Virus record (IMG/VR): IMGVR_UViG_3300048768_000033
Span: 1-45,591 of that record
Strand: one strand, 5' to 3'
Source: a virus
Length of the DNA: 45,591 nt
This document shows positions 1 to 45,591 of the stretch, piece by piece. Made by a program: the position numbers and the translations under genes. A model generated the notes under the pieces. It was given only the letters and a program-made list of their open reading frames with translations. It was not told where the DNA came from and ran no database searches. The first letter of the stretch is position 1. Each line of letters opens with the position of its first letter.

Positions 1-127
1 TGACTATGAAAAATTATTACGATGGAAGTAAAAACGGTTATTATCGAATAGCGTCAAGAAGAATAATAGCTTTTGTATTCCTTCGAACTGCGCTTGCGGT
101 AGGAAGAATAGTAAATTGTGAGAGTGG
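1..127. repeat. Terminal direct repeat, left copy (circular join)
   Basis: These 127 bases are identical to 45465-45591. A tail gene beginning at 45116 stays in frame through the join and ends at 539, so the repeat marks a circular molecule written twice at its ends rather than two separate genes. A length of exactly 127 matches a common largest k-mer of short-read assemblers, so it is probably an assembly overlap and not a physical terminal repeat of the virion DNA. Confidence 0.95.
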
Positions 128-539
128 CAAGAGAGGACTTAGAAATATAAAGATAGAAGATTATTATGATCAAAATGGAGCAAGAAATGCATTGTATTAT
201 GCAAAACATAGACAGGAAATAGGAGCATGGAATATATCTACAACGTTTTTTAAATATGTAACCTTATTATTCCCCTTAAAATATGTTAGAAAAATTGAGG
301 TTTGGATACAACCAGATGCAGATTTTTCAACTTCATATATATATCCCTTGTATTCCGCAGGTGGCGGGTTCAGTAGTACCGGATTTGCGATAGATGGAGG
401 TATTGGTAATTATAAATCTGATATTGGAGTAATAACTTTATATGCAGGAGTTTGGACAAATGGAGGAACAGTATTTAAAAATGCCAATTTCGATTCAAAT
501 ATTAATAGGGGTTGGTGTGTGGTAGAATATGAAACTTAA
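3..539 (+). CDS. Tail/baseplate protein, C-terminal part (continues from 45116 across the join)
   Basis: This is the end of the gene that starts at 45116. Joined across the circle it is 888 nt, 295 residues, in a single frame. An ATG at 6 is an internal Met and not the start, because it has no ribosome site and the frame is open upstream. The product has no motif I recognise. Its place directly after the Dit-like and baseplate genes and before the fibre suggests a distal tail or upper-baseplate component. It ends convergently against the minus-strand gene 536-985, sharing bases at the stop codons. Confidence 0.75.
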   Translation, partial: TMKNYYDGSKNGYYRIASRRIIAFVFLRTALAVGRIVNCESGKRGLRNIKIEDYYDQNGARNALYYAKHRQEIGAWNISTTFFKYVTLLFPLKYVRKIEVWIQPDADFSTSYIYPLYSAGGGFSSTGFAIDGGIGNYKSDIGVITLYAGVWTNGGTVFKNANFDSNINRGWCVVEYET

Positions 540-985
540 TAATTTATTTTTCCTTTTATTTCTAAATAAACTCGGTCGAATCCTCCATCGAGAATTGATA
601 TACCAGAATTCCACGGAAGGTAAGGGATAATAGGATGACTACAAGAATGTTCATACATCAAAGATATTCCAGGGAAAAGATAGAATCCTGCATTAAAAAG
701 AAATGTTATTCCGGAAGGATAAAAGTTGACAGGCGAAGCTACCTTTTCTTGGTTAGAAAAATTTACGGTCATATTCCCGCCTATTTTAATGAAATTAAAT
801 ATCTTTGTATCAATTTTGAAAACTACATCAAAAGGAGTAGTCAATTCATATTGATGAGTTTCATAAAATTCCACATACCCTTTTGGCACCCAACCGAACT
901 GAAACCCATACTCCACACTAAGCCACGAATCAGCACCAGCGAACGAAGCAACCAGAATCAATGCAATAACCATAATTTTTTTCAT
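536..985 (-). CDS. Secreted or outer-membrane protein encoded against the tail genes
   Basis: The 149-residue product starts with a clear signal peptide (MKKIMVIALILVASFAGADS, likely cut after AGA). The rest is rich in alternating aromatic and hydrophobic residues (for example FNAGFYLFPGISLMYEHS) that could form beta strands, so an exported small barrel or surface protein is plausible. The start has a good AGAGGAG site. It is the only minus-strand gene within the late block and sits between a tail gene and the fibre, the usual place for a moron. A role in superinfection exclusion or host surface change is inference. The EHS stretch recalls lipid A deacylases, but I would not assign that. Confidence 0.7.
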   Translation of the reverse strand: MKKIMVIALILVASFAGADSWLSVEYGFQFGWVPKGYVEFYETHQYELTTPFDVVFKIDTKIFNFIKIGGNMTVNFSNQEKVASPVNFYPSGITFLFNAGFYLFPGISLMYEHSCSHPIIPYLPWNSGISILDGGFDRVYLEIKGKINY

Positions 986-1053
986 AATTTAATCTCCTCT
1001 GTACTAAATGTAATCAATTTCGTATCAATTATAAAGCCCAAAGGAGCGATTTT

Positions 1054-2403
1054 ATGCCGATAACTGCGATTGCACAGCCTACCGATGGCGGCGACTATAA
1101 TGTATGGGGGCCGAAACAACTTGCTCAAAATCATCTTGCACTCGGCCTTAATTCGACAAAACTCTATATATCCGGCTCTCTTTATCTCTCACCCGGAATG
1201 ATCGGCTTTTACAACGGATCGCAATATTACGCAGTATCGAATTCCGCTGCGCTCGCGATATCGGTTGCCGGATTAACCGCGTCATGCTGGGCTCAAATCG
1301 AATTACAAGTTCCAGCTGGAGTGCCTGCAATTATTATCACATCGATAGGAGGAGCAACGAGCGAAGCGAATTTACCGTCAGCTTTTACCGGATCATATGA
1401 CGGGACTAAAGGCGGTCGTTATTTAACCGCAACAAAGCGCATGATCGGGATTGTATGGATAAACGCGGCAGGAGTCCCCGAGGGAATTATAAATGGAGTC
1501 GGCGGAAGTGATTCTTACAAAGGATATTCCACAAGTAACGACGCATTCGATTTTCTATATAATTTTACATGCGATAACGGGAATTTAATACCTCCTTCTT
1601 GCTATGTGCCTTTAACTGCCGGAGCCGGTGGGGTACGACTTACTATGCCATCTGCGCCCATCGTTGGAACGAAATACAAAATCTCTCATATTGATGCGGG
1701 AGCTGGTGCGGTAACTATCTGGCCTAATGCTGGAGAGACTTTCGGAGGAATGAGCTTTCTTTTTTTAACAGAGCAAGAACAAAATGTGGAAATAGTTTGG
1801 GATGGGTCGAACTATCATATCATAAGCGGTGTTTTATTCTGGATAACAGGAGGCCGCAATACGGCTAACTGGACGAATCACGAATTAGGTATGGAGCGCA
1901 TCACCTACAACGCGAATGCGGGAGGAACAATACTAATCGGCGAAACGGTAACCGAAACCGAAACAGGATACACTTTTATTATTATTGCAAATACTGGAAC
2001 CGTTTTGACCTGCATCAAAGCAACCGGAAAAGGATGGGTTACGAATAACAATCATTTGACTTTTTCTCAATCTGGACATACCGCTCTCGTAAGTAATGCA
2101 GGAACCGACAAAGACGTCGATACGAGTATGTACCATAATACAGGACTAAACGCTTTTAGATTTGATATAGAAATATGGCAATCCGACGCAACAACTTTTA
2201 GTTGGACAAATGCAAAAAGAATCGGAAGATTCAGAAATAACGTTCAAGCTAATTCGGGGGTCGAAGTTATAAATATAGATACAAATACATTCAAACTTCA
2301 ATCTGGTGCAAATTCAACTGATGTCATAAAAGAGGATGGAACGGCGAATGTTTTTTCTGTAAGTGATATAAGTTATAATGTTGTTGCAAAATTGGTTTTT
2401 TAG
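1054..2403 (+). CDS. Tail fibre or receptor-binding protein (putative)
   Basis: The 449-residue protein has an AAAGGAG site before the ATG. It is rich in Gly, Thr, Ser and Asn, with short beta-prone stretches throughout and no signal peptide or membrane span. The N-terminal region (about 1-100) is where attachment to the baseplate would be expected, and the C-terminal half looks like a beta-structured receptor-binding region. The assignment rests on composition and on position after the baseplate genes and before the lysis genes; I recognise no enzymatic motif. It follows the backwards gene 536-985 and is followed after 8 bases by the coiled-coil membrane protein. Confidence 0.6.
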   Translation: MPITAIAQPTDGGDYNVWGPKQLAQNHLALGLNSTKLYISGSLYLSPGMIGFYNGSQYYAVSNSAALAISVAGLTASCWAQIELQVPAGVPAIIITSIGGATSEANLPSAFTGSYDGTKGGRYLTATKRMIGIVWINAAGVPEGIINGVGGSDSYKGYSTSNDAFDFLYNFTCDNGNLIPPSCYVPLTAGAGGVRLTMPSAPIVGTKYKISHIDAGAGAVTIWPNAGETFGGMSFLFLTEQEQNVEIVWDGSNYHIISGVLFWITGGRNTANWTNHELGMERITYNANAGGTILIGETVTETETGYTFIIIANTGTVLTCIKATGKGWVTNNNHLTFSQSGHTALVSNAGTDKDVDTSMYHNTGLNAFRFDIEIWQSDATTFSWTNAKRIGRFRNNVQANSGVEVINIDTNTFKLQSGANSTDVIKEDGTANVFSVSDISYNVVAKLVF

Positions 2404-2411
2404 GAGTGTTT

Positions 2412-2831
2412 ATGACTGACGAAGAAAAAACATTGTTAGAAGGAATTAGAAAAGACTTCCACGAAAATAGAATGTGTGAAACGGAACGCATAGAACGGCT
2501 TGAAAAAAAATACGCTTTGCTTGAATCAAGAATGATTATCGATGTGGCTTTTACCAAAGACGTAAAAAATCATTTGCTTCGATGGGAGAATAAAATTCCC
2601 GAATTGGTACACGGAGCGGTTATGAGTTGTCCGAGTAAGGTTCTCTATGCTGAAACAAAGGAACTTTTGACTAAACACATCGAGAGCGAAGAACCTCATC
2701 CAAATTCGAATCGGCACCGACGGGAGAAATTCGAGCGGCGCATAAAATGGGCTATTACGTCCGTTATTGCGCTTGCTTCTGGAGCAACCGGATCGTTTCT
2801 TTTGATGAACGCATTTCATTTAATAAGATAG
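2412..2831 (+). CDS. Coiled-coil single-span membrane protein, XhlA/holin-like
   Basis: Start chosen at ATG 2412 (5 nt after AGGAG) rather than GTG 2406, giving 139 residues. The N-terminal half is highly charged and helical, consistent with a coiled coil; a basic stretch (HRREKFERRIK) precedes one hydrophobic span near residues 112-132 at the C-terminus. This N-in, C-terminal-anchor plan resembles XhlA-type lysis accessory proteins. It opens a run of small membrane genes around the amidase, so a lysis role is likely but not shown. Confidence 0.6.
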   Translation: MTDEEKTLLEGIRKDFHENRMCETERIERLEKKYALLESRMIIDVAFTKDVKNHLLRWENKIPELVHGAVMSCPSKVLYAETKELLTKHIESEEPHPNSNRHRREKFERRIKWAITSVIALASGATGSFLLMNAFHLIR

Positions 2832-2839
2832 GAGACCTA

Positions 2840-3382
2840 ATGCTAAAATTTGAAATAAAAAAGTTACTATTGACATTTGCGATTGGATATTTTTTTTATC
2901 AGGCCATAGAGGTTAACGCGTGCGCTATCTATCATAAAAATTTATCATTAATCGGAGAGTCGTCAGTATGGATGGGCGTAATTGGCGCTCTATCATTAAT
3001 AATTCTCGGCCAATTTAACGAGCGTTCACCGATCAGGCATTACCCTATGATTATTCATACATTGATAGGCGGAATAATTATAATATTATTGGAATTTTTT
3101 TCCGGTTTGATTCTCAACGTGTGGCTATCATTAAACATTTGGAGTTATGCAGATAAATTTGCAAATCTACTTGGACAAATTTGTTTAGAAAATTCCATTT
3201 ACTGGTTTACAATATGTCCTTTTGCATTTTGGCTTGACGATAAAATAAGATGGATTTTTTATCGGCAAAGAAGCAGTAATAGGATTTTGCAATACAAACT
3301 TTTAGATTATTACAAAGCTTTGTTTTGTTTTAACAAAAATATAATTAAATACAAAAGGAGAAACCATGTGCAAAAAACGTAG
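2840..3382 (+). CDS. Multi-span membrane protein resembling the CmpB / type IV ABC permease-like family
   Basis: Start at ATG 2840 behind ATAGGAGACC, giving 180 residues with about four hydrophobic spans (near 7-25, 42-60, 70-95 and 118-138). The block with SGLILNVWLSLNIW and NLLGQICLENS, followed by a short acidic/basic LDDKIRW segment, closely resembles cellular proteins of the putative 'ABC transporter permease CmpB' family. No ATPase partner is nearby. Lying between a holin-like gene and the amidase, it may act in lysis or alter the host membrane. It overlaps the next gene by 17 nt. Confidence 0.6.
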   Translation: MLKFEIKKLLLTFAIGYFFYQAIEVNACAIYHKNLSLIGESSVWMGVIGALSLIILGQFNERSPIRHYPMIIHTLIGGIIIILLEFFSGLILNVWLSLNIWSYADKFANLLGQICLENSIYWFTICPFAFWLDDKIRWIFYRQRSSNRILQYKLLDYYKALFCFNKNIIKYKRRNHVQKT

Positions 3383-3683
3383 AGATGAAAAGCCTGTAAC
3401 AATAGAACAGGTAGAAACTTTGATGAGAAAAAAAAATACACGAATCGGTGACAAGAAGGTTTGTCCAATACATGATATAATAATGCAAGATTTGGAAGAA
3501 CATAAACTTGGAGTTAAAGAAACATTGAAAGAATTGAGAGATTTGTTTTTTGAATCTCGAAATTTTGTCATAAAAACTATCATAGGGGTTTTGTGTGGAG
3601 CGTTTATCTTGTTTGGTGGTACAATTGTTGGCCTTGTCGTTTTTATTTTTAAAGAACTTGCAGTAATGAGGATCAGGCAATGA
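3366..3683 (+). CDS. Small single-span membrane protein, lysis region
   Basis: The 105-residue product has an AAAAGGAG site. Its first 65 residues are charged and predicted soluble, with two cysteines (CKKRR at the start, KVCPIHD in the middle). A strong hydrophobic span lies near residues 68-96. Topology is like the gene at 2412: soluble N-terminus, C-terminal anchor. It overlaps both neighbours and is probably translationally coupled to the amidase. It could be a holin or accessory protein. Confidence 0.55.
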   Translation: MCKKRRDEKPVTIEQVETLMRKKNTRIGDKKVCPIHDIIMQDLEEHKLGVKETLKELRDLFFESRNFVIKTIIGVLCGAFILFGGTIVGLVVFIFKELAVMRIRQ

Positions 3684-4186
3684 ATTTAAATATAAAACAA
3701 GACTACACGTCTAATTACAACGTAGGTCTTATTAAGCCACTGCTTATCATTATGCACTGGACAGCGTGTACAACGCAACAAGCAATAGCATGGTTTAAGA
3801 AAAAAGAATCCAGAGTGTCGGCTCATTATGTTATAGATCATGCGGGAACAGTAGTACAGATGGTAGATGAAAAAAATATCGCATGGCATGCCGGAGTATC
3901 AGGCTTAAAAGATTATCCTACTTATGGCTGGGGGTCTCTCAATCCGTGCTCGATTGGAATCGAACTTGAGGGCAGACCGTCTGACATAGGTTTAACGGAA
4001 TGGGACGATAGACAACTAACGTCGGCTATTGAACTGTGCCACCAAATACATTTTAGATATCCGTGGATTAAAATAACAGATCATTCATCGGTTTGTGTGG
4101 ATAAAATCGATGTTAAAAAGGGAACGGGAATAGATGTATTCCCTTGGGATAACTTTATATATTTAACAGGAGTGGAAGAAGCATGA
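3680..4186 (+). CDS. N-acetylmuramoyl-L-alanine amidase (Amidase_2 type endolysin)
   Basis: The 168-residue product is the length of a single-domain Amidase_2 lysin. Visible signatures are IMHWTA with His26, the SAHYVID strand, WHAG, GIELEG (the conserved Glu strand) and a late His at 135 in TDHS; His26 and His135 should bind zinc. It would cut the bond between MurNAc and L-Ala in peptidoglycan. There is no signal peptide and no separate wall-binding domain, fitting a Gram-negative host in which a holin releases the lysin. It overlaps the next gene by ATGA. Confidence 0.88.
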   Translation: MNLNIKQDYTSNYNVGLIKPLLIIMHWTACTTQQAIAWFKKKESRVSAHYVIDHAGTVVQMVDEKNIAWHAGVSGLKDYPTYGWGSLNPCSIGIELEGRPSDIGLTEWDDRQLTSAIELCHQIHFRYPWIKITDHSSVCVDKIDVKKGTGIDVFPWDNFIYLTGVEEA

Positions 4187-4413
4187 TAAAAGGAACTGGA
4201 AAATTTGTAACTACTGTTTTACTTGTGGCTATTTTTTTGCTCGGTGTAATAATTATTTTTACAAAGCCTGACGCTATGACCGTATATCTATCTCTCGTAG
4301 GTATAACGCTCGTGCCAATGCTTGTTATAATGGGCGGCGTAGCCGGTACGTCAATTGCAAAAATAATCAAGGGCGAGTGCAAAATTGAAGATGTAAAGGA
4401 AGAGGTAAAATGA
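4183..4413 (+). CDS. Two-span small membrane protein, holin candidate
   Basis: The 76-residue product has two hydrophobic segments (about 9-28 and 33-56) and a charged C-terminal tail ending KIEDVKEEVK. Size, two spans, charged tail and position directly after the endolysin make it the best class II holin candidate of the four small membrane proteins here. It is coupled to the amidase (ATGA overlap) and to the spanin-like genes that follow. Confidence 0.6.
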   Translation: MIKGTGKFVTTVLLVAIFLLGVIIIFTKPDAMTVYLSLVGITLVPMLVIMGGVAGTSIAKIIKGECKIEDVKEEVK

Positions 4414-4760
4414 ATGAAATTATTATGTGGATTAAAGGGAATTGGGTTTTGTGTATTGTTAGCGTTGTGCTGTTGTGCGCTATCAGCGGACTACTGTCTC
4501 TCGGATTCAAACTATCTGCGGCTGAAGGTCTTAATCGGAAACTCGCTGAACTTAACAGATCAGCAAATATCGACATTGCTAAACTCGACGCACATAATAA
4601 ACAACTCGCAGCAGATAATCAACGAGCTAAACAAATCGCTGGACAACTCCAACAAAGTATTGATATCGCAATCCGAAACAATATCGAACTTAGAAGGCAA
4701 GCTGAAGACATCAGAACAAGTCTTACAGAAGCAATCGCAATTATTGAAGGATCAAAATAG
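4410..4760 (+). CDS. i-spanin-like protein (Rz type)
   Basis: The 116-residue product has one N-terminal span (about residues 12-33) followed by a long Ala/Gln/Asn-rich helical region that looks like a periplasmic coiled coil, the plan of inner-membrane spanins. It starts at ATG 4410 after GGAAGAGG. A second long frame starts four bases later at 4414 and overlaps almost the whole gene. Either or both may be real; this one has the more classical Rz composition. Confidence 0.55.
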   Translation: MNEIIMWIKGNWVLCIVSVVLLCAISGLLSLGFKLSAAEGLNRKLAELNRSANIDIAKLDAHNKQLAADNQRAKQIAGQLQQSIDIAIRNNIELRRQAEDIRTSLTEAIAIIEGSK

Positions 4761-4842
4761 TACTTCATTGATCATCATGGGAAGTTGCGTTCTTGGCGGT
4801 TTGATTGGTGGGGTTATTATAGGTGTTAACATTAGCAAATAA
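4414..4842 (+). CDS. Overlapping secreted/anchored protein, u-spanin or o-spanin-like
   Basis: The 142-residue product is read +1 to 4410-4760 and overlaps it by 347 nt, sharing the same ribosome site. It starts with a signal-like segment (LLALCCCALSADYC) that could carry a relaxed lipobox, then an Asn/Ser/Gln-rich coiled coil, and ends with a hydrophobic span (about 118-138). An N-terminal lipid anchor plus a C-terminal span is the plan of single-protein spanins. The frame outlasts its partner by 82 nt and ends just before the terminator, which favours it being real. Confidence 0.55.
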   Translation: MKLLCGLKGIGFCVLLALCCCALSADYCLSDSNYLRLKVLIGNSLNLTDQQISTLLNSTHIINNSQQIINELNKSLDNSNKVLISQSETISNLEGKLKTSEQVLQKQSQLLKDQNSTSLIIMGSCVLGGLIGGVIIGVNISK

Positions 4843-4845
4843 GAA

Positions 4846-4873
4846 ACCCCGCGTCAACGACGTGGGGCTCTTT
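4846..4873. terminator. Bidirectional terminator between converging late and early units
   Basis: A 9-bp stem (CCCCGCGTC at 4847-4855 with GACGTGGGG at 4859-4867, one G-T pair) encloses a 3-base loop. On the plus strand it is followed by CTCTTT and on the minus strand by a T-rich GTTTCTTATTT. It closes the plus late unit ending at 4842 and the minus unit ending at 4902. Confidence 0.8.
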
Positions 4874-4901
4874 GGAGGTTTGCGAAAATAATTAGTTTAT
4901 A

Positions 4902-5123
4902 TCATGTACATTCAGATTCTTCTTCCATTTCTTTTTTAACCGCTTCTACATACCGGTCGAAATGCCACAATGCGAACCATAAACACGCGATTGATCCCAC
5001 TCCGAACAAAACACATATTCCTCCGGCGTGTTGAAAAAATCCAATAACTGAAATAATCAGACATAGGACGAACATGCCTACCAGGTACGCCGTTTTGTTA
5101 AAAAAATACTTAGAATCTTTCAT
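4902..5123 (-). CDS. Two-span small membrane protein
   Basis: The 73-residue product has an AAGGAG site. It shows two hydrophobic stretches (about 12-31 and 35-51) and an acidic tail (KKEMEEESECT). No family is recognised. It is the last gene of the leftward early unit and lies just downstream of the tRNA-like element. Confidence 0.55.
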   Translation of the reverse strand: MKDSKYFFNKTAYLVGMFVLCLIISVIGFFQHAGGICVLFGVGSIACLWFALWHFDRYVEAVKKEMEEESECT

Positions 5124-5150
5124 ACTTAAATCTCCTTCTTAAAAAATTTT

Positions 5151-5214
5151 TAACCGGCTCCAGGAGTTGAACCCGAACTACTATGTATCATGACCACGCA
5201 TGTTCTACCGGTTA
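5151..5214 (-). other. Degenerate tRNA-like element
   Basis: On the minus strand a 7-bp perfect stem (TAACCGG with CCGGTTA) encloses a consensus T-loop (TTCAACT on a TCGGG/CCTGG stem) and a D-loop-like CCGGTAGAACA. Between them is a poor anticodon arm that could display CAT. Only about 64 nt are present, the 5' acceptor segment doubles as the D-loop, and no CCA is encoded. It is either a decayed tRNA, perhaps Met-like, or a tRNA mimic in the leader of 4902-5123. A working tRNA looks unlikely. Confidence 0.35.
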
Positions 5215-5219
5215 CGATG

Positions 5220-5495
5220 TCAGTATCTACGTAAAGATTTCGATACTTCGTTTATATGCCCCGCAGCCATTGCGTCGCAATCTTTGCAGAGACGATTTTT
5301 GTATTTTATTTGTTTGCCCTTTACCGGATGTATTTTTGATGCTTCTTTGTGTCCGCAGATATACTCGGTCATGGATAACATGGATTCTTCGAAGGCAACC
5401 CTCGTGTTATCTGGCAAAAACATTCTACAAAAGTGTCTATTTTGCGGCTCGCATAACGAGCATAGATCGTGGTCTGCGCAATACGATTTTTTCAT
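5220..5495 (-). CDS. Cysteine-rich putative zinc-binding protein
   Basis: The 91-residue product has several Cys/His pairs: CADHDLCSLC near the start, HFC, ICGH in the middle and LCKDCD near the end. The pattern suggests two small zinc sites. No family is recognised. It follows 5498-5674 with an AGGAAAAG ribosome site inside the end of that gene. Confidence 0.55.
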   Translation of the reverse strand: MKKSYCADHDLCSLCEPQNRHFCRMFLPDNTRVAFEESMLSMTEYICGHKEASKIHPVKGKQIKYKNRLCKDCDAMAAGHINEVSKSLRRY

Positions 5496-5497
5496 GA

Positions 5498-5674
5498 TTA
5501 GTCTCTTTTCCTCAAATACAATCCGTCTTCTTTTATGATAAAAATATCATTCAGGGATTTCACTGTTTCAGCCGCTTGTTTTGTGACAACTTGTGCGGCA
5601 TCAAGCAAGAGCAAATTTTCGTTTAAAATGTTTTTAGCGTTCTTTAATAAATCCAGGCAGCTTGAATCTTTCAT
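5498..5674 (-). CDS. Small hypothetical protein (58 aa)
   Basis: The frame opens at ATG 5674 behind GGAGAAACACC, which overlaps the stop of the preceding gene, so the two are probably coupled. The product is mainly helical with Ala/Leu heptad-like spacing and a basic end (LRKRD). No recognised function. Confidence 0.6.
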   Translation of the reverse strand: MKDSSCLDLLKNAKNILNENLLLLDAAQVVTKQAAETVKSLNDIFIIKEDGLYLRKRD

Positions 5675-5685
5675 GGTGTTTCTCC

Positions 5686-5859
5686 TTATGCTACATTAAC
5701 AATTATTTGCGATTTCTCCATTATTTTCCTTGCGGTAAAATAAGTATGTAAGAGTTTCGCAATATTGTTATTATACTGTTCATCTGTAATTGTTCCCATT
5801 TTTTTCATCATCTCAAAATCCTTAATTGCTTTAGTTAAAAACTCATATATTTTGTCCAT
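5686..5859 (-). CDS. Small hypothetical protein (57 aa)
   Basis: The frame opens at ATG 5859 with AAAGGACG upstream and is the first gene after the promoter at 5893-5921. The product is helical and lysine-rich in its first half (KKMGTITDEQYNNNIAKLL), with no recognised domain. Confidence 0.6.
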   Translation of the reverse strand: MDKIYEFLTKAIKDFEMMKKMGTITDEQYNNNIAKLLHTYFTARKIMEKSQIIVNVA

Positions 5860-5892
5860 GTTATCGTCCTTTCAAACAAACCTTATATATGT

Positions 5893-5921
5893 AATATATA
5901 CAATGGTTATACATTAGTCAA
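5893..5921 (-). promoter_or_regulatory. Sigma-70-like promoter for the 5859-4902 unit
   Basis: On the minus strand TTGACT (5921-5916) is followed by a 17-base spacer and TATATT (5898-5893), about 35 bases before the first start codon. The region is AT-rich and non-coding. Confidence 0.65.
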
Positions 5922-5962
5922 GTGTTTTAAGGTTTTAGTGGACAAAATAAAATTTTAAAATA

Positions 5963-6148
5963 TCATTGTCCTTGTTTCGATCGATCGTACTTTCCGGCTT
6001 CAGGGAGAGCTTTTAGAATAGCAATATCGCAATCTGTAAAAACAGGTTGTCTCCCAAATTTTTCAAGTTTGTTTTTTGCAGCGTACGCGTAAACCGTAGC
6101 TCTGCATCGACCAGACAATTTGATTGCCTGACTCGCCGTATATTTCAT
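5963..6148 (-). CDS. Small helix-turn-helix DNA-binding protein
   Basis: The 61-residue product reads like a MerR/excisionase-type helix-turn-helix: TASQAIKLSGRCRATVYAYA followed by a basic linker and a second helical part with DIAILKALPEAG. It has a strong GGAGGC site. It could be a small regulator. Its stop lies just upstream, in the minus sense, of the promoter at 5921. Confidence 0.6.
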   Translation of the reverse strand: MKYTASQAIKLSGRCRATVYAYAAKNKLEKFGRQPVFTDCDIAILKALPEAGKYDRSKQGQ

Positions 6149-6179
6149 GATGCCTCCTATAATTTAAACTCTCTGTTTT
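6140..6179. repeat. 40-bp direct repeat, copy 1
   Basis: This stretch is identical to 7367-7406. In both places it holds the last codons (NREFKL then stop) of one gene, a GGAGGC ribosome site and the first codons of the next gene. It is therefore a duplicated gene junction. Confidence 0.9.
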
Positions 6180-6393
6180 CCCTGTCACGATATAATCCTC
6201 TCGCGTGTGTATTCCCAGTTTCAAACAATGCCTTGCGAATAACATGTATCGACGGCAGGTCTTCAAGAAAACCTTCATATCCTTCCAGGTCGTCATCTTC
6301 AATCGCCTGATCTCGCATGGTTGCAAAAAAATTGCAGTAACAGTTGTAGATTCCAATCTCCGTTCTGTTTTCTCTTGTTTTTATACGTTTCAT
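6157..6393 (-). CDS. Small hypothetical protein (78 aa)
   Basis: The start is taken at ATG 6393, which overlaps the stop of 6390-6539 (ATGA), rather than at upstream in-frame ATGs that lie inside that gene. The product has a Cys pair (YNCYCNFF) and an acidic middle (AIEDDDLEGYEGFLEDL). Its C-terminal NREFKL is shared with the 17-residue peptide at 7384-7437 through the 40-bp repeat. Confidence 0.6.
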   Translation of the reverse strand: MKRIKTRENRTEIGIYNCYCNFFATMRDQAIEDDDLEGYEGFLEDLPSIHVIRKALFETGNTHARGLYRDRENREFKL

Positions 6394-6539
6394 GGGCACC
6401 CAGCCGTCTCTTGTTCCTCGACATATTCCCGATACGCCGAATCTGCAATTCTGTCCGCGTTTTTCGCACCTGCCCCGAAAATTAGCGCAACCAGTAGAAA
6501 TCCCGCATAAGCCAACCCGATGATTAACCAGCCGTTCAT
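6390..6539 (-). CDS. Single-span membrane microprotein (49 aa)
   Basis: The product has a hydrophobic segment at about residues 4-22 (LIIGLAYAGFLLVALIFG) and a charged, acidic tail. ATGA overlaps join it to both neighbours, so it is translated as part of a chain. No recognised function. Confidence 0.6.
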   Translation of the reverse strand: MNGWLIIGLAYAGFLLVALIFGAGAKNADRIADSAYREYVEEQETAGCP

Positions 6540-7375
6540 GATTTTTTCCAGCTTTCAATCATGAGCCGTTCTATCGGGAGCCACTTGTCCAGGAGGAGCC
6601 ATCCATCTATCAAAGGCTGTATTTTTTCGATAATTGCATCGTAACATTCTCCATTCGTATCTATACCAAGACGACTTTCCCAATGCTCCCGTTGCCAAGG
6701 CATGGGAACGATCCCTTTAGTTTTTATCTTTACAAAACCGGGGATGCTTATGTGAGACCAATAGATGTACCCTTCCGACGTGATGTTCCCTTTCGACGTG
6801 ATGTTCCCTTCCGACGTGATGTACCCTTTCGACCAGATGTTCCCTTCCGACGTGATGTTCCCTTCCGACGTGATGTTCCCTCCCGACGTGATGTACCCTT
6901 TCGACCAGATGTTCCCTTCCGACGTGATGTTCCCTTCCGACGTGATGTTCCCTTTCGACGTGATGTTCCCTTCCGACGTGATGTACCCTTTCGACCAGAT
7001 GTTCCCTTCCGACCAGATGTTCCCTTTCGACCAGATGTTCCCTTCCGACGTGATGTACCCTTCCGACGTGATGTACCCTCCCGACCAGATGTTCCCTTCC
7101 GATGTGATGTTCCCTTCCGACCAGATGTACCCTCCCGACGTGATGTTCCCTTCCGACGTGATGTTCCCTTCCGACCAGATGTTCCCTTCCGACCAGATGT
7201 TCCCTTTCGACGAGATGTACCCTCTCGACGTGATGTTCCATTCCGACGTGATGGATACTATATTTTCCCCGACGTCACACCACGGGATGTCATCAAACTC
7301 CACATCCTCGGTAAAAACGAGTTTACCGCCAGTCTCTGCAATAAGTTTTTTTAAATCCTCAACAGAATATTTCAT
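6536..7375 (-). CDS. Hexapeptide-repeat beta-helix-like protein
   Basis: The 279-residue product has a short N-terminal region (1-41), then 27 tandem six-residue units of pattern I-[T/W/S]-S-x-[G/W]-[N/Y] (about 42-203), and a C-terminal region with several Trp residues (about 210-279). The regular Ile every six residues would suit a beta-helix or beta-solenoid. Position 2 is almost always Thr or Trp, giving a two-letter pattern along the protein. It starts behind a GGAGGC site within the second copy of the 40-bp repeat. I know no exact family; a binding or structural role is inference. Confidence 0.7.
   Translation of the reverse strand: MKYSVEDLKKLIAETGGKLVFTEDVEFDDIPWCDVGENIVSITSEWNITSRGYISSKGNIWSEGNIWSEGNITSEGNITSGGYIWSEGNITSEGNIWSGGYITSEGYITSEGNIWSKGNIWSEGNIWSKGYITSEGNITSKGNITSEGNITSEGNIWSKGYITSGGNITSEGNITSEGNIWSKGYITSEGNITSKGNITSEGYIYWSHISIPGFVKIKTKGIVPMPWQREHWESRLGIDTNGECYDAIIEKIQPLIDGWLLLDKWLPIERLMIESWKKS
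6767..7252. repeat. 18-bp tandem repeat array (27 units)
   Basis: About 486 bp of near-perfect 18-bp units encode the hexapeptides of 6536-7375. The main variation is a switch between ACG (Thr) and TGG (Trp) codons and between AAC (Asn) and TAC (Tyr). The period carries no stop codons in several frames, so long shadow frames on both strands are an artefact of the array. Such arrays can change copy number by slippage or recombination. Confidence 0.93.
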
Positions 7376-7406
7376 GATGCCTCCTATAATTTAAACTCTC
7401 TGTTTT
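7367..7406. repeat. 40-bp direct repeat, copy 2
   Basis: Identical to 6140-6179. It contains the end of the 17-residue reading frame 7384-7437, the ribosome site and the start of 6536-7375. Confidence 0.9.
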
Positions 7407-7437
7407 TGGCTTGGAAATCTCTTAAAAACTTTTTCAT
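7384..7437 (-). CDS. 17-residue peptide, possible coupling or remnant frame
   Basis: The frame reads MKKFLRDFQAKNREFKL from ATG 7437 with AAGGAATAACAA upstream, overlapping the stop of 7434-7568. It ends just before the ribosome site of the repeat protein. It may couple translation, or it may be what remains of a gene like 6157-6393 after recombination, since both end in NREFKL. Confidence 0.4.
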   Translation of the reverse strand: MKKFLRDFQAKNREFKL

Positions 7438-7568
7438 TTGTTATTCCTTTCTTTTTCTTTTATAAAATCCTGATATGCCTTAATCTCTTCTTCGTCCGCA
7501 TTTTTGCGGATTATAATAGCTGAAAAAACAACAACCACTATTCCTATGATAACAAAAATTTGTATCAT
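7434..7568 (-). CDS. Single-span membrane microprotein (44 aa)
   Basis: The frame starts at ATG 7568 behind GGAGGATTATAG. The first 20 residues are almost wholly hydrophobic (IQIFVIIGIVVVVFSAIII), followed by a charged cytoplasmic-type tail ending KEKERNNK. It is joined to the preceding gene by an ATGA overlap. Confidence 0.65.
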   Translation of the reverse strand: MIQIFVIIGIVVVVFSAIIIRKNADEEEIKAYQDFIKEKERNNK

Positions 7569-7771
7569 CTATAATCCTCCAGCAATATCAATTCTTTTTC
7601 CATACAAACAAGTCCACCGTATTTCGTTTGAACATCAAGCAGCGTTTTGTTAGTGGTAATGTTATCAAATTTGACTAAAAAACTGTGGCTTAATATTCCA
7701 GTGTCGCCTTCTGATTTTATGATAATACCCCTTCCAAAAAGATCGTGATAAACTATTTGATGTACTTTCAT
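7565..7771 (-). CDS. Small Tudor/SH3-like protein (68 aa)
   Basis: The start at ATG 7771 is chosen for the AAGGAGAACGAT site; upstream in-frame sequence is structured spacer. The pattern VYHDLFGRGIIIKSEG then FLVKFDN resembles the small barrel at the C-terminus of UvrD/PcrA helicases and related Tudor-like domains. This suggests binding to polymerase or nucleic acid, which is inference. Confidence 0.55.
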   Translation of the reverse strand: MKVHQIVYHDLFGRGIIIKSEGDTGILSHSFLVKFDNITTNKTLLDVQTKYGGLVCMEKELILLEDYR

Positions 7772-7876
7772 ATCGTTCTCCTTTCTCGTTTTAGAGGAGC
7801 CGGTTTTTACGTACACCGGCAAACGTCTATCACTCCCGTTCGGTTTGACCAACGCCTGACGCGACGGGAATTGAGA

Positions 7877-7993
7877 TTATTCTATAATTTCTATGATCGT
7901 TCCGGTTTGTTCATCGGCAGGATTGCCGTTTTCGTCTGTAAGGTCGCCATCATCAAAAGCCTTGCCTTGGTTCGGCTTATACAGGACTCGCAT
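7877..7993 (-). CDS. Small protein (38 aa), truncated paralogue of 8638-8814
   Basis: The frame ends in DENGNPADEQTGTIIEIIE, almost identical to the C-terminus of 8638-8814, but its N-terminal part is different and shorter. The ribosome site is weak. It may be a partial duplication still translated, or a remnant. Confidence 0.45.
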   Translation of the reverse strand: MRVLYKPNQGKAFDDGDLTDENGNPADEQTGTIIEIIE

Positions 7994-7997
7994 AGAG

Positions 7998-8017
7998 GAG
8001 CGGGATTGCTCCCGCTC
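7998..8017 (-). promoter_or_regulatory. Perfect hairpin after the 8025 stop codon
   Basis: An 8-bp perfect stem (GAGCGGGA with TCCCGCTC) on the minus strand closes a GCAA tetraloop, 8 bases after the stop codon of 8025-8231. There is no U-run, so it is more likely an RNA-stability or processing structure than a terminator. Confidence 0.55.
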
Positions 8018-8024
8018 GCTGTTG

Positions 8025-8231
8025 TTAAAATTGTTCCGTCATTTCTTTTGGTAATTTTCCTGCTTCAATATCTGCGATAACCTCGGGATATGTTTTTTTT
8101 ACCGTACCTCCCGATTGATAAGCATAGTTTATATTGATCGCATAAAAACCATAACACCCTTTTTTGATTAAAATATGTAATAATTCAGGATGTTTTTGAT
8201 GCAACAGTTTTGTACCTCGTTTAGAAATCAT
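8025..8231 (-). CDS. Small hypothetical protein (68 aa)
   Basis: The product starts behind GAGGAGAAAGAAG. It is basic at the N-terminus (MISKRGTKLLHQKHPELLHILI) and ends with EAGKLPKEMTEQF. No domain recognised. Structured spacers lie on both sides. Confidence 0.6.
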   Translation of the reverse strand: MISKRGTKLLHQKHPELLHILIKKGCYGFYAININYAYQSGGTVKKTYPEVIADIEAGKLPKEMTEQF

Positions 8232-8325
8232 CTTCTTTCTCCTCTCTCCCGGTACCGCCGAGAGCCGTGTTTTGATTGATTCGCGTTACCCGCATCACGC
8301 CCCGTGGAGGCTCAATCGTGTGTGC

Positions 8326-8340
8326 TCTCGCGGCTGCGAG
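8326..8340 (-). repeat. Repeated 15-base hairpin, copy 1
   Basis: On the minus strand CTCGC-AGCC-GCGAG forms a 5-bp stem, 8 bases after the stop of 8349-8540. The same 15 bases occur at 8615-8629 in the same position after a different gene. It appears to be a reused intercistronic RNA element. Confidence 0.6.
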
Positions 8341-8348
8341 ATTTGTAA

Positions 8349-8540
8349 TTATTCTACAGACATATATTCTCCAAGATCATTTTTTTTCACTTCGCAAAAA
8401 TTGTCGGAAAAGTTTTCTTCGAAAGTTTGATCAACTTTCGTCTCTTCATCTTTTTGGGAGTCGTTAAAATCTGATTCCCATTCGCTTTTCGTTCCGACCG
8501 AGCCGGTATTGATATGCATGTACATTTTTTCGTCTTTCAT
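8349..8540 (-). CDS. Small acidic protein (63 aa)
   Basis: The product starts behind GAGGAGATTAAG. It is strongly acidic, with runs such as SQKDEETKVDQTFEENFSD, and has one Cys. Small acidic early phage proteins often bind host enzymes or mimic DNA; no specific target is visible here. Confidence 0.6.
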   Translation of the reverse strand: MKDEKMYMHINTGSVGTKSEWESDFNDSQKDEETKVDQTFEENFSDNFCEVKKNDLGEYMSVE

Positions 8541-8614
8541 CTTAATCTCCTCTCCCTCTGCGTTCTCCTGATTTTCAGGCGGTGACTTGGGACACCCTGC
8601 GGTCGCATTAAGAG

Positions 8615-8629
8615 TCTCGCGGCTGCGAG
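8615..8629 (-). repeat. Repeated 15-base hairpin, copy 2
   Basis: Identical to 8326-8340 and placed 8 bases after the stop codon of 8638-8814. Nearby, CCTGA-AAA-TCAGG near 8568-8580 forms a second hairpin ahead of the next ribosome site. Confidence 0.6.
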
Positions 8630-8637
8630 CGGGGGGA

Positions 8638-8814
8638 TTATATTATTTCGATTATGATTCCCGTTTGTTCGTCAGCCGGGTTTCCGTTTTCATCTATCGG
8701 CTGGACAGTTGCCACATCTCCTATAACCGGATTCAATCCCCGGCTTTTTTCGTTTGTCCAATGCGTTACTTTCCCACTCGAAATTCCGTTTTCGTTCTCG
8801 ATTATTATGTACAT
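8638..8814 (-). CDS. Small hypothetical protein (58 aa), paralogue of 7877-7993
   Basis: The start at ATG 8814 is chosen for AGGAGACGAT. The product contains SRGLNPVIGDVATVQPIDEN and ends DENGNPADEQTGIIIEII, shared with 7877-7993. It looks like a small beta-rich domain; function unknown. Confidence 0.6.
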   Translation of the reverse strand: MYIIIENENGISSGKVTHWTNEKSRGLNPVIGDVATVQPIDENGNPADEQTGIIIEII

Positions 8815-8822
8815 ATCGTCTC

Positions 8823-9062
8823 CTATATCTCTACGGCTTCGATAGCCTTTATGATCGCTGCTGCATCCTGTCCTTCGCACACTACTACCGTGTCTTTTGC
8901 GACATCGTAGTAAGCACCAGGCGCCATATCAAGGTATATCCTGGTGCAGGTCTGTCCGGCCGGTGCCCACATCTTCCCACCAAGTTTAAGGCACTTTGCA
9001 AAAGTCTTATCGGCTTCGATCTGCTCTGCTGTCTTAGGTGTCTGTGGTTTCGGTTTTAACAT
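8823..9062 (-). CDS. Small hypothetical protein (79 aa)
   Basis: The start at ATG 9062 is chosen for GGGGAGAGCAATACG. The first 20 residues are Pro/Lys/Thr-rich and probably flexible; the remainder has two Cys (AKCLKLGG, GQTCTR) and a compact alpha/beta look. It is the first gene after the promoter at 9122-9150. Confidence 0.6.
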   Translation of the reverse strand: MLKPKPQTPKTAEQIEADKTFAKCLKLGGKMWAPAGQTCTRIYLDMAPGAYYDVAKDTVVVCEGQDAAAIIKAIEAVEI

Positions 9063-9121
9063 CGTATTGCTCTCCCCTTGATGACCGTTTATATTTGCTT
9101 TCGCATCGATCATCTATATAT

Positions 9122-9150
9122 AATATAAGGTATATATAGTTATTTGTCAA
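9122..9150 (-). promoter_or_regulatory. Sigma-70-like promoter for the micro-gene run
   Basis: TTGACA (9150-9145) is followed by 17 bases and TATATT (9127-9122) on the minus strand. The -35 region continues as AAATAA, an extension shared with other promoters here. A 15-base copy of its -35 side (9135-9149) recurs at 9190-9204, over the end of the next gene upstream. Confidence 0.75.
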
Positions 9151-9194
9151 GCTTTTTTTTAAATATTTTTTATTTTTTTTCTTCTATTGTATAG

Positions 9195-9494
9195 TTATTT
9201 GTCATGAATTATTTTCTTAATATCTCCGAATTTACCCCGTTCGTACCGAGCTTTCCGCTTTTCCGGCGTCTGTTTCTGGTGGTTTTTATACCAATCTTTA
9301 CCGCTTTTTCGACCCGGTTTTGGCCGCGAAACGACATAATCGAAGTCGTCTTTGGTGTACTCAATAGGCGACGCCCCGCGGATTCCGGCGGGTGTTCCGA
9401 CCTTTCCCCGGCGTCCAGCCTTGAGCAGCAGTAATCTTACGTGACCGGCGGTAAGCCCTGTCAGTTCTGCGATTTTTTGAGCGGTGTAGGTCAT
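9195..9494 (-). CDS. Helix-turn-helix DNA-binding protein (99 aa)
   Basis: The N-terminal part (YTAQKIAELTGLTAGHVRLL, about 3-22) is a clear helix-turn-helix, followed by a basic segment and a Lys/Arg-rich C-terminal tail (PEKRKARYERGKFGDIKK). It overlaps the SbcD-SbcC stop by 4 bases, so it is co-translated. It may be a regulator or a genome-bound accessory protein. Confidence 0.6.
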   Translation of the reverse strand: MTYTAQKIAELTGLTAGHVRLLLLKAGRRGKVGTPAGIRGASPIEYTKDDFDYVVSRPKPGRKSGKDWYKNHQKQTPEKRKARYERGKFGDIKKIIHDK

Positions 9495-12400
9495 CTGTAC
9501 ATCTCCTTGATCTGTATTTTGTTCGAAATATAATTCTTTGCATCCGGCGTGTGGCTGATTATGATTACTTTCTCGTCGCGATAGTACGTTTCTTGCATCG
9601 CGTAAAAAATAGGCACAGTCGGGATGTCAATCGCGCTGTCTGCTTCGTCGGCAATAAGCGGTGAGTATTCGATACGCGATCGAGAATTCCTGATTTGGAT
9701 CAGCGCCTTGATATACGCGTCGTTCATCATCGCGCGTTCTCCGACGCTGTAGGAAGTGAATGATTTTTCAAGTCCAGTTCGATTGTCGTGCACCATTATG
9801 TCGAAGTAGTCCACAATTTTTGACGCTCCCTGTTTTTGCGTTCGTGTCCTAAAAGTGTACGCTCCGTCTCTCCACGGTTCCAAAATTTCAGTTGCCGCCT
9901 GATCGATTGTTTCGGCTACGGTATCGAGTTCCATAGCCGGGATTTTGTCGGATCGAAGCTGCGTAGCGATATACTTCCATCGAGCAAGAAGCTCCGTCGA
10001 GGTTGCGACAAATTCACTTACTGCTTTTAGATCGTCGGAGCGTTGTTTTGAAGCAAGGATTTGATTTTTGATTTCGTGTATTTGCGTTTCAAGTTTTCCG
10101 ACCTCGACGAGGATTGCTGAGTAAGTAGATTGTAAGGACGCGATTTCTTCCAATGCGGTTTTGACTTGATCGTCAATCGTGACATTGAGATTGTATCCGA
10201 TTTTGCAAAGGGTCGTTATTTCTGTTGTCAGTTCGTCAAGTCGTTTTTGTTTCGCTTCGATTGTCGCTTGAGCCGCGAGTCCGTCTTTAATTTTGGATTC
10301 GATTGCCATTCGATTAATAGTGCAAGGCTCGTTGTCGATTACAGATTCGATCGGTTCAAGCACGGGCGCAGGCGTTGAGAGTTTATTTGGTACCGGCTGT
10401 AGTGTAGGCTCGATAGGTTCAATTAGTTTGGCAAGTTCTGTTTTTGCAGTCTCAAGTTTTTTCTGCGCGTCTACATACGGTATCTTTCCGCACGATTCGC
10501 ACGGTTTCGCGGCATGGTCGATATCAAATTTGTATTTAGCAAGTTGCGAGTCGTAAGAGGATTTTTTAGATTTGTAATCGTTATCAATCCGATTGTTTTC
10601 TACTTTGATTCTAAGCTGCAATTCTCCGAGTAGTTTATTGTAGTTGTTCATAGCGGTATCATATGCGTTACGCTTCTTGTTGTTTCTAAAGATTACTTGA
10701 TCGCGTTCTGTCATCCGTGCAAGTCGTTCATCGTCGAGTTTGACGATATGCTGATTGTGAGACAGATTTGATATTGTGATTCGGAGCGATTTTATTGTGT
10801 CTGCGAGACTATCTCGTTTAGTTTCCGCTTCACGGATAGCTTTCGTGTCTACGGCTTCCCGCGCTTTTTCTTTCTCGTTCGCCTTCTGTTGCTCAATCAG
10901 AAGATAAAGGTTATCCTTTTTATCCTCAAAAACCTGCTCGCATATAGTCTGCTCGTCGATTTTGGCAAGATATCTTTTGCTCAGATCCTCGCCTTGATCT
11001 TTCAAAACCTGCACGTCCGCTGCAACAGACTCAACGCCCTTGATCCATCCGGTTTTTTCTGTGATTTCAACATCAATCCGCTTTACGTTACCATTCGCGG
11101 TTTCAAGTGCCTTCTCGTGGTCTATCCCAGCTATTGCCTGGACGAGCTTCTGTATTTCCGTCCGGCTAGCGTTCATTAACCCAGCCTCGGCAATCTTCCC
11201 GTCAATCTTGTACCCCTGTCCAGGCTGAACGTAGAAAGAAGTCAAAAGATAATCAACGAACGATCCGTATAGTTCCTCACATACGGTTTTCATTTCTTCG
11301 AACGTGCCTTTCCTTAGGATTTCGATTCCCTCGACTTGCAAAGAGCAAGAAACTTTTTGCCCCTTGATGTTGATCTCGTGATAGTGGTTTTCATTATTTA
11401 GTTTGATCTGCTTCCGAATCGAACCCGATCCATCGAACCACTCCCATATAGATGACGGTCGTCCGCTCTTGGGGAGCTTGCCGACTGTATCTGGATACGG
11501 CGAGAAAAAAGACGCTGCGAAAGATTTTCCATCTCCGTTGTCGCCCGCGAAAAGATTGAGCTTGTCGCGTAATTGTGATTGATTCATCGAGAATGACTTA
11601 CCTCCGAATCCGATACAGCCTTCAACTTCGACGCTTTCAACCGTGACTTTTCTCGGAGGTTTTGGAGGTGTGGCGGTTTTGTGATCGAGAACTTCCACGA
11701 GAGAGAGGGTTTCCGGTTCAATCGATGGATAGAAAAGCTTAAATAGTTCCGATAGATTCGACGTTTCCGCCTGATCGCGGGTGATGCGTTTAGATTCGAT
11801 GCGTTTTGATTCGTATGTGATCCGGCTCCAGGGGTGCTTCATCATCGTTTCGATTGCTTTGCTTTCGGCCTCTGACACCTCGTTTTCCAAATGCAGCCAA
11901 TAGGCCACGTTCGGATCGTAAGACGCAAGCGGTGCGTAGATTTTCTCTCGTCGAGGAGTTCCGTATGGAAGACGGGTGATATGCGTTTCGTATTTCCCAA
12001 TTTGATTACCGTTGAGTGTTGCATCTATAGTCAGTCCTGTCTCAACCAAATTCATAGCCGGAATAAATCCCGTGCAGCCCCAGTCCTCGCTCCAGCTCCC
12101 AGCGTATCCGCCGCATACTTTATTGAACTCAAAAGGCAAGTGAATATGACCTGAGCTTATTCGCGTCAATCCGCATTCTGCAAGATCGTCCGTTCGTATG
12201 AACACGGCCGCGCTTTTTTTCTTCGGGTCGGTTTCGTTTTCTTGTGAGTAATCGCTGATTGTTCCGTGTATTGCAAGAATTGCTGGAACTGATTCGAACT
12301 GTAATCGCATCGGAGCGACGTACTCGCGGAGATAATCCACATGAGTAGGATAGCCTGTGTCTTGCTGGATACGCGACGGGATCAATTCCGGGATTCCGAA

Positions 12401-12802
12401 AAGAACGGCATCGAGTCGTCCGCCCCATCCGGTATCAAAGTTGACTTTCCGAATAGTCCCGTTGTTGCCTTCGTTTCCGAAGTATCCATACGTCCATCCC
12501 GGTCGCATCAACACGAAGCCCATCCGCTCAAGCGGTGCATACATGTCCTCAGTCTCGTGGCCTGGCGTGCCTACAACACCAGCGCACGGACATATTTCGA
12601 GAAGCTTCTGCATGAAGCCGTGCAGTTGGTTAAGTTCTTTCGAAAGATAAAAATTGCAGTCATGAAGATCACCAGGGAAAAGTACAAAATCAATGTTGTT
12701 TTTTTCAACCGCTTTTATGATCGCCGGAAAAACTGTTTCGACAAGAATCGTCATGTTTTTAGGAGTGGTTGATAAATCTGGGATCTCAATATAACGAATC
12801 AT
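9491..12802 (-). CDS. Fused SbcD-SbcC (Mre11-Rad50-like) nuclease-ATPase
   Basis: The 1103-residue chain begins with a metallophosphoesterase (about 1-390): PGDLHD, GTPGHE, AIHG and SSGHIHLP match motifs II-V, while the first D-x-H motif is altered to DLS. The second part is SbcC/Rad50-like: Walker A GDNGDGKS near residue 420, long charged coiled coils, a CESC zinc hook near residue 766, second coil, then the signature SVGERAMMN, Walker B IADEADSAID and a late ISHT switch. Cellular systems use two separate proteins. It should process ends, hairpins or branched DNA in recombination-based replication. Start ATG follows AGGGAG. The downstream gene overlaps it. Confidence 0.88.
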   Translation of the reverse strand: MIRYIEIPDLSTTPKNMTILVETVFPAIIKAVEKNNIDFVLFPGDLHDCNFYLSKELNQLHGFMQKLLEICPCAGVVGTPGHETEDMYAPLERMGFVLMRPGWTYGYFGNEGNNGTIRKVNFDTGWGGRLDAVLFGIPELIPSRIQQDTGYPTHVDYLREYVAPMRLQFESVPAILAIHGTISDYSQENETDPKKKSAAVFIRTDDLAECGLTRISSGHIHLPFEFNKVCGGYAGSWSEDWGCTGFIPAMNLVETGLTIDATLNGNQIGKYETHITRLPYGTPRREKIYAPLASYDPNVAYWLHLENEVSEAESKAIETMMKHPWSRITYESKRIESKRITRDQAETSNLSELFKLFYPSIEPETLSLVEVLDHKTATPPKPPRKVTVESVEVEGCIGFGGKSFSMNQSQLRDKLNLFAGDNGDGKSFAASFFSPYPDTVGKLPKSGRPSSIWEWFDGSGSIRKQIKLNNENHYHEINIKGQKVSCSLQVEGIEILRKGTFEEMKTVCEELYGSFVDYLLTSFYVQPGQGYKIDGKIAEAGLMNASRTEIQKLVQAIAGIDHEKALETANGNVKRIDVEITEKTGWIKGVESVAADVQVLKDQGEDLSKRYLAKIDEQTICEQVFEDKKDNLYLLIEQQKANEKEKAREAVDTKAIREAETKRDSLADTIKSLRITISNLSHNQHIVKLDDERLARMTERDQVIFRNNKKRNAYDTAMNNYNKLLGELQLRIKVENNRIDNDYKSKKSSYDSQLAKYKFDIDHAAKPCESCGKIPYVDAQKKLETAKTELAKLIEPIEPTLQPVPNKLSTPAPVLEPIESVIDNEPCTINRMAIESKIKDGLAAQATIEAKQKRLDELTTEITTLCKIGYNLNVTIDDQVKTALEEIASLQSTYSAILVEVGKLETQIHEIKNQILASKQRSDDLKAVSEFVATSTELLARWKYIATQLRSDKIPAMELDTVAETIDQAATEILEPWRDGAYTFRTRTQKQGASKIVDYFDIMVHDNRTGLEKSFTSYSVGERAMMNDAYIKALIQIRNSRSRIEYSPLIADEADSAIDIPTVPIFYAMQETYYRDEKVIIISHTPDAKNYISNKIQIKEMYR

Positions 12803-12974
12803 TGTTAATCTCCCTGTCTCTGTCTAGTTCCCATATTTGCTGTTGCAAAGTGTCGAGCTTGACATTAAGATCGGCCAAAAGGATGAAAAGATTTTTGTTG
12901 ATTTCTCCGAGTTCGGTGTCGTCATAGAAAACATCGTCTATGGCAGACAGTGCTGTTTTTAATAAGTCTTTCAT
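12786..12974 (-). CDS. Small coiled-coil protein (62 aa)
   Basis: The product is acidic and helical (LFILLADLNVKLDTLQQQIW), consistent with a short coiled coil. GAGGG precedes the ATG, and the gene overlaps both neighbours, the nuclease-ATPase downstream and 12971-13189 upstream. It might be a partner of one of them. Confidence 0.6.
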   Translation of the reverse strand: MKDLLKTALSAIDDVFYDDTELGEINKNLFILLADLNVKLDTLQQQIWELDRDREINNDSLY

Positions 12975-13189
12975 AATAGACCCTCGATTCCTGCATCGCT
13001 CACGAGATCGAATTTCTCATGGAACAACATGACGTCTATTCCGATTTGTTCAGCCTGTTCTATGACAAAAAGTGCTCGTTTTTTTCTATCAACTGCCGGA
13101 ACATCGAGTGAAAATTCGCTATAAATTTCCTCAAGCATATTGATTAGTTCTCCTATTCTAATAGGGTAAATCGTTTTATCTCGTGTCAT
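12971..13189 (-). CDS. Small hypothetical protein (72 aa)
   Basis: The product starts behind AGGAGGATGT, overlapping the stop of 13186-13299. It is mostly helical (IRIGELINMLEEIYSEFSLD) with no recognised motif. Tight coupling in the recombination block is all that can be said. Confidence 0.6.
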   Translation of the reverse strand: MTRDKTIYPIRIGELINMLEEIYSEFSLDVPAVDRKKRALFVIEQAEQIGIDVMLFHEKFDLVSDAGIEGLL

Positions 13190-13299
13190 ATTTTACATCC
13201 TCCTGCTTGCCATAACGCGAATGCAGCTACTAGTTCGCTTCTGGTTTTTCTACCGAACCTATAAAGCATTATCATATATTTAATATCAATATAAGTCAT
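13186..13299 (-). CDS. Micro-gene (37 aa) in the recombination block
   Basis: The frame opens at ATG 13299 behind GGGAGGGTTCGGC, inside the last codons of 13286-14383, and ends by overlapping the start of 12971-13189. The product is basic and helical (YRFGRKTRSELVAAFALWQA). The strong ribosome site and overlaps on both sides support translation. Confidence 0.6.
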   Translation of the reverse strand: MTYIDIKYMIMLYRFGRKTRSELVAAFALWQAGGCKI

Positions 13300-14383
13300 G
13301 CCGAACCCTCCCTAATTCCGGTATTTGCTTTTCAAGCGATTCGAGATTGGCAATCGCTTTTTCCCAAGATATTTTTTTTGTAGAAAGAGTATCGGCTTCC
13401 GGTGTTTCCTTGAGCCATTTGGTCATGCCTGATACAAGATTAGTCCACAATGTTTTTCCGTCGGGGCCAATGCCTGACGGGATAAAGTTGGTCTCAATGT
13501 ATTTTTCGAAAACGTAAATAAGACGTTCCACCGGAGGAAGCGATTTAATATCAAGTTCCTCGTTCGCCGGAGAAATATCAAATGATCCCACACTTCCCGC
13601 GCTTTCGGTTGGTGTGATATCGATTATTTTATTTTCGATTCGTTCTTGTTCGACTGGTTGGTGTAATACCCCTCTCGATAGTGCGCTCAATCGTGCCGCG
13701 GTTTCCGCTTTCAGCACCGCCCTTGACCGGCGAACTTTCGCGAAAAACATCCGGCCTTCTTTTAATTCTTCTTGCTTGTATCCGGTCGGCATGTATGCAA
13801 GCTCGCGGATTGTTTTAACGAAAGCTTTCGTTTCCGCTTTTGCGTGTGCAAATTTTAGTTCCTTATCGAGACATAACCTGCGCGATTCTGGAGTGGAATA
13901 TTTTTTGGGGTCTTCGCCCCACATGATGACGCATCGTTCCCAGGCATTGTATTCACTCGTGCATGTCGATGATTTTCTCATCGTTCCGTCCTCGGTCAAT
14001 CGCTCGCTTACTTTAGTTACGCGTCGCCCGACTATCATCTTTCGAAAAGTCGGTTCCTCTATAAGCGATTTTATGAGCATAGGATTAATATCTATCTCCT
14101 CGATTATAGCCTCGCTCATGGGTACACCAACGCCGGAAATTCCGCAAGCGTCCGCAATCTCGTACATAAGATTGGGCTGCGGCATGTATGACCCTCCTCC
14201 GACCGGAGAAAAAGATTCTGCGAGTTTGAGCGGATTGAAAAGCACTTCTGACACAACCACGTCGTATTCGTCGGGAAGTTCGTTGATTGCGTCGAAATTG
14301 ATATACACGTTTTTATCCTCCGGGTTACGTTTTGACAGTCTGTTTTTTTGTTCTTCGTTTCCGTACAAGATGTTCTTGCTCAT
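13286..14383 (-). CDS. Putative single-strand annealing recombination protein
   Basis: The 365-residue product follows a GGTGGGGG site. A central region (about 80-230) has the helix-rich pattern AHAKAETKAFVKTIRELA then MPTGYKQEELKEGRMFFAKV, resembling the part of phage annealing proteins in which conserved A-x-T-x-A and R-x-x-x-G/P positions occur. The C-terminus is a separate helical tail. It stands directly before the SbcD-SbcC gene with two small genes between, which fits a nuclease plus annealing pair. Assignment is by context and weak pattern; another ssDNA-binding function is possible. Confidence 0.45.
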   Translation of the reverse strand: MSKNILYGNEEQKNRLSKRNPEDKNVYINFDAINELPDEYDVVVSEVLFNPLKLAESFSPVGGGSYMPQPNLMYEIADACGISGVGVPMSEAIIEEIDINPMLIKSLIEEPTFRKMIVGRRVTKVSERLTEDGTMRKSSTCTSEYNAWERCVIMWGEDPKKYSTPESRRLCLDKELKFAHAKAETKAFVKTIRELAYMPTGYKQEELKEGRMFFAKVRRSRAVLKAETAARLSALSRGVLHQPVEQERIENKIIDITPTESAGSVGSFDISPANEELDIKSLPPVERLIYVFEKYIETNFIPSGIGPDGKTLWTNLVSGMTKWLKETPEADTLSTKKISWEKAIANLESLEKQIPELGRVRHDLY

Positions 14384-14610
14384 GCCCCCACCTTATTGTA
14401 CCCTTTCTCGACCCTGAACGCTTCAAGCGATTCGTGAGCCACTCTCAGGTTCGCCATTGCCGTTTCGATTGTTTCCGCTTCGCTCGTTATGTCCGGCTTG
14501 AAGTCGCCCTTCGCTCCGACCGTGTAATTGATGCGTATTCTTGTCAATTCCGGCTGCTGTGTTTCCTCGATGACGTTTCCGTCTCTCTTTACGATTTTAA
14601 CTGTATTCAT
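14380..14610 (-). CDS. Small hypothetical protein (76 aa)
   Basis: The product is the first gene after the promoter at 14632-14660 and has an AAGGAG site. It begins with a beta-rich half (VKIVKRDGNVIEETQQPELT) and ends with a helix. No family recognised. It overlaps the next gene by ATGA. Confidence 0.6.
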   Translation of the reverse strand: MNTVKIVKRDGNVIEETQQPELTRIRINYTVGAKGDFKPDITSEAETIETAMANLRVAHESLEAFRVEKGYNKVGA

Positions 14611-14631
14611 GTGTTCTCTCCTTCTTTCTTT

Positions 14632-14660
14632 AATCTACGATATTTATCATTATTTGTCAA
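14632..14660 (-). promoter_or_regulatory. Sigma-70-like promoter for the recombination block
   Basis: TTGACA (14660-14655), 17 bases, TAGATT (14637-14632) on the minus strand, 22 bases before the ATG of 14380-14610. The -35 continues as AATAAT. It overlaps the last codons of the BRO-like gene. Confidence 0.7.
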
Positions 14661-15294
14661 GCGAATTGTTTTTTCTCGGTTTAACAATCTCTGCTATTTG
14701 GTTACCCGTTTCTACAAGACTGTCTTTGCATTCGTAATATCCATTAACGTCCATATTGTCGAAAAGTTTAAGACTTTCCATCGATTCGAGGGCGGCTAAT
14801 CTTAAAATCTCGTGCCTTGTCATTTCCGGCTTTTTCTTATCGATGCCAAGTACTTTATATTCCTGCAAGGTCAACTGGATAAATTCGTGAGGCTTTGTTA
14901 TCCCGTGTTCCTGCCAGTCGCTTGTAAGATTGTTTCTGTTTTTAGTTGATATCGCTTTTACTTTTTCAGGAATAGAATATTTCCCGGTTTTACGAATAGA
15001 AGGGATTACTTCTTCAAAAACCCATTCTTTGAATTTACATGCTTCCGGTTTCCGCGATTTAAAAATCAACTCATACAATCCGAATTCGCTTATTATTATA
15101 ATTTCATTGTTACGGCCTAATCTATCGACTACATACGTAGTGCGTAGGTAGTCTTTTTTTATAGTTGATGTGTAATGCGAAGGATTTGTTAACTCTAAAT
15201 GTTTACAAATATCAGTAATAGAAAAATAGGGTTCTCCATTTTTTATAAATATTCTTATTTTATCTTTATTAAAAATCTTTGTCAGTTCTTTCAT
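14650..15294 (-). CDS. BRO-N antirepressor-like protein
   Basis: The 214-residue product has a BRO-N domain in its first 110 residues: EPYFSITDICKHLELTN, then SEFGLYELIFKSRKPEACKF and a W-x-x-E-x-x-x-x-I-R-x-T-G-K-Y ending. These positions are typical of phage antirepressors. The C-terminal half is a different helical domain. Start at ATG 15294 behind AGAGGTG. A second BRO protein lies at 23657-24202. Such proteins bind DNA or repressors in temperate phages; the role here is unproven. Confidence 0.8.
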   Translation of the reverse strand: MKELTKIFNKDKIRIFIKNGEPYFSITDICKHLELTNPSHYTSTIKKDYLRTTYVVDRLGRNNEIIIISEFGLYELIFKSRKPEACKFKEWVFEEVIPSIRKTGKYSIPEKVKAISTKNRNNLTSDWQEHGITKPHEFIQLTLQEYKVLGIDKKKPEMTRHEILRLAALESMESLKLFDNMDVNGYYECKDSLVETGNQIAEIVKPRKNNSLDK

Positions 15295-15312
15295 TTGCAC
15301 CTCTTAATAACA

Positions 15313-15341
15313 ACAATATACCAATTATTATCTTGTGTCAA
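15313..15341 (-). promoter_or_regulatory. Putative promoter for the BRO-like gene
   Basis: TTGACA (15341-15336) is followed after 17 bases by TATTGT, or after 15 bases by the better TATATT, on the minus strand just upstream of the BRO-like start. Confidence 0.5.
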
Positions 15342-15347
15342 GCACTG

Positions 15348-16103
15348 TTATTGTAATTCGTCCCATTCGAATAATTCAGGCTCTTTCGCCGGCTCTGGTT
15401 TCAGCTCCGCAGCGGGTTTCGGTTTACGCCGTCGCCGTTTTTTCTTGACCGGTGCGTCTTCTTCCGGCTTAGGGGCTGTTAACACTGCGAACAATTGCAA
15501 AACCAGAAACGCCAACAACCACCAAAAGCTCGACATTGTTTCCGCCGATATTCCGAACGCCGCCATTTTCCCGAACACGTCCATAGACACAACCTGATTG
15601 ACTTCGACACGCTTAATGGATGTTAGTTCTTTGAGCGATTCTTTCGCCGTCTGCAAGTCGGAGGCGATTGCTTTCCTGTCTTTCTCCATCCAGATGCTAA
15701 CCGTGGATAGTTTTTTCGTCAACGCGTCGATTTCTGATTGAGTCGTGACGATGGATTTTTGTCTTACTTGCTCGTCGAAAGATTGTTCGGATTGAGTGTC
15801 TTTCAGATTCGCGGTTTGTGTTCGAAGCATGGTCGAGGTAAACGCCCAGTTTATCGCGACGATCAAAACTACAGATAGAATCCATGAGCCGAGCCGGATC
15901 AAACGTTCCCAAGATTTCGAGCGGATGCCTGTTAAAAAAAGGTATGTGCCAAGAATAACGATAACTGCTCCTATGATTCCGAGTCCTGTCTTTTCAACCG
16001 GATTATGCCCGATGCTTATCATTGATAGCACCGTGATAGTGATGTCGGTAACGAGTAACAGGATATACGCGATCCATCGGGCAAGAGATAGAATTTGTTT
16101 CAT
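15348..16103 (-). CDS. Multi-span membrane protein with central coiled coil
   Basis: The 251-residue product has three hydrophobic spans in its first 95 residues, a charged helical region (about 100-170), a fourth span near 185-208 and a Lys/Arg- then Pro/Glu-rich cytoplasmic tail (KKKRRRRKPKP). No family recognised. An early membrane protein of this kind could mediate exclusion or anchor replication; both are inference. It overlaps the nuclease-like gene by ATGA. Confidence 0.6.
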   Translation of the reverse strand: MKQILSLARWIAYILLLVTDITITVLSMISIGHNPVEKTGLGIIGAVIVILGTYLFLTGIRSKSWERLIRLGSWILSVVLIVAINWAFTSTMLRTQTANLKDTQSEQSFDEQVRQKSIVTTQSEIDALTKKLSTVSIWMEKDRKAIASDLQTAKESLKELTSIKRVEVNQVVSMDVFGKMAAFGISAETMSSFWWLLAFLVLQLFAVLTAPKPEEDAPVKKKRRRRKPKPAAELKPEPAKEPELFEWDELQ

Positions 16104-16504
16104 AATATTTCCCTTATTTTTTTTATCTCTCCGTCAGGCATCTCTTTATATATCTCTGCTATTCCTCCCGATCCAACAACCGCTCTGAACCAATTTTTTT
16201 GCTCTGAGCTCATTGAGTCATGCACGGTTTTTTCTTCTATCGACGTGAATATGGCTGCAACTCTTCCTATCATCTCTGATGTTATAACAACGGTTGTCCA
16301 TCCGATAAAATCTCCAGAACCCTTGAACAAGCCGTAATGTATGCGTTTGGGATTGATAATAATATGTTGGCCCTGTTTGATAGGAAAAGCACCGTCTTTC
16401 TTGACATATAACTCTCGACCTCCCACCCATCCGCAGCCTATATCATTGCGGAACACGAATGGATGATCGGTAAATATTTCATTTGTAATATCGTTAATTG
16501 GCAT
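16100..16504 (-). CDS. VRR-NUC-like endonuclease (putative)
   Basis: Start at ATG 16504 (AAAGGAATAT site, TAATG overlap with the gene upstream) gives 134 residues. The order FRNDIG, GLFKGSGDFIGW, then AIFTSIEEKT and SSEQKNWFRAVVGSGG matches the VRR-NUC pattern: RN-x-x-G, G-x-x-D-x-x-G, E-x-K and Q-x-x-F/W...GG. The catalytic Asp and E-x-K are present. VRR-NUC proteins cut branched DNA and are common near phage helicases. The helicase is three genes upstream. Confidence 0.7.
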   Translation of the reverse strand: MPINDITNEIFTDHPFVFRNDIGCGWVGGRELYVKKDGAFPIKQGQHIIINPKRIHYGLFKGSGDFIGWTTVVITSEMIGRVAAIFTSIEEKTVHDSMSSEQKNWFRAVVGSGGIAEIYKEMPDGEIKKIREIL

Positions 16505-16722
16505 TATTGTATATTCCTTTCTCGTTTTAATTTTGCAATGATTTCGTCGTTCCAATCTATAAGCGGATTAATTTCTTTCGGATTCATACCGAGCGCGATA
16601 ATTATTTTATGCTCATTTTCGAGCGCGACGATCTGCAATTCCGATATTGACAATTGCCTACTCCCCAATACCTGTATTTTATTGTTTTTTCCTTCTCCAT
16701 AAAGCGTCTCATAAAATCCCAT
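16504..16722 (-). CDS. Small hypothetical protein (72 aa)
   Basis: Start at ATG 16722 chosen for AAAGGAGATTAT; upstream in-frame Met lies inside the neighbouring gene. The product includes GSRQLSISELQIVALENEHK and ends in a basic helix. No recognised domain. Confidence 0.6.
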   Translation of the reverse strand: MGFYETLYGEGKNNKIQVLGSRQLSISELQIVALENEHKIIIALGMNPKEINPLIDWNDEIIAKLKRERNIQ

Positions 16723-16861
16723 ATAATCTCCTTTCTTCCTCTGCAATTCTTCGACCAATTTCTTCCCCGCATTTTGCACATACAGAAACTGTTATTTTTA
16801 TTCCTCGATATCTCATTTCGTGATTTACCGTTTTGTCATGCTGACAGTTTTTGTTTTTCAA
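16709..16861 (-). CDS. Small zinc-ribbon protein (50 aa), TTG start
   Basis: The frame opens at TTG 16861 behind AAGGAGGTGAGT, a near-perfect site lying over the helicase stop codon. The product has C-x-x-H (CQHDKTVNH) and CAKCGEE, consistent with one zinc site, and then a charged helix. It overlaps the next gene by 14 nt. Confidence 0.65.
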   Translation of the reverse strand: MKNKNCQHDKTVNHEMRYRGIKITVSVCAKCGEEIGRRIAEEERRLYGIL

Positions 16862-16863
16862 AC

Positions 16864-18285
16864 TCACCTCCTTTTTAAAACCTTACTCCAAACAACGCGC
16901 GCGAATGTTGGAGCATATCCGTACTTTTTGGCAATATCGACCGCTTGGTCGTATGTTTTAACTCTATACATTTCATGTATAGCCAGCTTCTTATTGTTAG
17001 GCGTGATACCGATTTCTTTTTCGTGTTTTTCCAACCATTCGGGAATTGTTACTATCTCGCTGCGGACATTGATGAGTTCTCCCGGCTTATGTTCAGGTAG
17101 CGCGCGCACCGCCCTGATAGCAGTCTCGAACGCAAAGCCGCAATATGGGCAAACGGTAACAGACTTCTTAACTGGCCAATAACACCCGTCACACCGCTTG
17201 TATATCAATACCCCTTGATCAACTTTGTCATTACCATCGAGAGACCATTTTCTATCGTCATCTGGCAATCCGTGTATTTCCCAATTGCCCACACAATCCA
17301 AGAATATTGCTGTTTTTCCCTCAGAATAGCGCAATATTCTACCGTTTCTCTGCATGAATTTGGTCAAACTTGCTGTCAACTGGCAATCGAGCGAAACGAC
17401 CGCGCCCTTGATATCGATTCCTTCGCCTAATAATTCACACTGAAAAAGCAATTCTAAAAATCCTTGTTTCAATCCGTTCAACAATCTCGCAATTTTTTCT
17501 TTAGGTAATTTTGAATGGATCGCTTCCGCCTTATACCCTGCCTCTCGGAACTGCGAGGCCATGTGTTCGCAATGAACTATCGACGAACAGGAACCTATAC
17601 CCGGTTTATGGTCGGCGTATTTTTTATAATGCTCAATCTCGTCGCCGATTATTACGCGTGTGTCTACTTTTGCCACTACTTCGGACGGATTAAATTCCCC
17701 TGCTACTTTATGAATGTCTGATCGATCCACGCGCAAAGGAGCGTAATATTGAAAATCCGAAAGATAACCGCTATCGATAAGTTCTCTTATTTGCGGGCCT
17801 GTTATTAATTTTTGATACACGTTTTTTAATGGCTTGCCGTCGAGCCGCATCGGTGTAGCAGTCAGTCCAAGAAGCATGATGTCCGGCCAATTTTGGAATA
17901 ACCGCTTATATGATTCGCTCATACTGTGATGTGCCTCATCGATTATAACCATTCCCGGAATCTGCATTTTTTCAAACCGCCTAACAAGTGTCATTAGACT
18001 ACAAACCAAAACACGACAACGCAACATGGGAAAACCAGGCAAAACGTAAGAGAAAAATATCCCGGCTTCTTTCAATTCGGTTCCGAGCTGTTCGACGAGC
18101 GACGTTCTGTGAGTCACGAGATAAATTGTCTTACCAAGAGCTTTATAATAATCTACGATCATTCTGATCATTCTTGTCTTACCCGATCCAGTAGGACACT
18201 GCAAGACAATACGTCGAATGCCTGAATTAAATTCGGTTATTGTTCGATTGACAAGTTTTGTCTGGTGATTCCAGTCTTGAGACAT
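16864..18285 (-). CDS. Superfamily 2 DEAH helicase
   Basis: Start at ATG 18285, overlapping the stop of the upstream gene (TAATG), gives 473 residues. Walker A is PTGSGKT (31-37), followed by VTHRTS (Ia), IIDEAHHS (II), LTATP (III) and QRNGRILRY (VI), so both RecA-like halves are complete. A C-terminal Cys4 knuckle (CDGC and CPYCG) may bind zinc. Such helicases unwind or remodel branched DNA during phage replication or recombination. Confidence 0.9.
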   Translation of the reverse strand: MSQDWNHQTKLVNRTITEFNSGIRRIVLQCPTGSGKTRMIRMIVDYYKALGKTIYLVTHRTSLVEQLGTELKEAGIFFSYVLPGFPMLRCRVLVCSLMTLVRRFEKMQIPGMVIIDEAHHSMSESYKRLFQNWPDIMLLGLTATPMRLDGKPLKNVYQKLITGPQIRELIDSGYLSDFQYYAPLRVDRSDIHKVAGEFNPSEVVAKVDTRVIIGDEIEHYKKYADHKPGIGSCSSIVHCEHMASQFREAGYKAEAIHSKLPKEKIARLLNGLKQGFLELLFQCELLGEGIDIKGAVVSLDCQLTASLTKFMQRNGRILRYSEGKTAIFLDCVGNWEIHGLPDDDRKWSLDGNDKVDQGVLIYKRCDGCYWPVKKSVTVCPYCGFAFETAIRAVRALPEHKPGELINVRSEIVTIPEWLEKHEKEIGITPNNKKLAIHEMYRVKTYDQAVDIAKKYGYAPTFARVVWSKVLKRR

Positions 18286-18467
18286 TATTTCACCACGTCC
18301 GGCGATATGTCTTTTTCTAAAACTAAAAAATCTCCGGTTATTGCATAACAACCTAATTCAGTACGATCTGATGTGAGCGTTACAATGTCGCCTTTTTTCC
18401 ATTTGGAATAAATTCCGATAGTCTCTGGATCGATAATAAATCGTACTTTGTCGCCTTTCCTTAACAT
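18285..18467 (-). CDS. Small SH3-like protein (60 aa)
   Basis: Start at ATG 18467 behind GAGGAGG. The sequence (KGDKVRFIIDPE, WKKGDIVTLTSD, YAITGDFLVLEKD) looks like a small beta-barrel. It overlaps the frame 18461-18652 and the helicase, so it is likely coupled to both. Confidence 0.6.
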   Translation of the reverse strand: MLRKGDKVRFIIDPETIGIYSKWKKGDIVTLTSDRTELGCYAITGDFLVLEKDISPDVVK

Positions 18468-18652
18468 ATCAACGCCTCCTCTACTATTTTCGCTTTCTCG
18501 CGGGCATAGGCGATCCGGCAATCACTACATGTGATATCTTCACACTCTTTCTCATTCCCTACCGGTGGACAGCCAACAGTCACCGCCAATATCCGCAACG
18601 CCTTCTCGTCGATTTCGTGCTGCGCTCTCAGAGCGAGCCGATCCCACTCGCG
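18461..18652 (-). pseudogene. Cys-rich coding frame without a normal start
   Basis: The open frame encodes a convincing protein segment (EIDEKALRILAVTVGCPP, then CEDITCSDCRIAYA) with four or five Cys. Its stop overlaps the next ATG as in working operons. No ATG is available; only CTG 18631, TTG 18598 or an internal GTG could start it, all with poor ribosome sites. The frame is closed upstream by a stop within a hairpin. It may be a truncated gene or one with an unusual start. Confidence 0.4.
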
Positions 18653-18655
18653 TTA

Positions 18656-18684
18656 AAATAGTCCGGCCGTGGGGTTGACCGGAC
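18656..18684 (-). terminator. Hairpin, possible minus-strand terminator
   Basis: GTCCGG (18684-18679) pairs with CCGGAC (18666-18661) around a 12-base loop and is followed on the minus strand by TATTTTA. The T-run is short, so termination may be partial. Confidence 0.5.
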
Positions 18685-18931
18685 TTCGTCAATTAAAATC
18701 TGTGATCGAAGATTGGCTCCTCATGCCCTGTATTCCCTTATTATCCCGTAATTATTAAGATCATCGCCCATACAGGTGATGTTAGTCAGGATTACATATT
18801 AAGTTCTCCCGACATCAACGTGCTTCAATTCATTACTCATACAACAAATACGATTTTGGGAACCGTACCCCTCAAGTTTGTTTTGGCTGATCCTCCTCTA
18901 TGCTGAATAATAAAAAGTTAAATCATCCGAA
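18685..18931. other. Gene-poor spacer
   Basis: No supported gene in these bases. On the minus strand there are only very short frames (for example MGDDLNNYGIIREYRA), one of which seems to continue in another frame as EEPIFDHRF, as if a small gene had suffered an indel. An AGGAGGATC sequence near 18886-18896 has no usable start after it. Confidence 0.4.
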
Positions 18932-19087
18932 TCAACGATCCGGTATCTTGTCCGGCAACGCCGGGGTAAGATCGCTTTCCTTTTCAGCCTGCATAATAGC
19001 TTCTATGCAAAAGCAATTACCATACCAATCCTCGTGATGACAGAATTCTTTTACCTCCCACCTATCTTTTGATGTAAAGACTGTAAA
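18932..19087 (-). pseudogene. His/Cys-rich coding frame without a normal start
   Basis: The open frame includes KEFCHHEDWYGNCFCIEAIM followed by a charged tail. The Cys/His pattern looks like a zinc-binding or redox peptide. A GGGAGG site lies upstream but no standard start codon follows it in frame; the first ATG is internal at 18994. Either a degraded gene or an unusual start. Confidence 0.35.
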
Positions 19088-19148
19088 TCAATAAACCTAT
19101 TATTACGCACGATCCCGCAGCCCAAATTATGTCCGAAATACTTTCCAT
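19062..19148 (-). CDS. Single-span membrane micropeptide (28 aa)
   Basis: The frame opens at ATG 19148 behind AAAGGAGAGGTT and encodes a short acidic start and a hydrophobic span (IIWAAGSCVIIGLLIYSLYI) ending KR. It lies directly after the structured leader at 19170-19255, so its expression probably depends on read-through. Confidence 0.6.
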   Translation of the reverse strand: MESISDIIWAAGSCVIIGLLIYSLYIKR

Positions 19149-19169
19149 AACCTCTCCTTTGTCTCCGTT

Positions 19170-19255
19170 TAAATAAAAAAACCCTCTGGAAGCGGTCAGG
19201 CTATACCCAGAGGGTTTTTATTGCGCAACATTATTTTGTTGATTTGCCTGACCGC
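19170..19255 (-). ncRNA. Structured leader or small RNA with interlocking stems and terminator
   Basis: On the minus strand, GCGGTCAGGC (from 19255) pairs perfectly with GCCTGACCGC (ending 19192). Inside that loop lie a small hairpin (CAACA/TGTTG) and the 5' arm of a terminator, ACCCTCTGG (19215-19207). Its 3' arm CCAGAGGG (19189-19182) comes after the first stem and runs into seven T. The order a-t-a'-t' gives either a pseudoknot or a choice between stem and terminator. A promoter ends just upstream. The same plan occurs at 24221-24303. Confidence 0.6.
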
Positions 19256-19262
19256 AACTCTG

Positions 19263-19296
19263 ATTATATCTTAATCAATTTTTGATTATTTGTCAA
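19263..19296 (-). promoter_or_regulatory. Putative promoter for the structured leader
   Basis: TTGACA (19296-19291) is followed after 17 bases by TAAGAT (19273-19268); an overlapping TATAAT at 19268-19263 gives a 22-base spacing. The -35 continues as AATAATC. It overlaps the end of the methyltransferase gene, and the predicted start falls at about the first stem of the leader. Confidence 0.55.
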
Positions 19297-20053
19297 TATT
19301 CTCGAACAAATATTTATTCGAATATTTCAAAATATTCTCGTTAGCTTCTTTGTAGAAATTCTTTTTAATTTCAAACCCATATCCTTTTCGATTAAGATTG
19401 TTTGCAGCTAACAACGTTACAGCACTTCCGGCACATGGATCAATAACAACGTCATTTTCATCGGTAAATATTCGGATTAATAATTCCATCAGCAAAACCG
19501 GCTTTTGAGTAGGATGCACTTTCGGAGTGGTTTTATCTCGCGGCCAATCCATGCAATTAAAAATCATATGTCCGTCGTTATTGAATTTGGGTAATTTTTC
19601 GCGATAAAGAACAAGGGCATATTCACAATTTCCAACTATACGCATGTTTGCTTTTAAAACTTGCGCTGAAAAATCTTTTCTAAAAACAAGGTTAATATAA
19701 TTATTTAATCCGTGATTTTTTGCTTCTTGAATTAAAATAAACTGCTGTTCATAAGAACAAAAAACAATCATGCAGGCAGCATCCCCTCGCTCTTTCGGTT
19801 CCGGTTTCAACATTTTACTGCAAAAATGCAAGAATTCGGGAATCTTGAATTTCTCGTCGGTATCAAAAAAAGACGTCCCTGCGAGCTTGCTTTCACCGTT
19901 TTTATTATCACCATCAACATACCAAGACGGATTACTGCCATAAGCATTGACCCCAACATTATAAGGTATATCGGTCAAAACCAATTGAGCTTTTGGGATA
20001 TCATATCTCTTGAAATTCTGAAAATGATCGTTAAATAATTGTATTCTTTCCAC
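19286..20053 (-). CDS. DNA methyltransferase (N6-adenine or N4-cytosine type)
   Basis: The 255-residue product starts at GTG 20053 behind AAAGG. Motif IV is TDIPY, a variant of DPPY, near the N-terminus, and the SAM-binding motif I (DPCAGSAVT) lies near the C-terminus after HPTQKP, the usual beta-class order. No specificity subunit or restriction gene is near, so it is probably an orphan enzyme protecting phage DNA or marking replication. Its start overlaps the gene 20031-20210. Confidence 0.85.
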   Translation of the reverse strand: MERIQLFNDHFQNFKRYDIPKAQLVLTDIPYNVGVNAYGSNPSWYVDGDNKNGESKLAGTSFFDTDEKFKIPEFLHFCSKMLKPEPKERGDAACMIVFCSYEQQFILIQEAKNHGLNNYINLVFRKDFSAQVLKANMRIVGNCEYALVLYREKLPKFNNDGHMIFNCMDWPRDKTTPKVHPTQKPVLLMELLIRIFTDENDVVIDPCAGSAVTLLAANNLNRKGYGFEIKKNFYKEANENILKYSNKYLFENIDK

Positions 20054-20210
20054 TTGGTTTTACCTTTCCATGTATCGGACAATCTGCGCTTATCCAAAAA
20101 CATACCTCGGTTTTTTTGCCGATCCGCGTCGGGATGCCTTCTCCGTGACAATTATCCATGACAGCGCAAGTACATCCGGCTTTAATCGCTTCATCGTTTC
20201 CTGGGTTCAA
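20031..20210 (-). CDS. Small zinc-binding protein (59 aa), TTG start
   Basis: The frame opens at TTG 20210 behind AAGGAG. The sequence MNPGNDEAIKAGCTCAVMDN, followed by FWISADCPIHG, matches a small phage protein pattern with C-x-C, a middle Asn/His and a final C-x-x-H that probably binds zinc. I know the pattern but not the function. It overlaps the methyltransferase start by 23 nt. Confidence 0.7.
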   Translation of the reverse strand: MNPGNDEAIKAGCTCAVMDNCHGEGIPTRIGKKTEVCFWISADCPIHGKVKPSGKNTII

Positions 20211-20231
20211 AATTCTAACACTCCTTGCCTT

Positions 20232-20423
20232 CTACTCCTTCGTTTTCGGCACATCAAACACTGTTCTTTCGTTGAATGCTTGCCTCTGCCCTTTGTTCCA
20301 GTTTTTTATGGGTCTATAGTAGCCTACGATACGAGTATAGACCTCACATTCTGTTCCTATAACAGTTGTTAGTTTTTCTTTCTCAATTTCGATGTCAAAA
20401 TCGATGTCAAAAAGGGAACGCAT
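20232..20423 (-). CDS. Stand-alone glycyl-radical tail of class III ribonucleotide reductase (NrdD-like)
   Basis: The 63-residue product has CEVYTRIVGYYRP followed by WNKGQRQAFNER and TVFDV. This matches the extreme C-terminus of anaerobic NrdD, where R-V-x-G-Y carries the radical Gly; here it is Gly34. Only one Cys of the preceding zinc site remains, and the catalytic barrel is absent. Start follows AGGGGACAAATAG. Known precedents for free glycyl-radical domains are GrcA/YfiD and T4 Y06I for pyruvate formate-lyase. A spare part or modulator for host NrdD is inference. Confidence 0.7.
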   Translation of the reverse strand: MRSLFDIDFDIEIEKEKLTTVIGTECEVYTRIVGYYRPIKNWNKGQRQAFNERTVFDVPKTKE

Positions 20424-20546
20424 CTATTTGTCCCCTGTGTTTATGAGACCGTTTTTAATTATCGTCAAGTCTTTTATTATGGTCTCTATTTTAACGCTCA
20501 AATTAGCCAACACTATCATGTATAAACCTGTTCTATTTTGATTCAT
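20424..20546 (-). CDS. Micro-gene (40 aa)
   Basis: The frame opens at ATG 20546 behind AAGGAGGAATAATT, one of the best ribosome sites in the window, and ends in TAG directly before the NrdD-like start. The product is helical (LYMIVLANLSVKIETIIKDL). Function unknown; it may couple expression of the next gene. Confidence 0.6.
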   Translation of the reverse strand: MNQNRTGLYMIVLANLSVKIETIIKDLTIIKNGLINTGDK

Positions 20547-20559
20547 TAATTATTCCTCC

Positions 20560-21471
20560 TTAAAATATTTCACCACAAACCATTCTATAATTATTTAAAA
20601 TAAAATTACCATTGCTTTGAAACTTGACAATTCCAAAACCTTGATTATATCTATTAAGTGGTGCATAACTTGCAGCATCCTTCGAGCCGAGCCAACCTAT
20701 AGAATTTAAATTGAATAGCTTGTCTTTATCGATATGTACTTTTGTTTCGGAATCGGTACGATGAAAATGTCCACATACGAAATGATCATGGATAAACCCC
20801 CATCCCTTTGAGCATACCTTCTGCACGCCCCCACCGCTGTAAAATTCGTGTCCGTGAAGGAAATATAATTTACCCACTTTGTAGGGCTCTATTATGTATT
20901 CAATGTCTAATCGTGATAAGCCGAGTCTTTCTGCCAAAAAACCTTCAAGCATATCCGCAAGAGCTTCGGCACCGGTCATAATATACCTCTCCATTCGCGA
21001 TTCGTGGTTCCCCATTTTATAGCGGATTTTTGCATCGGGGAATCTTAATCGCAAATCGGCCAAAACTTTTTTTGTGGTGTCAATTTCATTCTTGACAGAC
21101 TTTTTGAGTTTGCGATCAACTTTAACAAAGCAGGATACCTCATACATGTCTATAAGGTCACCGATTATGTCAATGTCTGTAATTTTTTGCTGTTCAGCAA
21201 ACTCAAGCATTTTTTCCCATGCTAAAACATCGTGATAGGGACAATGCGGATCGGCAATTATCAAACTCGTTCTGTCGTTGTCTATCGCAATTTCTTTTTG
21301 TTTAAGTTGTATTATGTCTTTATTATCGAGCGAAAATTTTATTTCTCTGGCTAAATTGTCTTGTATTTTTAAACCATCTTTTAGCAATTGCCTTGTCAAG
21401 GGTTCGCTTTGTTTTAAACATTCACGTTCAATTGCAACCGCATGATACCATAGCGTTGGACTTATTTTCAT
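20560..21471 (-). CDS. Calcineurin-like metallophosphoesterase
   Basis: The 303-residue product starts behind AAAGGAGAGCAT. The N-terminal 75 residues are helical, then the phosphoesterase motifs appear in order: ADPHCPYHD (D-x-H), IIGDLIDMYE (GDxxD), KMGNHESRME (GNHE), FLHGHE and CGHFHRTD (GHxH). All metal-binding residues are present. Position next to the primase-helicase suggests a nucleic-acid or nucleotide substrate, but this is inference. Confidence 0.85.
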   Translation of the reverse strand: MKISPTLWYHAVAIERECLKQSEPLTRQLLKDGLKIQDNLAREIKFSLDNKDIIQLKQKEIAIDNDRTSLIIADPHCPYHDVLAWEKMLEFAEQQKITDIDIIGDLIDMYEVSCFVKVDRKLKKSVKNEIDTTKKVLADLRLRFPDAKIRYKMGNHESRMERYIMTGAEALADMLEGFLAERLGLSRLDIEYIIEPYKVGKLYFLHGHEFYSGGGVQKVCSKGWGFIHDHFVCGHFHRTDSETKVHIDKDKLFNLNSIGWLGSKDAASYAPLNRYNQGFGIVKFQSNGNFILNNYRMVCGEIF

Positions 21472-21482
21472 ATGCTCTCCTT

Positions 21483-23660
21483 TTAAGAGAAAAAATCTTC
21501 GTTACCAGTGTCTGCAGGCTCATTAGAATGCGATCCTGTTTTAAGGCGGATGCCGACGAAATCACTTGTTTTTCCGTGTCTATCTATGCAATACTCCCGA
21601 TCTTTCATCATTTTCATAAAAGTTCGAGTTTTATATGGTTCTTCATTGATCCCTCGACAGTACGCATCGTATGCTTGATAGGTCTCTACGGTAGCAGCCT
21701 TATATTTTGCTCCTGCTTCGCATTCGGAATCCAGAAAGCCTGATAGACAATCCTGGTCGTGTCGATAGTCATCCGTGGCTGATTTAACTTCTCCAGCTTC
21801 CCATGTCGGATTATCAAGCGTGTCTCTCAAGCCTTCCAATAACCAGTTTAAAATAGCAGGACTTTCTTCGCGTAAATATTTTACCACCTCATCTTGAGGC
21901 AATTTGTCTTTGTCGCTTATCCTTACGCCCCATGGGATTAACCGTACACGTCTCCATATTGCGTTATCTGTCCCACGGATAATAGGCTTGTGATTCGTCA
22001 ATAAAAAAATAGTCCAAGTTTTTTCAAACTGGAAAAAGCTTCCATACATCTTTCGAGCTTTAATCGTATCGCCGCCGGTAAGTTCTTTGACTTTAGCTTC
22101 TGCAAGTCTTTTCTGATCATCCGTTTCGACTGAGAAAATCAACCGCGCTCCGCATAAATCCGCTATTTCTGCTGGATGTTTGTCAAATTTGGATGCTATT
22201 AAAATGTCAGCCGCGGCCTTGATAGCATAATTCCCCATGACTTGCTGTATTGCCTTGATAGTAGTGCTCTTCCCGTTCGCTCCCGTTCCGTACCAGATCG
22301 GGAAAATCTCGGAGTTTTGCGCACCACAAAGAGCAAGACCAAGATTACGTTGAACTTCCCTTCTTAGATCAGGAGCAGGCAAAAACTTTTCAAGGTGAGC
22401 CGTCCACACTGCACCCGCCGCTTTTGGATCATAATCAACCGGCGCTAACTGTGTTAGCATTTTGTCAGGATCGTGATCGAGCAATACGCCCTCTCGCAAG
22501 TCGATAATTCCGTTGTTCACGTTAAGCAACCAAGGGTACTGATCCCATTCGAAATATTCAGTCAATATCCCTTTCCAACCTTTGAGAAAGTTGATAGCTC
22601 CTTGAATCTTGTAGTATTTCTGCGCTTCTTTCCACGCCGTCATTGATCTTTTCAAAGCTTCTTTATCAAACGACTGCATACTAATCTGTACTTTTTCAAA
22701 ATAATGTTTCAACAAAAACTCGGCCGAAATACAATTTAATTTTTCATCACTAATGGGTGCCCAGACTTTCCCGGTATATTCCATCCATGATTCTAAATGT
22801 GAGGCGTACCGGAATTTCCCAGTAAAATACGGCGCGAGTGTGCAGGCATGACCCCAGTCACTTTCAACTGGAGGCGATTCCATTTCTGGCTGTGTCTCAT
22901 CCTCCATGTCTTCCGTAAACAAATTGATAAAATTTTCAAAGTCATGTCCTTCTGCTTTCCAGTCTGTTACATCCTTCCCGTGTTTCTCGACAACAGGATA
23001 CCCGAAATTAAGAATTCTAACTTTGCACTGTTTTTTATCAAGTATTTCTTTAACCGTTTGAGCGTGTTTCATCCCGTCTAAATCAGCATCGGGACAAATA
23101 AAAATAACAAGTCCTGGAACGAACCAGTGCGAGAACTCATGCCAAATCTTTGTCGATCTTGCTCCATTCGAATTAGTCGTAGCACACAATCCCCACGAAA
23201 CAAGCGTTTCAACGTCTTTTTCCCCTTCGCAAATAAAAATCTGCTGTCTCGATTCAATCGCTTTTAGCAATTCAGGCAAGCGATAGGGCACGCGCCTGAT
23301 TCCTTCAAGCTTCCATTGTTTGGTTTCAGAATTATACCCTCTAAAACTTTTTTCACCGTTAGATAATAAAAATCTTATTTGTTGATACAGAATCTTTCCT
23401 GATTCGTCTCGATAATCATATCGAGCAATTTCGGTCAAGTCTGGCTTATATCCATTCCCGCTAACAGGCGGACTTTCCCATCCCATTCTTTCAGCAAGTT
23501 TAAACAAAGACATCCCACCACACCGTTGACAATTAATAACTTTTTTTTCTATGTTAATCGATGCCGAAGGATTCTTATCGTCATGAGCCGGACAATGCAC
23601 TGCCCATTCAATATCGCCTTGTCGAGCTACTTTAAAATGAGAAGCGATCCACGATTTCAT
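21483..23660 (-). CDS. P4-type primase-helicase
   Basis: The 725-residue product has a CHC2-like zinc domain at the start (HCPAHDDKNPSAS and NCQRCGG), a TOPRIM-like primase core (FICEGEKDVE and FICPDADLDG, about 150-210), a D5-like middle, and a superfamily 3 helicase (GTGANGKST Walker A, IFSVETDD, IFLLTNHKP, then IWRRVRLIPW). It should prime and unwind DNA at the phage origin. No DNA polymerase gene is present, so the host enzyme must be used. It overlaps the BRO-like gene by ATGA. Confidence 0.92.
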   Translation of the reverse strand: MKSWIASHFKVARQGDIEWAVHCPAHDDKNPSASINIEKKVINCQRCGGMSLFKLAERMGWESPPVSGNGYKPDLTEIARYDYRDESGKILYQQIRFLLSNGEKSFRGYNSETKQWKLEGIRRVPYRLPELLKAIESRQQIFICEGEKDVETLVSWGLCATTNSNGARSTKIWHEFSHWFVPGLVIFICPDADLDGMKHAQTVKEILDKKQCKVRILNFGYPVVEKHGKDVTDWKAEGHDFENFINLFTEDMEDETQPEMESPPVESDWGHACTLAPYFTGKFRYASHLESWMEYTGKVWAPISDEKLNCISAEFLLKHYFEKVQISMQSFDKEALKRSMTAWKEAQKYYKIQGAINFLKGWKGILTEYFEWDQYPWLLNVNNGIIDLREGVLLDHDPDKMLTQLAPVDYDPKAAGAVWTAHLEKFLPAPDLRREVQRNLGLALCGAQNSEIFPIWYGTGANGKSTTIKAIQQVMGNYAIKAAADILIASKFDKHPAEIADLCGARLIFSVETDDQKRLAEAKVKELTGGDTIKARKMYGSFFQFEKTWTIFLLTNHKPIIRGTDNAIWRRVRLIPWGVRISDKDKLPQDEVVKYLREESPAILNWLLEGLRDTLDNPTWEAGEVKSATDDYRHDQDCLSGFLDSECEAGAKYKAATVETYQAYDAYCRGINEEPYKTRTFMKMMKDREYCIDRHGKTSDFVGIRLKTGSHSNEPADTGNEDFFS

Positions 23661-24202
23661 GATAACTCCTTAAAACGAAACCCCTTAATATTCCACGAAT
23701 CAAAAATAGCATTCATTTCTTTATTTGTCATTTTTTTCGATTTAGAAACTCTTTGTAATTCAATGTTTTTTTCTAATTCTAATATTCGCTGTTTCAGATA
23801 TTGATTTTCTCCGATAATGCAGGTACATCTTAATTCAATCGATTTTTCAATCAACCGATTTGTTTCAAAGGCATAATTGTATTTACCTGTTTTTCTTATT
23901 TGTGGGATAACTTCGTGCGTCAACCATCTTTTAAAAGCTTTGGCTTCTGGCTTTGTTGAAGTTAAAATTAATGAATAAAGCCCAAATTCGTTGATGATAG
24001 AGACGTTTCTATACTGACCTGATACGAATAGTTTTCGTATCAGCTTTTCATCTGCATCAAGTTTTTGTAAGGATTTCGAAACATCAGACAATCCTAAAAT
24101 ATTACAAACATCTAAAGCAACCCACCATGATTCACCTCTCTTTTCTATAACTGTTCTCACAATATTACCGTTAAAATCAAACATTTTCATTAAATCGTCC
24201 AT
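23657..24202 (-). CDS. BRO-N antirepressor-like protein, first early gene
   Basis: Start at ATG 24202 behind AAAAGGACGG gives 181 residues; upstream in-frame sequence is the structured leader. The BRO-N domain covers about 1-110: WWVALDVCNILGLSDVS, INEFGLYSLILTSTKPEAKA, and RWLTHEVIPQIRKTGKY. The C-terminal part is helical. It is the first gene of the leftward unit, behind a promoter and an attenuator-like leader, where a regulator would be expected. Confidence 0.82.
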   Translation of the reverse strand: MDDLMKMFDFNGNIVRTVIEKRGESWWVALDVCNILGLSDVSKSLQKLDADEKLIRKLFVSGQYRNVSIINEFGLYSLILTSTKPEAKAFKRWLTHEVIPQIRKTGKYNYAFETNRLIEKSIELRCTCIIGENQYLKQRILELEKNIELQRVSKSKKMTNKEMNAIFDSWNIKGFRFKELS

Positions 24203-24220
24203 AAACACCGTCCTTTTCAA

Positions 24221-24303
24221 TAAAAAAAAGCCCCCGAAATCGAGATTGCACCTCAATTCCAGGGGCTTACAAGCCAAATCAATCGCCTGGTGCAATCAAG
24301 CTT
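24221..24303 (-). ncRNA. Structured leader or small RNA upstream of the BRO-like gene
   Basis: On the minus strand GATTGCACC (24297-24289) pairs perfectly with GGTGCAATC (24252-24244). Within this loop are a small hairpin GGCT-TGTA-AGCC and the terminator 5' arm AAGCCCC (24268-24262). The 3' arm GGGGCTT (24234-24228) follows the first stem and runs into T8. The arms interlock as a-t-a'-t'. A promoter lies just upstream and AAGGA-ATG follows the U-run, so it could be an attenuator or an approximately 80-nt RNA. Confidence 0.62.
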
Positions 24304-24309
24304 GAGATC

Positions 24310-24338
24310 AATATAAACTAAAATTCAAAATCTGTCAA
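24310..24338 (-). promoter_or_regulatory. Leftward early promoter
   Basis: TTGACA (24338-24333), 17 bases, TATATT (24315-24310) on the minus strand. The predicted transcript begins near 24303, a few bases before the first stem of the leader. Confidence 0.75.
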
Positions 24339-24360
24339 GTTTCAATTTTCATAAAAAAAA

Positions 24361-24377
24361 TCACATATTATATGTGA
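24361..24377. promoter_or_regulatory. Inverted repeat, operator candidate
   Basis: TCACATA-TTA-TATGTGA is a perfect 7-bp palindrome about 25 bp upstream of the leftward -35. It is a plausible site for a dimeric regulator. Confidence 0.5.
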
Positions 24378-24410
24378 AACTTTAATTTTCTAGCGTTAAA
24401 ACGTTGTTAC

Positions 24411-24432
24411 GTCTATGTCTCACGTCATAGAC
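24411..24432. promoter_or_regulatory. Inverted repeat, operator candidate
   Basis: GTCTATG (24411-24417) is matched by CATAGAC (24426-24432). The inner part TCACGTCATAG (24420-24430) is repeated in inverted form as CTATGACGTGA at 24502-24512, so the gap carries several related half-sites. Confidence 0.55.
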
Positions 24433-24501
24433 GTCATCTATTTGTAAAAGTAAATTACAATGTAAAATTTACTATAGAGAGGTTATATAAACACGTGCAG
24501 C

Positions 24502-24512
24502 CTATGACGTGA
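24502..24512. promoter_or_regulatory. Distal copy of the 11-bp operator-like site
   Basis: CTATGACGTGA is the exact reverse complement of 24420-24430 and lies about 30 bp upstream of the rightward -35. Two copies 80 bp apart could support looping between the divergent promoters. Confidence 0.5.
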
Positions 24513-24542
24513 AAGGATCATTTCCATCCTCAACTCGAAATA

Positions 24543-24571
24543 TTGACAAATAGTTAAATTAAGAGTATTAT
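24543..24571 (+). promoter_or_regulatory. Rightward late promoter
   Basis: TTGACA (24543-24548), 17 bases, TATTAT (24566-24571), with the start codon of the first late gene 22 bases further on. The -35 continues as AATAG. It is the closest match to consensus in the window. Confidence 0.82.
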
Positions 24572-24593
24572 TACCAAACGGAGATTAAACGGA

Positions 24594-25064
24594 ATGGCAT
24601 TCCCGGAAAACTTTGACAATACTAAGACTCGATTCTCTGCATCTTCGCAGCCTACAAACAATGGTCGAAAGCCATCCAAGCTGCGTCGCTATATCAAAGA
24701 CAATAGCCTTTCAGCGCTCGATATCGTGCTCATGGTTAAACAGTTTTACGGTAAATCGAGAGAAGAAATACAGGCTATGGCGTCTGATTCGAAAGCGCCT
24801 ATTTTTATAAGCGGAATTGCGAAAGCACTATTGTCAGATTTTTTGCGCGGTCGCGTTGATGTTATAGCATGGCTGACTGATCGAGGGTTCGGGAAAGCGA
24901 TTGAAAAACTTGAGGTATCGGGTGCTATGGATATTACGCAATATACACCGGAACAGCGCAAACAGAGATTAGACGAACTAAGGAGAAGATCGGATGAACG
25001 AAACATTGAAAACAAGGTTTCTGGAACTGCAACAGAGACACGGGACAATACAGATAAAATGTAA
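24594..25064 (+). CDS. Terminase small subunit (putative)
   Basis: The 156-residue product begins with a flexible Asn/Gly-rich segment (NNGRKPSKLRRYI), followed by a helical DNA-binding-like region and a basic, Gln/Arg-rich C-terminal helix (YTPEQRKQRLDELRRR). Length, composition and place as the first late gene fit a small terminase that selects DNA for packaging. The large subunit is separated from it by the ParB and ABC-GNAT genes. Confidence 0.65.
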   Translation: MAFPENFDNTKTRFSASSQPTNNGRKPSKLRRYIKDNSLSALDIVLMVKQFYGKSREEIQAMASDSKAPIFISGIAKALLSDFLRGRVDVIAWLTDRGFGKAIEKLEVSGAMDITQYTPEQRKQRLDELRRRSDERNIENKVSGTATETRDNTDKM

Positions 25065-25608
25065 AGGTGCCGACGAACTGCCGTTTGACGTTATCAAAAA
25101 CTTCCAGGGCAAATTGAAAAAACTTTCACAAGAAAACGCAATAAGACTTGCAACTTCGTTATTCATAAACGGATTCTGCGCGCCGTTTTTTATTTGGGAG
25201 AATGGCGGCGAGCGATGGTGTATTGACGGGCATCAACGAGCGACGGTTCTAAACTCGATGCGCGAGGCCGGAATTATTCTGCCTAATCTATTCCCGGTGT
25301 GTTTTATTGATGCCGAGAACGAAGCGGACGCACGGCAGAAGCTTTTGACGATCACCTCGCAATACGGCGAGTTTCAGAAAGATCAGCTGGATGAGTGGAT
25401 GAGTAAGATTGACGAGGAAATTCGAGAGATGTTTAGATTGACAGATAAAGAGATTGCTATAAGTGTTGATGTTGACAATAAAGAATCCGAAGAAATAGAG
25501 TATAAAAATAAAATAGAAATAATAATTGAAGTCGATTCAAATAATGTTGAAAAATTATTCAACGAATTCACGAATAGAGGATTGAAATGCAAAATTTCAA
25601 CATTATAA
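24994..25608 (+). CDS. ParB/Srx-like protein
   Basis: The 204-residue product starts at ATG 24994 behind AAGGAGAAGATCGG, inside the end of the small terminase gene. The region around residues 60-90 (FIWENGGERWCIDGHQRATV) carries the DGHQR signature of ParB-type N-terminal domains, which bind CTP or act as nucleases in other contexts. The C-terminal 60 residues are acidic and AT-rich in coding. It overlaps the ABC-GNAT gene, and the pair looks like one cassette. Confidence 0.75.
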   Translation: MNETLKTRFLELQQRHGTIQIKCKGADELPFDVIKNFQGKLKKLSQENAIRLATSLFINGFCAPFFIWENGGERWCIDGHQRATVLNSMREAGIILPNLFPVCFIDAENEADARQKLLTITSQYGEFQKDQLDEWMSKIDEEIREMFRLTDKEIAISVDVDNKESEEIEYKNKIEIIIEVDSNNVEKLFNEFTNRGLKCKISTL

Positions 25609-26660
25609 AAAAACAAACAATATCAAAAAAAAGCTATAGAGTTGCTCAGATTTACGATCAATTTGATATGCAAGAAAATATTATTACTGAAAACTTTAAA
25701 GGCGCAATAGACATTCCCGACAGTTGGAATATAGGTGTTATTGTAGGGAAGTCGGGAAGCGATAAAAGTTCTATAGCTAAAGAATTGTTCTCTAAATACA
25801 TTTGCGAATTTCAATATAATGCCGAGAGTGTTATTGACGATTTCGAAGAAGACATAAATGCAGATGAACTTTTTTATATATTATCTTCAGTTGGATTTTC
25901 TTCTCCGCCGTCATGGTTAAAAACGTATTATAATCTATCAAATGGCGAAAAAATGAGAATAGACTTGGCCAGGGCACTATGTCAAAAAAAAGAGATCATA
26001 GCATTTGACGAATATACCTCGGTTATTGATAGAGAAGTTGCTCGAATAGGCTCTCTTGCTGTTCAAAAAACTATAAGAAAACTAAATAAAAAGTTTATAG
26101 CGATAACGTGTCATTTCGATGTTATTGAATGGCTTCAACCCGATTGGATTTTTTCAACCGATAGTATGACTAATCTTCCAAGGGGGCAACTTTGTCGAAG
26201 ACCTGAAATTAAAATTGAAATCAAACGAGTTAAAGGATATTGGGAATATTTTAGACGTTATCATTATTTGAATCATGAAATAAATAAATCAGGTCATGAA
26301 TATGTTGGTTTCTATAATGACAAGCCCATTGCATTTTGTTCTGTTATTAATTTTCCACACCCAATACATCATCACATGTGGAAGATACATAGAATCGTTG
26401 TTTTACCCGATTATCAAGGGATAGGTATATCTAAAAAAATGATGATAGCAATATCGAATATTTATAAACCAGAATATTTTGGTATTACTACATCTTTGAA
26501 TAATTTCGCTAAAATGTTAATGAAAGATAATAGATGGATTTTAATAAGAAGCGGCAGAACAGGAAAAAATAAAGGAAACAAATCATTAAACAAATCATTA
26601 TCTTTTAACCGAAATACTTATTCGTTCAGATTTTTGCATAATGGAGTAACATGTCCTTAA
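25587..26660 (+). CDS. ABC ATPase fused to GNAT-type transferase
   Basis: Of 357 residues, about 1-200 form an ABC-type ATPase: Walker A GKSGSDKS (54-61), signature LSNGEKM, Walker B IIAFDEYTSVID and the CH switch. Residue 59 is Asp where a Gly is normal in Walker A. Residues 210-357 resemble a GNAT domain: RRYHYLN and GFYNDKPIAFCSV, then RIVVLPDYQGIGISKKM, the acyl-CoA loop. Phage Mu Mom, which modifies adenine, is GNAT-related, so DNA modification is a fair hypothesis. It is AT-rich relative to neighbours and may be an acquired pair with the ParB gene. Confidence 0.78.
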   Translation: MQNFNIIKKQTISKKSYRVAQIYDQFDMQENIITENFKGAIDIPDSWNIGVIVGKSGSDKSSIAKELFSKYICEFQYNAESVIDDFEEDINADELFYILSSVGFSSPPSWLKTYYNLSNGEKMRIDLARALCQKKEIIAFDEYTSVIDREVARIGSLAVQKTIRKLNKKFIAITCHFDVIEWLQPDWIFSTDSMTNLPRGQLCRRPEIKIEIKRVKGYWEYFRRYHYLNHEINKSGHEYVGFYNDKPIAFCSVINFPHPIHHHMWKIHRIVVLPDYQGIGISKKMMIAISNIYKPEYFGITTSLNNFAKMLMKDNRWILIRSGRTGKNKGNKSLNKSLSFNRNTYSFRFLHNGVTCP

Positions 26661-27979
26661 TCGATGAAGAGATCGAAGAGCTTTTATTAAGAGAGCAAGA
26701 CGAAAAAGAACTCGTTTCCCCCAAACTCGAACTTGCGCGAACTACCGACAAACAGATTGTTATAGTGCAGGGTGGCCGGGGCGCAGGCGCGAAATCTTGG
26801 GGCATAGCGTCGTTAATCGTGCAGCTTTGTCAGTATGAATATCATCGCGTTGCCTGCTTGCGAGAAGTACAATTAACCTTACAAGAATCTGTCTATCAAC
26901 TTATTATCGATACTATCAACCGACTCGGATATATAAGCGAGTGGCATCCTACGCTCGATAGGATAACGAATAAAAAAACCGGCTCCTTTATAATCTTCAG
27001 AGGGCTTCGAGATTTACGAGCAGCCAATCAGATAAAAGGGCTTGAGGGATATGATATTGTATGGGCTGATGAGGCCGCAACGATTATTGACGAATCATGG
27101 TCAAAGCTCATGCCTACTCTCGTTAGGAATAATGGATGGCGGCTTTTCGTTTCATATAATCCAGAAACAGATTACGATCCTTGTACTGTACGCTTTTGGA
27201 ATTCCGATAGAGACGATATTCTCAAACTTCGTGTCGAACCTGGGTTAAAAGATAACCCTTGGTGGAACGACGGGCTTCAGAAAGAAATGGATGAGCTATA
27301 TAAAACAAATCCCGACGAAGCCGAACACGTATACGGCGGGAACCCTCGCAAGCAAGGACAGAATTCTGTAATGAGTCGCGTCGCTATTCGTGCAGCTATG
27401 AATCGAATCGTTGATCCTTCAGGGGTTATCGAAATAGGCGTTGATGTTGCTCGATTCGGAGACGATACAACGCAGATTTACAAACGGCATGGCCTTAAAG
27501 TTATTGCCGATAGATCGTGGATAGGACAGGACACGATGAGAACTGCAAAAGAAGCCTGGGCACTCGCGAACGAAGACCAGTCGATTATTATCAAGGTCGA
27601 CGATACGGGAGTCGGTGGAGGTGTATCTGACCGACTCAAGGAATTAGGCGCGGCTATTCGTAGAATCAATTTTGGAGGAGTCGCAAAAAATATGAATAAA
27701 TATAAATCATGCGCTGATGAGATGTGGTTTGAATTCCCGATTGAGTATGCACAAATCCCGAATGATCAAGATTTAATGCAGCAACTTTCTGGTAGGTTGT
27801 ACGATTTTGAACCAGGATCGAATCGCCGAATCATCGAATCGAAAAAAGACTACAAGAAAAGATTCGGTAAATCTCCAGACAAAGCAGATGCGCTTTTACT
27901 CTGTTTTTATTGTGGTGCATCGCTTAAAATGTCATCAGAATCCCGCGCGCAAATGGCATCGAGATATAGAAGGCGTTGA
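26651..27979 (+). CDS. Terminase large subunit
   Basis: The 442-residue product has an N-terminal ATPase: GGRGAGAKS (41-49), one residue longer than the usual GGRGxGKS form, CLREVQ and Walker B IVWADEA. The C-terminal nuclease has the acidic residues in GVDVARFGDD, KVDDTGVGGG and SPDKADAL. It would cut concatemers and drive DNA into the prohead. The start overlaps the ABC-GNAT gene by 10 nt with GGAGTAAC upstream. Confidence 0.93.
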   Translation: MSLIDEEIEELLLREQDEKELVSPKLELARTTDKQIVIVQGGRGAGAKSWGIASLIVQLCQYEYHRVACLREVQLTLQESVYQLIIDTINRLGYISEWHPTLDRITNKKTGSFIIFRGLRDLRAANQIKGLEGYDIVWADEAATIIDESWSKLMPTLVRNNGWRLFVSYNPETDYDPCTVRFWNSDRDDILKLRVEPGLKDNPWWNDGLQKEMDELYKTNPDEAEHVYGGNPRKQGQNSVMSRVAIRAAMNRIVDPSGVIEIGVDVARFGDDTTQIYKRHGLKVIADRSWIGQDTMRTAKEAWALANEDQSIIIKVDDTGVGGGVSDRLKELGAAIRRINFGGVAKNMNKYKSCADEMWFEFPIEYAQIPNDQDLMQQLSGRLYDFEPGSNRRIIESKKDYKKRFGKSPDKADALLLCFYCGASLKMSSESRAQMASRYRRR

Positions 27980-28005
27980 CAAATGTGCTTTATAAGGAGT
28001 ATGAT
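27976..28005 (+). promoter_or_regulatory. Putative promoter for head genes
   Basis: TTGACA (27976-27981) spans the terminase stop codon; after 18 bases comes TATGAT (28000-28005). The AAGGAG inside the spacer would be the ribosome site for any message read through from upstream. Confidence 0.5.
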
Positions 28006-28012
28006 GTAAGCT

Positions 28013-29485
28013 ATGAAATTTAATTGGTTCAACCCTTTTTCATGGTTCTCTCCCAAGGAGACACAAGATGTCCAAAACCCCATAAAGCAATCGCCACGGC
28101 GACCGGTCACGCGAGACTGGACTGAGCAATGGACGATTAACTCGGAGCTTACGCAGGGGCTTTTTCATAACTCCTATTCTGGTTTAAAACTCGCCGGATC
28201 GCTCGCTTACATACCGATTGCAGTTCCTTTGTTTTTAATGGGACTCCCTGTTCCAAAATGCGATGACGATCAGCAACAGGTTGACGCAGCGCAAGTCATC
28301 GAAGATCATTCCGACGACTGCCACATGTTGCATTTAATTTCACATCGAGACGCTACCGCGTGGGTGTGGCCTTTTTATTCTGCCAAATTACAGAAAGATT
28401 GCTGGGAGTTTATCCCGGACGATACGATTTCCGATATTTTACGAGACGTGCAAACCGGAGAGCTTCAAGCAATAATCACAGACGAGCAAATTCTTATTAG
28501 TACTGCGTATAATGTTCAGGGGTACGTTAGACGACGCAGGACTTTCACGCGAGATGCGATAAAAATCGAGTGGCTTGAAAACACGATGGTTCTGCAAGGA
28601 CTTGAAGGTGGAATCTTTCGCAACATAACCGGAGAACTGCCAATTCCTTTCGCCAACAACAAAGAAGGCGATGAAGTACGTGGCCATTCTGATTATGAAC
28701 GCATTCTTTCAGACCTTAAAAATTACCACGACACCGATCTTGCAGTATCAGAACTACTTGTCAAGTTTGCGCCTAAAATGATTCAGGGTGTACAGGACGT
28801 CGATGAATGGAAAAAAAACAACGGAATAACCAATCTCGATGAAATAGATGTAGCGCGGAGAGATTTTGTTTTGAATCTTTACGGGAAAGAATCAACAGAT
28901 TTCGCATGGCCTTCAGGCGCTCATCAGGCGGGACTGGATAAACTGAACCAGATTTTCTGGAAAATAGTACAGGGATCGGCAATCCCGGAAATACTCTGGG
29001 GAACAAAGGTTGAAGGATCGCAGGGAAGCAACGATAATCAGATTGATTCAGTAATTCAATTTGTTGAATCCAAACAAAGACAAAAAAGCCGGTCATATAA
29101 AAAGCTTATCGAGGCAACCTTGCGATTAAGAAACACCGCATCGTTTAATGACAATCAGTCGATCATACGAGAGATCAAGTGGAACGCTCTTGACCTAATC
29201 AGCGAATCTGCAAAGGCGACGATCCTGACGAATTTCGCGTCAGGAATAGCTGCGCTCATCAATTCCGCCGGAATTACGAAGCAGATGGTCTGGAAAATGT
29301 TTAAGAAAGCCTACCCGGAAGCTACAGACGACGACTATCAGACTTTCGCGGACGGACTCGGCGAGATGGCGAAGCATAAAGCTTTTGCGGCGGCTCCTTA
29401 TGAGATAATCGCGGACATGACAGGAGAGGATACCGAGCCAGGGAATGAACCGAAGGCGTCAGCAAGTCCTGAAATTAAAAAATAA
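28013..29485 (+). CDS. Portal protein
   Basis: The 490-residue product has the length and layout of DUF1073/SPP1 gp6-like portals: a flexible basic start, a central mixed domain with ISHRDATAWVW and SDYERILSDLKNY, the helical segment with GSAIPEILWGTKVEGSQGS, and an acidic Pro/Glu-rich C-terminus. It is placed between large terminase and Mu F-like protein, the expected spot. It forms the ring at the head vertex through which DNA enters. Confidence 0.88.
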   Translation: MKFNWFNPFSWFSPKETQDVQNPIKQSPRRPVTRDWTEQWTINSELTQGLFHNSYSGLKLAGSLAYIPIAVPLFLMGLPVPKCDDDQQQVDAAQVIEDHSDDCHMLHLISHRDATAWVWPFYSAKLQKDCWEFIPDDTISDILRDVQTGELQAIITDEQILISTAYNVQGYVRRRRTFTRDAIKIEWLENTMVLQGLEGGIFRNITGELPIPFANNKEGDEVRGHSDYERILSDLKNYHDTDLAVSELLVKFAPKMIQGVQDVDEWKKNNGITNLDEIDVARRDFVLNLYGKESTDFAWPSGAHQAGLDKLNQIFWKIVQGSAIPEILWGTKVEGSQGSNDNQIDSVIQFVESKQRQKSRSYKKLIEATLRLRNTASFNDNQSIIREIKWNALDLISESAKATILTNFASGIAALINSAGITKQMVWKMFKKAYPEATDDDYQTFADGLGEMAKHKAFAAAPYEIIADMTGEDTEPGNEPKASASPEIKK

Positions 29486-30463
29486 ATGACAGTACAACAA
29501 TACACAGACGCATATAGACGCGCACGAGCTACTTACCCAAAACTCACCCGCGACGCCATGAAGCGACTCAAGGCGGTTTATACAGAGGCAGCCGACCGCG
29601 TTGCAGAAACAATCAGGCATACTGAAATCGCAAACCTTTCTGAATTAACATCCGGTTCATGGCGACAAATCGAGCATCAATTACAAACAGAGGCCGAGAA
29701 ACTAAGAGAATCGCTTCGAGCTAAGACTCAAATCACCGTGGAATCTGGAATCGATATTGCAACAGGTATCCAGCAGAAATATTTGTTTGACGTTGTCGGC
29801 ATATCGGGCGGACGGCTTACTGAAGCAGGCATCACGAATATGTTTTCCTCGGTCAATCGTCGCTTAGTCTCGTCGATGGTCAATCGCGTTTATACAGACG
29901 GATATACTTTTTCTGACCGCATATGGGGCGCAGGTGAGGCGATGCAGGAAACGATTAAGTCTGTTATCACCGAAGGTATTTCAATGGGACGCGACCCGAT
30001 AGACATCGCCGACGATTTGGGCGCTTACGTTAAAAGAGGGCGTCAAGGACTTGCGACCCGATACGGGAAACTCACTGAGGGTTCCGATGGCTGGGCGCGG
30101 AGGATTCGAAAAGACATCGACTATAACGCTTTGCGAATCGTTCGAAGTGAACTTTATCAGTCTGTACAAGACGCGGATGCGCTCTCGGCGCTTATGAATC
30201 CGGGATCGACGGGCGAAGTTGACTGGGTACGTGGCGATTCTGAAACTTGTAATTCCGATCCATCATGTCAAGAACTCGCGGACGGCAGTCCATACCCAGC
30301 TGATGATGTGCCAGACTATCCGCATAGTAATTGCTTATGTTTCCTGGTTCCTCGATTGCGCGATTCGCAGGATTTCCGCGACGATGTGAAAGCATGGGTG
30401 AACGGCGAGGACGTCGGGTATATGGATGACTGGTATGACAATTATTATTCACAATCTACTTGA
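29486..30463 (+). CDS. Mu F-like minor head protein
   Basis: The 325-residue product has a helical first half and the typical Mu gpF/SPP1 gp7 ending: SETCNSDPSCQELADGSPY then VPDYPHSNCLCF, with paired Cys and the final P-H-x-N-C. It begins at ATG immediately after the portal stop with no strong ribosome site, so it depends on translational coupling. Confidence 0.85.
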   Translation: MTVQQYTDAYRRARATYPKLTRDAMKRLKAVYTEAADRVAETIRHTEIANLSELTSGSWRQIEHQLQTEAEKLRESLRAKTQITVESGIDIATGIQQKYLFDVVGISGGRLTEAGITNMFSSVNRRLVSSMVNRVYTDGYTFSDRIWGAGEAMQETIKSVITEGISMGRDPIDIADDLGAYVKRGRQGLATRYGKLTEGSDGWARRIRKDIDYNALRIVRSELYQSVQDADALSALMNPGSTGEVDWVRGDSETCNSDPSCQELADGSPYPADDVPDYPHSNCLCFLVPRLRDSQDFRDDVKAWVNGEDVGYMDDWYDNYYSQST

Positions 30464-30558
30464 CTTAATTAAACGGCGATCTATTTGTAACAGAACACTT
30501 CAAGGAATTCAAAAAGTCTCAAAATTGAAAGCAAAAAGATACAGGAGGGATTCCCGAC

Positions 30559-30741
30559 ATGACACACCGAGCACGAGAAATATTTATGCAACTCGTTCAC
30601 GAATTCGACCAGAGAGAAGGATCGGCAAAGCTTATGACCGATGGAGTTACCTGGAGAAAGAATCCGTTTGTTATTTTAAAGCTTCGAAAGACCGCGAAAC
30701 TAATCGCGAAGAATGAAAAAAAACTATTGACAACTATATAG
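30559..30741 (+). CDS. Small basic protein (60 aa)
   Basis: The frame opens at ATG 30559 behind ACAGGAGGG, which decides the start against a longer overlapping frame. The product is basic and helical, ending LIAKNEKKLLTTI. Function unknown. Its end overlaps the -35 of the capsid promoter. Confidence 0.6.
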   Translation: MTHRAREIFMQLVHEFDQREGSAKLMTDGVTWRKNPFVILKLRKTAKLIAKNEKKLLTTI

Positions 30742-30756
30742 ATGTAGCTGTATACT
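30727..30756 (+). promoter_or_regulatory. Promoter for the capsid genes
   Basis: TTGACA (30727-30732), 18 bases, TATACT (30751-30756). The predicted transcript starts near the base of the hairpin at 30760-30787. Confidence 0.7.
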
Positions 30757-30759
30757 ATG

Positions 30760-30787
30760 CCTGATTAAGGGAACACTCTTGATCAGG
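30760..30787 (+). promoter_or_regulatory. 5' hairpin of the capsid message
   Basis: A 12-bp stem (30760-30771 with 30776-30787, two G-T pairs) closes an AACA loop. It begins at the predicted transcript start and ends next to the GGGGGG ribosome site. A stem at the very 5' end commonly lengthens mRNA life; there is no U-run. Confidence 0.6.
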
Positions 30788-30799
30788 GGGGTGTAAGTT

Positions 30800-31909
30800 T
30801 TGCCAGTAAGTAGTTATGAAAAGGTTTTCCTGAAACTTGTTAGTGGCGATAAACAGGAAAAATTAAACATTAATCCCGTAGATATTCCCACTCTGTCACC
30901 GGAAGCGTCGATTGCGGAATTCTCCAAGGGTGATACAAATCCATATTATAAAATACAAAAAATAGATTATCCCATAGTTGCAAACGAAATGAATTACGGG
31001 AAGAAATTTTTTGAATCGTATATTGAAAATTTGAAAGATAGACCGATCCCCGGTTCGAAAGATGGGCATAATCTCCAGTACGGCGTGCGCCCGAAAACCG
31101 ATTTTATTATGGTTGGCGCAAAGATTGAACCCAAAACCGATAAATCCGGCTCGGTCTATTTTAAAAATTACATTCCTGCGAAAGCCGAGTCCGACAATTC
31201 CAATTTTATAACCGAATGCAAATCCGACATGGTTCATTTTTCAGTTGTGGCATATGCGAGAAAGCAGATTGTTAAGAATGAAGACGGAACATCTATCTGT
31301 AACATACTCGATTGTGGATCACAAGGCTTGCGGAACGATGCGGTGAGTTTTGGCGAAGGGGCCATGTCTCAGGTAACGAATCAGACGAGAGACGTCGATG
31401 TAATCGACGATGAATTTATATGTTTGGAGGCGGTAATGCCAAATAAACAAGAATTTCTTGATAGTCTAAAGGTTCACGCCGGTTCGGGCGTGACGCTTCC
31501 TGAAATCGCGAAAGCGATGGGACAAGAAAACCTTTTAGCTACAAAAGAACACGAAGACGCGCTGAAAATGGTTAACGCGATCAAAGAGGCAGGGATTAAA
31601 GACCCGGTCGCAGAACTCGTTGTTTTGCGGAACAAGATCGAGTCCGATCAGAAAATTGTCAGAAATGCAGCTCTTGATACTGCATTCGGAGCGGATACAA
31701 ATGGCAGAAATACGCTTCGCCAGTATGCCGATGAAAAAATAAAAAAAGATTGCACAGACGTAAATGCTGCAATCGAAGAAATCAAGAAAAGCCCTATCGC
31801 TCTCAAACTCGCGGAACAGGCGGCGGATTATCTATCAGATCAGAATCAGATTTACAAAGTCGATTCAGCATCTGATAAGACCGGGGTTATCTCCGTTTTC
31901 GAAGGATAA
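30800..31909 (+). CDS. Prohead protease-scaffold fusion (putative)
   Basis: The 369-residue product starts at TTG 30800 behind a G-rich ribosome site. The first half (about 1-200) is beta-rich, with KDGHNLQYG, HFSVVAYAR and ILDCGSQGLRNDAV in positions reminiscent of Mu I/phage serine-type head proteases. The second half (about 213-369) is charged and helical with no Trp, like a scaffold. An internal ATG with its own strong ribosome site starts the scaffold half. Protease identity is by layout and position. Confidence 0.65.
   Translation: MPVSSYEKVFLKLVSGDKQEKLNINPVDIPTLSPEASIAEFSKGDTNPYYKIQKIDYPIVANEMNYGKKFFESYIENLKDRPIPGSKDGHNLQYGVRPKTDFIMVGAKIEPKTDKSGSVYFKNYIPAKAESDNSNFITECKSDMVHFSVVAYARKQIVKNEDGTSICNILDCGSQGLRNDAVSFGEGAMSQVTNQTRDVDVIDDEFICLEAVMPNKQEFLDSLKVHAGSGVTLPEIAKAMGQENLLATKEHEDALKMVNAIKEAGIKDPVAELVVLRNKIESDQKIVRNAALDTAFGADTNGRNTLRQYADEKIKKDCTDVNAAIEEIKKSPIALKLAEQAADYLSDQNQIYKVDSASDKTGVISVFEG
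31436..31909 (+). CDS. Nested in-frame scaffold protein (157 aa)
   Basis: ATG 31436 lies in the frame of 30800-31909 and is preceded by TTTGGAGGCGGTA, a near-ideal ribosome site that the fusion protein does not need. The product begins MPNKQEFLDSLKVHAGSG and is wholly helical and charged. Lambda C/Nu3 and Mu I/Z use the same in-frame nested arrangement, so a separate scaffold protein is likely. Confidence 0.6.
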   Translation: MPNKQEFLDSLKVHAGSGVTLPEIAKAMGQENLLATKEHEDALKMVNAIKEAGIKDPVAELVVLRNKIESDQKIVRNAALDTAFGADTNGRNTLRQYADEKIKKDCTDVNAAIEEIKKSPIALKLAEQAADYLSDQNQIYKVDSASDKTGVISVFEG

Positions 31910-31918
31910 GAGGTAGGC

Positions 31919-32299
31919 ATGAAAGTATATGTTCAGAGTATAAAAAACGACGTCTTATGCATGTTAAACGATACCGGTTCCGACATTGATCAAAACGAAT
32001 TCGTTGTGCTCCATGGGTTTAACTGCGTCGCAGAAAACGACGTGTTAAACGGAGAATACGGAGCGTTCGAGGTCGAGGAAGGCATCCAGGTACAGGCGGC
32101 TGATTTTAAAGCAGGAGAGGATACGTTCGGAACGCTGGGTGATCTGGTATGTTTCGATCCTATCACTTCAAAGCTTTCCGATCAGCGCAAAATAGGATAT
32201 ACATTCGCCGGGCTTTTGACAGAGGTCAAAAATGCAGACGGTGTCATTGTATTCGATAAATTCCGATATGCTCAACCGGTCGAACCGGACGAGACCTAA
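31919..32299 (+). CDS. DUF2190-like capsid decoration protein
   Basis: The 126-residue beta-rich product (VVLHGFNCVAENDVLNGEYG, GTLGDLVCFDPI, RKIGYTFAGLL) has the pattern of small head-cement proteins of the DUF2190 group. Such proteins coat and stabilise the shell. It lies between scaffold and major capsid, the usual site, behind AGAGGTAGGC. Confidence 0.7.
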   Translation: MKVYVQSIKNDVLCMLNDTGSDIDQNEFVVLHGFNCVAENDVLNGEYGAFEVEEGIQVQAADFKAGEDTFGTLGDLVCFDPITSKLSDQRKIGYTFAGLLTEVKNADGVIVFDKFRYAQPVEPDET

Positions 32300-32317
32300 G
32301 AGGAGGGAGGAAAATAT

Positions 32318-33514
32318 ATGTTGAAGATTTATAACAAAGAGACCTTTCTCCGCGAAAGGATCGAAAACAAACACTCACAGAAGATCGCTATTTTTCAGGG
32401 GAGCATGAAAGAGAATGCCCAGGCGGCAACCCCGGAGATTTATCAGACATCAGAAGCAATTGTCAGAATGGCCGGGAAATATGAAAACAGTGACCTATAC
32501 AATAAAGTCTGGTCGCAGATAAAAGACCTTCGCGAGAAAGTAATCAATCAGAACAGCGTTCCGGCCAATCTAGCGTCGCTCATCCAGCTTCTTTTCGTGG
32601 ATGTCACGCGGCGCGTCATGGAAATTCCGGATTTCACAAACCAGATAAATATCGAAACCACAAACTTCGATTATCCCGAATCCGTTTCCTTGCGCGAGAT
32701 TTACAAATATCGCGGAGTAATGCTTCCGATGTTACTCGAAAACGATTCTGTTCCACTCATCGAACAGTATTCGGGAGCGGCCGGATCAGTTATCATGGAA
32801 GCGTTCGGGGTTGGCTGGAAAGATACGCTTAAGAATCTTTTGTACAACAAGCTTTTTGACATGCAAAAAGTTTTACAGGCAGCAGCCGAGGCCTATGTCA
32901 ACGAGAGGAACAATAGAGCATTGGGTTATCTTTTCTCGACGACATTCAAAGCGAAACAGAAAGTCAACGCCATCAATACCGGTACATCATTTGACGCAAA
33001 CCTGTATGACACATATAGAGAGGCATATGTTCTTCTCAAACAACTGCTTGATCCCCAGAATGGATTAACGATATCGATTCCCTCAATTACACTGCTTATC
33101 AATTCCGCTCGACGATGGGAAAGTGAACGAGTAATACAGGGCAAACTGGAAGTATCCGGAGCTAACACTGGCAGCGGCCAGCTTCGATCTTCTCTTCCGA
33201 TTGACACAATCATTGAGTACAACGGTACATCGTTCACATGGGGCAAAAAGAAAATAGTATTTCAGGGATGCGGAATAAACGAAGCCTATTTGTTCGTTCC
33301 GAATATGTATTCCTATACTCTAGTTAAACGGCCTCTTACCATGGAAGTAGGGCGAGGTTCTGTGCTTCAACTCTCAACAGAAGAGAGGGCATGGTATGGA
33401 GTCCAGACAGAATGGTACGCTGACTTTCTCGGATCATCGATGCCTGGCTCAACGCTTGGAACCGGTTATGGTGCTATTGTTAAAATAGATTTACCCGCAG
33501 AACCTGAATCATAA
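32318..33514 (+). CDS. Major capsid protein
   Basis: The 398-residue product has the strongest ribosome site in the head region (AAGAGGAGGGAGG). Position after protease/scaffold and cement genes, size, and a terminator after the stop codon all fit the HK97-fold shell protein. The N-terminal 60 residues are charged and helical and may act as a delta-like domain; the middle has YRGVMLPMLLENDSVPLIEQ. I see no single decisive motif. Confidence 0.82.
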   Translation: MLKIYNKETFLRERIENKHSQKIAIFQGSMKENAQAATPEIYQTSEAIVRMAGKYENSDLYNKVWSQIKDLREKVINQNSVPANLASLIQLLFVDVTRRVMEIPDFTNQINIETTNFDYPESVSLREIYKYRGVMLPMLLENDSVPLIEQYSGAAGSVIMEAFGVGWKDTLKNLLYNKLFDMQKVLQAAAEAYVNERNNRALGYLFSTTFKAKQKVNAINTGTSFDANLYDTYREAYVLLKQLLDPQNGLTISIPSITLLINSARRWESERVIQGKLEVSGANTGSGQLRSSLPIDTIIEYNGTSFTWGKKKIVFQGCGINEAYLFVPNMYSYTLVKRPLTMEVGRGSVLQLSTEERAWYGVQTEWYADFLGSSMPGSTLGTGYGAIVKIDLPAEPES

Positions 33515-33535
33515 AATAAAGATCATCTCCTTAGT

Positions 33536-33566
33536 AGCCGCGTGGGAAACTGCGCGGTTATTTTTT
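33536..33566 (+). terminator. Terminator after the capsid gene
   Basis: AGCCGCG (33536-33542) pairs with CGCGGTT (33553-33559, one G-T pair), followed by ATTTTTT. It separates the capsid message from the sugar/methyl cassette, so downstream genes are probably expressed at a lower level by read-through. Confidence 0.75.
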
Positions 33567-33585
33567 AAAAAAAGCGGAGGACACT

Positions 33586-34344
33586 TTGAAGATACTGATA
33601 GTTGGAAACGGGATTGTAGGAAAGAACATGATAAAGATTTTTCCAGATGCAGTCGTGCATGATCCTCCGCAAGGCATTTTTTGTGATCCTCAAATATGTT
33701 ATGACATTGCTTTTATTTGCGTTCCCACTCCCTGCGAGGAAGATGGAAAATGTTGCACTTCTATAGTCATAGATGCAATAAATTCGGTCAAGGCAAGAGT
33801 TTATTGCATTCGATCAACCATATCTCCCGGAACCTGTTCACGGATATCAAGCGAGTATGGAAAAAATATTGTGTTCATGCCTGAATATTACGGAGAAACT
33901 GTTCATGCAAATGGATATAAATACAATTTTATTATTTTAGGTGGAGACAGAAAAAACACCTCGCGAGTATGCGAAGCGTTTAAAAGCATAAACACCGGAG
34001 AATTAAAAATATTTCAAACTACATTTGAAACCGCAGAACTTGTTAAATATATGGAAAACAGTTTTTTAGCTACAAAGGTCACTTTTTGCAATGAGTTTTA
34101 CAGACTATCTTCCGCTTTGGGAGTGGACTATAATGAAATGCGAGAGCTCTTTGTAGTTGATCCGAGAGTTGGAAGGTCTCACACTTTAGTTTATGCAGAT
34201 CATCCGTATTATGAAAGTAAATGTCTGGATAAAGACATTCCTGCAATAATACAATTCGCAAAAAATGTAGGAATCGACATGCAACTAATGAAATCGGTTC
34301 GTGCAACAAACGACACATACAAAAAAGATAAGGGGATAAAATGA
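33586..34344 (+). CDS. UDP-glucose/GDP-mannose dehydrogenase-like protein, short form
   Basis: TTG start at 33586 behind GGAGGACACT. The product (252 aa) has the NAD-binding start LIVGNGIVGKNM, FICVPTPCEEDG, STISPGT, FMPEYYGE, the middle-domain helix with ELVKYMENSFLATKVTFCNE and the catalytic Cys in KCLDKD. Full enzymes are about 390-450 residues; the C-terminal nucleotide-sugar domain is missing here. It may act on a different sugar substrate or with a host partner. First gene of the cargo cassette. Confidence 0.75.
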   Translation: MKILIVGNGIVGKNMIKIFPDAVVHDPPQGIFCDPQICYDIAFICVPTPCEEDGKCCTSIVIDAINSVKARVYCIRSTISPGTCSRISSEYGKNIVFMPEYYGETVHANGYKYNFIILGGDRKNTSRVCEAFKSINTGELKIFQTTFETAELVKYMENSFLATKVTFCNEFYRLSSALGVDYNEMRELFVVDPRVGRSHTLVYADHPYYESKCLDKDIPAIIQFAKNVGIDMQLMKSVRATNDTYKKDKGIK

Positions 34345-35033
34345 CAGATTATTTTAATTTAGCAAAAAAAATACCTTCGATAGGAAACGGAGGTACAAGC
34401 ATTCCCCGTCAATTGCAAAATGCGGGTGCTGGAATAAAAGAAAACGAAATTATCATTGAGACCGGATCATGGTTTGGCTCTACGACCGGATTTGTGATGT
34501 CAGGAATTAAGCAAACACCGTTCACCCCGGAATATCATTGCTTCGACATGTGGATTACATATCCGCACCTTGTAACTCAGGCAAAAAAAATTGGTATCAC
34601 TCTCAAAGACGGACAATCTATTCTCGATATTTTTAAAAAGAACGTAGAACCATTTGGTATTGATCCCATAATCCATCAAGGAGATTTTATAGAACAGAAA
34701 TTTGAGACTGATAAAAAAATTGGTTTGGTAGTCGATGATATCTGCTCAAAAAAGCCAATGTTCGACCATCTGCTCGATTTAGTTATACCATTCTGTTATC
34801 CAGGAACGCTTTTCTTTCTCATGGATTTTTATTTTTACACAACTCACGATGTTATCAGACGAAAATACCAGCGTGACATTATGGAAAAAAATCAGGAAGC
34901 TTTTGAATTCGTAGAAAGACCGGCAAATTCTTATACCGCAATCTATCGATATAAAGGCGGAGCGGTAAGAAAGATTAGTAATCCTGAATATTTAAAAGAC
35001 TGGGTGGATGGAGAAGGAAATCGAGTACTATGA
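34341..35033 (+). CDS. Class I SAM-dependent methyltransferase-like protein
   Basis: The 230-residue product has the motif I strand and loop IIETGSWFGSTTGF, an acidic end of strand 2 (CFDMW), and GLVVDDICSKKPMFDHLLDL, consistent with a TylF/Methyltransf_24-like fold. The substrate is unknown; neighbours suggest a sugar. ATGA and overlap link it to both neighbouring cassette genes. Confidence 0.6.
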   Translation: MTDYFNLAKKIPSIGNGGTSIPRQLQNAGAGIKENEIIIETGSWFGSTTGFVMSGIKQTPFTPEYHCFDMWITYPHLVTQAKKIGITLKDGQSILDIFKKNVEPFGIDPIIHQGDFIEQKFETDKKIGLVVDDICSKKPMFDHLLDLVIPFCYPGTLFFLMDFYFYTTHDVIRRKYQRDIMEKNQEAFEFVERPANSYTAIYRYKGGAVRKISNPEYLKDWVDGEGNRVL

Positions 35034-36448
35034 AAATTTTAACCGCGTCTTTTAATTACGGGAACGGCGATAGTTACACGAAATTAGGAAAGGTTCTTGA
35101 GTATTCCGTCAAAAAGAATTGCCCTGGAGCAGAGTTCACATGGTTAAAGCTCCCAGCTCCGAAACGTAAAAAAGAAAATCCCACGTTCGATTCGAACAAC
35201 TATAAAATACAATTCTGGTTGGATTTTATCGAGAAAGCTAATGATGACGTTATCTTACTCGATGCAGATATGATTGTTTTGCATGATTTATCGGTTGCGT
35301 TTATAAAAGACTTTGACATAGGGTTATCATGCAGAAGTAACGGGCGAGGAGGGAAGGGGCGGCATGGAGCGAACCTCCCGTGGAATGGCGGGGCTGTTTT
35401 TGTAGCGAATACAGAGCCGGCTCGGCAGTTTATGCGCGACTGGGTGGCCGCGGATAATCTTTTATACGCAGAAGGCACTCACGGAGCAAGTCCGCTCCAT
35501 CAAAAATGGCGAACACAATTCGGAGGAATGAATCAGGCATCACTAGGATATCTACTTGCACAAAAAAAACATACTGCGATAGTTAAGCCGTTCGATTGTT
35601 TAAAATGGAATTCATGTGTTGAGCATTGGGACTTAGTTAATGACAAGACAATGATTATCCATGTCAAAGAACCTTTACGGAGAGCGGTTTTGTCAGGTGA
35701 CCGGAATGGACATGTCTTAGCGTTCGATATTTGGCAATCGCTCGCGCGAGAGTGCGGACTGAATATAAATATTAGTGAGACACCAGGATTAGCTCTTTTC
35801 AAATACACCTCGTACGAGCAATATTTGAATGCACAAAAAACGGCAGCAGTCGAAAAGCGTGAAAATGTATGGGTTAAACAACCGCATATTTCTTTTCTTG
35901 TCCGGTCGCTCAAAAAGAAAATCAATCCGAAGTTCGGATTATGCCACGGGACACGCAAAGGACTTGAGCAACAATATTTCATGGAACTTTTTCCAGGTTG
36001 TAAGGTTATAGGCACCGAGATTGCAGATTATGCTAAAGAAATTCCAAATACTGTTCAACATGATTTTAATAAAGTCAATGACGAATGGACGGGTAAGGCG
36101 GATTTTATTTATTCTAATGCGTTTGACCACGCGTTCGCTCCCGAACAGACTTTAAAAGTCTGGCTTTCTCAACTTTCTAAAAAGGGAATTCTCGTTATCG
36201 AACACACTCGATGCCATGCGAAAGAACCTTCAATTACCGATCCGTTTTCCTTTACTCACGATCAATTGACCGCGCTCGTTTCGGAATGGACGAAAAATAA
36301 ATATAGAGTAAGCACGATTATAACCTCACCTGTAAGCGATTTGAAAAAGAATCCCTTTATCACGCGATTTATTTTAATCGAAAGGAGTCCATCCGGTTAC
36401 GAAACTATCGAAGCGGCACGCGCTCAGGCGCTGGGACGTGGTAATTAA
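35030..36448 (+). CDS. Glycosyltransferase fused to methyltransferase-like domain
   Basis: Of 472 residues, about 1-240 form a GT-A-like domain with the D-x-D in ILLDADMIVLHD and WNGGAVFVANTEPA further on. Residues about 285-450 look like a class I methyltransferase: LCHGTRKGLEQQYFMELFPG, IGTEIAD, HDFN, and ADFIYSNAFDHAFAPEQ. Such a pairing would add and cap a sugar. The target could be phage capsid or tail, DNA, or host surface glycan. Confidence 0.7.
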   Translation: MKILTASFNYGNGDSYTKLGKVLEYSVKKNCPGAEFTWLKLPAPKRKKENPTFDSNNYKIQFWLDFIEKANDDVILLDADMIVLHDLSVAFIKDFDIGLSCRSNGRGGKGRHGANLPWNGGAVFVANTEPARQFMRDWVAADNLLYAEGTHGASPLHQKWRTQFGGMNQASLGYLLAQKKHTAIVKPFDCLKWNSCVEHWDLVNDKTMIIHVKEPLRRAVLSGDRNGHVLAFDIWQSLARECGLNINISETPGLALFKYTSYEQYLNAQKTAAVEKRENVWVKQPHISFLVRSLKKKINPKFGLCHGTRKGLEQQYFMELFPGCKVIGTEIADYAKEIPNTVQHDFNKVNDEWTGKADFIYSNAFDHAFAPEQTLKVWLSQLSKKGILVIEHTRCHAKEPSITDPFSFTHDQLTALVSEWTKNKYRVSTIITSPVSDLKKNPFITRFILIERSPSGYETIEAARAQALGRGN

Positions 36449-36953
36449 TCTTATCCCTAAAAACAGGACGATTGTCTTCGTAGAAGTCGGAGTTTATTTG
36501 GGGCAGATGGCTCGCAATCTTTTATCGAGGGTTCCGAATCTAATCTGGATAGGTGTAGACTCCTGGATGATCCCGGATCAAAACAGCGAGTATGTTAAGA
36601 GTGGAGCTATGATCGCGAAACTGTCGCAGAAAGAATTCGATTCCGCTTATTATTGCGTTGTTAAAATGGCATCGGAATATAAGGGGAGATCGAGCGTCGT
36701 TAGATGTGACAGCGCCGTAGGTGCATCGTTTTATAAAGACAGATCAATAGATTTTGTTTTTATCGATGCGGATCATTCTTATGAAGGGTGTTCACGCGAC
36801 ATAAAGGCATGGCTCCCAAAAGTCAAAGCGGGCGGAATGATTTCCGGCCACGATTACGGGACGAATCAGGGCAATGTGAAAAAAGCGGTTGACGAATTAT
36901 GTTCAGGATGTAAGACCGGAGATGACAATACTTGGTGGAAGGTGATTAAATGA
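36438..36953 (+). CDS. Class I SAM-dependent methyltransferase (Methyltransf_24-like)
   Basis: GTG start at 36438, overlapping the preceding gene by 11 nt. The 171-residue product has VFVEVGVYLGQMA (motif I), IGVDSW, VVRCDSAVGAS, and FVFIDADHSYEGC with the later GGMISGHDYG, all typical of this family. It closes the four-gene cargo cassette. Confidence 0.75.
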   Translation: MVINLIPKNRTIVFVEVGVYLGQMARNLLSRVPNLIWIGVDSWMIPDQNSEYVKSGAMIAKLSQKEFDSAYYCVVKMASEYKGRSSVVRCDSAVGASFYKDRSIDFVFIDADHSYEGCSRDIKAWLPKVKAGGMISGHDYGTNQGNVKKAVDELCSGCKTGDDNTWWKVIK

Positions 36954-37441
36954 ATGCTACGTTCGACGATGTAAAAGCTGTTCGACTTGTAATAAACGAT
37001 CCGGTTGGAATTGTTAATGTTTTGCAGATCGCAGATGAAACACATTTTCCGTTAAGTCCTGTTGCTCAAACGGCTTATCAATCTATTGCCACAGGCAAAT
37101 TTTACATTACAGACAAATCAAGTCCTGCTATAACGGACTGGGTGCAACCGAAATTATATCTTGCTGACATTACAATAGCGTCTATTTGGGATAATTACGG
37201 CCACGATGACACGGTATATAGATGCTTGCGTTTGATCCTTGCCAAACTTGGGCAGGAAATGAGATTGTCATCGATATCGTCCGGTACAGAATCGGCTACA
37301 TATACATCCCTAAGAGACTTATACGATTTCTATAAAAATCTTATCACTATGTTTAAAGAGCAAGAGGATGAGAACTCTAATAATACGACCGGGCAATATG
37401 GCACAATCAAGCGACCAAGAATAGCCGGAGGTAATTTGTGA
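36950..37441 (+). CDS. Head-tail connector protein (putative)
   Basis: The 163-residue helical product (DWVQPKLYLADITIASIW, YTSLRDLYDFYKNLITMF) is first in the connector run. Size and helical content suit an adaptor that binds the portal ring. Assignment is by order only. Confidence 0.55.
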   Translation: MNATFDDVKAVRLVINDPVGIVNVLQIADETHFPLSPVAQTAYQSIATGKFYITDKSSPAITDWVQPKLYLADITIASIWDNYGHDDTVYRCLRLILAKLGQEMRLSSISSGTESATYTSLRDLYDFYKNLITMFKEQEDENSNNTTGQYGTIKRPRIAGGNL

Positions 37442-37830
37442 ATCAATTATCCGCGCAGGCTCGCGACGCATGGAATAAAACGATAGATGAGAATCCTGTT
37501 ATCGTTGATATCAACCGGAAATATATCAGACAGAATACCATCGGGGATGATGTTGTTAATCCTTTTTCGGTTCCGGTTCCTGTTAAAATAAAAATGCGAA
37601 TTGCTCAAGAAGCCAAAGCAGGTGATATGCCGAGTCCTGTAGGAGTTTCGGAAAGCATGCGTATGCACGCTATAAGCGATATCGACAATGTACTATTGCG
37701 TGATGATGTTTTTGAAACTAATGGGAAAACTTATCGAGTCAAAATGGTAGAGACAGTAAGGCGATTCGGTGATACAATCGGGTATCGAGCATCGTTGATA
37801 AACATCGATGAGGAGAAAACGGGAACATGA
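37438..37830 (+). CDS. Head closure/stopper protein (putative)
   Basis: GTG start at 37438, overlapping the stop before it. The 130-residue product has the beta-rich pattern of head-tail joining proteins, including RDDVFETNGKTYRVKMVETV. The position between connector and tail-completion genes is the main support. Confidence 0.6.
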   Translation: MNQLSAQARDAWNKTIDENPVIVDINRKYIRQNTIGDDVVNPFSVPVPVKIKMRIAQEAKAGDMPSPVGVSESMRMHAISDIDNVLLRDDVFETNGKTYRVKMVETVRRFGDTIGYRASLINIDEEKTGT

Positions 37831-38045
37831 CCATAGACGACATTGTTGATGGAAAAATTGATGGACGCGAAAAAATACGCGGGATACCGGACATTAACGA
37901 TGCTTACATCAACAATCCAGGATTCGAAAAAGAATTTTTAACAAATATCGAAGCTTTGAATATGATAAATTATTTGTCTGGAGTGTTATTGATAGATGGA
38001 CGTATCAGAGATAGTAAAAAATATAGAGCAGATTTACAACCGTAG
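37827..38045 (+). CDS. Small hypothetical protein (72 aa) in the connector run
   Basis: It starts by ATGA overlap with the gene before and overlaps the next gene by 50 nt. The product is acidic and soluble (IDDIVDGKIDGREKIRGIPD). No family is recognised. Confidence 0.5.
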   Translation: MTIDDIVDGKIDGREKIRGIPDINDAYINNPGFEKEFLTNIEALNMINYLSGVLLIDGRIRDSKKYRADLQP

Positions 38046-38355
38046 ACGAGCCACTATTTATGCTTACGGTTTGAAATGGGGAGCCGAGGCTTTGAATTAT
38101 TTTAGAAGTGTTCAGCCTCCGAGTCCAGGAACAAAGGGCCAGTTTTGGAACAACAGAACCGGGTCGGCTGCTCTCGAAGTTTTTGTTGGTGGAATACGTG
38201 AGGATGATGAGATCGGATGGTTTATGGCTCACTTTGTTTCTTACGGGGTCTATCTCGAACTTGCGAATAACCGAGCGAATGAAGCTATCAGACCAATAGT
38301 GCAAAGATTCGCGGGAAGATTTATAAGGGACGTACAAGATTTATATGCTGACTAA
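37996..38355 (+). CDS. HK97 gp10-like tail completion protein
   Basis: The 119-residue product (LKWGAEALNYFRSVQPPSP, WNNRTGSAALEVFVGG, ending RFAGRFIRDVQDLY) has the helix, P-x-x-T/G-x-x-W-x-N-x-T-G and final helix pattern of tail-completion proteins. Confidence 0.65.
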   Translation: MDVSEIVKNIEQIYNRRRATIYAYGLKWGAEALNYFRSVQPPSPGTKGQFWNNRTGSAALEVFVGGIREDDEIGWFMAHFVSYGVYLELANNRANEAIRPIVQRFAGRFIRDVQDLYAD

Positions 38356-38701
38356 AATTGTTGAGAAATTGCGGACAGGACGCATTGAGGATGTGGTTTT
38401 ATTCGGATCGCTTCCATTACCACAACCTCCTTACATTGTTGTAAAGCTCGAATCGCATCCCACGGGCAGTCAGGCATTTAGAATCATCGTTCACATGCAA
38501 CCAGGCAATCAGGATTTGCTACAGGATTTTGTGACAAATGATTTATCGATTTTATTAAGCAACTATTCCGCCACTTCTCCCAAGGGAGCATTGAATATGC
38601 TCGATGAAGGATTCGAAGGCGGTGATCAAATTATCATAGGTAACGACGACGGCACAATAGCTATGGAACGTGTATTCCTAATGCCGTTAATTAAGTTTTA
38701 G
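38345..38701 (+). CDS. Tail terminator-like protein
   Basis: The 118-residue product (FGSLPLPQPPYIVVKLES, IIVHMQPGNQDLLQDFV) has the beta-strand plus helix arrangement of minor tail proteins that end the tail tube. It is placed directly before the major tail gene. Confidence 0.6.
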   Translation: MLTKIVEKLRTGRIEDVVLFGSLPLPQPPYIVVKLESHPTGSQAFRIIVHMQPGNQDLLQDFVTNDLSILLSNYSATSPKGALNMLDEGFEGGDQIIIGNDDGTIAMERVFLMPLIKF

Positions 38702-38711
38702 GGGGCACATA

Positions 38712-39695
38712 ATGTTAAGAGGTAATGCATTTTTTAATGAGGGTCTACGGTTTGTTCGATTCCGTGCTCTCAATGATGACTACACGAGAATCAAGGGCGG
38801 CCTTGATTCAAAAGGAAATTATGACGGTTTGCAAAAAGACGGATCATATAATTCAGGAACCGGAAACGGACGTATTATCGGAGGAACGGGCCCATTCGAT
38901 TTTTCTAATGCTGTAGTTCCGGCCGCAATCCCTTTGAAAATAAAATTTGATTCAGGGGCGGAAGAGATTACAAATATCGATATAACACCGGCGGTTGATC
39001 TTACCATGGTAACAGTAGATGAACTGGTGACTGCAATAAATATCGCTGCACCGACCGATATGCTTGCATCAAAAGAAGCCGTCACGCTTCGGTTGCTGCT
39101 CGTCTACAACGGAACCGACGACCCGGATTATATCCAGACATACGGAGATTTCGCAGAACTCGCACGGATCGGACAGGGCAAAGGACAACAGTTCATAGTT
39201 TCAGATACGTTTAAGTCTTTCGCCGAATCTCCGACGAAAAAAGACGATGAGACGATATCAATTGAACCGGCAACCGGGGCTTCTGTTGACGTGATCATCG
39301 ACGGATATAAGAAAGGCATCACGATCAAATCAGTCGAAACACAAGTCAATTACTGGCTTGATTCTCTCATCGAGAATGGGTATATCGATGCAAACGGAGC
39401 ATACCACGACCCAGATCAGAACGCATCGAAATGTTATTTTGAGATTGAGGTTTTCAATCCGGTCTACAATCAGGGGCCAAACAAGCTCGCTCAAATCTCA
39501 TATTGGGAAATGACAATATATCTCACCTGTTCTGGATCGGTATCAGAAAGAACTAAAGACAAATCTATCATGCCTATGAATTACGATATTGTCGGAACTA
39601 ACTACACCGACAGCAAGGGAGTTGAGACAGGTGCGGTAATCAGAAAACGGCTCGATGTTTCGGAATTTAACGCGCTCAATGTTTATAACGTATGA
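38712..39695 (+). CDS. Major tail (tube) protein
   Basis: The 327-residue product has an AGGGGGC ribosome site and lies between tail terminator and chaperone. It is Gly/Thr/Asp-rich and beta-prone, as in tube proteins, and somewhat longer than usual. No contractile sheath gene follows, which supports a siphovirus tail. Confidence 0.72.
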   Translation: MLRGNAFFNEGLRFVRFRALNDDYTRIKGGLDSKGNYDGLQKDGSYNSGTGNGRIIGGTGPFDFSNAVVPAAIPLKIKFDSGAEEITNIDITPAVDLTMVTVDELVTAINIAAPTDMLASKEAVTLRLLLVYNGTDDPDYIQTYGDFAELARIGQGKGQQFIVSDTFKSFAESPTKKDDETISIEPATGASVDVIIDGYKKGITIKSVETQVNYWLDSLIENGYIDANGAYHDPDQNASKCYFEIEVFNPVYNQGPNKLAQISYWEMTIYLTCSGSVSERTKDKSIMPMNYDIVGTNYTDSKGVETGAVIRKRLDVSEFNALNVYNV

Positions 39696-40354
39696 AAATA
39701 AAAAGACCTCCAGTCTCTATTGAACAAAAAATAGAGATCGCAAAATATCCTATAATCGCAGTTCCCTTTTTTGGGACTGCGATACCTTTTCAGGTTAGGC
39801 GACTAACGGCAGCACAGATTAAATCGTGCGGCAATATTACGCTTATCGCGTCTTTCGAGAATCGTATAAAAGAACAGAACGGAAGATTTACTGTCAAAGA
39901 AATGGTCGCATTTGCTGAAAGAAATAATAAGATTTTGCAGGAGTGTCTTGTTTCTCCCACGTATGAGCAATTACTTTCTTACTTAAACATAAAAGAGAAA
40001 AACGAACTTATAAAAAAACAGATCGAAGATTTACAGAATAAAATAAATGAATGTCCGAGAGGGCCGAGGAAGCAAGCATTTGAAGAAGAGCTTGACGGAT
40101 TGCGTATTTGGTATGATTTGATTATACCATCAGAGACTTCTTCTTTTATTGTTGCCTTCGTGCTCGGAATAAATGAAAGCGATATACGCAAGGTTAGCAG
40201 AGAGATGCTTTTAAACGCAGCTTATCTTGCGGAACGAGGACACGACAACCCGTCAGATCATTTACATGGTGACTTTACGGATTTCATGAAAGACGATATC
40301 AACCTCCAAGCATGGACGGTGCTTGATGAGGAGAAAGAAGTTTTACGTGGTTGA
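39692..40354 (+). CDS. Tail assembly chaperone-like protein
   Basis: The 220-residue helical product sits between tube and tape-measure genes, where chaperones are found. The middle holds a charged helix (KNELIKKQIEDLQNKI). The next gene begins inside it. I found no convincing slippery frameshift site; the tape measure opens in the +1 frame through its own start region. Confidence 0.6.
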   Translation: MKIKRPPVSIEQKIEIAKYPIIAVPFFGTAIPFQVRRLTAAQIKSCGNITLIASFENRIKEQNGRFTVKEMVAFAERNNKILQECLVSPTYEQLLSYLNIKEKNELIKKQIEDLQNKINECPRGPRKQAFEEELDGLRIWYDLIIPSETSSFIVAFVLGINESDIRKVSREMLLNAAYLAERGHDNPSDHLHGDFTDFMKDDINLQAWTVLDEEKEVLRG

Positions 40355-43106
40355 TGCGGGTTCAATTTATTCAGATGTTAGAATCAAACTCGATAAACTA
40401 ACAAGCGATATTGCCTCGATAAACTCTTCGTTTGACAACCTGGTGTCTAAAAACAAAACACAAGCAGATCAGATCGGAAAGAACTGGAAAGAATCTACAG
40501 ATAAAGGGAAAGAAGGCTTCGAAGGATTAAAGCTCGAAGGAGTTCTTGCATTCGCTCTTATTGCGGATGCGATGAAAGAGACTGTTAAATCTTTTACAGA
40601 GTTTGAAGAGTCTATGCAGCGCAATCGATCAGTAATGACAGGGAGCGAGCAAGATTTCGCGGCATTGGAACAAGCCGCTTTAAAAACAGGAGCAAGTACA
40701 GAGTTTTCCGCAAAACAATCATCCGATGCTCTGTATGTTTTTGCAAAAGCCGGATTCGATGCGTCAACGTCGATTAAACTTTTAGATTCCTCACAGCTTT
40801 TAGCAAAAGCATCCGGTGATGATTTAGCGCAAACGGCTCAAGTTTTAAAGCTTACAATGTCACAATTCAATCTCGGTGCTGATTCAGCGGATCGAATAGC
40901 GAATTTGTTTGCAGCCGCAAAGATGCCGGTACAAGAATTGTCCGACTCCCTCCGTACAGTGGGGCCGATAGCTGCGGGAATGAATATAAGCATCGAAGAA
41001 ACTGTTGCGGTTCTCAAGAAGTTGAGTGCGTCCGGGATGGAAGGGCAGGCTGCCGGCGCATCGTTAAGATTGGTTATGGCGGGTTTGTCTGATTCAACCT
41101 CTGCTCTCGTTAAAAACTTAAAACAATACGGGATAACTTTCGATAAGATCAATCCTCAAACGCATTCGTTCGCGGAAATAATTGGCGTATTGGGTAAGGC
41201 AGGGATTACCTCTGCGGATTCTCTAGCTATTTTTGGAGCACGAGCAGGAACCGCAATGGCAACCTTGATAAAACAAGGGCAATCAGCTATTGAGGATTAT
41301 ACAAAAAGCATCACAGGAACCAGCGAAGCTGCTAAAATGGCCGAGATACTCGACAACTCTCTTGGCGATGCTACGCAGACAATGGGTAACGCTTTCCAAG
41401 TCGCCGGAATCCAGATCATGAAAGAACTCGCGCCGGCGTTGCGATTCATCGTGGATATTGTCACTAAGGCCGTACAGTGGTTCACGGAACTTCCGGCACC
41501 GGTTAAAATATTTGTTGGAGTTGTGGGAGCCGGCATCCCTATAATAATGGGGATCAATGCAGCAATAGGAATACTTGGCGGGTTGCTTGGAGCGGCCGCG
41601 CTGCCTATCGCGGGCGTTGTGGCCGGATTTGGTCTTATCATTGCGGTTGGAGCCGGATTGGCAAGTCAATTACACGACACTTCAAAGGAATGGAAAAATC
41701 AAAAAGACTGGATTGATGCGAATACAAAATCTATCGAAGATTTTAAAAAAATTGGGTTTATCAATCCCAAAGAAGGCAAGCAGAGCGCGGCAGAATTAAA
41801 ACAGGCTATTGCAGATATAAATAAACAAGCTGAATTATTGAAAAAACAAATTGACGAATTGAATAAGACTCCGATTGGAAATGAAAAGTTTGAACTAGAC
41901 TTTAACATGAGCACTACAAGGCCGGGGACGACGGATCAAAAACAGGAAATAGTAGATACTGCAAAAAAAATCGAACTTGGGAATGAATTAAATCAGTTAC
42001 TTTTAGAAAGAGATAATTTATATTTACAATTATCCGACCAGCAAAAAAAAGAACAAGGCATCTCAGAACATCTTACCTCCGAACAGCTCAAAGCCAACGA
42101 AGATTTAGAGAAATCTATAAAATCATATCAGGCAAAGCTCGAAGATTTAGGCGCAACTGATTTAATGATTATTGAGAACGAACGGAACCGAGCATTAGCA
42201 TCGATTGCTGCATCCGGTGCTACGGCAGCCGAACAAGACAAGGCGAATAGGAAATTAAACGAATATTATGATGCGCTGGTAAAGACAACACAAAAACAGG
42301 AAAAATATGCTAACGTTGTGGTAGGAGCTGAAGCAGACACGACGGATGCCATTAAACAGACGAACGAAGAACTTGAAAAGCAGAAAAAAGAACTTGAAAA
42401 GGTAACTGAATCTGTTGAAAAAGGATTAATTGGAGCATTGCAGGGTGTGGCTTCTCTTTTTTCTGCGGTTTACGATCAACGCATGAAAGACCTTGACAAC
42501 GAAATGTATGCCGAAGAAAAAGCTGCCGGAGTTTTACAAGACACAGCGGTACAAACTGCGGATAAAAATCTTGCTAAAGCTAAAGAGGGAAATAATGCAG
42601 AAATCATTGCAGATGCTGAAAAAGCTTTAAAGCGAGCCCAGATAGAAGAAGCTTATGAAAAAAAGAAAGCTCAAAGTGCCTATGAGGCCGCAAAGATACA
42701 ATGGGGATTACAATTATCTCTTGCGACTGCTCTGGGAGTTGTCTCTGTCCTGAATGCTTTTTCAACTTTTCCGTTTGCGGTCGGACTTGCTGCGGGAATC
42801 GCACAAACCATAGAAAGCGGAATACAGATAGCCTCCATTTACGCTGCGGAACCTAAAGCTCCATCATTCCATTCAGGTGGAGTTTACGACGCAGCCCCGG
42901 AAGGAACCGCAATTTTAAAGCGCGGAGAAATGACATTAACAACCGAACAGCAAGCCGGACTTTGGAATTTTATAAAATCTGGTTCTTCGGGTGGCCGTGG
43001 AGATATAAATATTAATAATCAATTTGGGGATGTTAATTCGGATGTTGACATTGAAAGGTACAATAAAACTCTTGCTAAACAAATCCAGGCGGTGATGCAC
43101 ACATGA
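40323..43106 (+). CDS. Tape measure protein
   Basis: The 927-residue product has a TP901-type core (about 90-370: AALKTGASTEFSAKQSSDAL, GPIAAGMNISIEETVAVLK, GKAGITSADSLAIFGARAG), a hydrophobic stretch near 390-445, coiled coils, and a second hydrophobic zone near 790-840. It sets tail length and may enter the host membrane on infection. Starts possible at TTG 40323, ATG 40326 or GTG 40347; an AGGAG at 40329-40333 favours the last. Confidence 0.9.
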   Translation: MMRRKKFYVVDAGSIYSDVRIKLDKLTSDIASINSSFDNLVSKNKTQADQIGKNWKESTDKGKEGFEGLKLEGVLAFALIADAMKETVKSFTEFEESMQRNRSVMTGSEQDFAALEQAALKTGASTEFSAKQSSDALYVFAKAGFDASTSIKLLDSSQLLAKASGDDLAQTAQVLKLTMSQFNLGADSADRIANLFAAAKMPVQELSDSLRTVGPIAAGMNISIEETVAVLKKLSASGMEGQAAGASLRLVMAGLSDSTSALVKNLKQYGITFDKINPQTHSFAEIIGVLGKAGITSADSLAIFGARAGTAMATLIKQGQSAIEDYTKSITGTSEAAKMAEILDNSLGDATQTMGNAFQVAGIQIMKELAPALRFIVDIVTKAVQWFTELPAPVKIFVGVVGAGIPIIMGINAAIGILGGLLGAAALPIAGVVAGFGLIIAVGAGLASQLHDTSKEWKNQKDWIDANTKSIEDFKKIGFINPKEGKQSAAELKQAIADINKQAELLKKQIDELNKTPIGNEKFELDFNMSTTRPGTTDQKQEIVDTAKKIELGNELNQLLLERDNLYLQLSDQQKKEQGISEHLTSEQLKANEDLEKSIKSYQAKLEDLGATDLMIIENERNRALASIAASGATAAEQDKANRKLNEYYDALVKTTQKQEKYANVVVGAEADTTDAIKQTNEELEKQKKELEKVTESVEKGLIGALQGVASLFSAVYDQRMKDLDNEMYAEEKAAGVLQDTAVQTADKNLAKAKEGNNAEIIADAEKALKRAQIEEAYEKKKAQSAYEAAKIQWGLQLSLATALGVVSVLNAFSTFPFAVGLAAGIAQTIESGIQIASIYAAEPKAPSFHSGGVYDAAPEGTAILKRGEMTLTTEQQAGLWNFIKSGSSGGRGDININNQFGDVNSDVDIERYNKTLAKQIQAVMHT

Positions 43107-43888
43107 GGATAATAGAACGACTGACAGACAATTATTTAATACTAACGGATGATAACGGATCGGCCTATAGTTTCAACTCATCGTTTTTTGTTTCGGAGGA
43201 TGCGCTTGTGTCGAGGTCATCAATATCTGATTTAGCCTTTGCCGATGGTGGGATTCAGACTGCGGACGGAAAAAAATCTTCCCGGTCAATCACGGTTGAG
43301 GGTGCGATTTATTCTTACACCCCGGCTGATTTCGAAATACAGATGCGGGCTTTAGTTTTAGCGATTGAAAAGGGCGGATTCCTTTCGATACATTCCGACG
43401 TTGTTAACAGAAATATAGAGGTTAGAAATGCGAAAATATCTCCGGATTGGAAACGATACGCACAAGTAAAAATGATTCAGATTGTTTTTATTTGTCCGTT
43501 CCCGTATTGGCAAGATACCGCCTATACCGATGATACGAATATTCTTGCAGGTGACGGGACGTTTGCAACCGATGCTTTAGGATCGGATGGGGTGATGTTG
43601 CCTATTATAACAGTGGCAGCGGATCAAGGCGTCGACGTTCCGAGCTTTAAAATCACGAACATGGATGACGGAGGACAGTTTTTATCTATGTCGTGCGCGT
43701 TGTTTTATGCCGGGTCTGTTTTAGTAATCGACAATCGCTTAGGGACTATAAAACTAAACGCAAATGATGCACGACTCTATATGGATATAGGCTCGGCCTG
43801 GTTGCGATTGCAATCGATGATTAACAATTTTAATTATCGGGGCGCAGCCTGTACGGTCACAATATCATTTAAACGAGTTTACGCATGA
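43103..43888 (+). CDS. Distal tail (Dit-like) protein
   Basis: The 261-residue product follows the tape measure by an ATGA overlap. The N-terminal part has the Dit-type pattern with DGGIQTADGKKSSRSITVEG, then FICPFPYWQD and a C-terminal beta domain. Dit proteins form the hub that links tube to baseplate. Confidence 0.72.
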   Translation: MRIIERLTDNYLILTDDNGSAYSFNSSFFVSEDALVSRSSISDLAFADGGIQTADGKKSSRSITVEGAIYSYTPADFEIQMRALVLAIEKGGFLSIHSDVVNRNIEVRNAKISPDWKRYAQVKMIQIVFICPFPYWQDTAYTDDTNILAGDGTFATDALGSDGVMLPIITVAADQGVDVPSFKITNMDDGGQFLSMSCALFYAGSVLVIDNRLGTIKLNANDARLYMDIGSAWLRLQSMINNFNYRGAACTVTISFKRVYA

Positions 43889-45114
43889 GCGGGACATTCG
43901 GACGCGATTTTTACGGAGCCGGTTTATACGGCAGATCGTCACCGTCTTTCCCGGTTAATGTTCCGACTCAAATTCATGTTTGGGATTTTAACCTTAATTT
44001 TAAGGCAGTCTATCAGGTTGGATCATGCGCTTTGATAAGTATGGAATTCGCTCACGGGGTGAAAGGGTGTCAAGATTTCAGTTTGCAGTTTGCAGAATCT
44101 GTTGATATTGCAAAAAATGACAGGATAAAAATAAATTTGTTTAACTCATCACAATATTTTTATACCGGTGTTGTGCGAACAATACCTATCCCAGGAAGCA
44201 CGAAAAAAGGTTTTGAGTATTCCGGGTTTGGATTTAACGATTATTTCCAGCGATTAAATACGGGCTATTTATCATATGCATCAAAATCGATTGCTTATAT
44301 TTTGATGGATGTTATAAATAACGTTCTGCTTTTAAAATCGCCGATCCTTTATTCGAACGATAGAATCAATCCTCCGAATATTACAATTACTTCAATGGTT
44401 GCAAATTACGGACAAATATCAGATGTTTTCGACGCGTTAATTAAGATTGCAAATTCTACCGGAACCGAGTATAATTGTGGAGTGGACAAAGACGGATACT
44501 TCTTTTTTTTGCCAAGGAGCGATGAAACTAAAGTTATTTTAACAGTTGGTAGATCGGGAAAATATGGAATTCAATCATACGAACCCGAAGATAAAAATGA
44601 AGCTCGTACAAAAATAATTTTATTGGACAAGAATGGAACATATATTTCTACGCTCAATAGCGCTCTCAACAACGAGACATGGGAAGAAAAAGTATCAGCT
44701 CCAGATATATCAAATTCAGACGCTCTACTTTGGGCTGCCGGGATTCTTGCCGATAAAGAACGAACCACGAGAAGTGCATCTATCGAATGGCTAATAGAAA
44801 GCGATTTTCCAGAAGTCGTAGTTGCGGACGGATATATAAGGGTTATTTCAAATATCCCGCCTTCAAAACAGGTAACTGTAAGTGGAAACAATTGGGGAGA
44901 TGGATTGTGGGGAGACGGATTATGGGGAGGCGGCCCGTCTTTGCAATGGACAACTATTGATGATACATTGTCTATCATTCAAATAAAATATAAAATAACA
45001 GGACAAAAAATATCTCGTTCAATCGAACTGGGTGCACTTCCGTTGAGAGTGGAAAATCTTGTGAGCGATATAAATCAACGTATCACGGATTTATCAATTA
45101 ATTTAGGGGTATAA
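43885..45114 (+). CDS. Baseplate hub or tail-associated protein
   Basis: The 409-residue product has a beta-rich N-terminus (GTFGRDFYGAGLYGRSSP), a central domain with RIKINLFNSSQYFYTGVV resembling hub proteins of the gp27/Tal type, a Gly/Trp repeat (WGDGLWGDGLWGGG) and a helical end. Position after Dit supports a hub role. No peptidase motif is visible. Confidence 0.6.
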   Translation: MSGTFGRDFYGAGLYGRSSPSFPVNVPTQIHVWDFNLNFKAVYQVGSCALISMEFAHGVKGCQDFSLQFAESVDIAKNDRIKINLFNSSQYFYTGVVRTIPIPGSTKKGFEYSGFGFNDYFQRLNTGYLSYASKSIAYILMDVINNVLLLKSPILYSNDRINPPNITITSMVANYGQISDVFDALIKIANSTGTEYNCGVDKDGYFFFLPRSDETKVILTVGRSGKYGIQSYEPEDKNEARTKIILLDKNGTYISTLNSALNNETWEEKVSAPDISNSDALLWAAGILADKERTTRSASIEWLIESDFPEVVVADGYIRVISNIPPSKQVTVSGNNWGDGLWGDGLWGGGPSLQWTTIDDTLSIIQIKYKITGQKISRSIELGALPLRVENLVSDINQRITDLSINLGV

Positions 45115-45115
45115 G

Positions 45116-45591
45116 ATGCCGGTAGTTTTAACTTCGAATTTTCAACGTTTGCCATATAATCACGGAGATTTGAATTCCTATCATGATGCAGTCATGCGTA
45201 CTATTCTTGCGGGAGGAATCGGAGGACTTTCTATTGAGGCAACTACTGCCGGATCGGCGATAACCGTAAGTCGTGGGTTCGCAGGAATTTATGATGGAAC
45301 TCTCGCGGGAAAAGGAGCGATAGAAGTTACAGTGTCCGGTAATATTACCACAGCGGGTGCATCTGCCAATCTATGGCACGCTTTGGAATTCTCGGTGTCG
45401 GGAACCGCGGTCACGTGGTATTTGACGCCGCTTGCAGGAGAGACAGATGAAAGCTTCATGAGTTTGACTATGAAAAATTATTACGATGGAAGTAAAAACG
45501 GTTATTATCGAATAGCGTCAAGAAGAATAATAGCTTTTGTATTCCTTCGAACTGCGCTTGCGGTAGGAAGAATAGTAAATTGTGAGAGTGG
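45116..45591 (+). CDS. Tail/baseplate protein, N-terminal part (continues at 3-539)
   Basis: ATG 45116 follows TTTAGGGG. The frame runs off the end of the window and continues at base 3 of the left end, total 295 residues. The N-terminal part (LTSNFQRLPYNHGDLNSYHD) and Gly/Ala/Thr-rich middle suit a structural baseplate or fibre-attachment protein. Function is assigned by position only. Confidence 0.7.
   Translation, partial: MPVVLTSNFQRLPYNHGDLNSYHDAVMRTILAGGIGGLSIEATTAGSAITVSRGFAGIYDGTLAGKGAIEVTVSGNITTAGASANLWHALEFSVSGTAVTWYLTPLAGETDESFMSLTMKNYYDGSKNGYYRIASRRIIAFVFLRTALAVGRIVNCES
45465..45591. repeat. Terminal direct repeat, right copy (circular join)
   Basis: Identical to 1-127; see the left copy. 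Removing one copy gives a closed circle of about 45,464 bp. Confidence 0.95.

Follow-up and report, generated by a model that had tools for sequence, protein, structure and literature searches.

A divergent single-chain SbcD-SbcC (Mre11-Rad50) fusion protein with an altered nuclease centre in a 45-kb phage genome

Introduction

The closest described systems are natural Mre11/Rad50 (SbcDC) fusions, thirteen of which were reported by Yoshida, Claverie and Ogata in 2011 (PMC3175470), with holders that include Mimivirus (R555), Bacillus phage 0305phi8-36, Clostridium kluyveri plasmids, Deferribacter, other bacteria, and eukaryotes. The published fusions are not monophyletic, they are abundant in viral metagenomes, and viruses, plasmids and transposons have been proposed as their source (PMC3175470). 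According to the same paper, nine to twelve residues were estimated to span the gap between the halves, the nuclease residues of R555 are changed at the D of GNHD and at the equivalent of Pfu H206, and the Bacillus phage 0305phi8-36 protein lacks the capping/helix-loop-helix (HLH) part and did not show one of the P-loop NTPase segments (PMC3175470). Here, we analyse an SbcD-SbcC fusion encoded by a small phage. A sequence-only reading of this DNA had implied that such a fusion was novel, which is not supported in view of the fusions, one of them from a Bacillus phage, published in 2011 (PMC3175470).

Results

The fusion gene lies in the early region of a probably complete genome

The window, i.e., the whole stretch of DNA that was analysed, is the entire virus record of 45,591 bases. 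Its bases 1-127 are identical to bases 45465-45591, which constitutes a perfect terminal direct repeat of 127 bp. Because the terminal 127 bp are identical, we take the contig as a probably complete genome, either circular (closing to 45,464 bases) or terminally redundant; the end overlap could be a true terminal repeat as an alternative to circle closure. The fusion ORF is located on the minus strand (the sequence-only reading gave no strand) within a leftward early region, alongside a helicase, a primase and a second phosphoesterase:

9491..12802, minus strand: SbcD-SbcC (Mre11-Rad50) fusion gene, 1103 aa (ORF reading, coding signal)
12810..12815, minus strand: ribosome-binding site AGGGAG, 7 nt before the ATG (read directly)
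11639..11683, minus strand: proline-rich linker of about 15 aa, residues 374-388 (sequence and start of the SbcC alignment)
9494-9195: next gene, starting on an ATGA overlap with the stop of the fusion ORF
20560-21471, minus strand: second metallophosphoesterase (PHROG 221)

Several other genes of this genome deserve a description. Upstream of the fusion gene, a 365-aa ORF (13286-14383, minus strand) had no counterpart in Pfam, in PHROG or in tblastn against phages, even with the limit relaxed to E=0.1; going by its position, its product might be guessed to be a recombination partner. At 6536-7375 (minus strand), a 279-aa protein with 18-nt/6-residue repeats of the SEGNIW/SEGNIT type matches the beta-solenoid families FapA, MinC_C and bactofilin, and a perfect 40-bp direct repeat, possibly a repeated leader sequence, lies on both sides of its gene (6140-6179 and 7367-7406). 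On the plus strand, the gene of a protein that combines an ABC-type ATPase with a GNAT acetyltransferase domain (25587-26660; PHROG 11143, E=4.9e-96) adjoins the terminase and a ParB/methyltransferase-like ORF at 24994-25608, while sugar-nucleotide dehydrogenase, glycosyltransferase and methyltransferase genes are found among the structural genes at 33586-36953.

SbcD and SbcC are joined in one uninterrupted reading frame

The SbcD and SbcC halves are joined in one protein. This had been claimed from the sequence alone for a product of 1103 residues, and it was confirmed by the uninterrupted ORF, by the in-frame coding signal over the junction and by the homology of both halves. The gene has one ribosome-binding site, and codon log-odds favoured the fusion frame in all 60-codon windows over residues 1 to 1080, with the junction window included. 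One may ask whether two separate genes were joined by an assembly error or an undetected frameshift: two near-identical contigs found through the terminase (L002 and L003) do not contain the fusion gene, so the locus is covered by no second contig among those compared. Against such an origin, both halves share the same frame over 1103 codons without a stop, the coding signal is steady at the junction, and the HLH and linker lie exactly where a fusion requires them. Direct inspection of the DNA between the halves also revealed no stop, no frameshift, and neither an internal ATG nor any start with a ribosome-binding site. We rejected an assembly chimera on the grounds of frame, coding signal and linker, and consider an artificial joining to be extremely unlikely.

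The C-terminal half carries all SbcC/Rad50 motifs

Downstream of the linker, the protein aligned with SbcC over nearly its full remaining length, and the following features were located:

9494..11638, minus strand: SbcC/Rad50 part, residues 389-1103 (hhalign to SbcC, PHROG 77)
11522..11545, minus strand: Walker A GDNGDGKS, residues 420-427 (alignment, motif reading)
11216..11233, minus strand: Q-loop region YVQPGQ, residues 524-529 (by alignment)
10490..10501, minus strand: zinc hook CESC, residues 768-771 (both Cys invariant in 14 rows)
9737..9748, minus strand: ABC signature SVGE, residues 1019-1022 (S, G and E invariant in the alignment)
9626..9649, minus strand: end of Walker B and D-loop DEADSAID, residues 1052-1059 (D, E and D invariant in the alignment)
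9545..9559, minus strand: H-loop ISHTP, residues 1082-1086 (His invariant in the alignment)

Residues 636-1099 matched PHROG 77 (E=5.8e-25), and in a profile comparison (hhalign) residues 388-1099 aligned to positions 4-632 of an SbcC profile with a probability of 99 and E=2.3e-19; this profile was built from 93 SbcCs, nearly all from phages, and is independent of PHROG 77. A motif alignment of 14 rows, which included the fusion protein, T4 gp46 and other phage SbcCs, contained 16 invariant columns, which fall in Walker A, at both cysteines of the hook, in the signature and Walker B, and at the Asp of the D-loop and the His of the H-loop. The Walker A, CESC, signature and Walker B that had been read from the letters as a complete Rad50/SbcC were thus all located and are represented among these invariant columns. 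Since all SbcC motifs are present, the ATPase of the fusion protein is complete as judged by its sequence.

The N-terminal half resembles SbcD/Mre11

The N-terminal half lacks a confident match in single-sequence searches, and its domains were delineated by profile, alignment and model:

12053..12802, minus strand: SbcD/Mre11-like metallophosphoesterase domain, residues ~1-250 (hhalign, 51-row alignment, AlphaFold2 and Foldseek)
11783..12052, minus strand: capping-like domain, residues ~251-340 (AlphaFold2 model of mixed, partly low confidence)
11684..11779, minus strand: helix-loop-helix, probable Rad50-binding element, residues 342-373 (AlphaFold2 helices 342-357 and 359-373)

Single-sequence searches with this half gave a Pfam Metallophos match at E=0.11, below cut-off confidence, and nothing relevant in the PDB. 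Compared with a profile of 85 SbcDs, however, it reached an hhalign score of 46.1 (P=4.7e-6), above the maximum of 23.9 for 200 shuffles and the 14.3 of the reversed sequence. In a 51-row SbcD motif alignment at low identity (12-21%), G44, D45, G81, H82, H179, G218, H221 and G235 were invariant, and D9 and H219 were also kept. While AlphaFold on the single sequence gave a poor model (pLDDT 35), the 51-row alignment raised the prediction to a mean pLDDT of 71.6 and a pTM of 0.70, and all 50 listed PDB matches of the resulting model in Foldseek were SbcD or Mre11 (best E=2.5e-10). Because the alignment rows are SbcDs, this model is biased to the Mre11/SbcD fold and counts as supporting evidence, not proof. 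The predicted helices 342-373 are positioned like the HLH of T. maritima Mre11, as described in PMC3175470.

The missing Pfam match above cut-off would be consistent with another calcineurin-like phosphoesterase, rather than Mre11, placed on a Rad50-like ATPase. The genome's other phosphoesterase, at 20560-21471, offers a direct comparison: with intact-looking D-x-H, GDLID, GNHE and GHFH motifs, it is weakly SbcD-like and scored 31.6 against the SbcD profile, below the fusion's N-terminal half. This difference, the uniformly Mre11/SbcD fold matches (though of a model that used an SbcD alignment) and the occurrence of SbcD before SbcC in phage operons as well make a non-Mre11 domain very unlikely. 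Profile and model together support an SbcD/Mre11 identity, with a nuclease domain, a capping domain and a probable Rad50-binding HLH. The metallophosphoesterase with GDLHD and GHIH that the sequence-only reading had named accordingly stands, with these motifs at residues 44-48 and 218-221, and the alignment-assisted model of this half returned this fold and not a different first domain.

Each metal site appears to have lost a ligand

In Mre11, motif I supplies D and H as metal ligands, motifs II and III supply D and N, respectively, motif IV contributes one H, and motif V a further two H. The corresponding positions in the fusion protein are:

12770..12778, minus strand: motif I, D9-L10-S11 (D-x-H in the family; His lost; alignment)
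12659..12673, minus strand: motif II, GDLHD, residues 44-48, kept (alignment)
12554..12562, minus strand: motif III, G81-H82-E83 (GNHD/E in the family; G81 and H82 invariant; no residue here in the Asn column, 116)
12266..12268, minus strand: motif IV, H179, kept (invariant in the alignment)
12140..12151, minus strand: motif V, GHIH, residues 218-221, kept (alignment)

The set of SbcD/Mre11 metal motifs (D-x-H, GD, GNHD/E, H, GHxH) is therefore incomplete in the fusion protein. Two of the seven ligands are gone, as the motif-I His is replaced by Ser11 and the motif-III Asn is absent, while the other five and the catalytic H82 are kept. Among the comparison SbcDs, GNH[DE] occurred in 85/85 and D-x-H in 81/85 (by regular expression), and both are absent here. 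The change of motif I to DLS had been noticed from the letters, and S11 indeed occupies that position in the alignment; the loss of the second ligand, the Asn of GNHD, had been missed, such that the change to the nuclease was understated. Going by the homology to P. furiosus Mre11, one ligand would be missing from either metal site, and the likeliest result is a nuclease whose activity is weakened or lost.

The retained residues could instead point to a fully active single-chain SbcCD, in which nearby residues compensate and DNA ends and hairpins are cut in an ATP-dependent manner; T79, H47 and E83 might act as replacement ligands near the altered motifs. The five kept ligands and H82, the fold and capping domain kept in the model, and the fact that the fusion is the phage's only SbcCD copy all speak for activity. 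With one ligand apparently lost per metal site and with GNH[DE] present in every comparison SbcD, we find full activity somewhat doubtful.

The fusion is uncommon among phage SbcC loci

No phage record was retrieved by tblastn with the whole protein at 1e-5, and at relaxed limits the matches were confined to the SbcC part (21-34% identity). Searches with the whole protein, with each half and with Walker A/B DNA patterns found no close relative in viral contigs, genome contigs, or phage and plasmid records, and no other SbcC or SbcD was found in the same 45.5-kb genome. A fused SbcD-SbcC was present in 0/144 SbcC-bearing loci and a separate SbcD in 137/144, in a sample that was picked for similarity to T5-like and SPO1-like SbcC, includes repeated records and is no phage census. 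The search for other fused proteins, proposed in the sequence-only reading, thus found its precedents in the literature (PMC3175470) and none in these loci. The fusion is real and uncommon.

Discussion

We favour, with modest confidence, a single-chain Mre11-Rad50 (SbcD-SbcC) whose nuclease is weakened or inactive and which keeps DNA-end binding and bridging. Two chains would meet at the ABC ATPase heads, at the dimer surface of Mre11 and at the zinc hook, yielding an M2R2-like ATP-gated clamp that would bind and tether phage DNA ends in replication and recombination. With cutting weakened or abolished, end binding and bridging would be the retained function. The HLH and a linker long enough for the fusion support the single-chain reading, and a 1:1 stoichiometry can reasonably be expected from the fusion. 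In E. coli, the nuclease-deficient SbcCD-H84Q retains most of its ATPase, with a decrease of about 15% (PMC6265447), so the clamp would not necessarily fail if cutting were lost. A stricter version, in which the protein is a natural nuclease-dead Mre11-Rad50 that serves the phage solely as an ATP-driven clamp or tether for DNA ends, is one that we entertain tentatively. The five retained ligands and H82, which would be needless in a long-dead nuclease, argue against it and against the favoured reading alike, and the low identity of the SbcD motif alignment likewise weighs against the latter. If the nuclease is dead, the protein would be a natural separation-of-function form that sets the structural role apart from the cutting role, and end-tethering alone would be reason enough for a 45-kb genome to retain it. 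A single polypeptide could also make structural work on Mre11-Rad50 simpler.

Compared with cellular Mre11-Rad50 and E. coli SbcCD, the fusion protein has the same domains and motifs and the same predicted N-terminal fold, whereas the cellular systems have two chains, intact nuclease motifs and a longer coiled coil (E. coli SbcC measures 1048 aa, the SbcC part here about 715 aa). Its SbcC half belongs with the two-chain phage systems (T5-like, SPO1-like, T4 gp47/gp46; PHROG 77), where SbcD is encoded upstream of SbcC, in the same order as in the fusion; these systems differ in having separate genes in every examined locus and intact nuclease motifs, at about 18-34% identity. With the published fusions it shares a single ORF with Mre11 N-terminal and Rad50 C-terminal, the status of sole copy in the virus and, as in most of them, the capping/HLH region and a short linker, here about 15 residues. 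Nuclease residues are altered in both R555 and this protein, but they are different residues (as compared from the paper's description), and set against the description of Bacillus phage 0305phi8-36 (PMC3175470), this is a 45-kb phage with a complete ATPase. The protein is therefore a very divergent member of the known SbcDC fusions and not a new kind. It extends the published set to a small phage, adding a case with a small, probably closed genome, an ATPase complete by its motifs and, by homology, one ligand lost per metal site.
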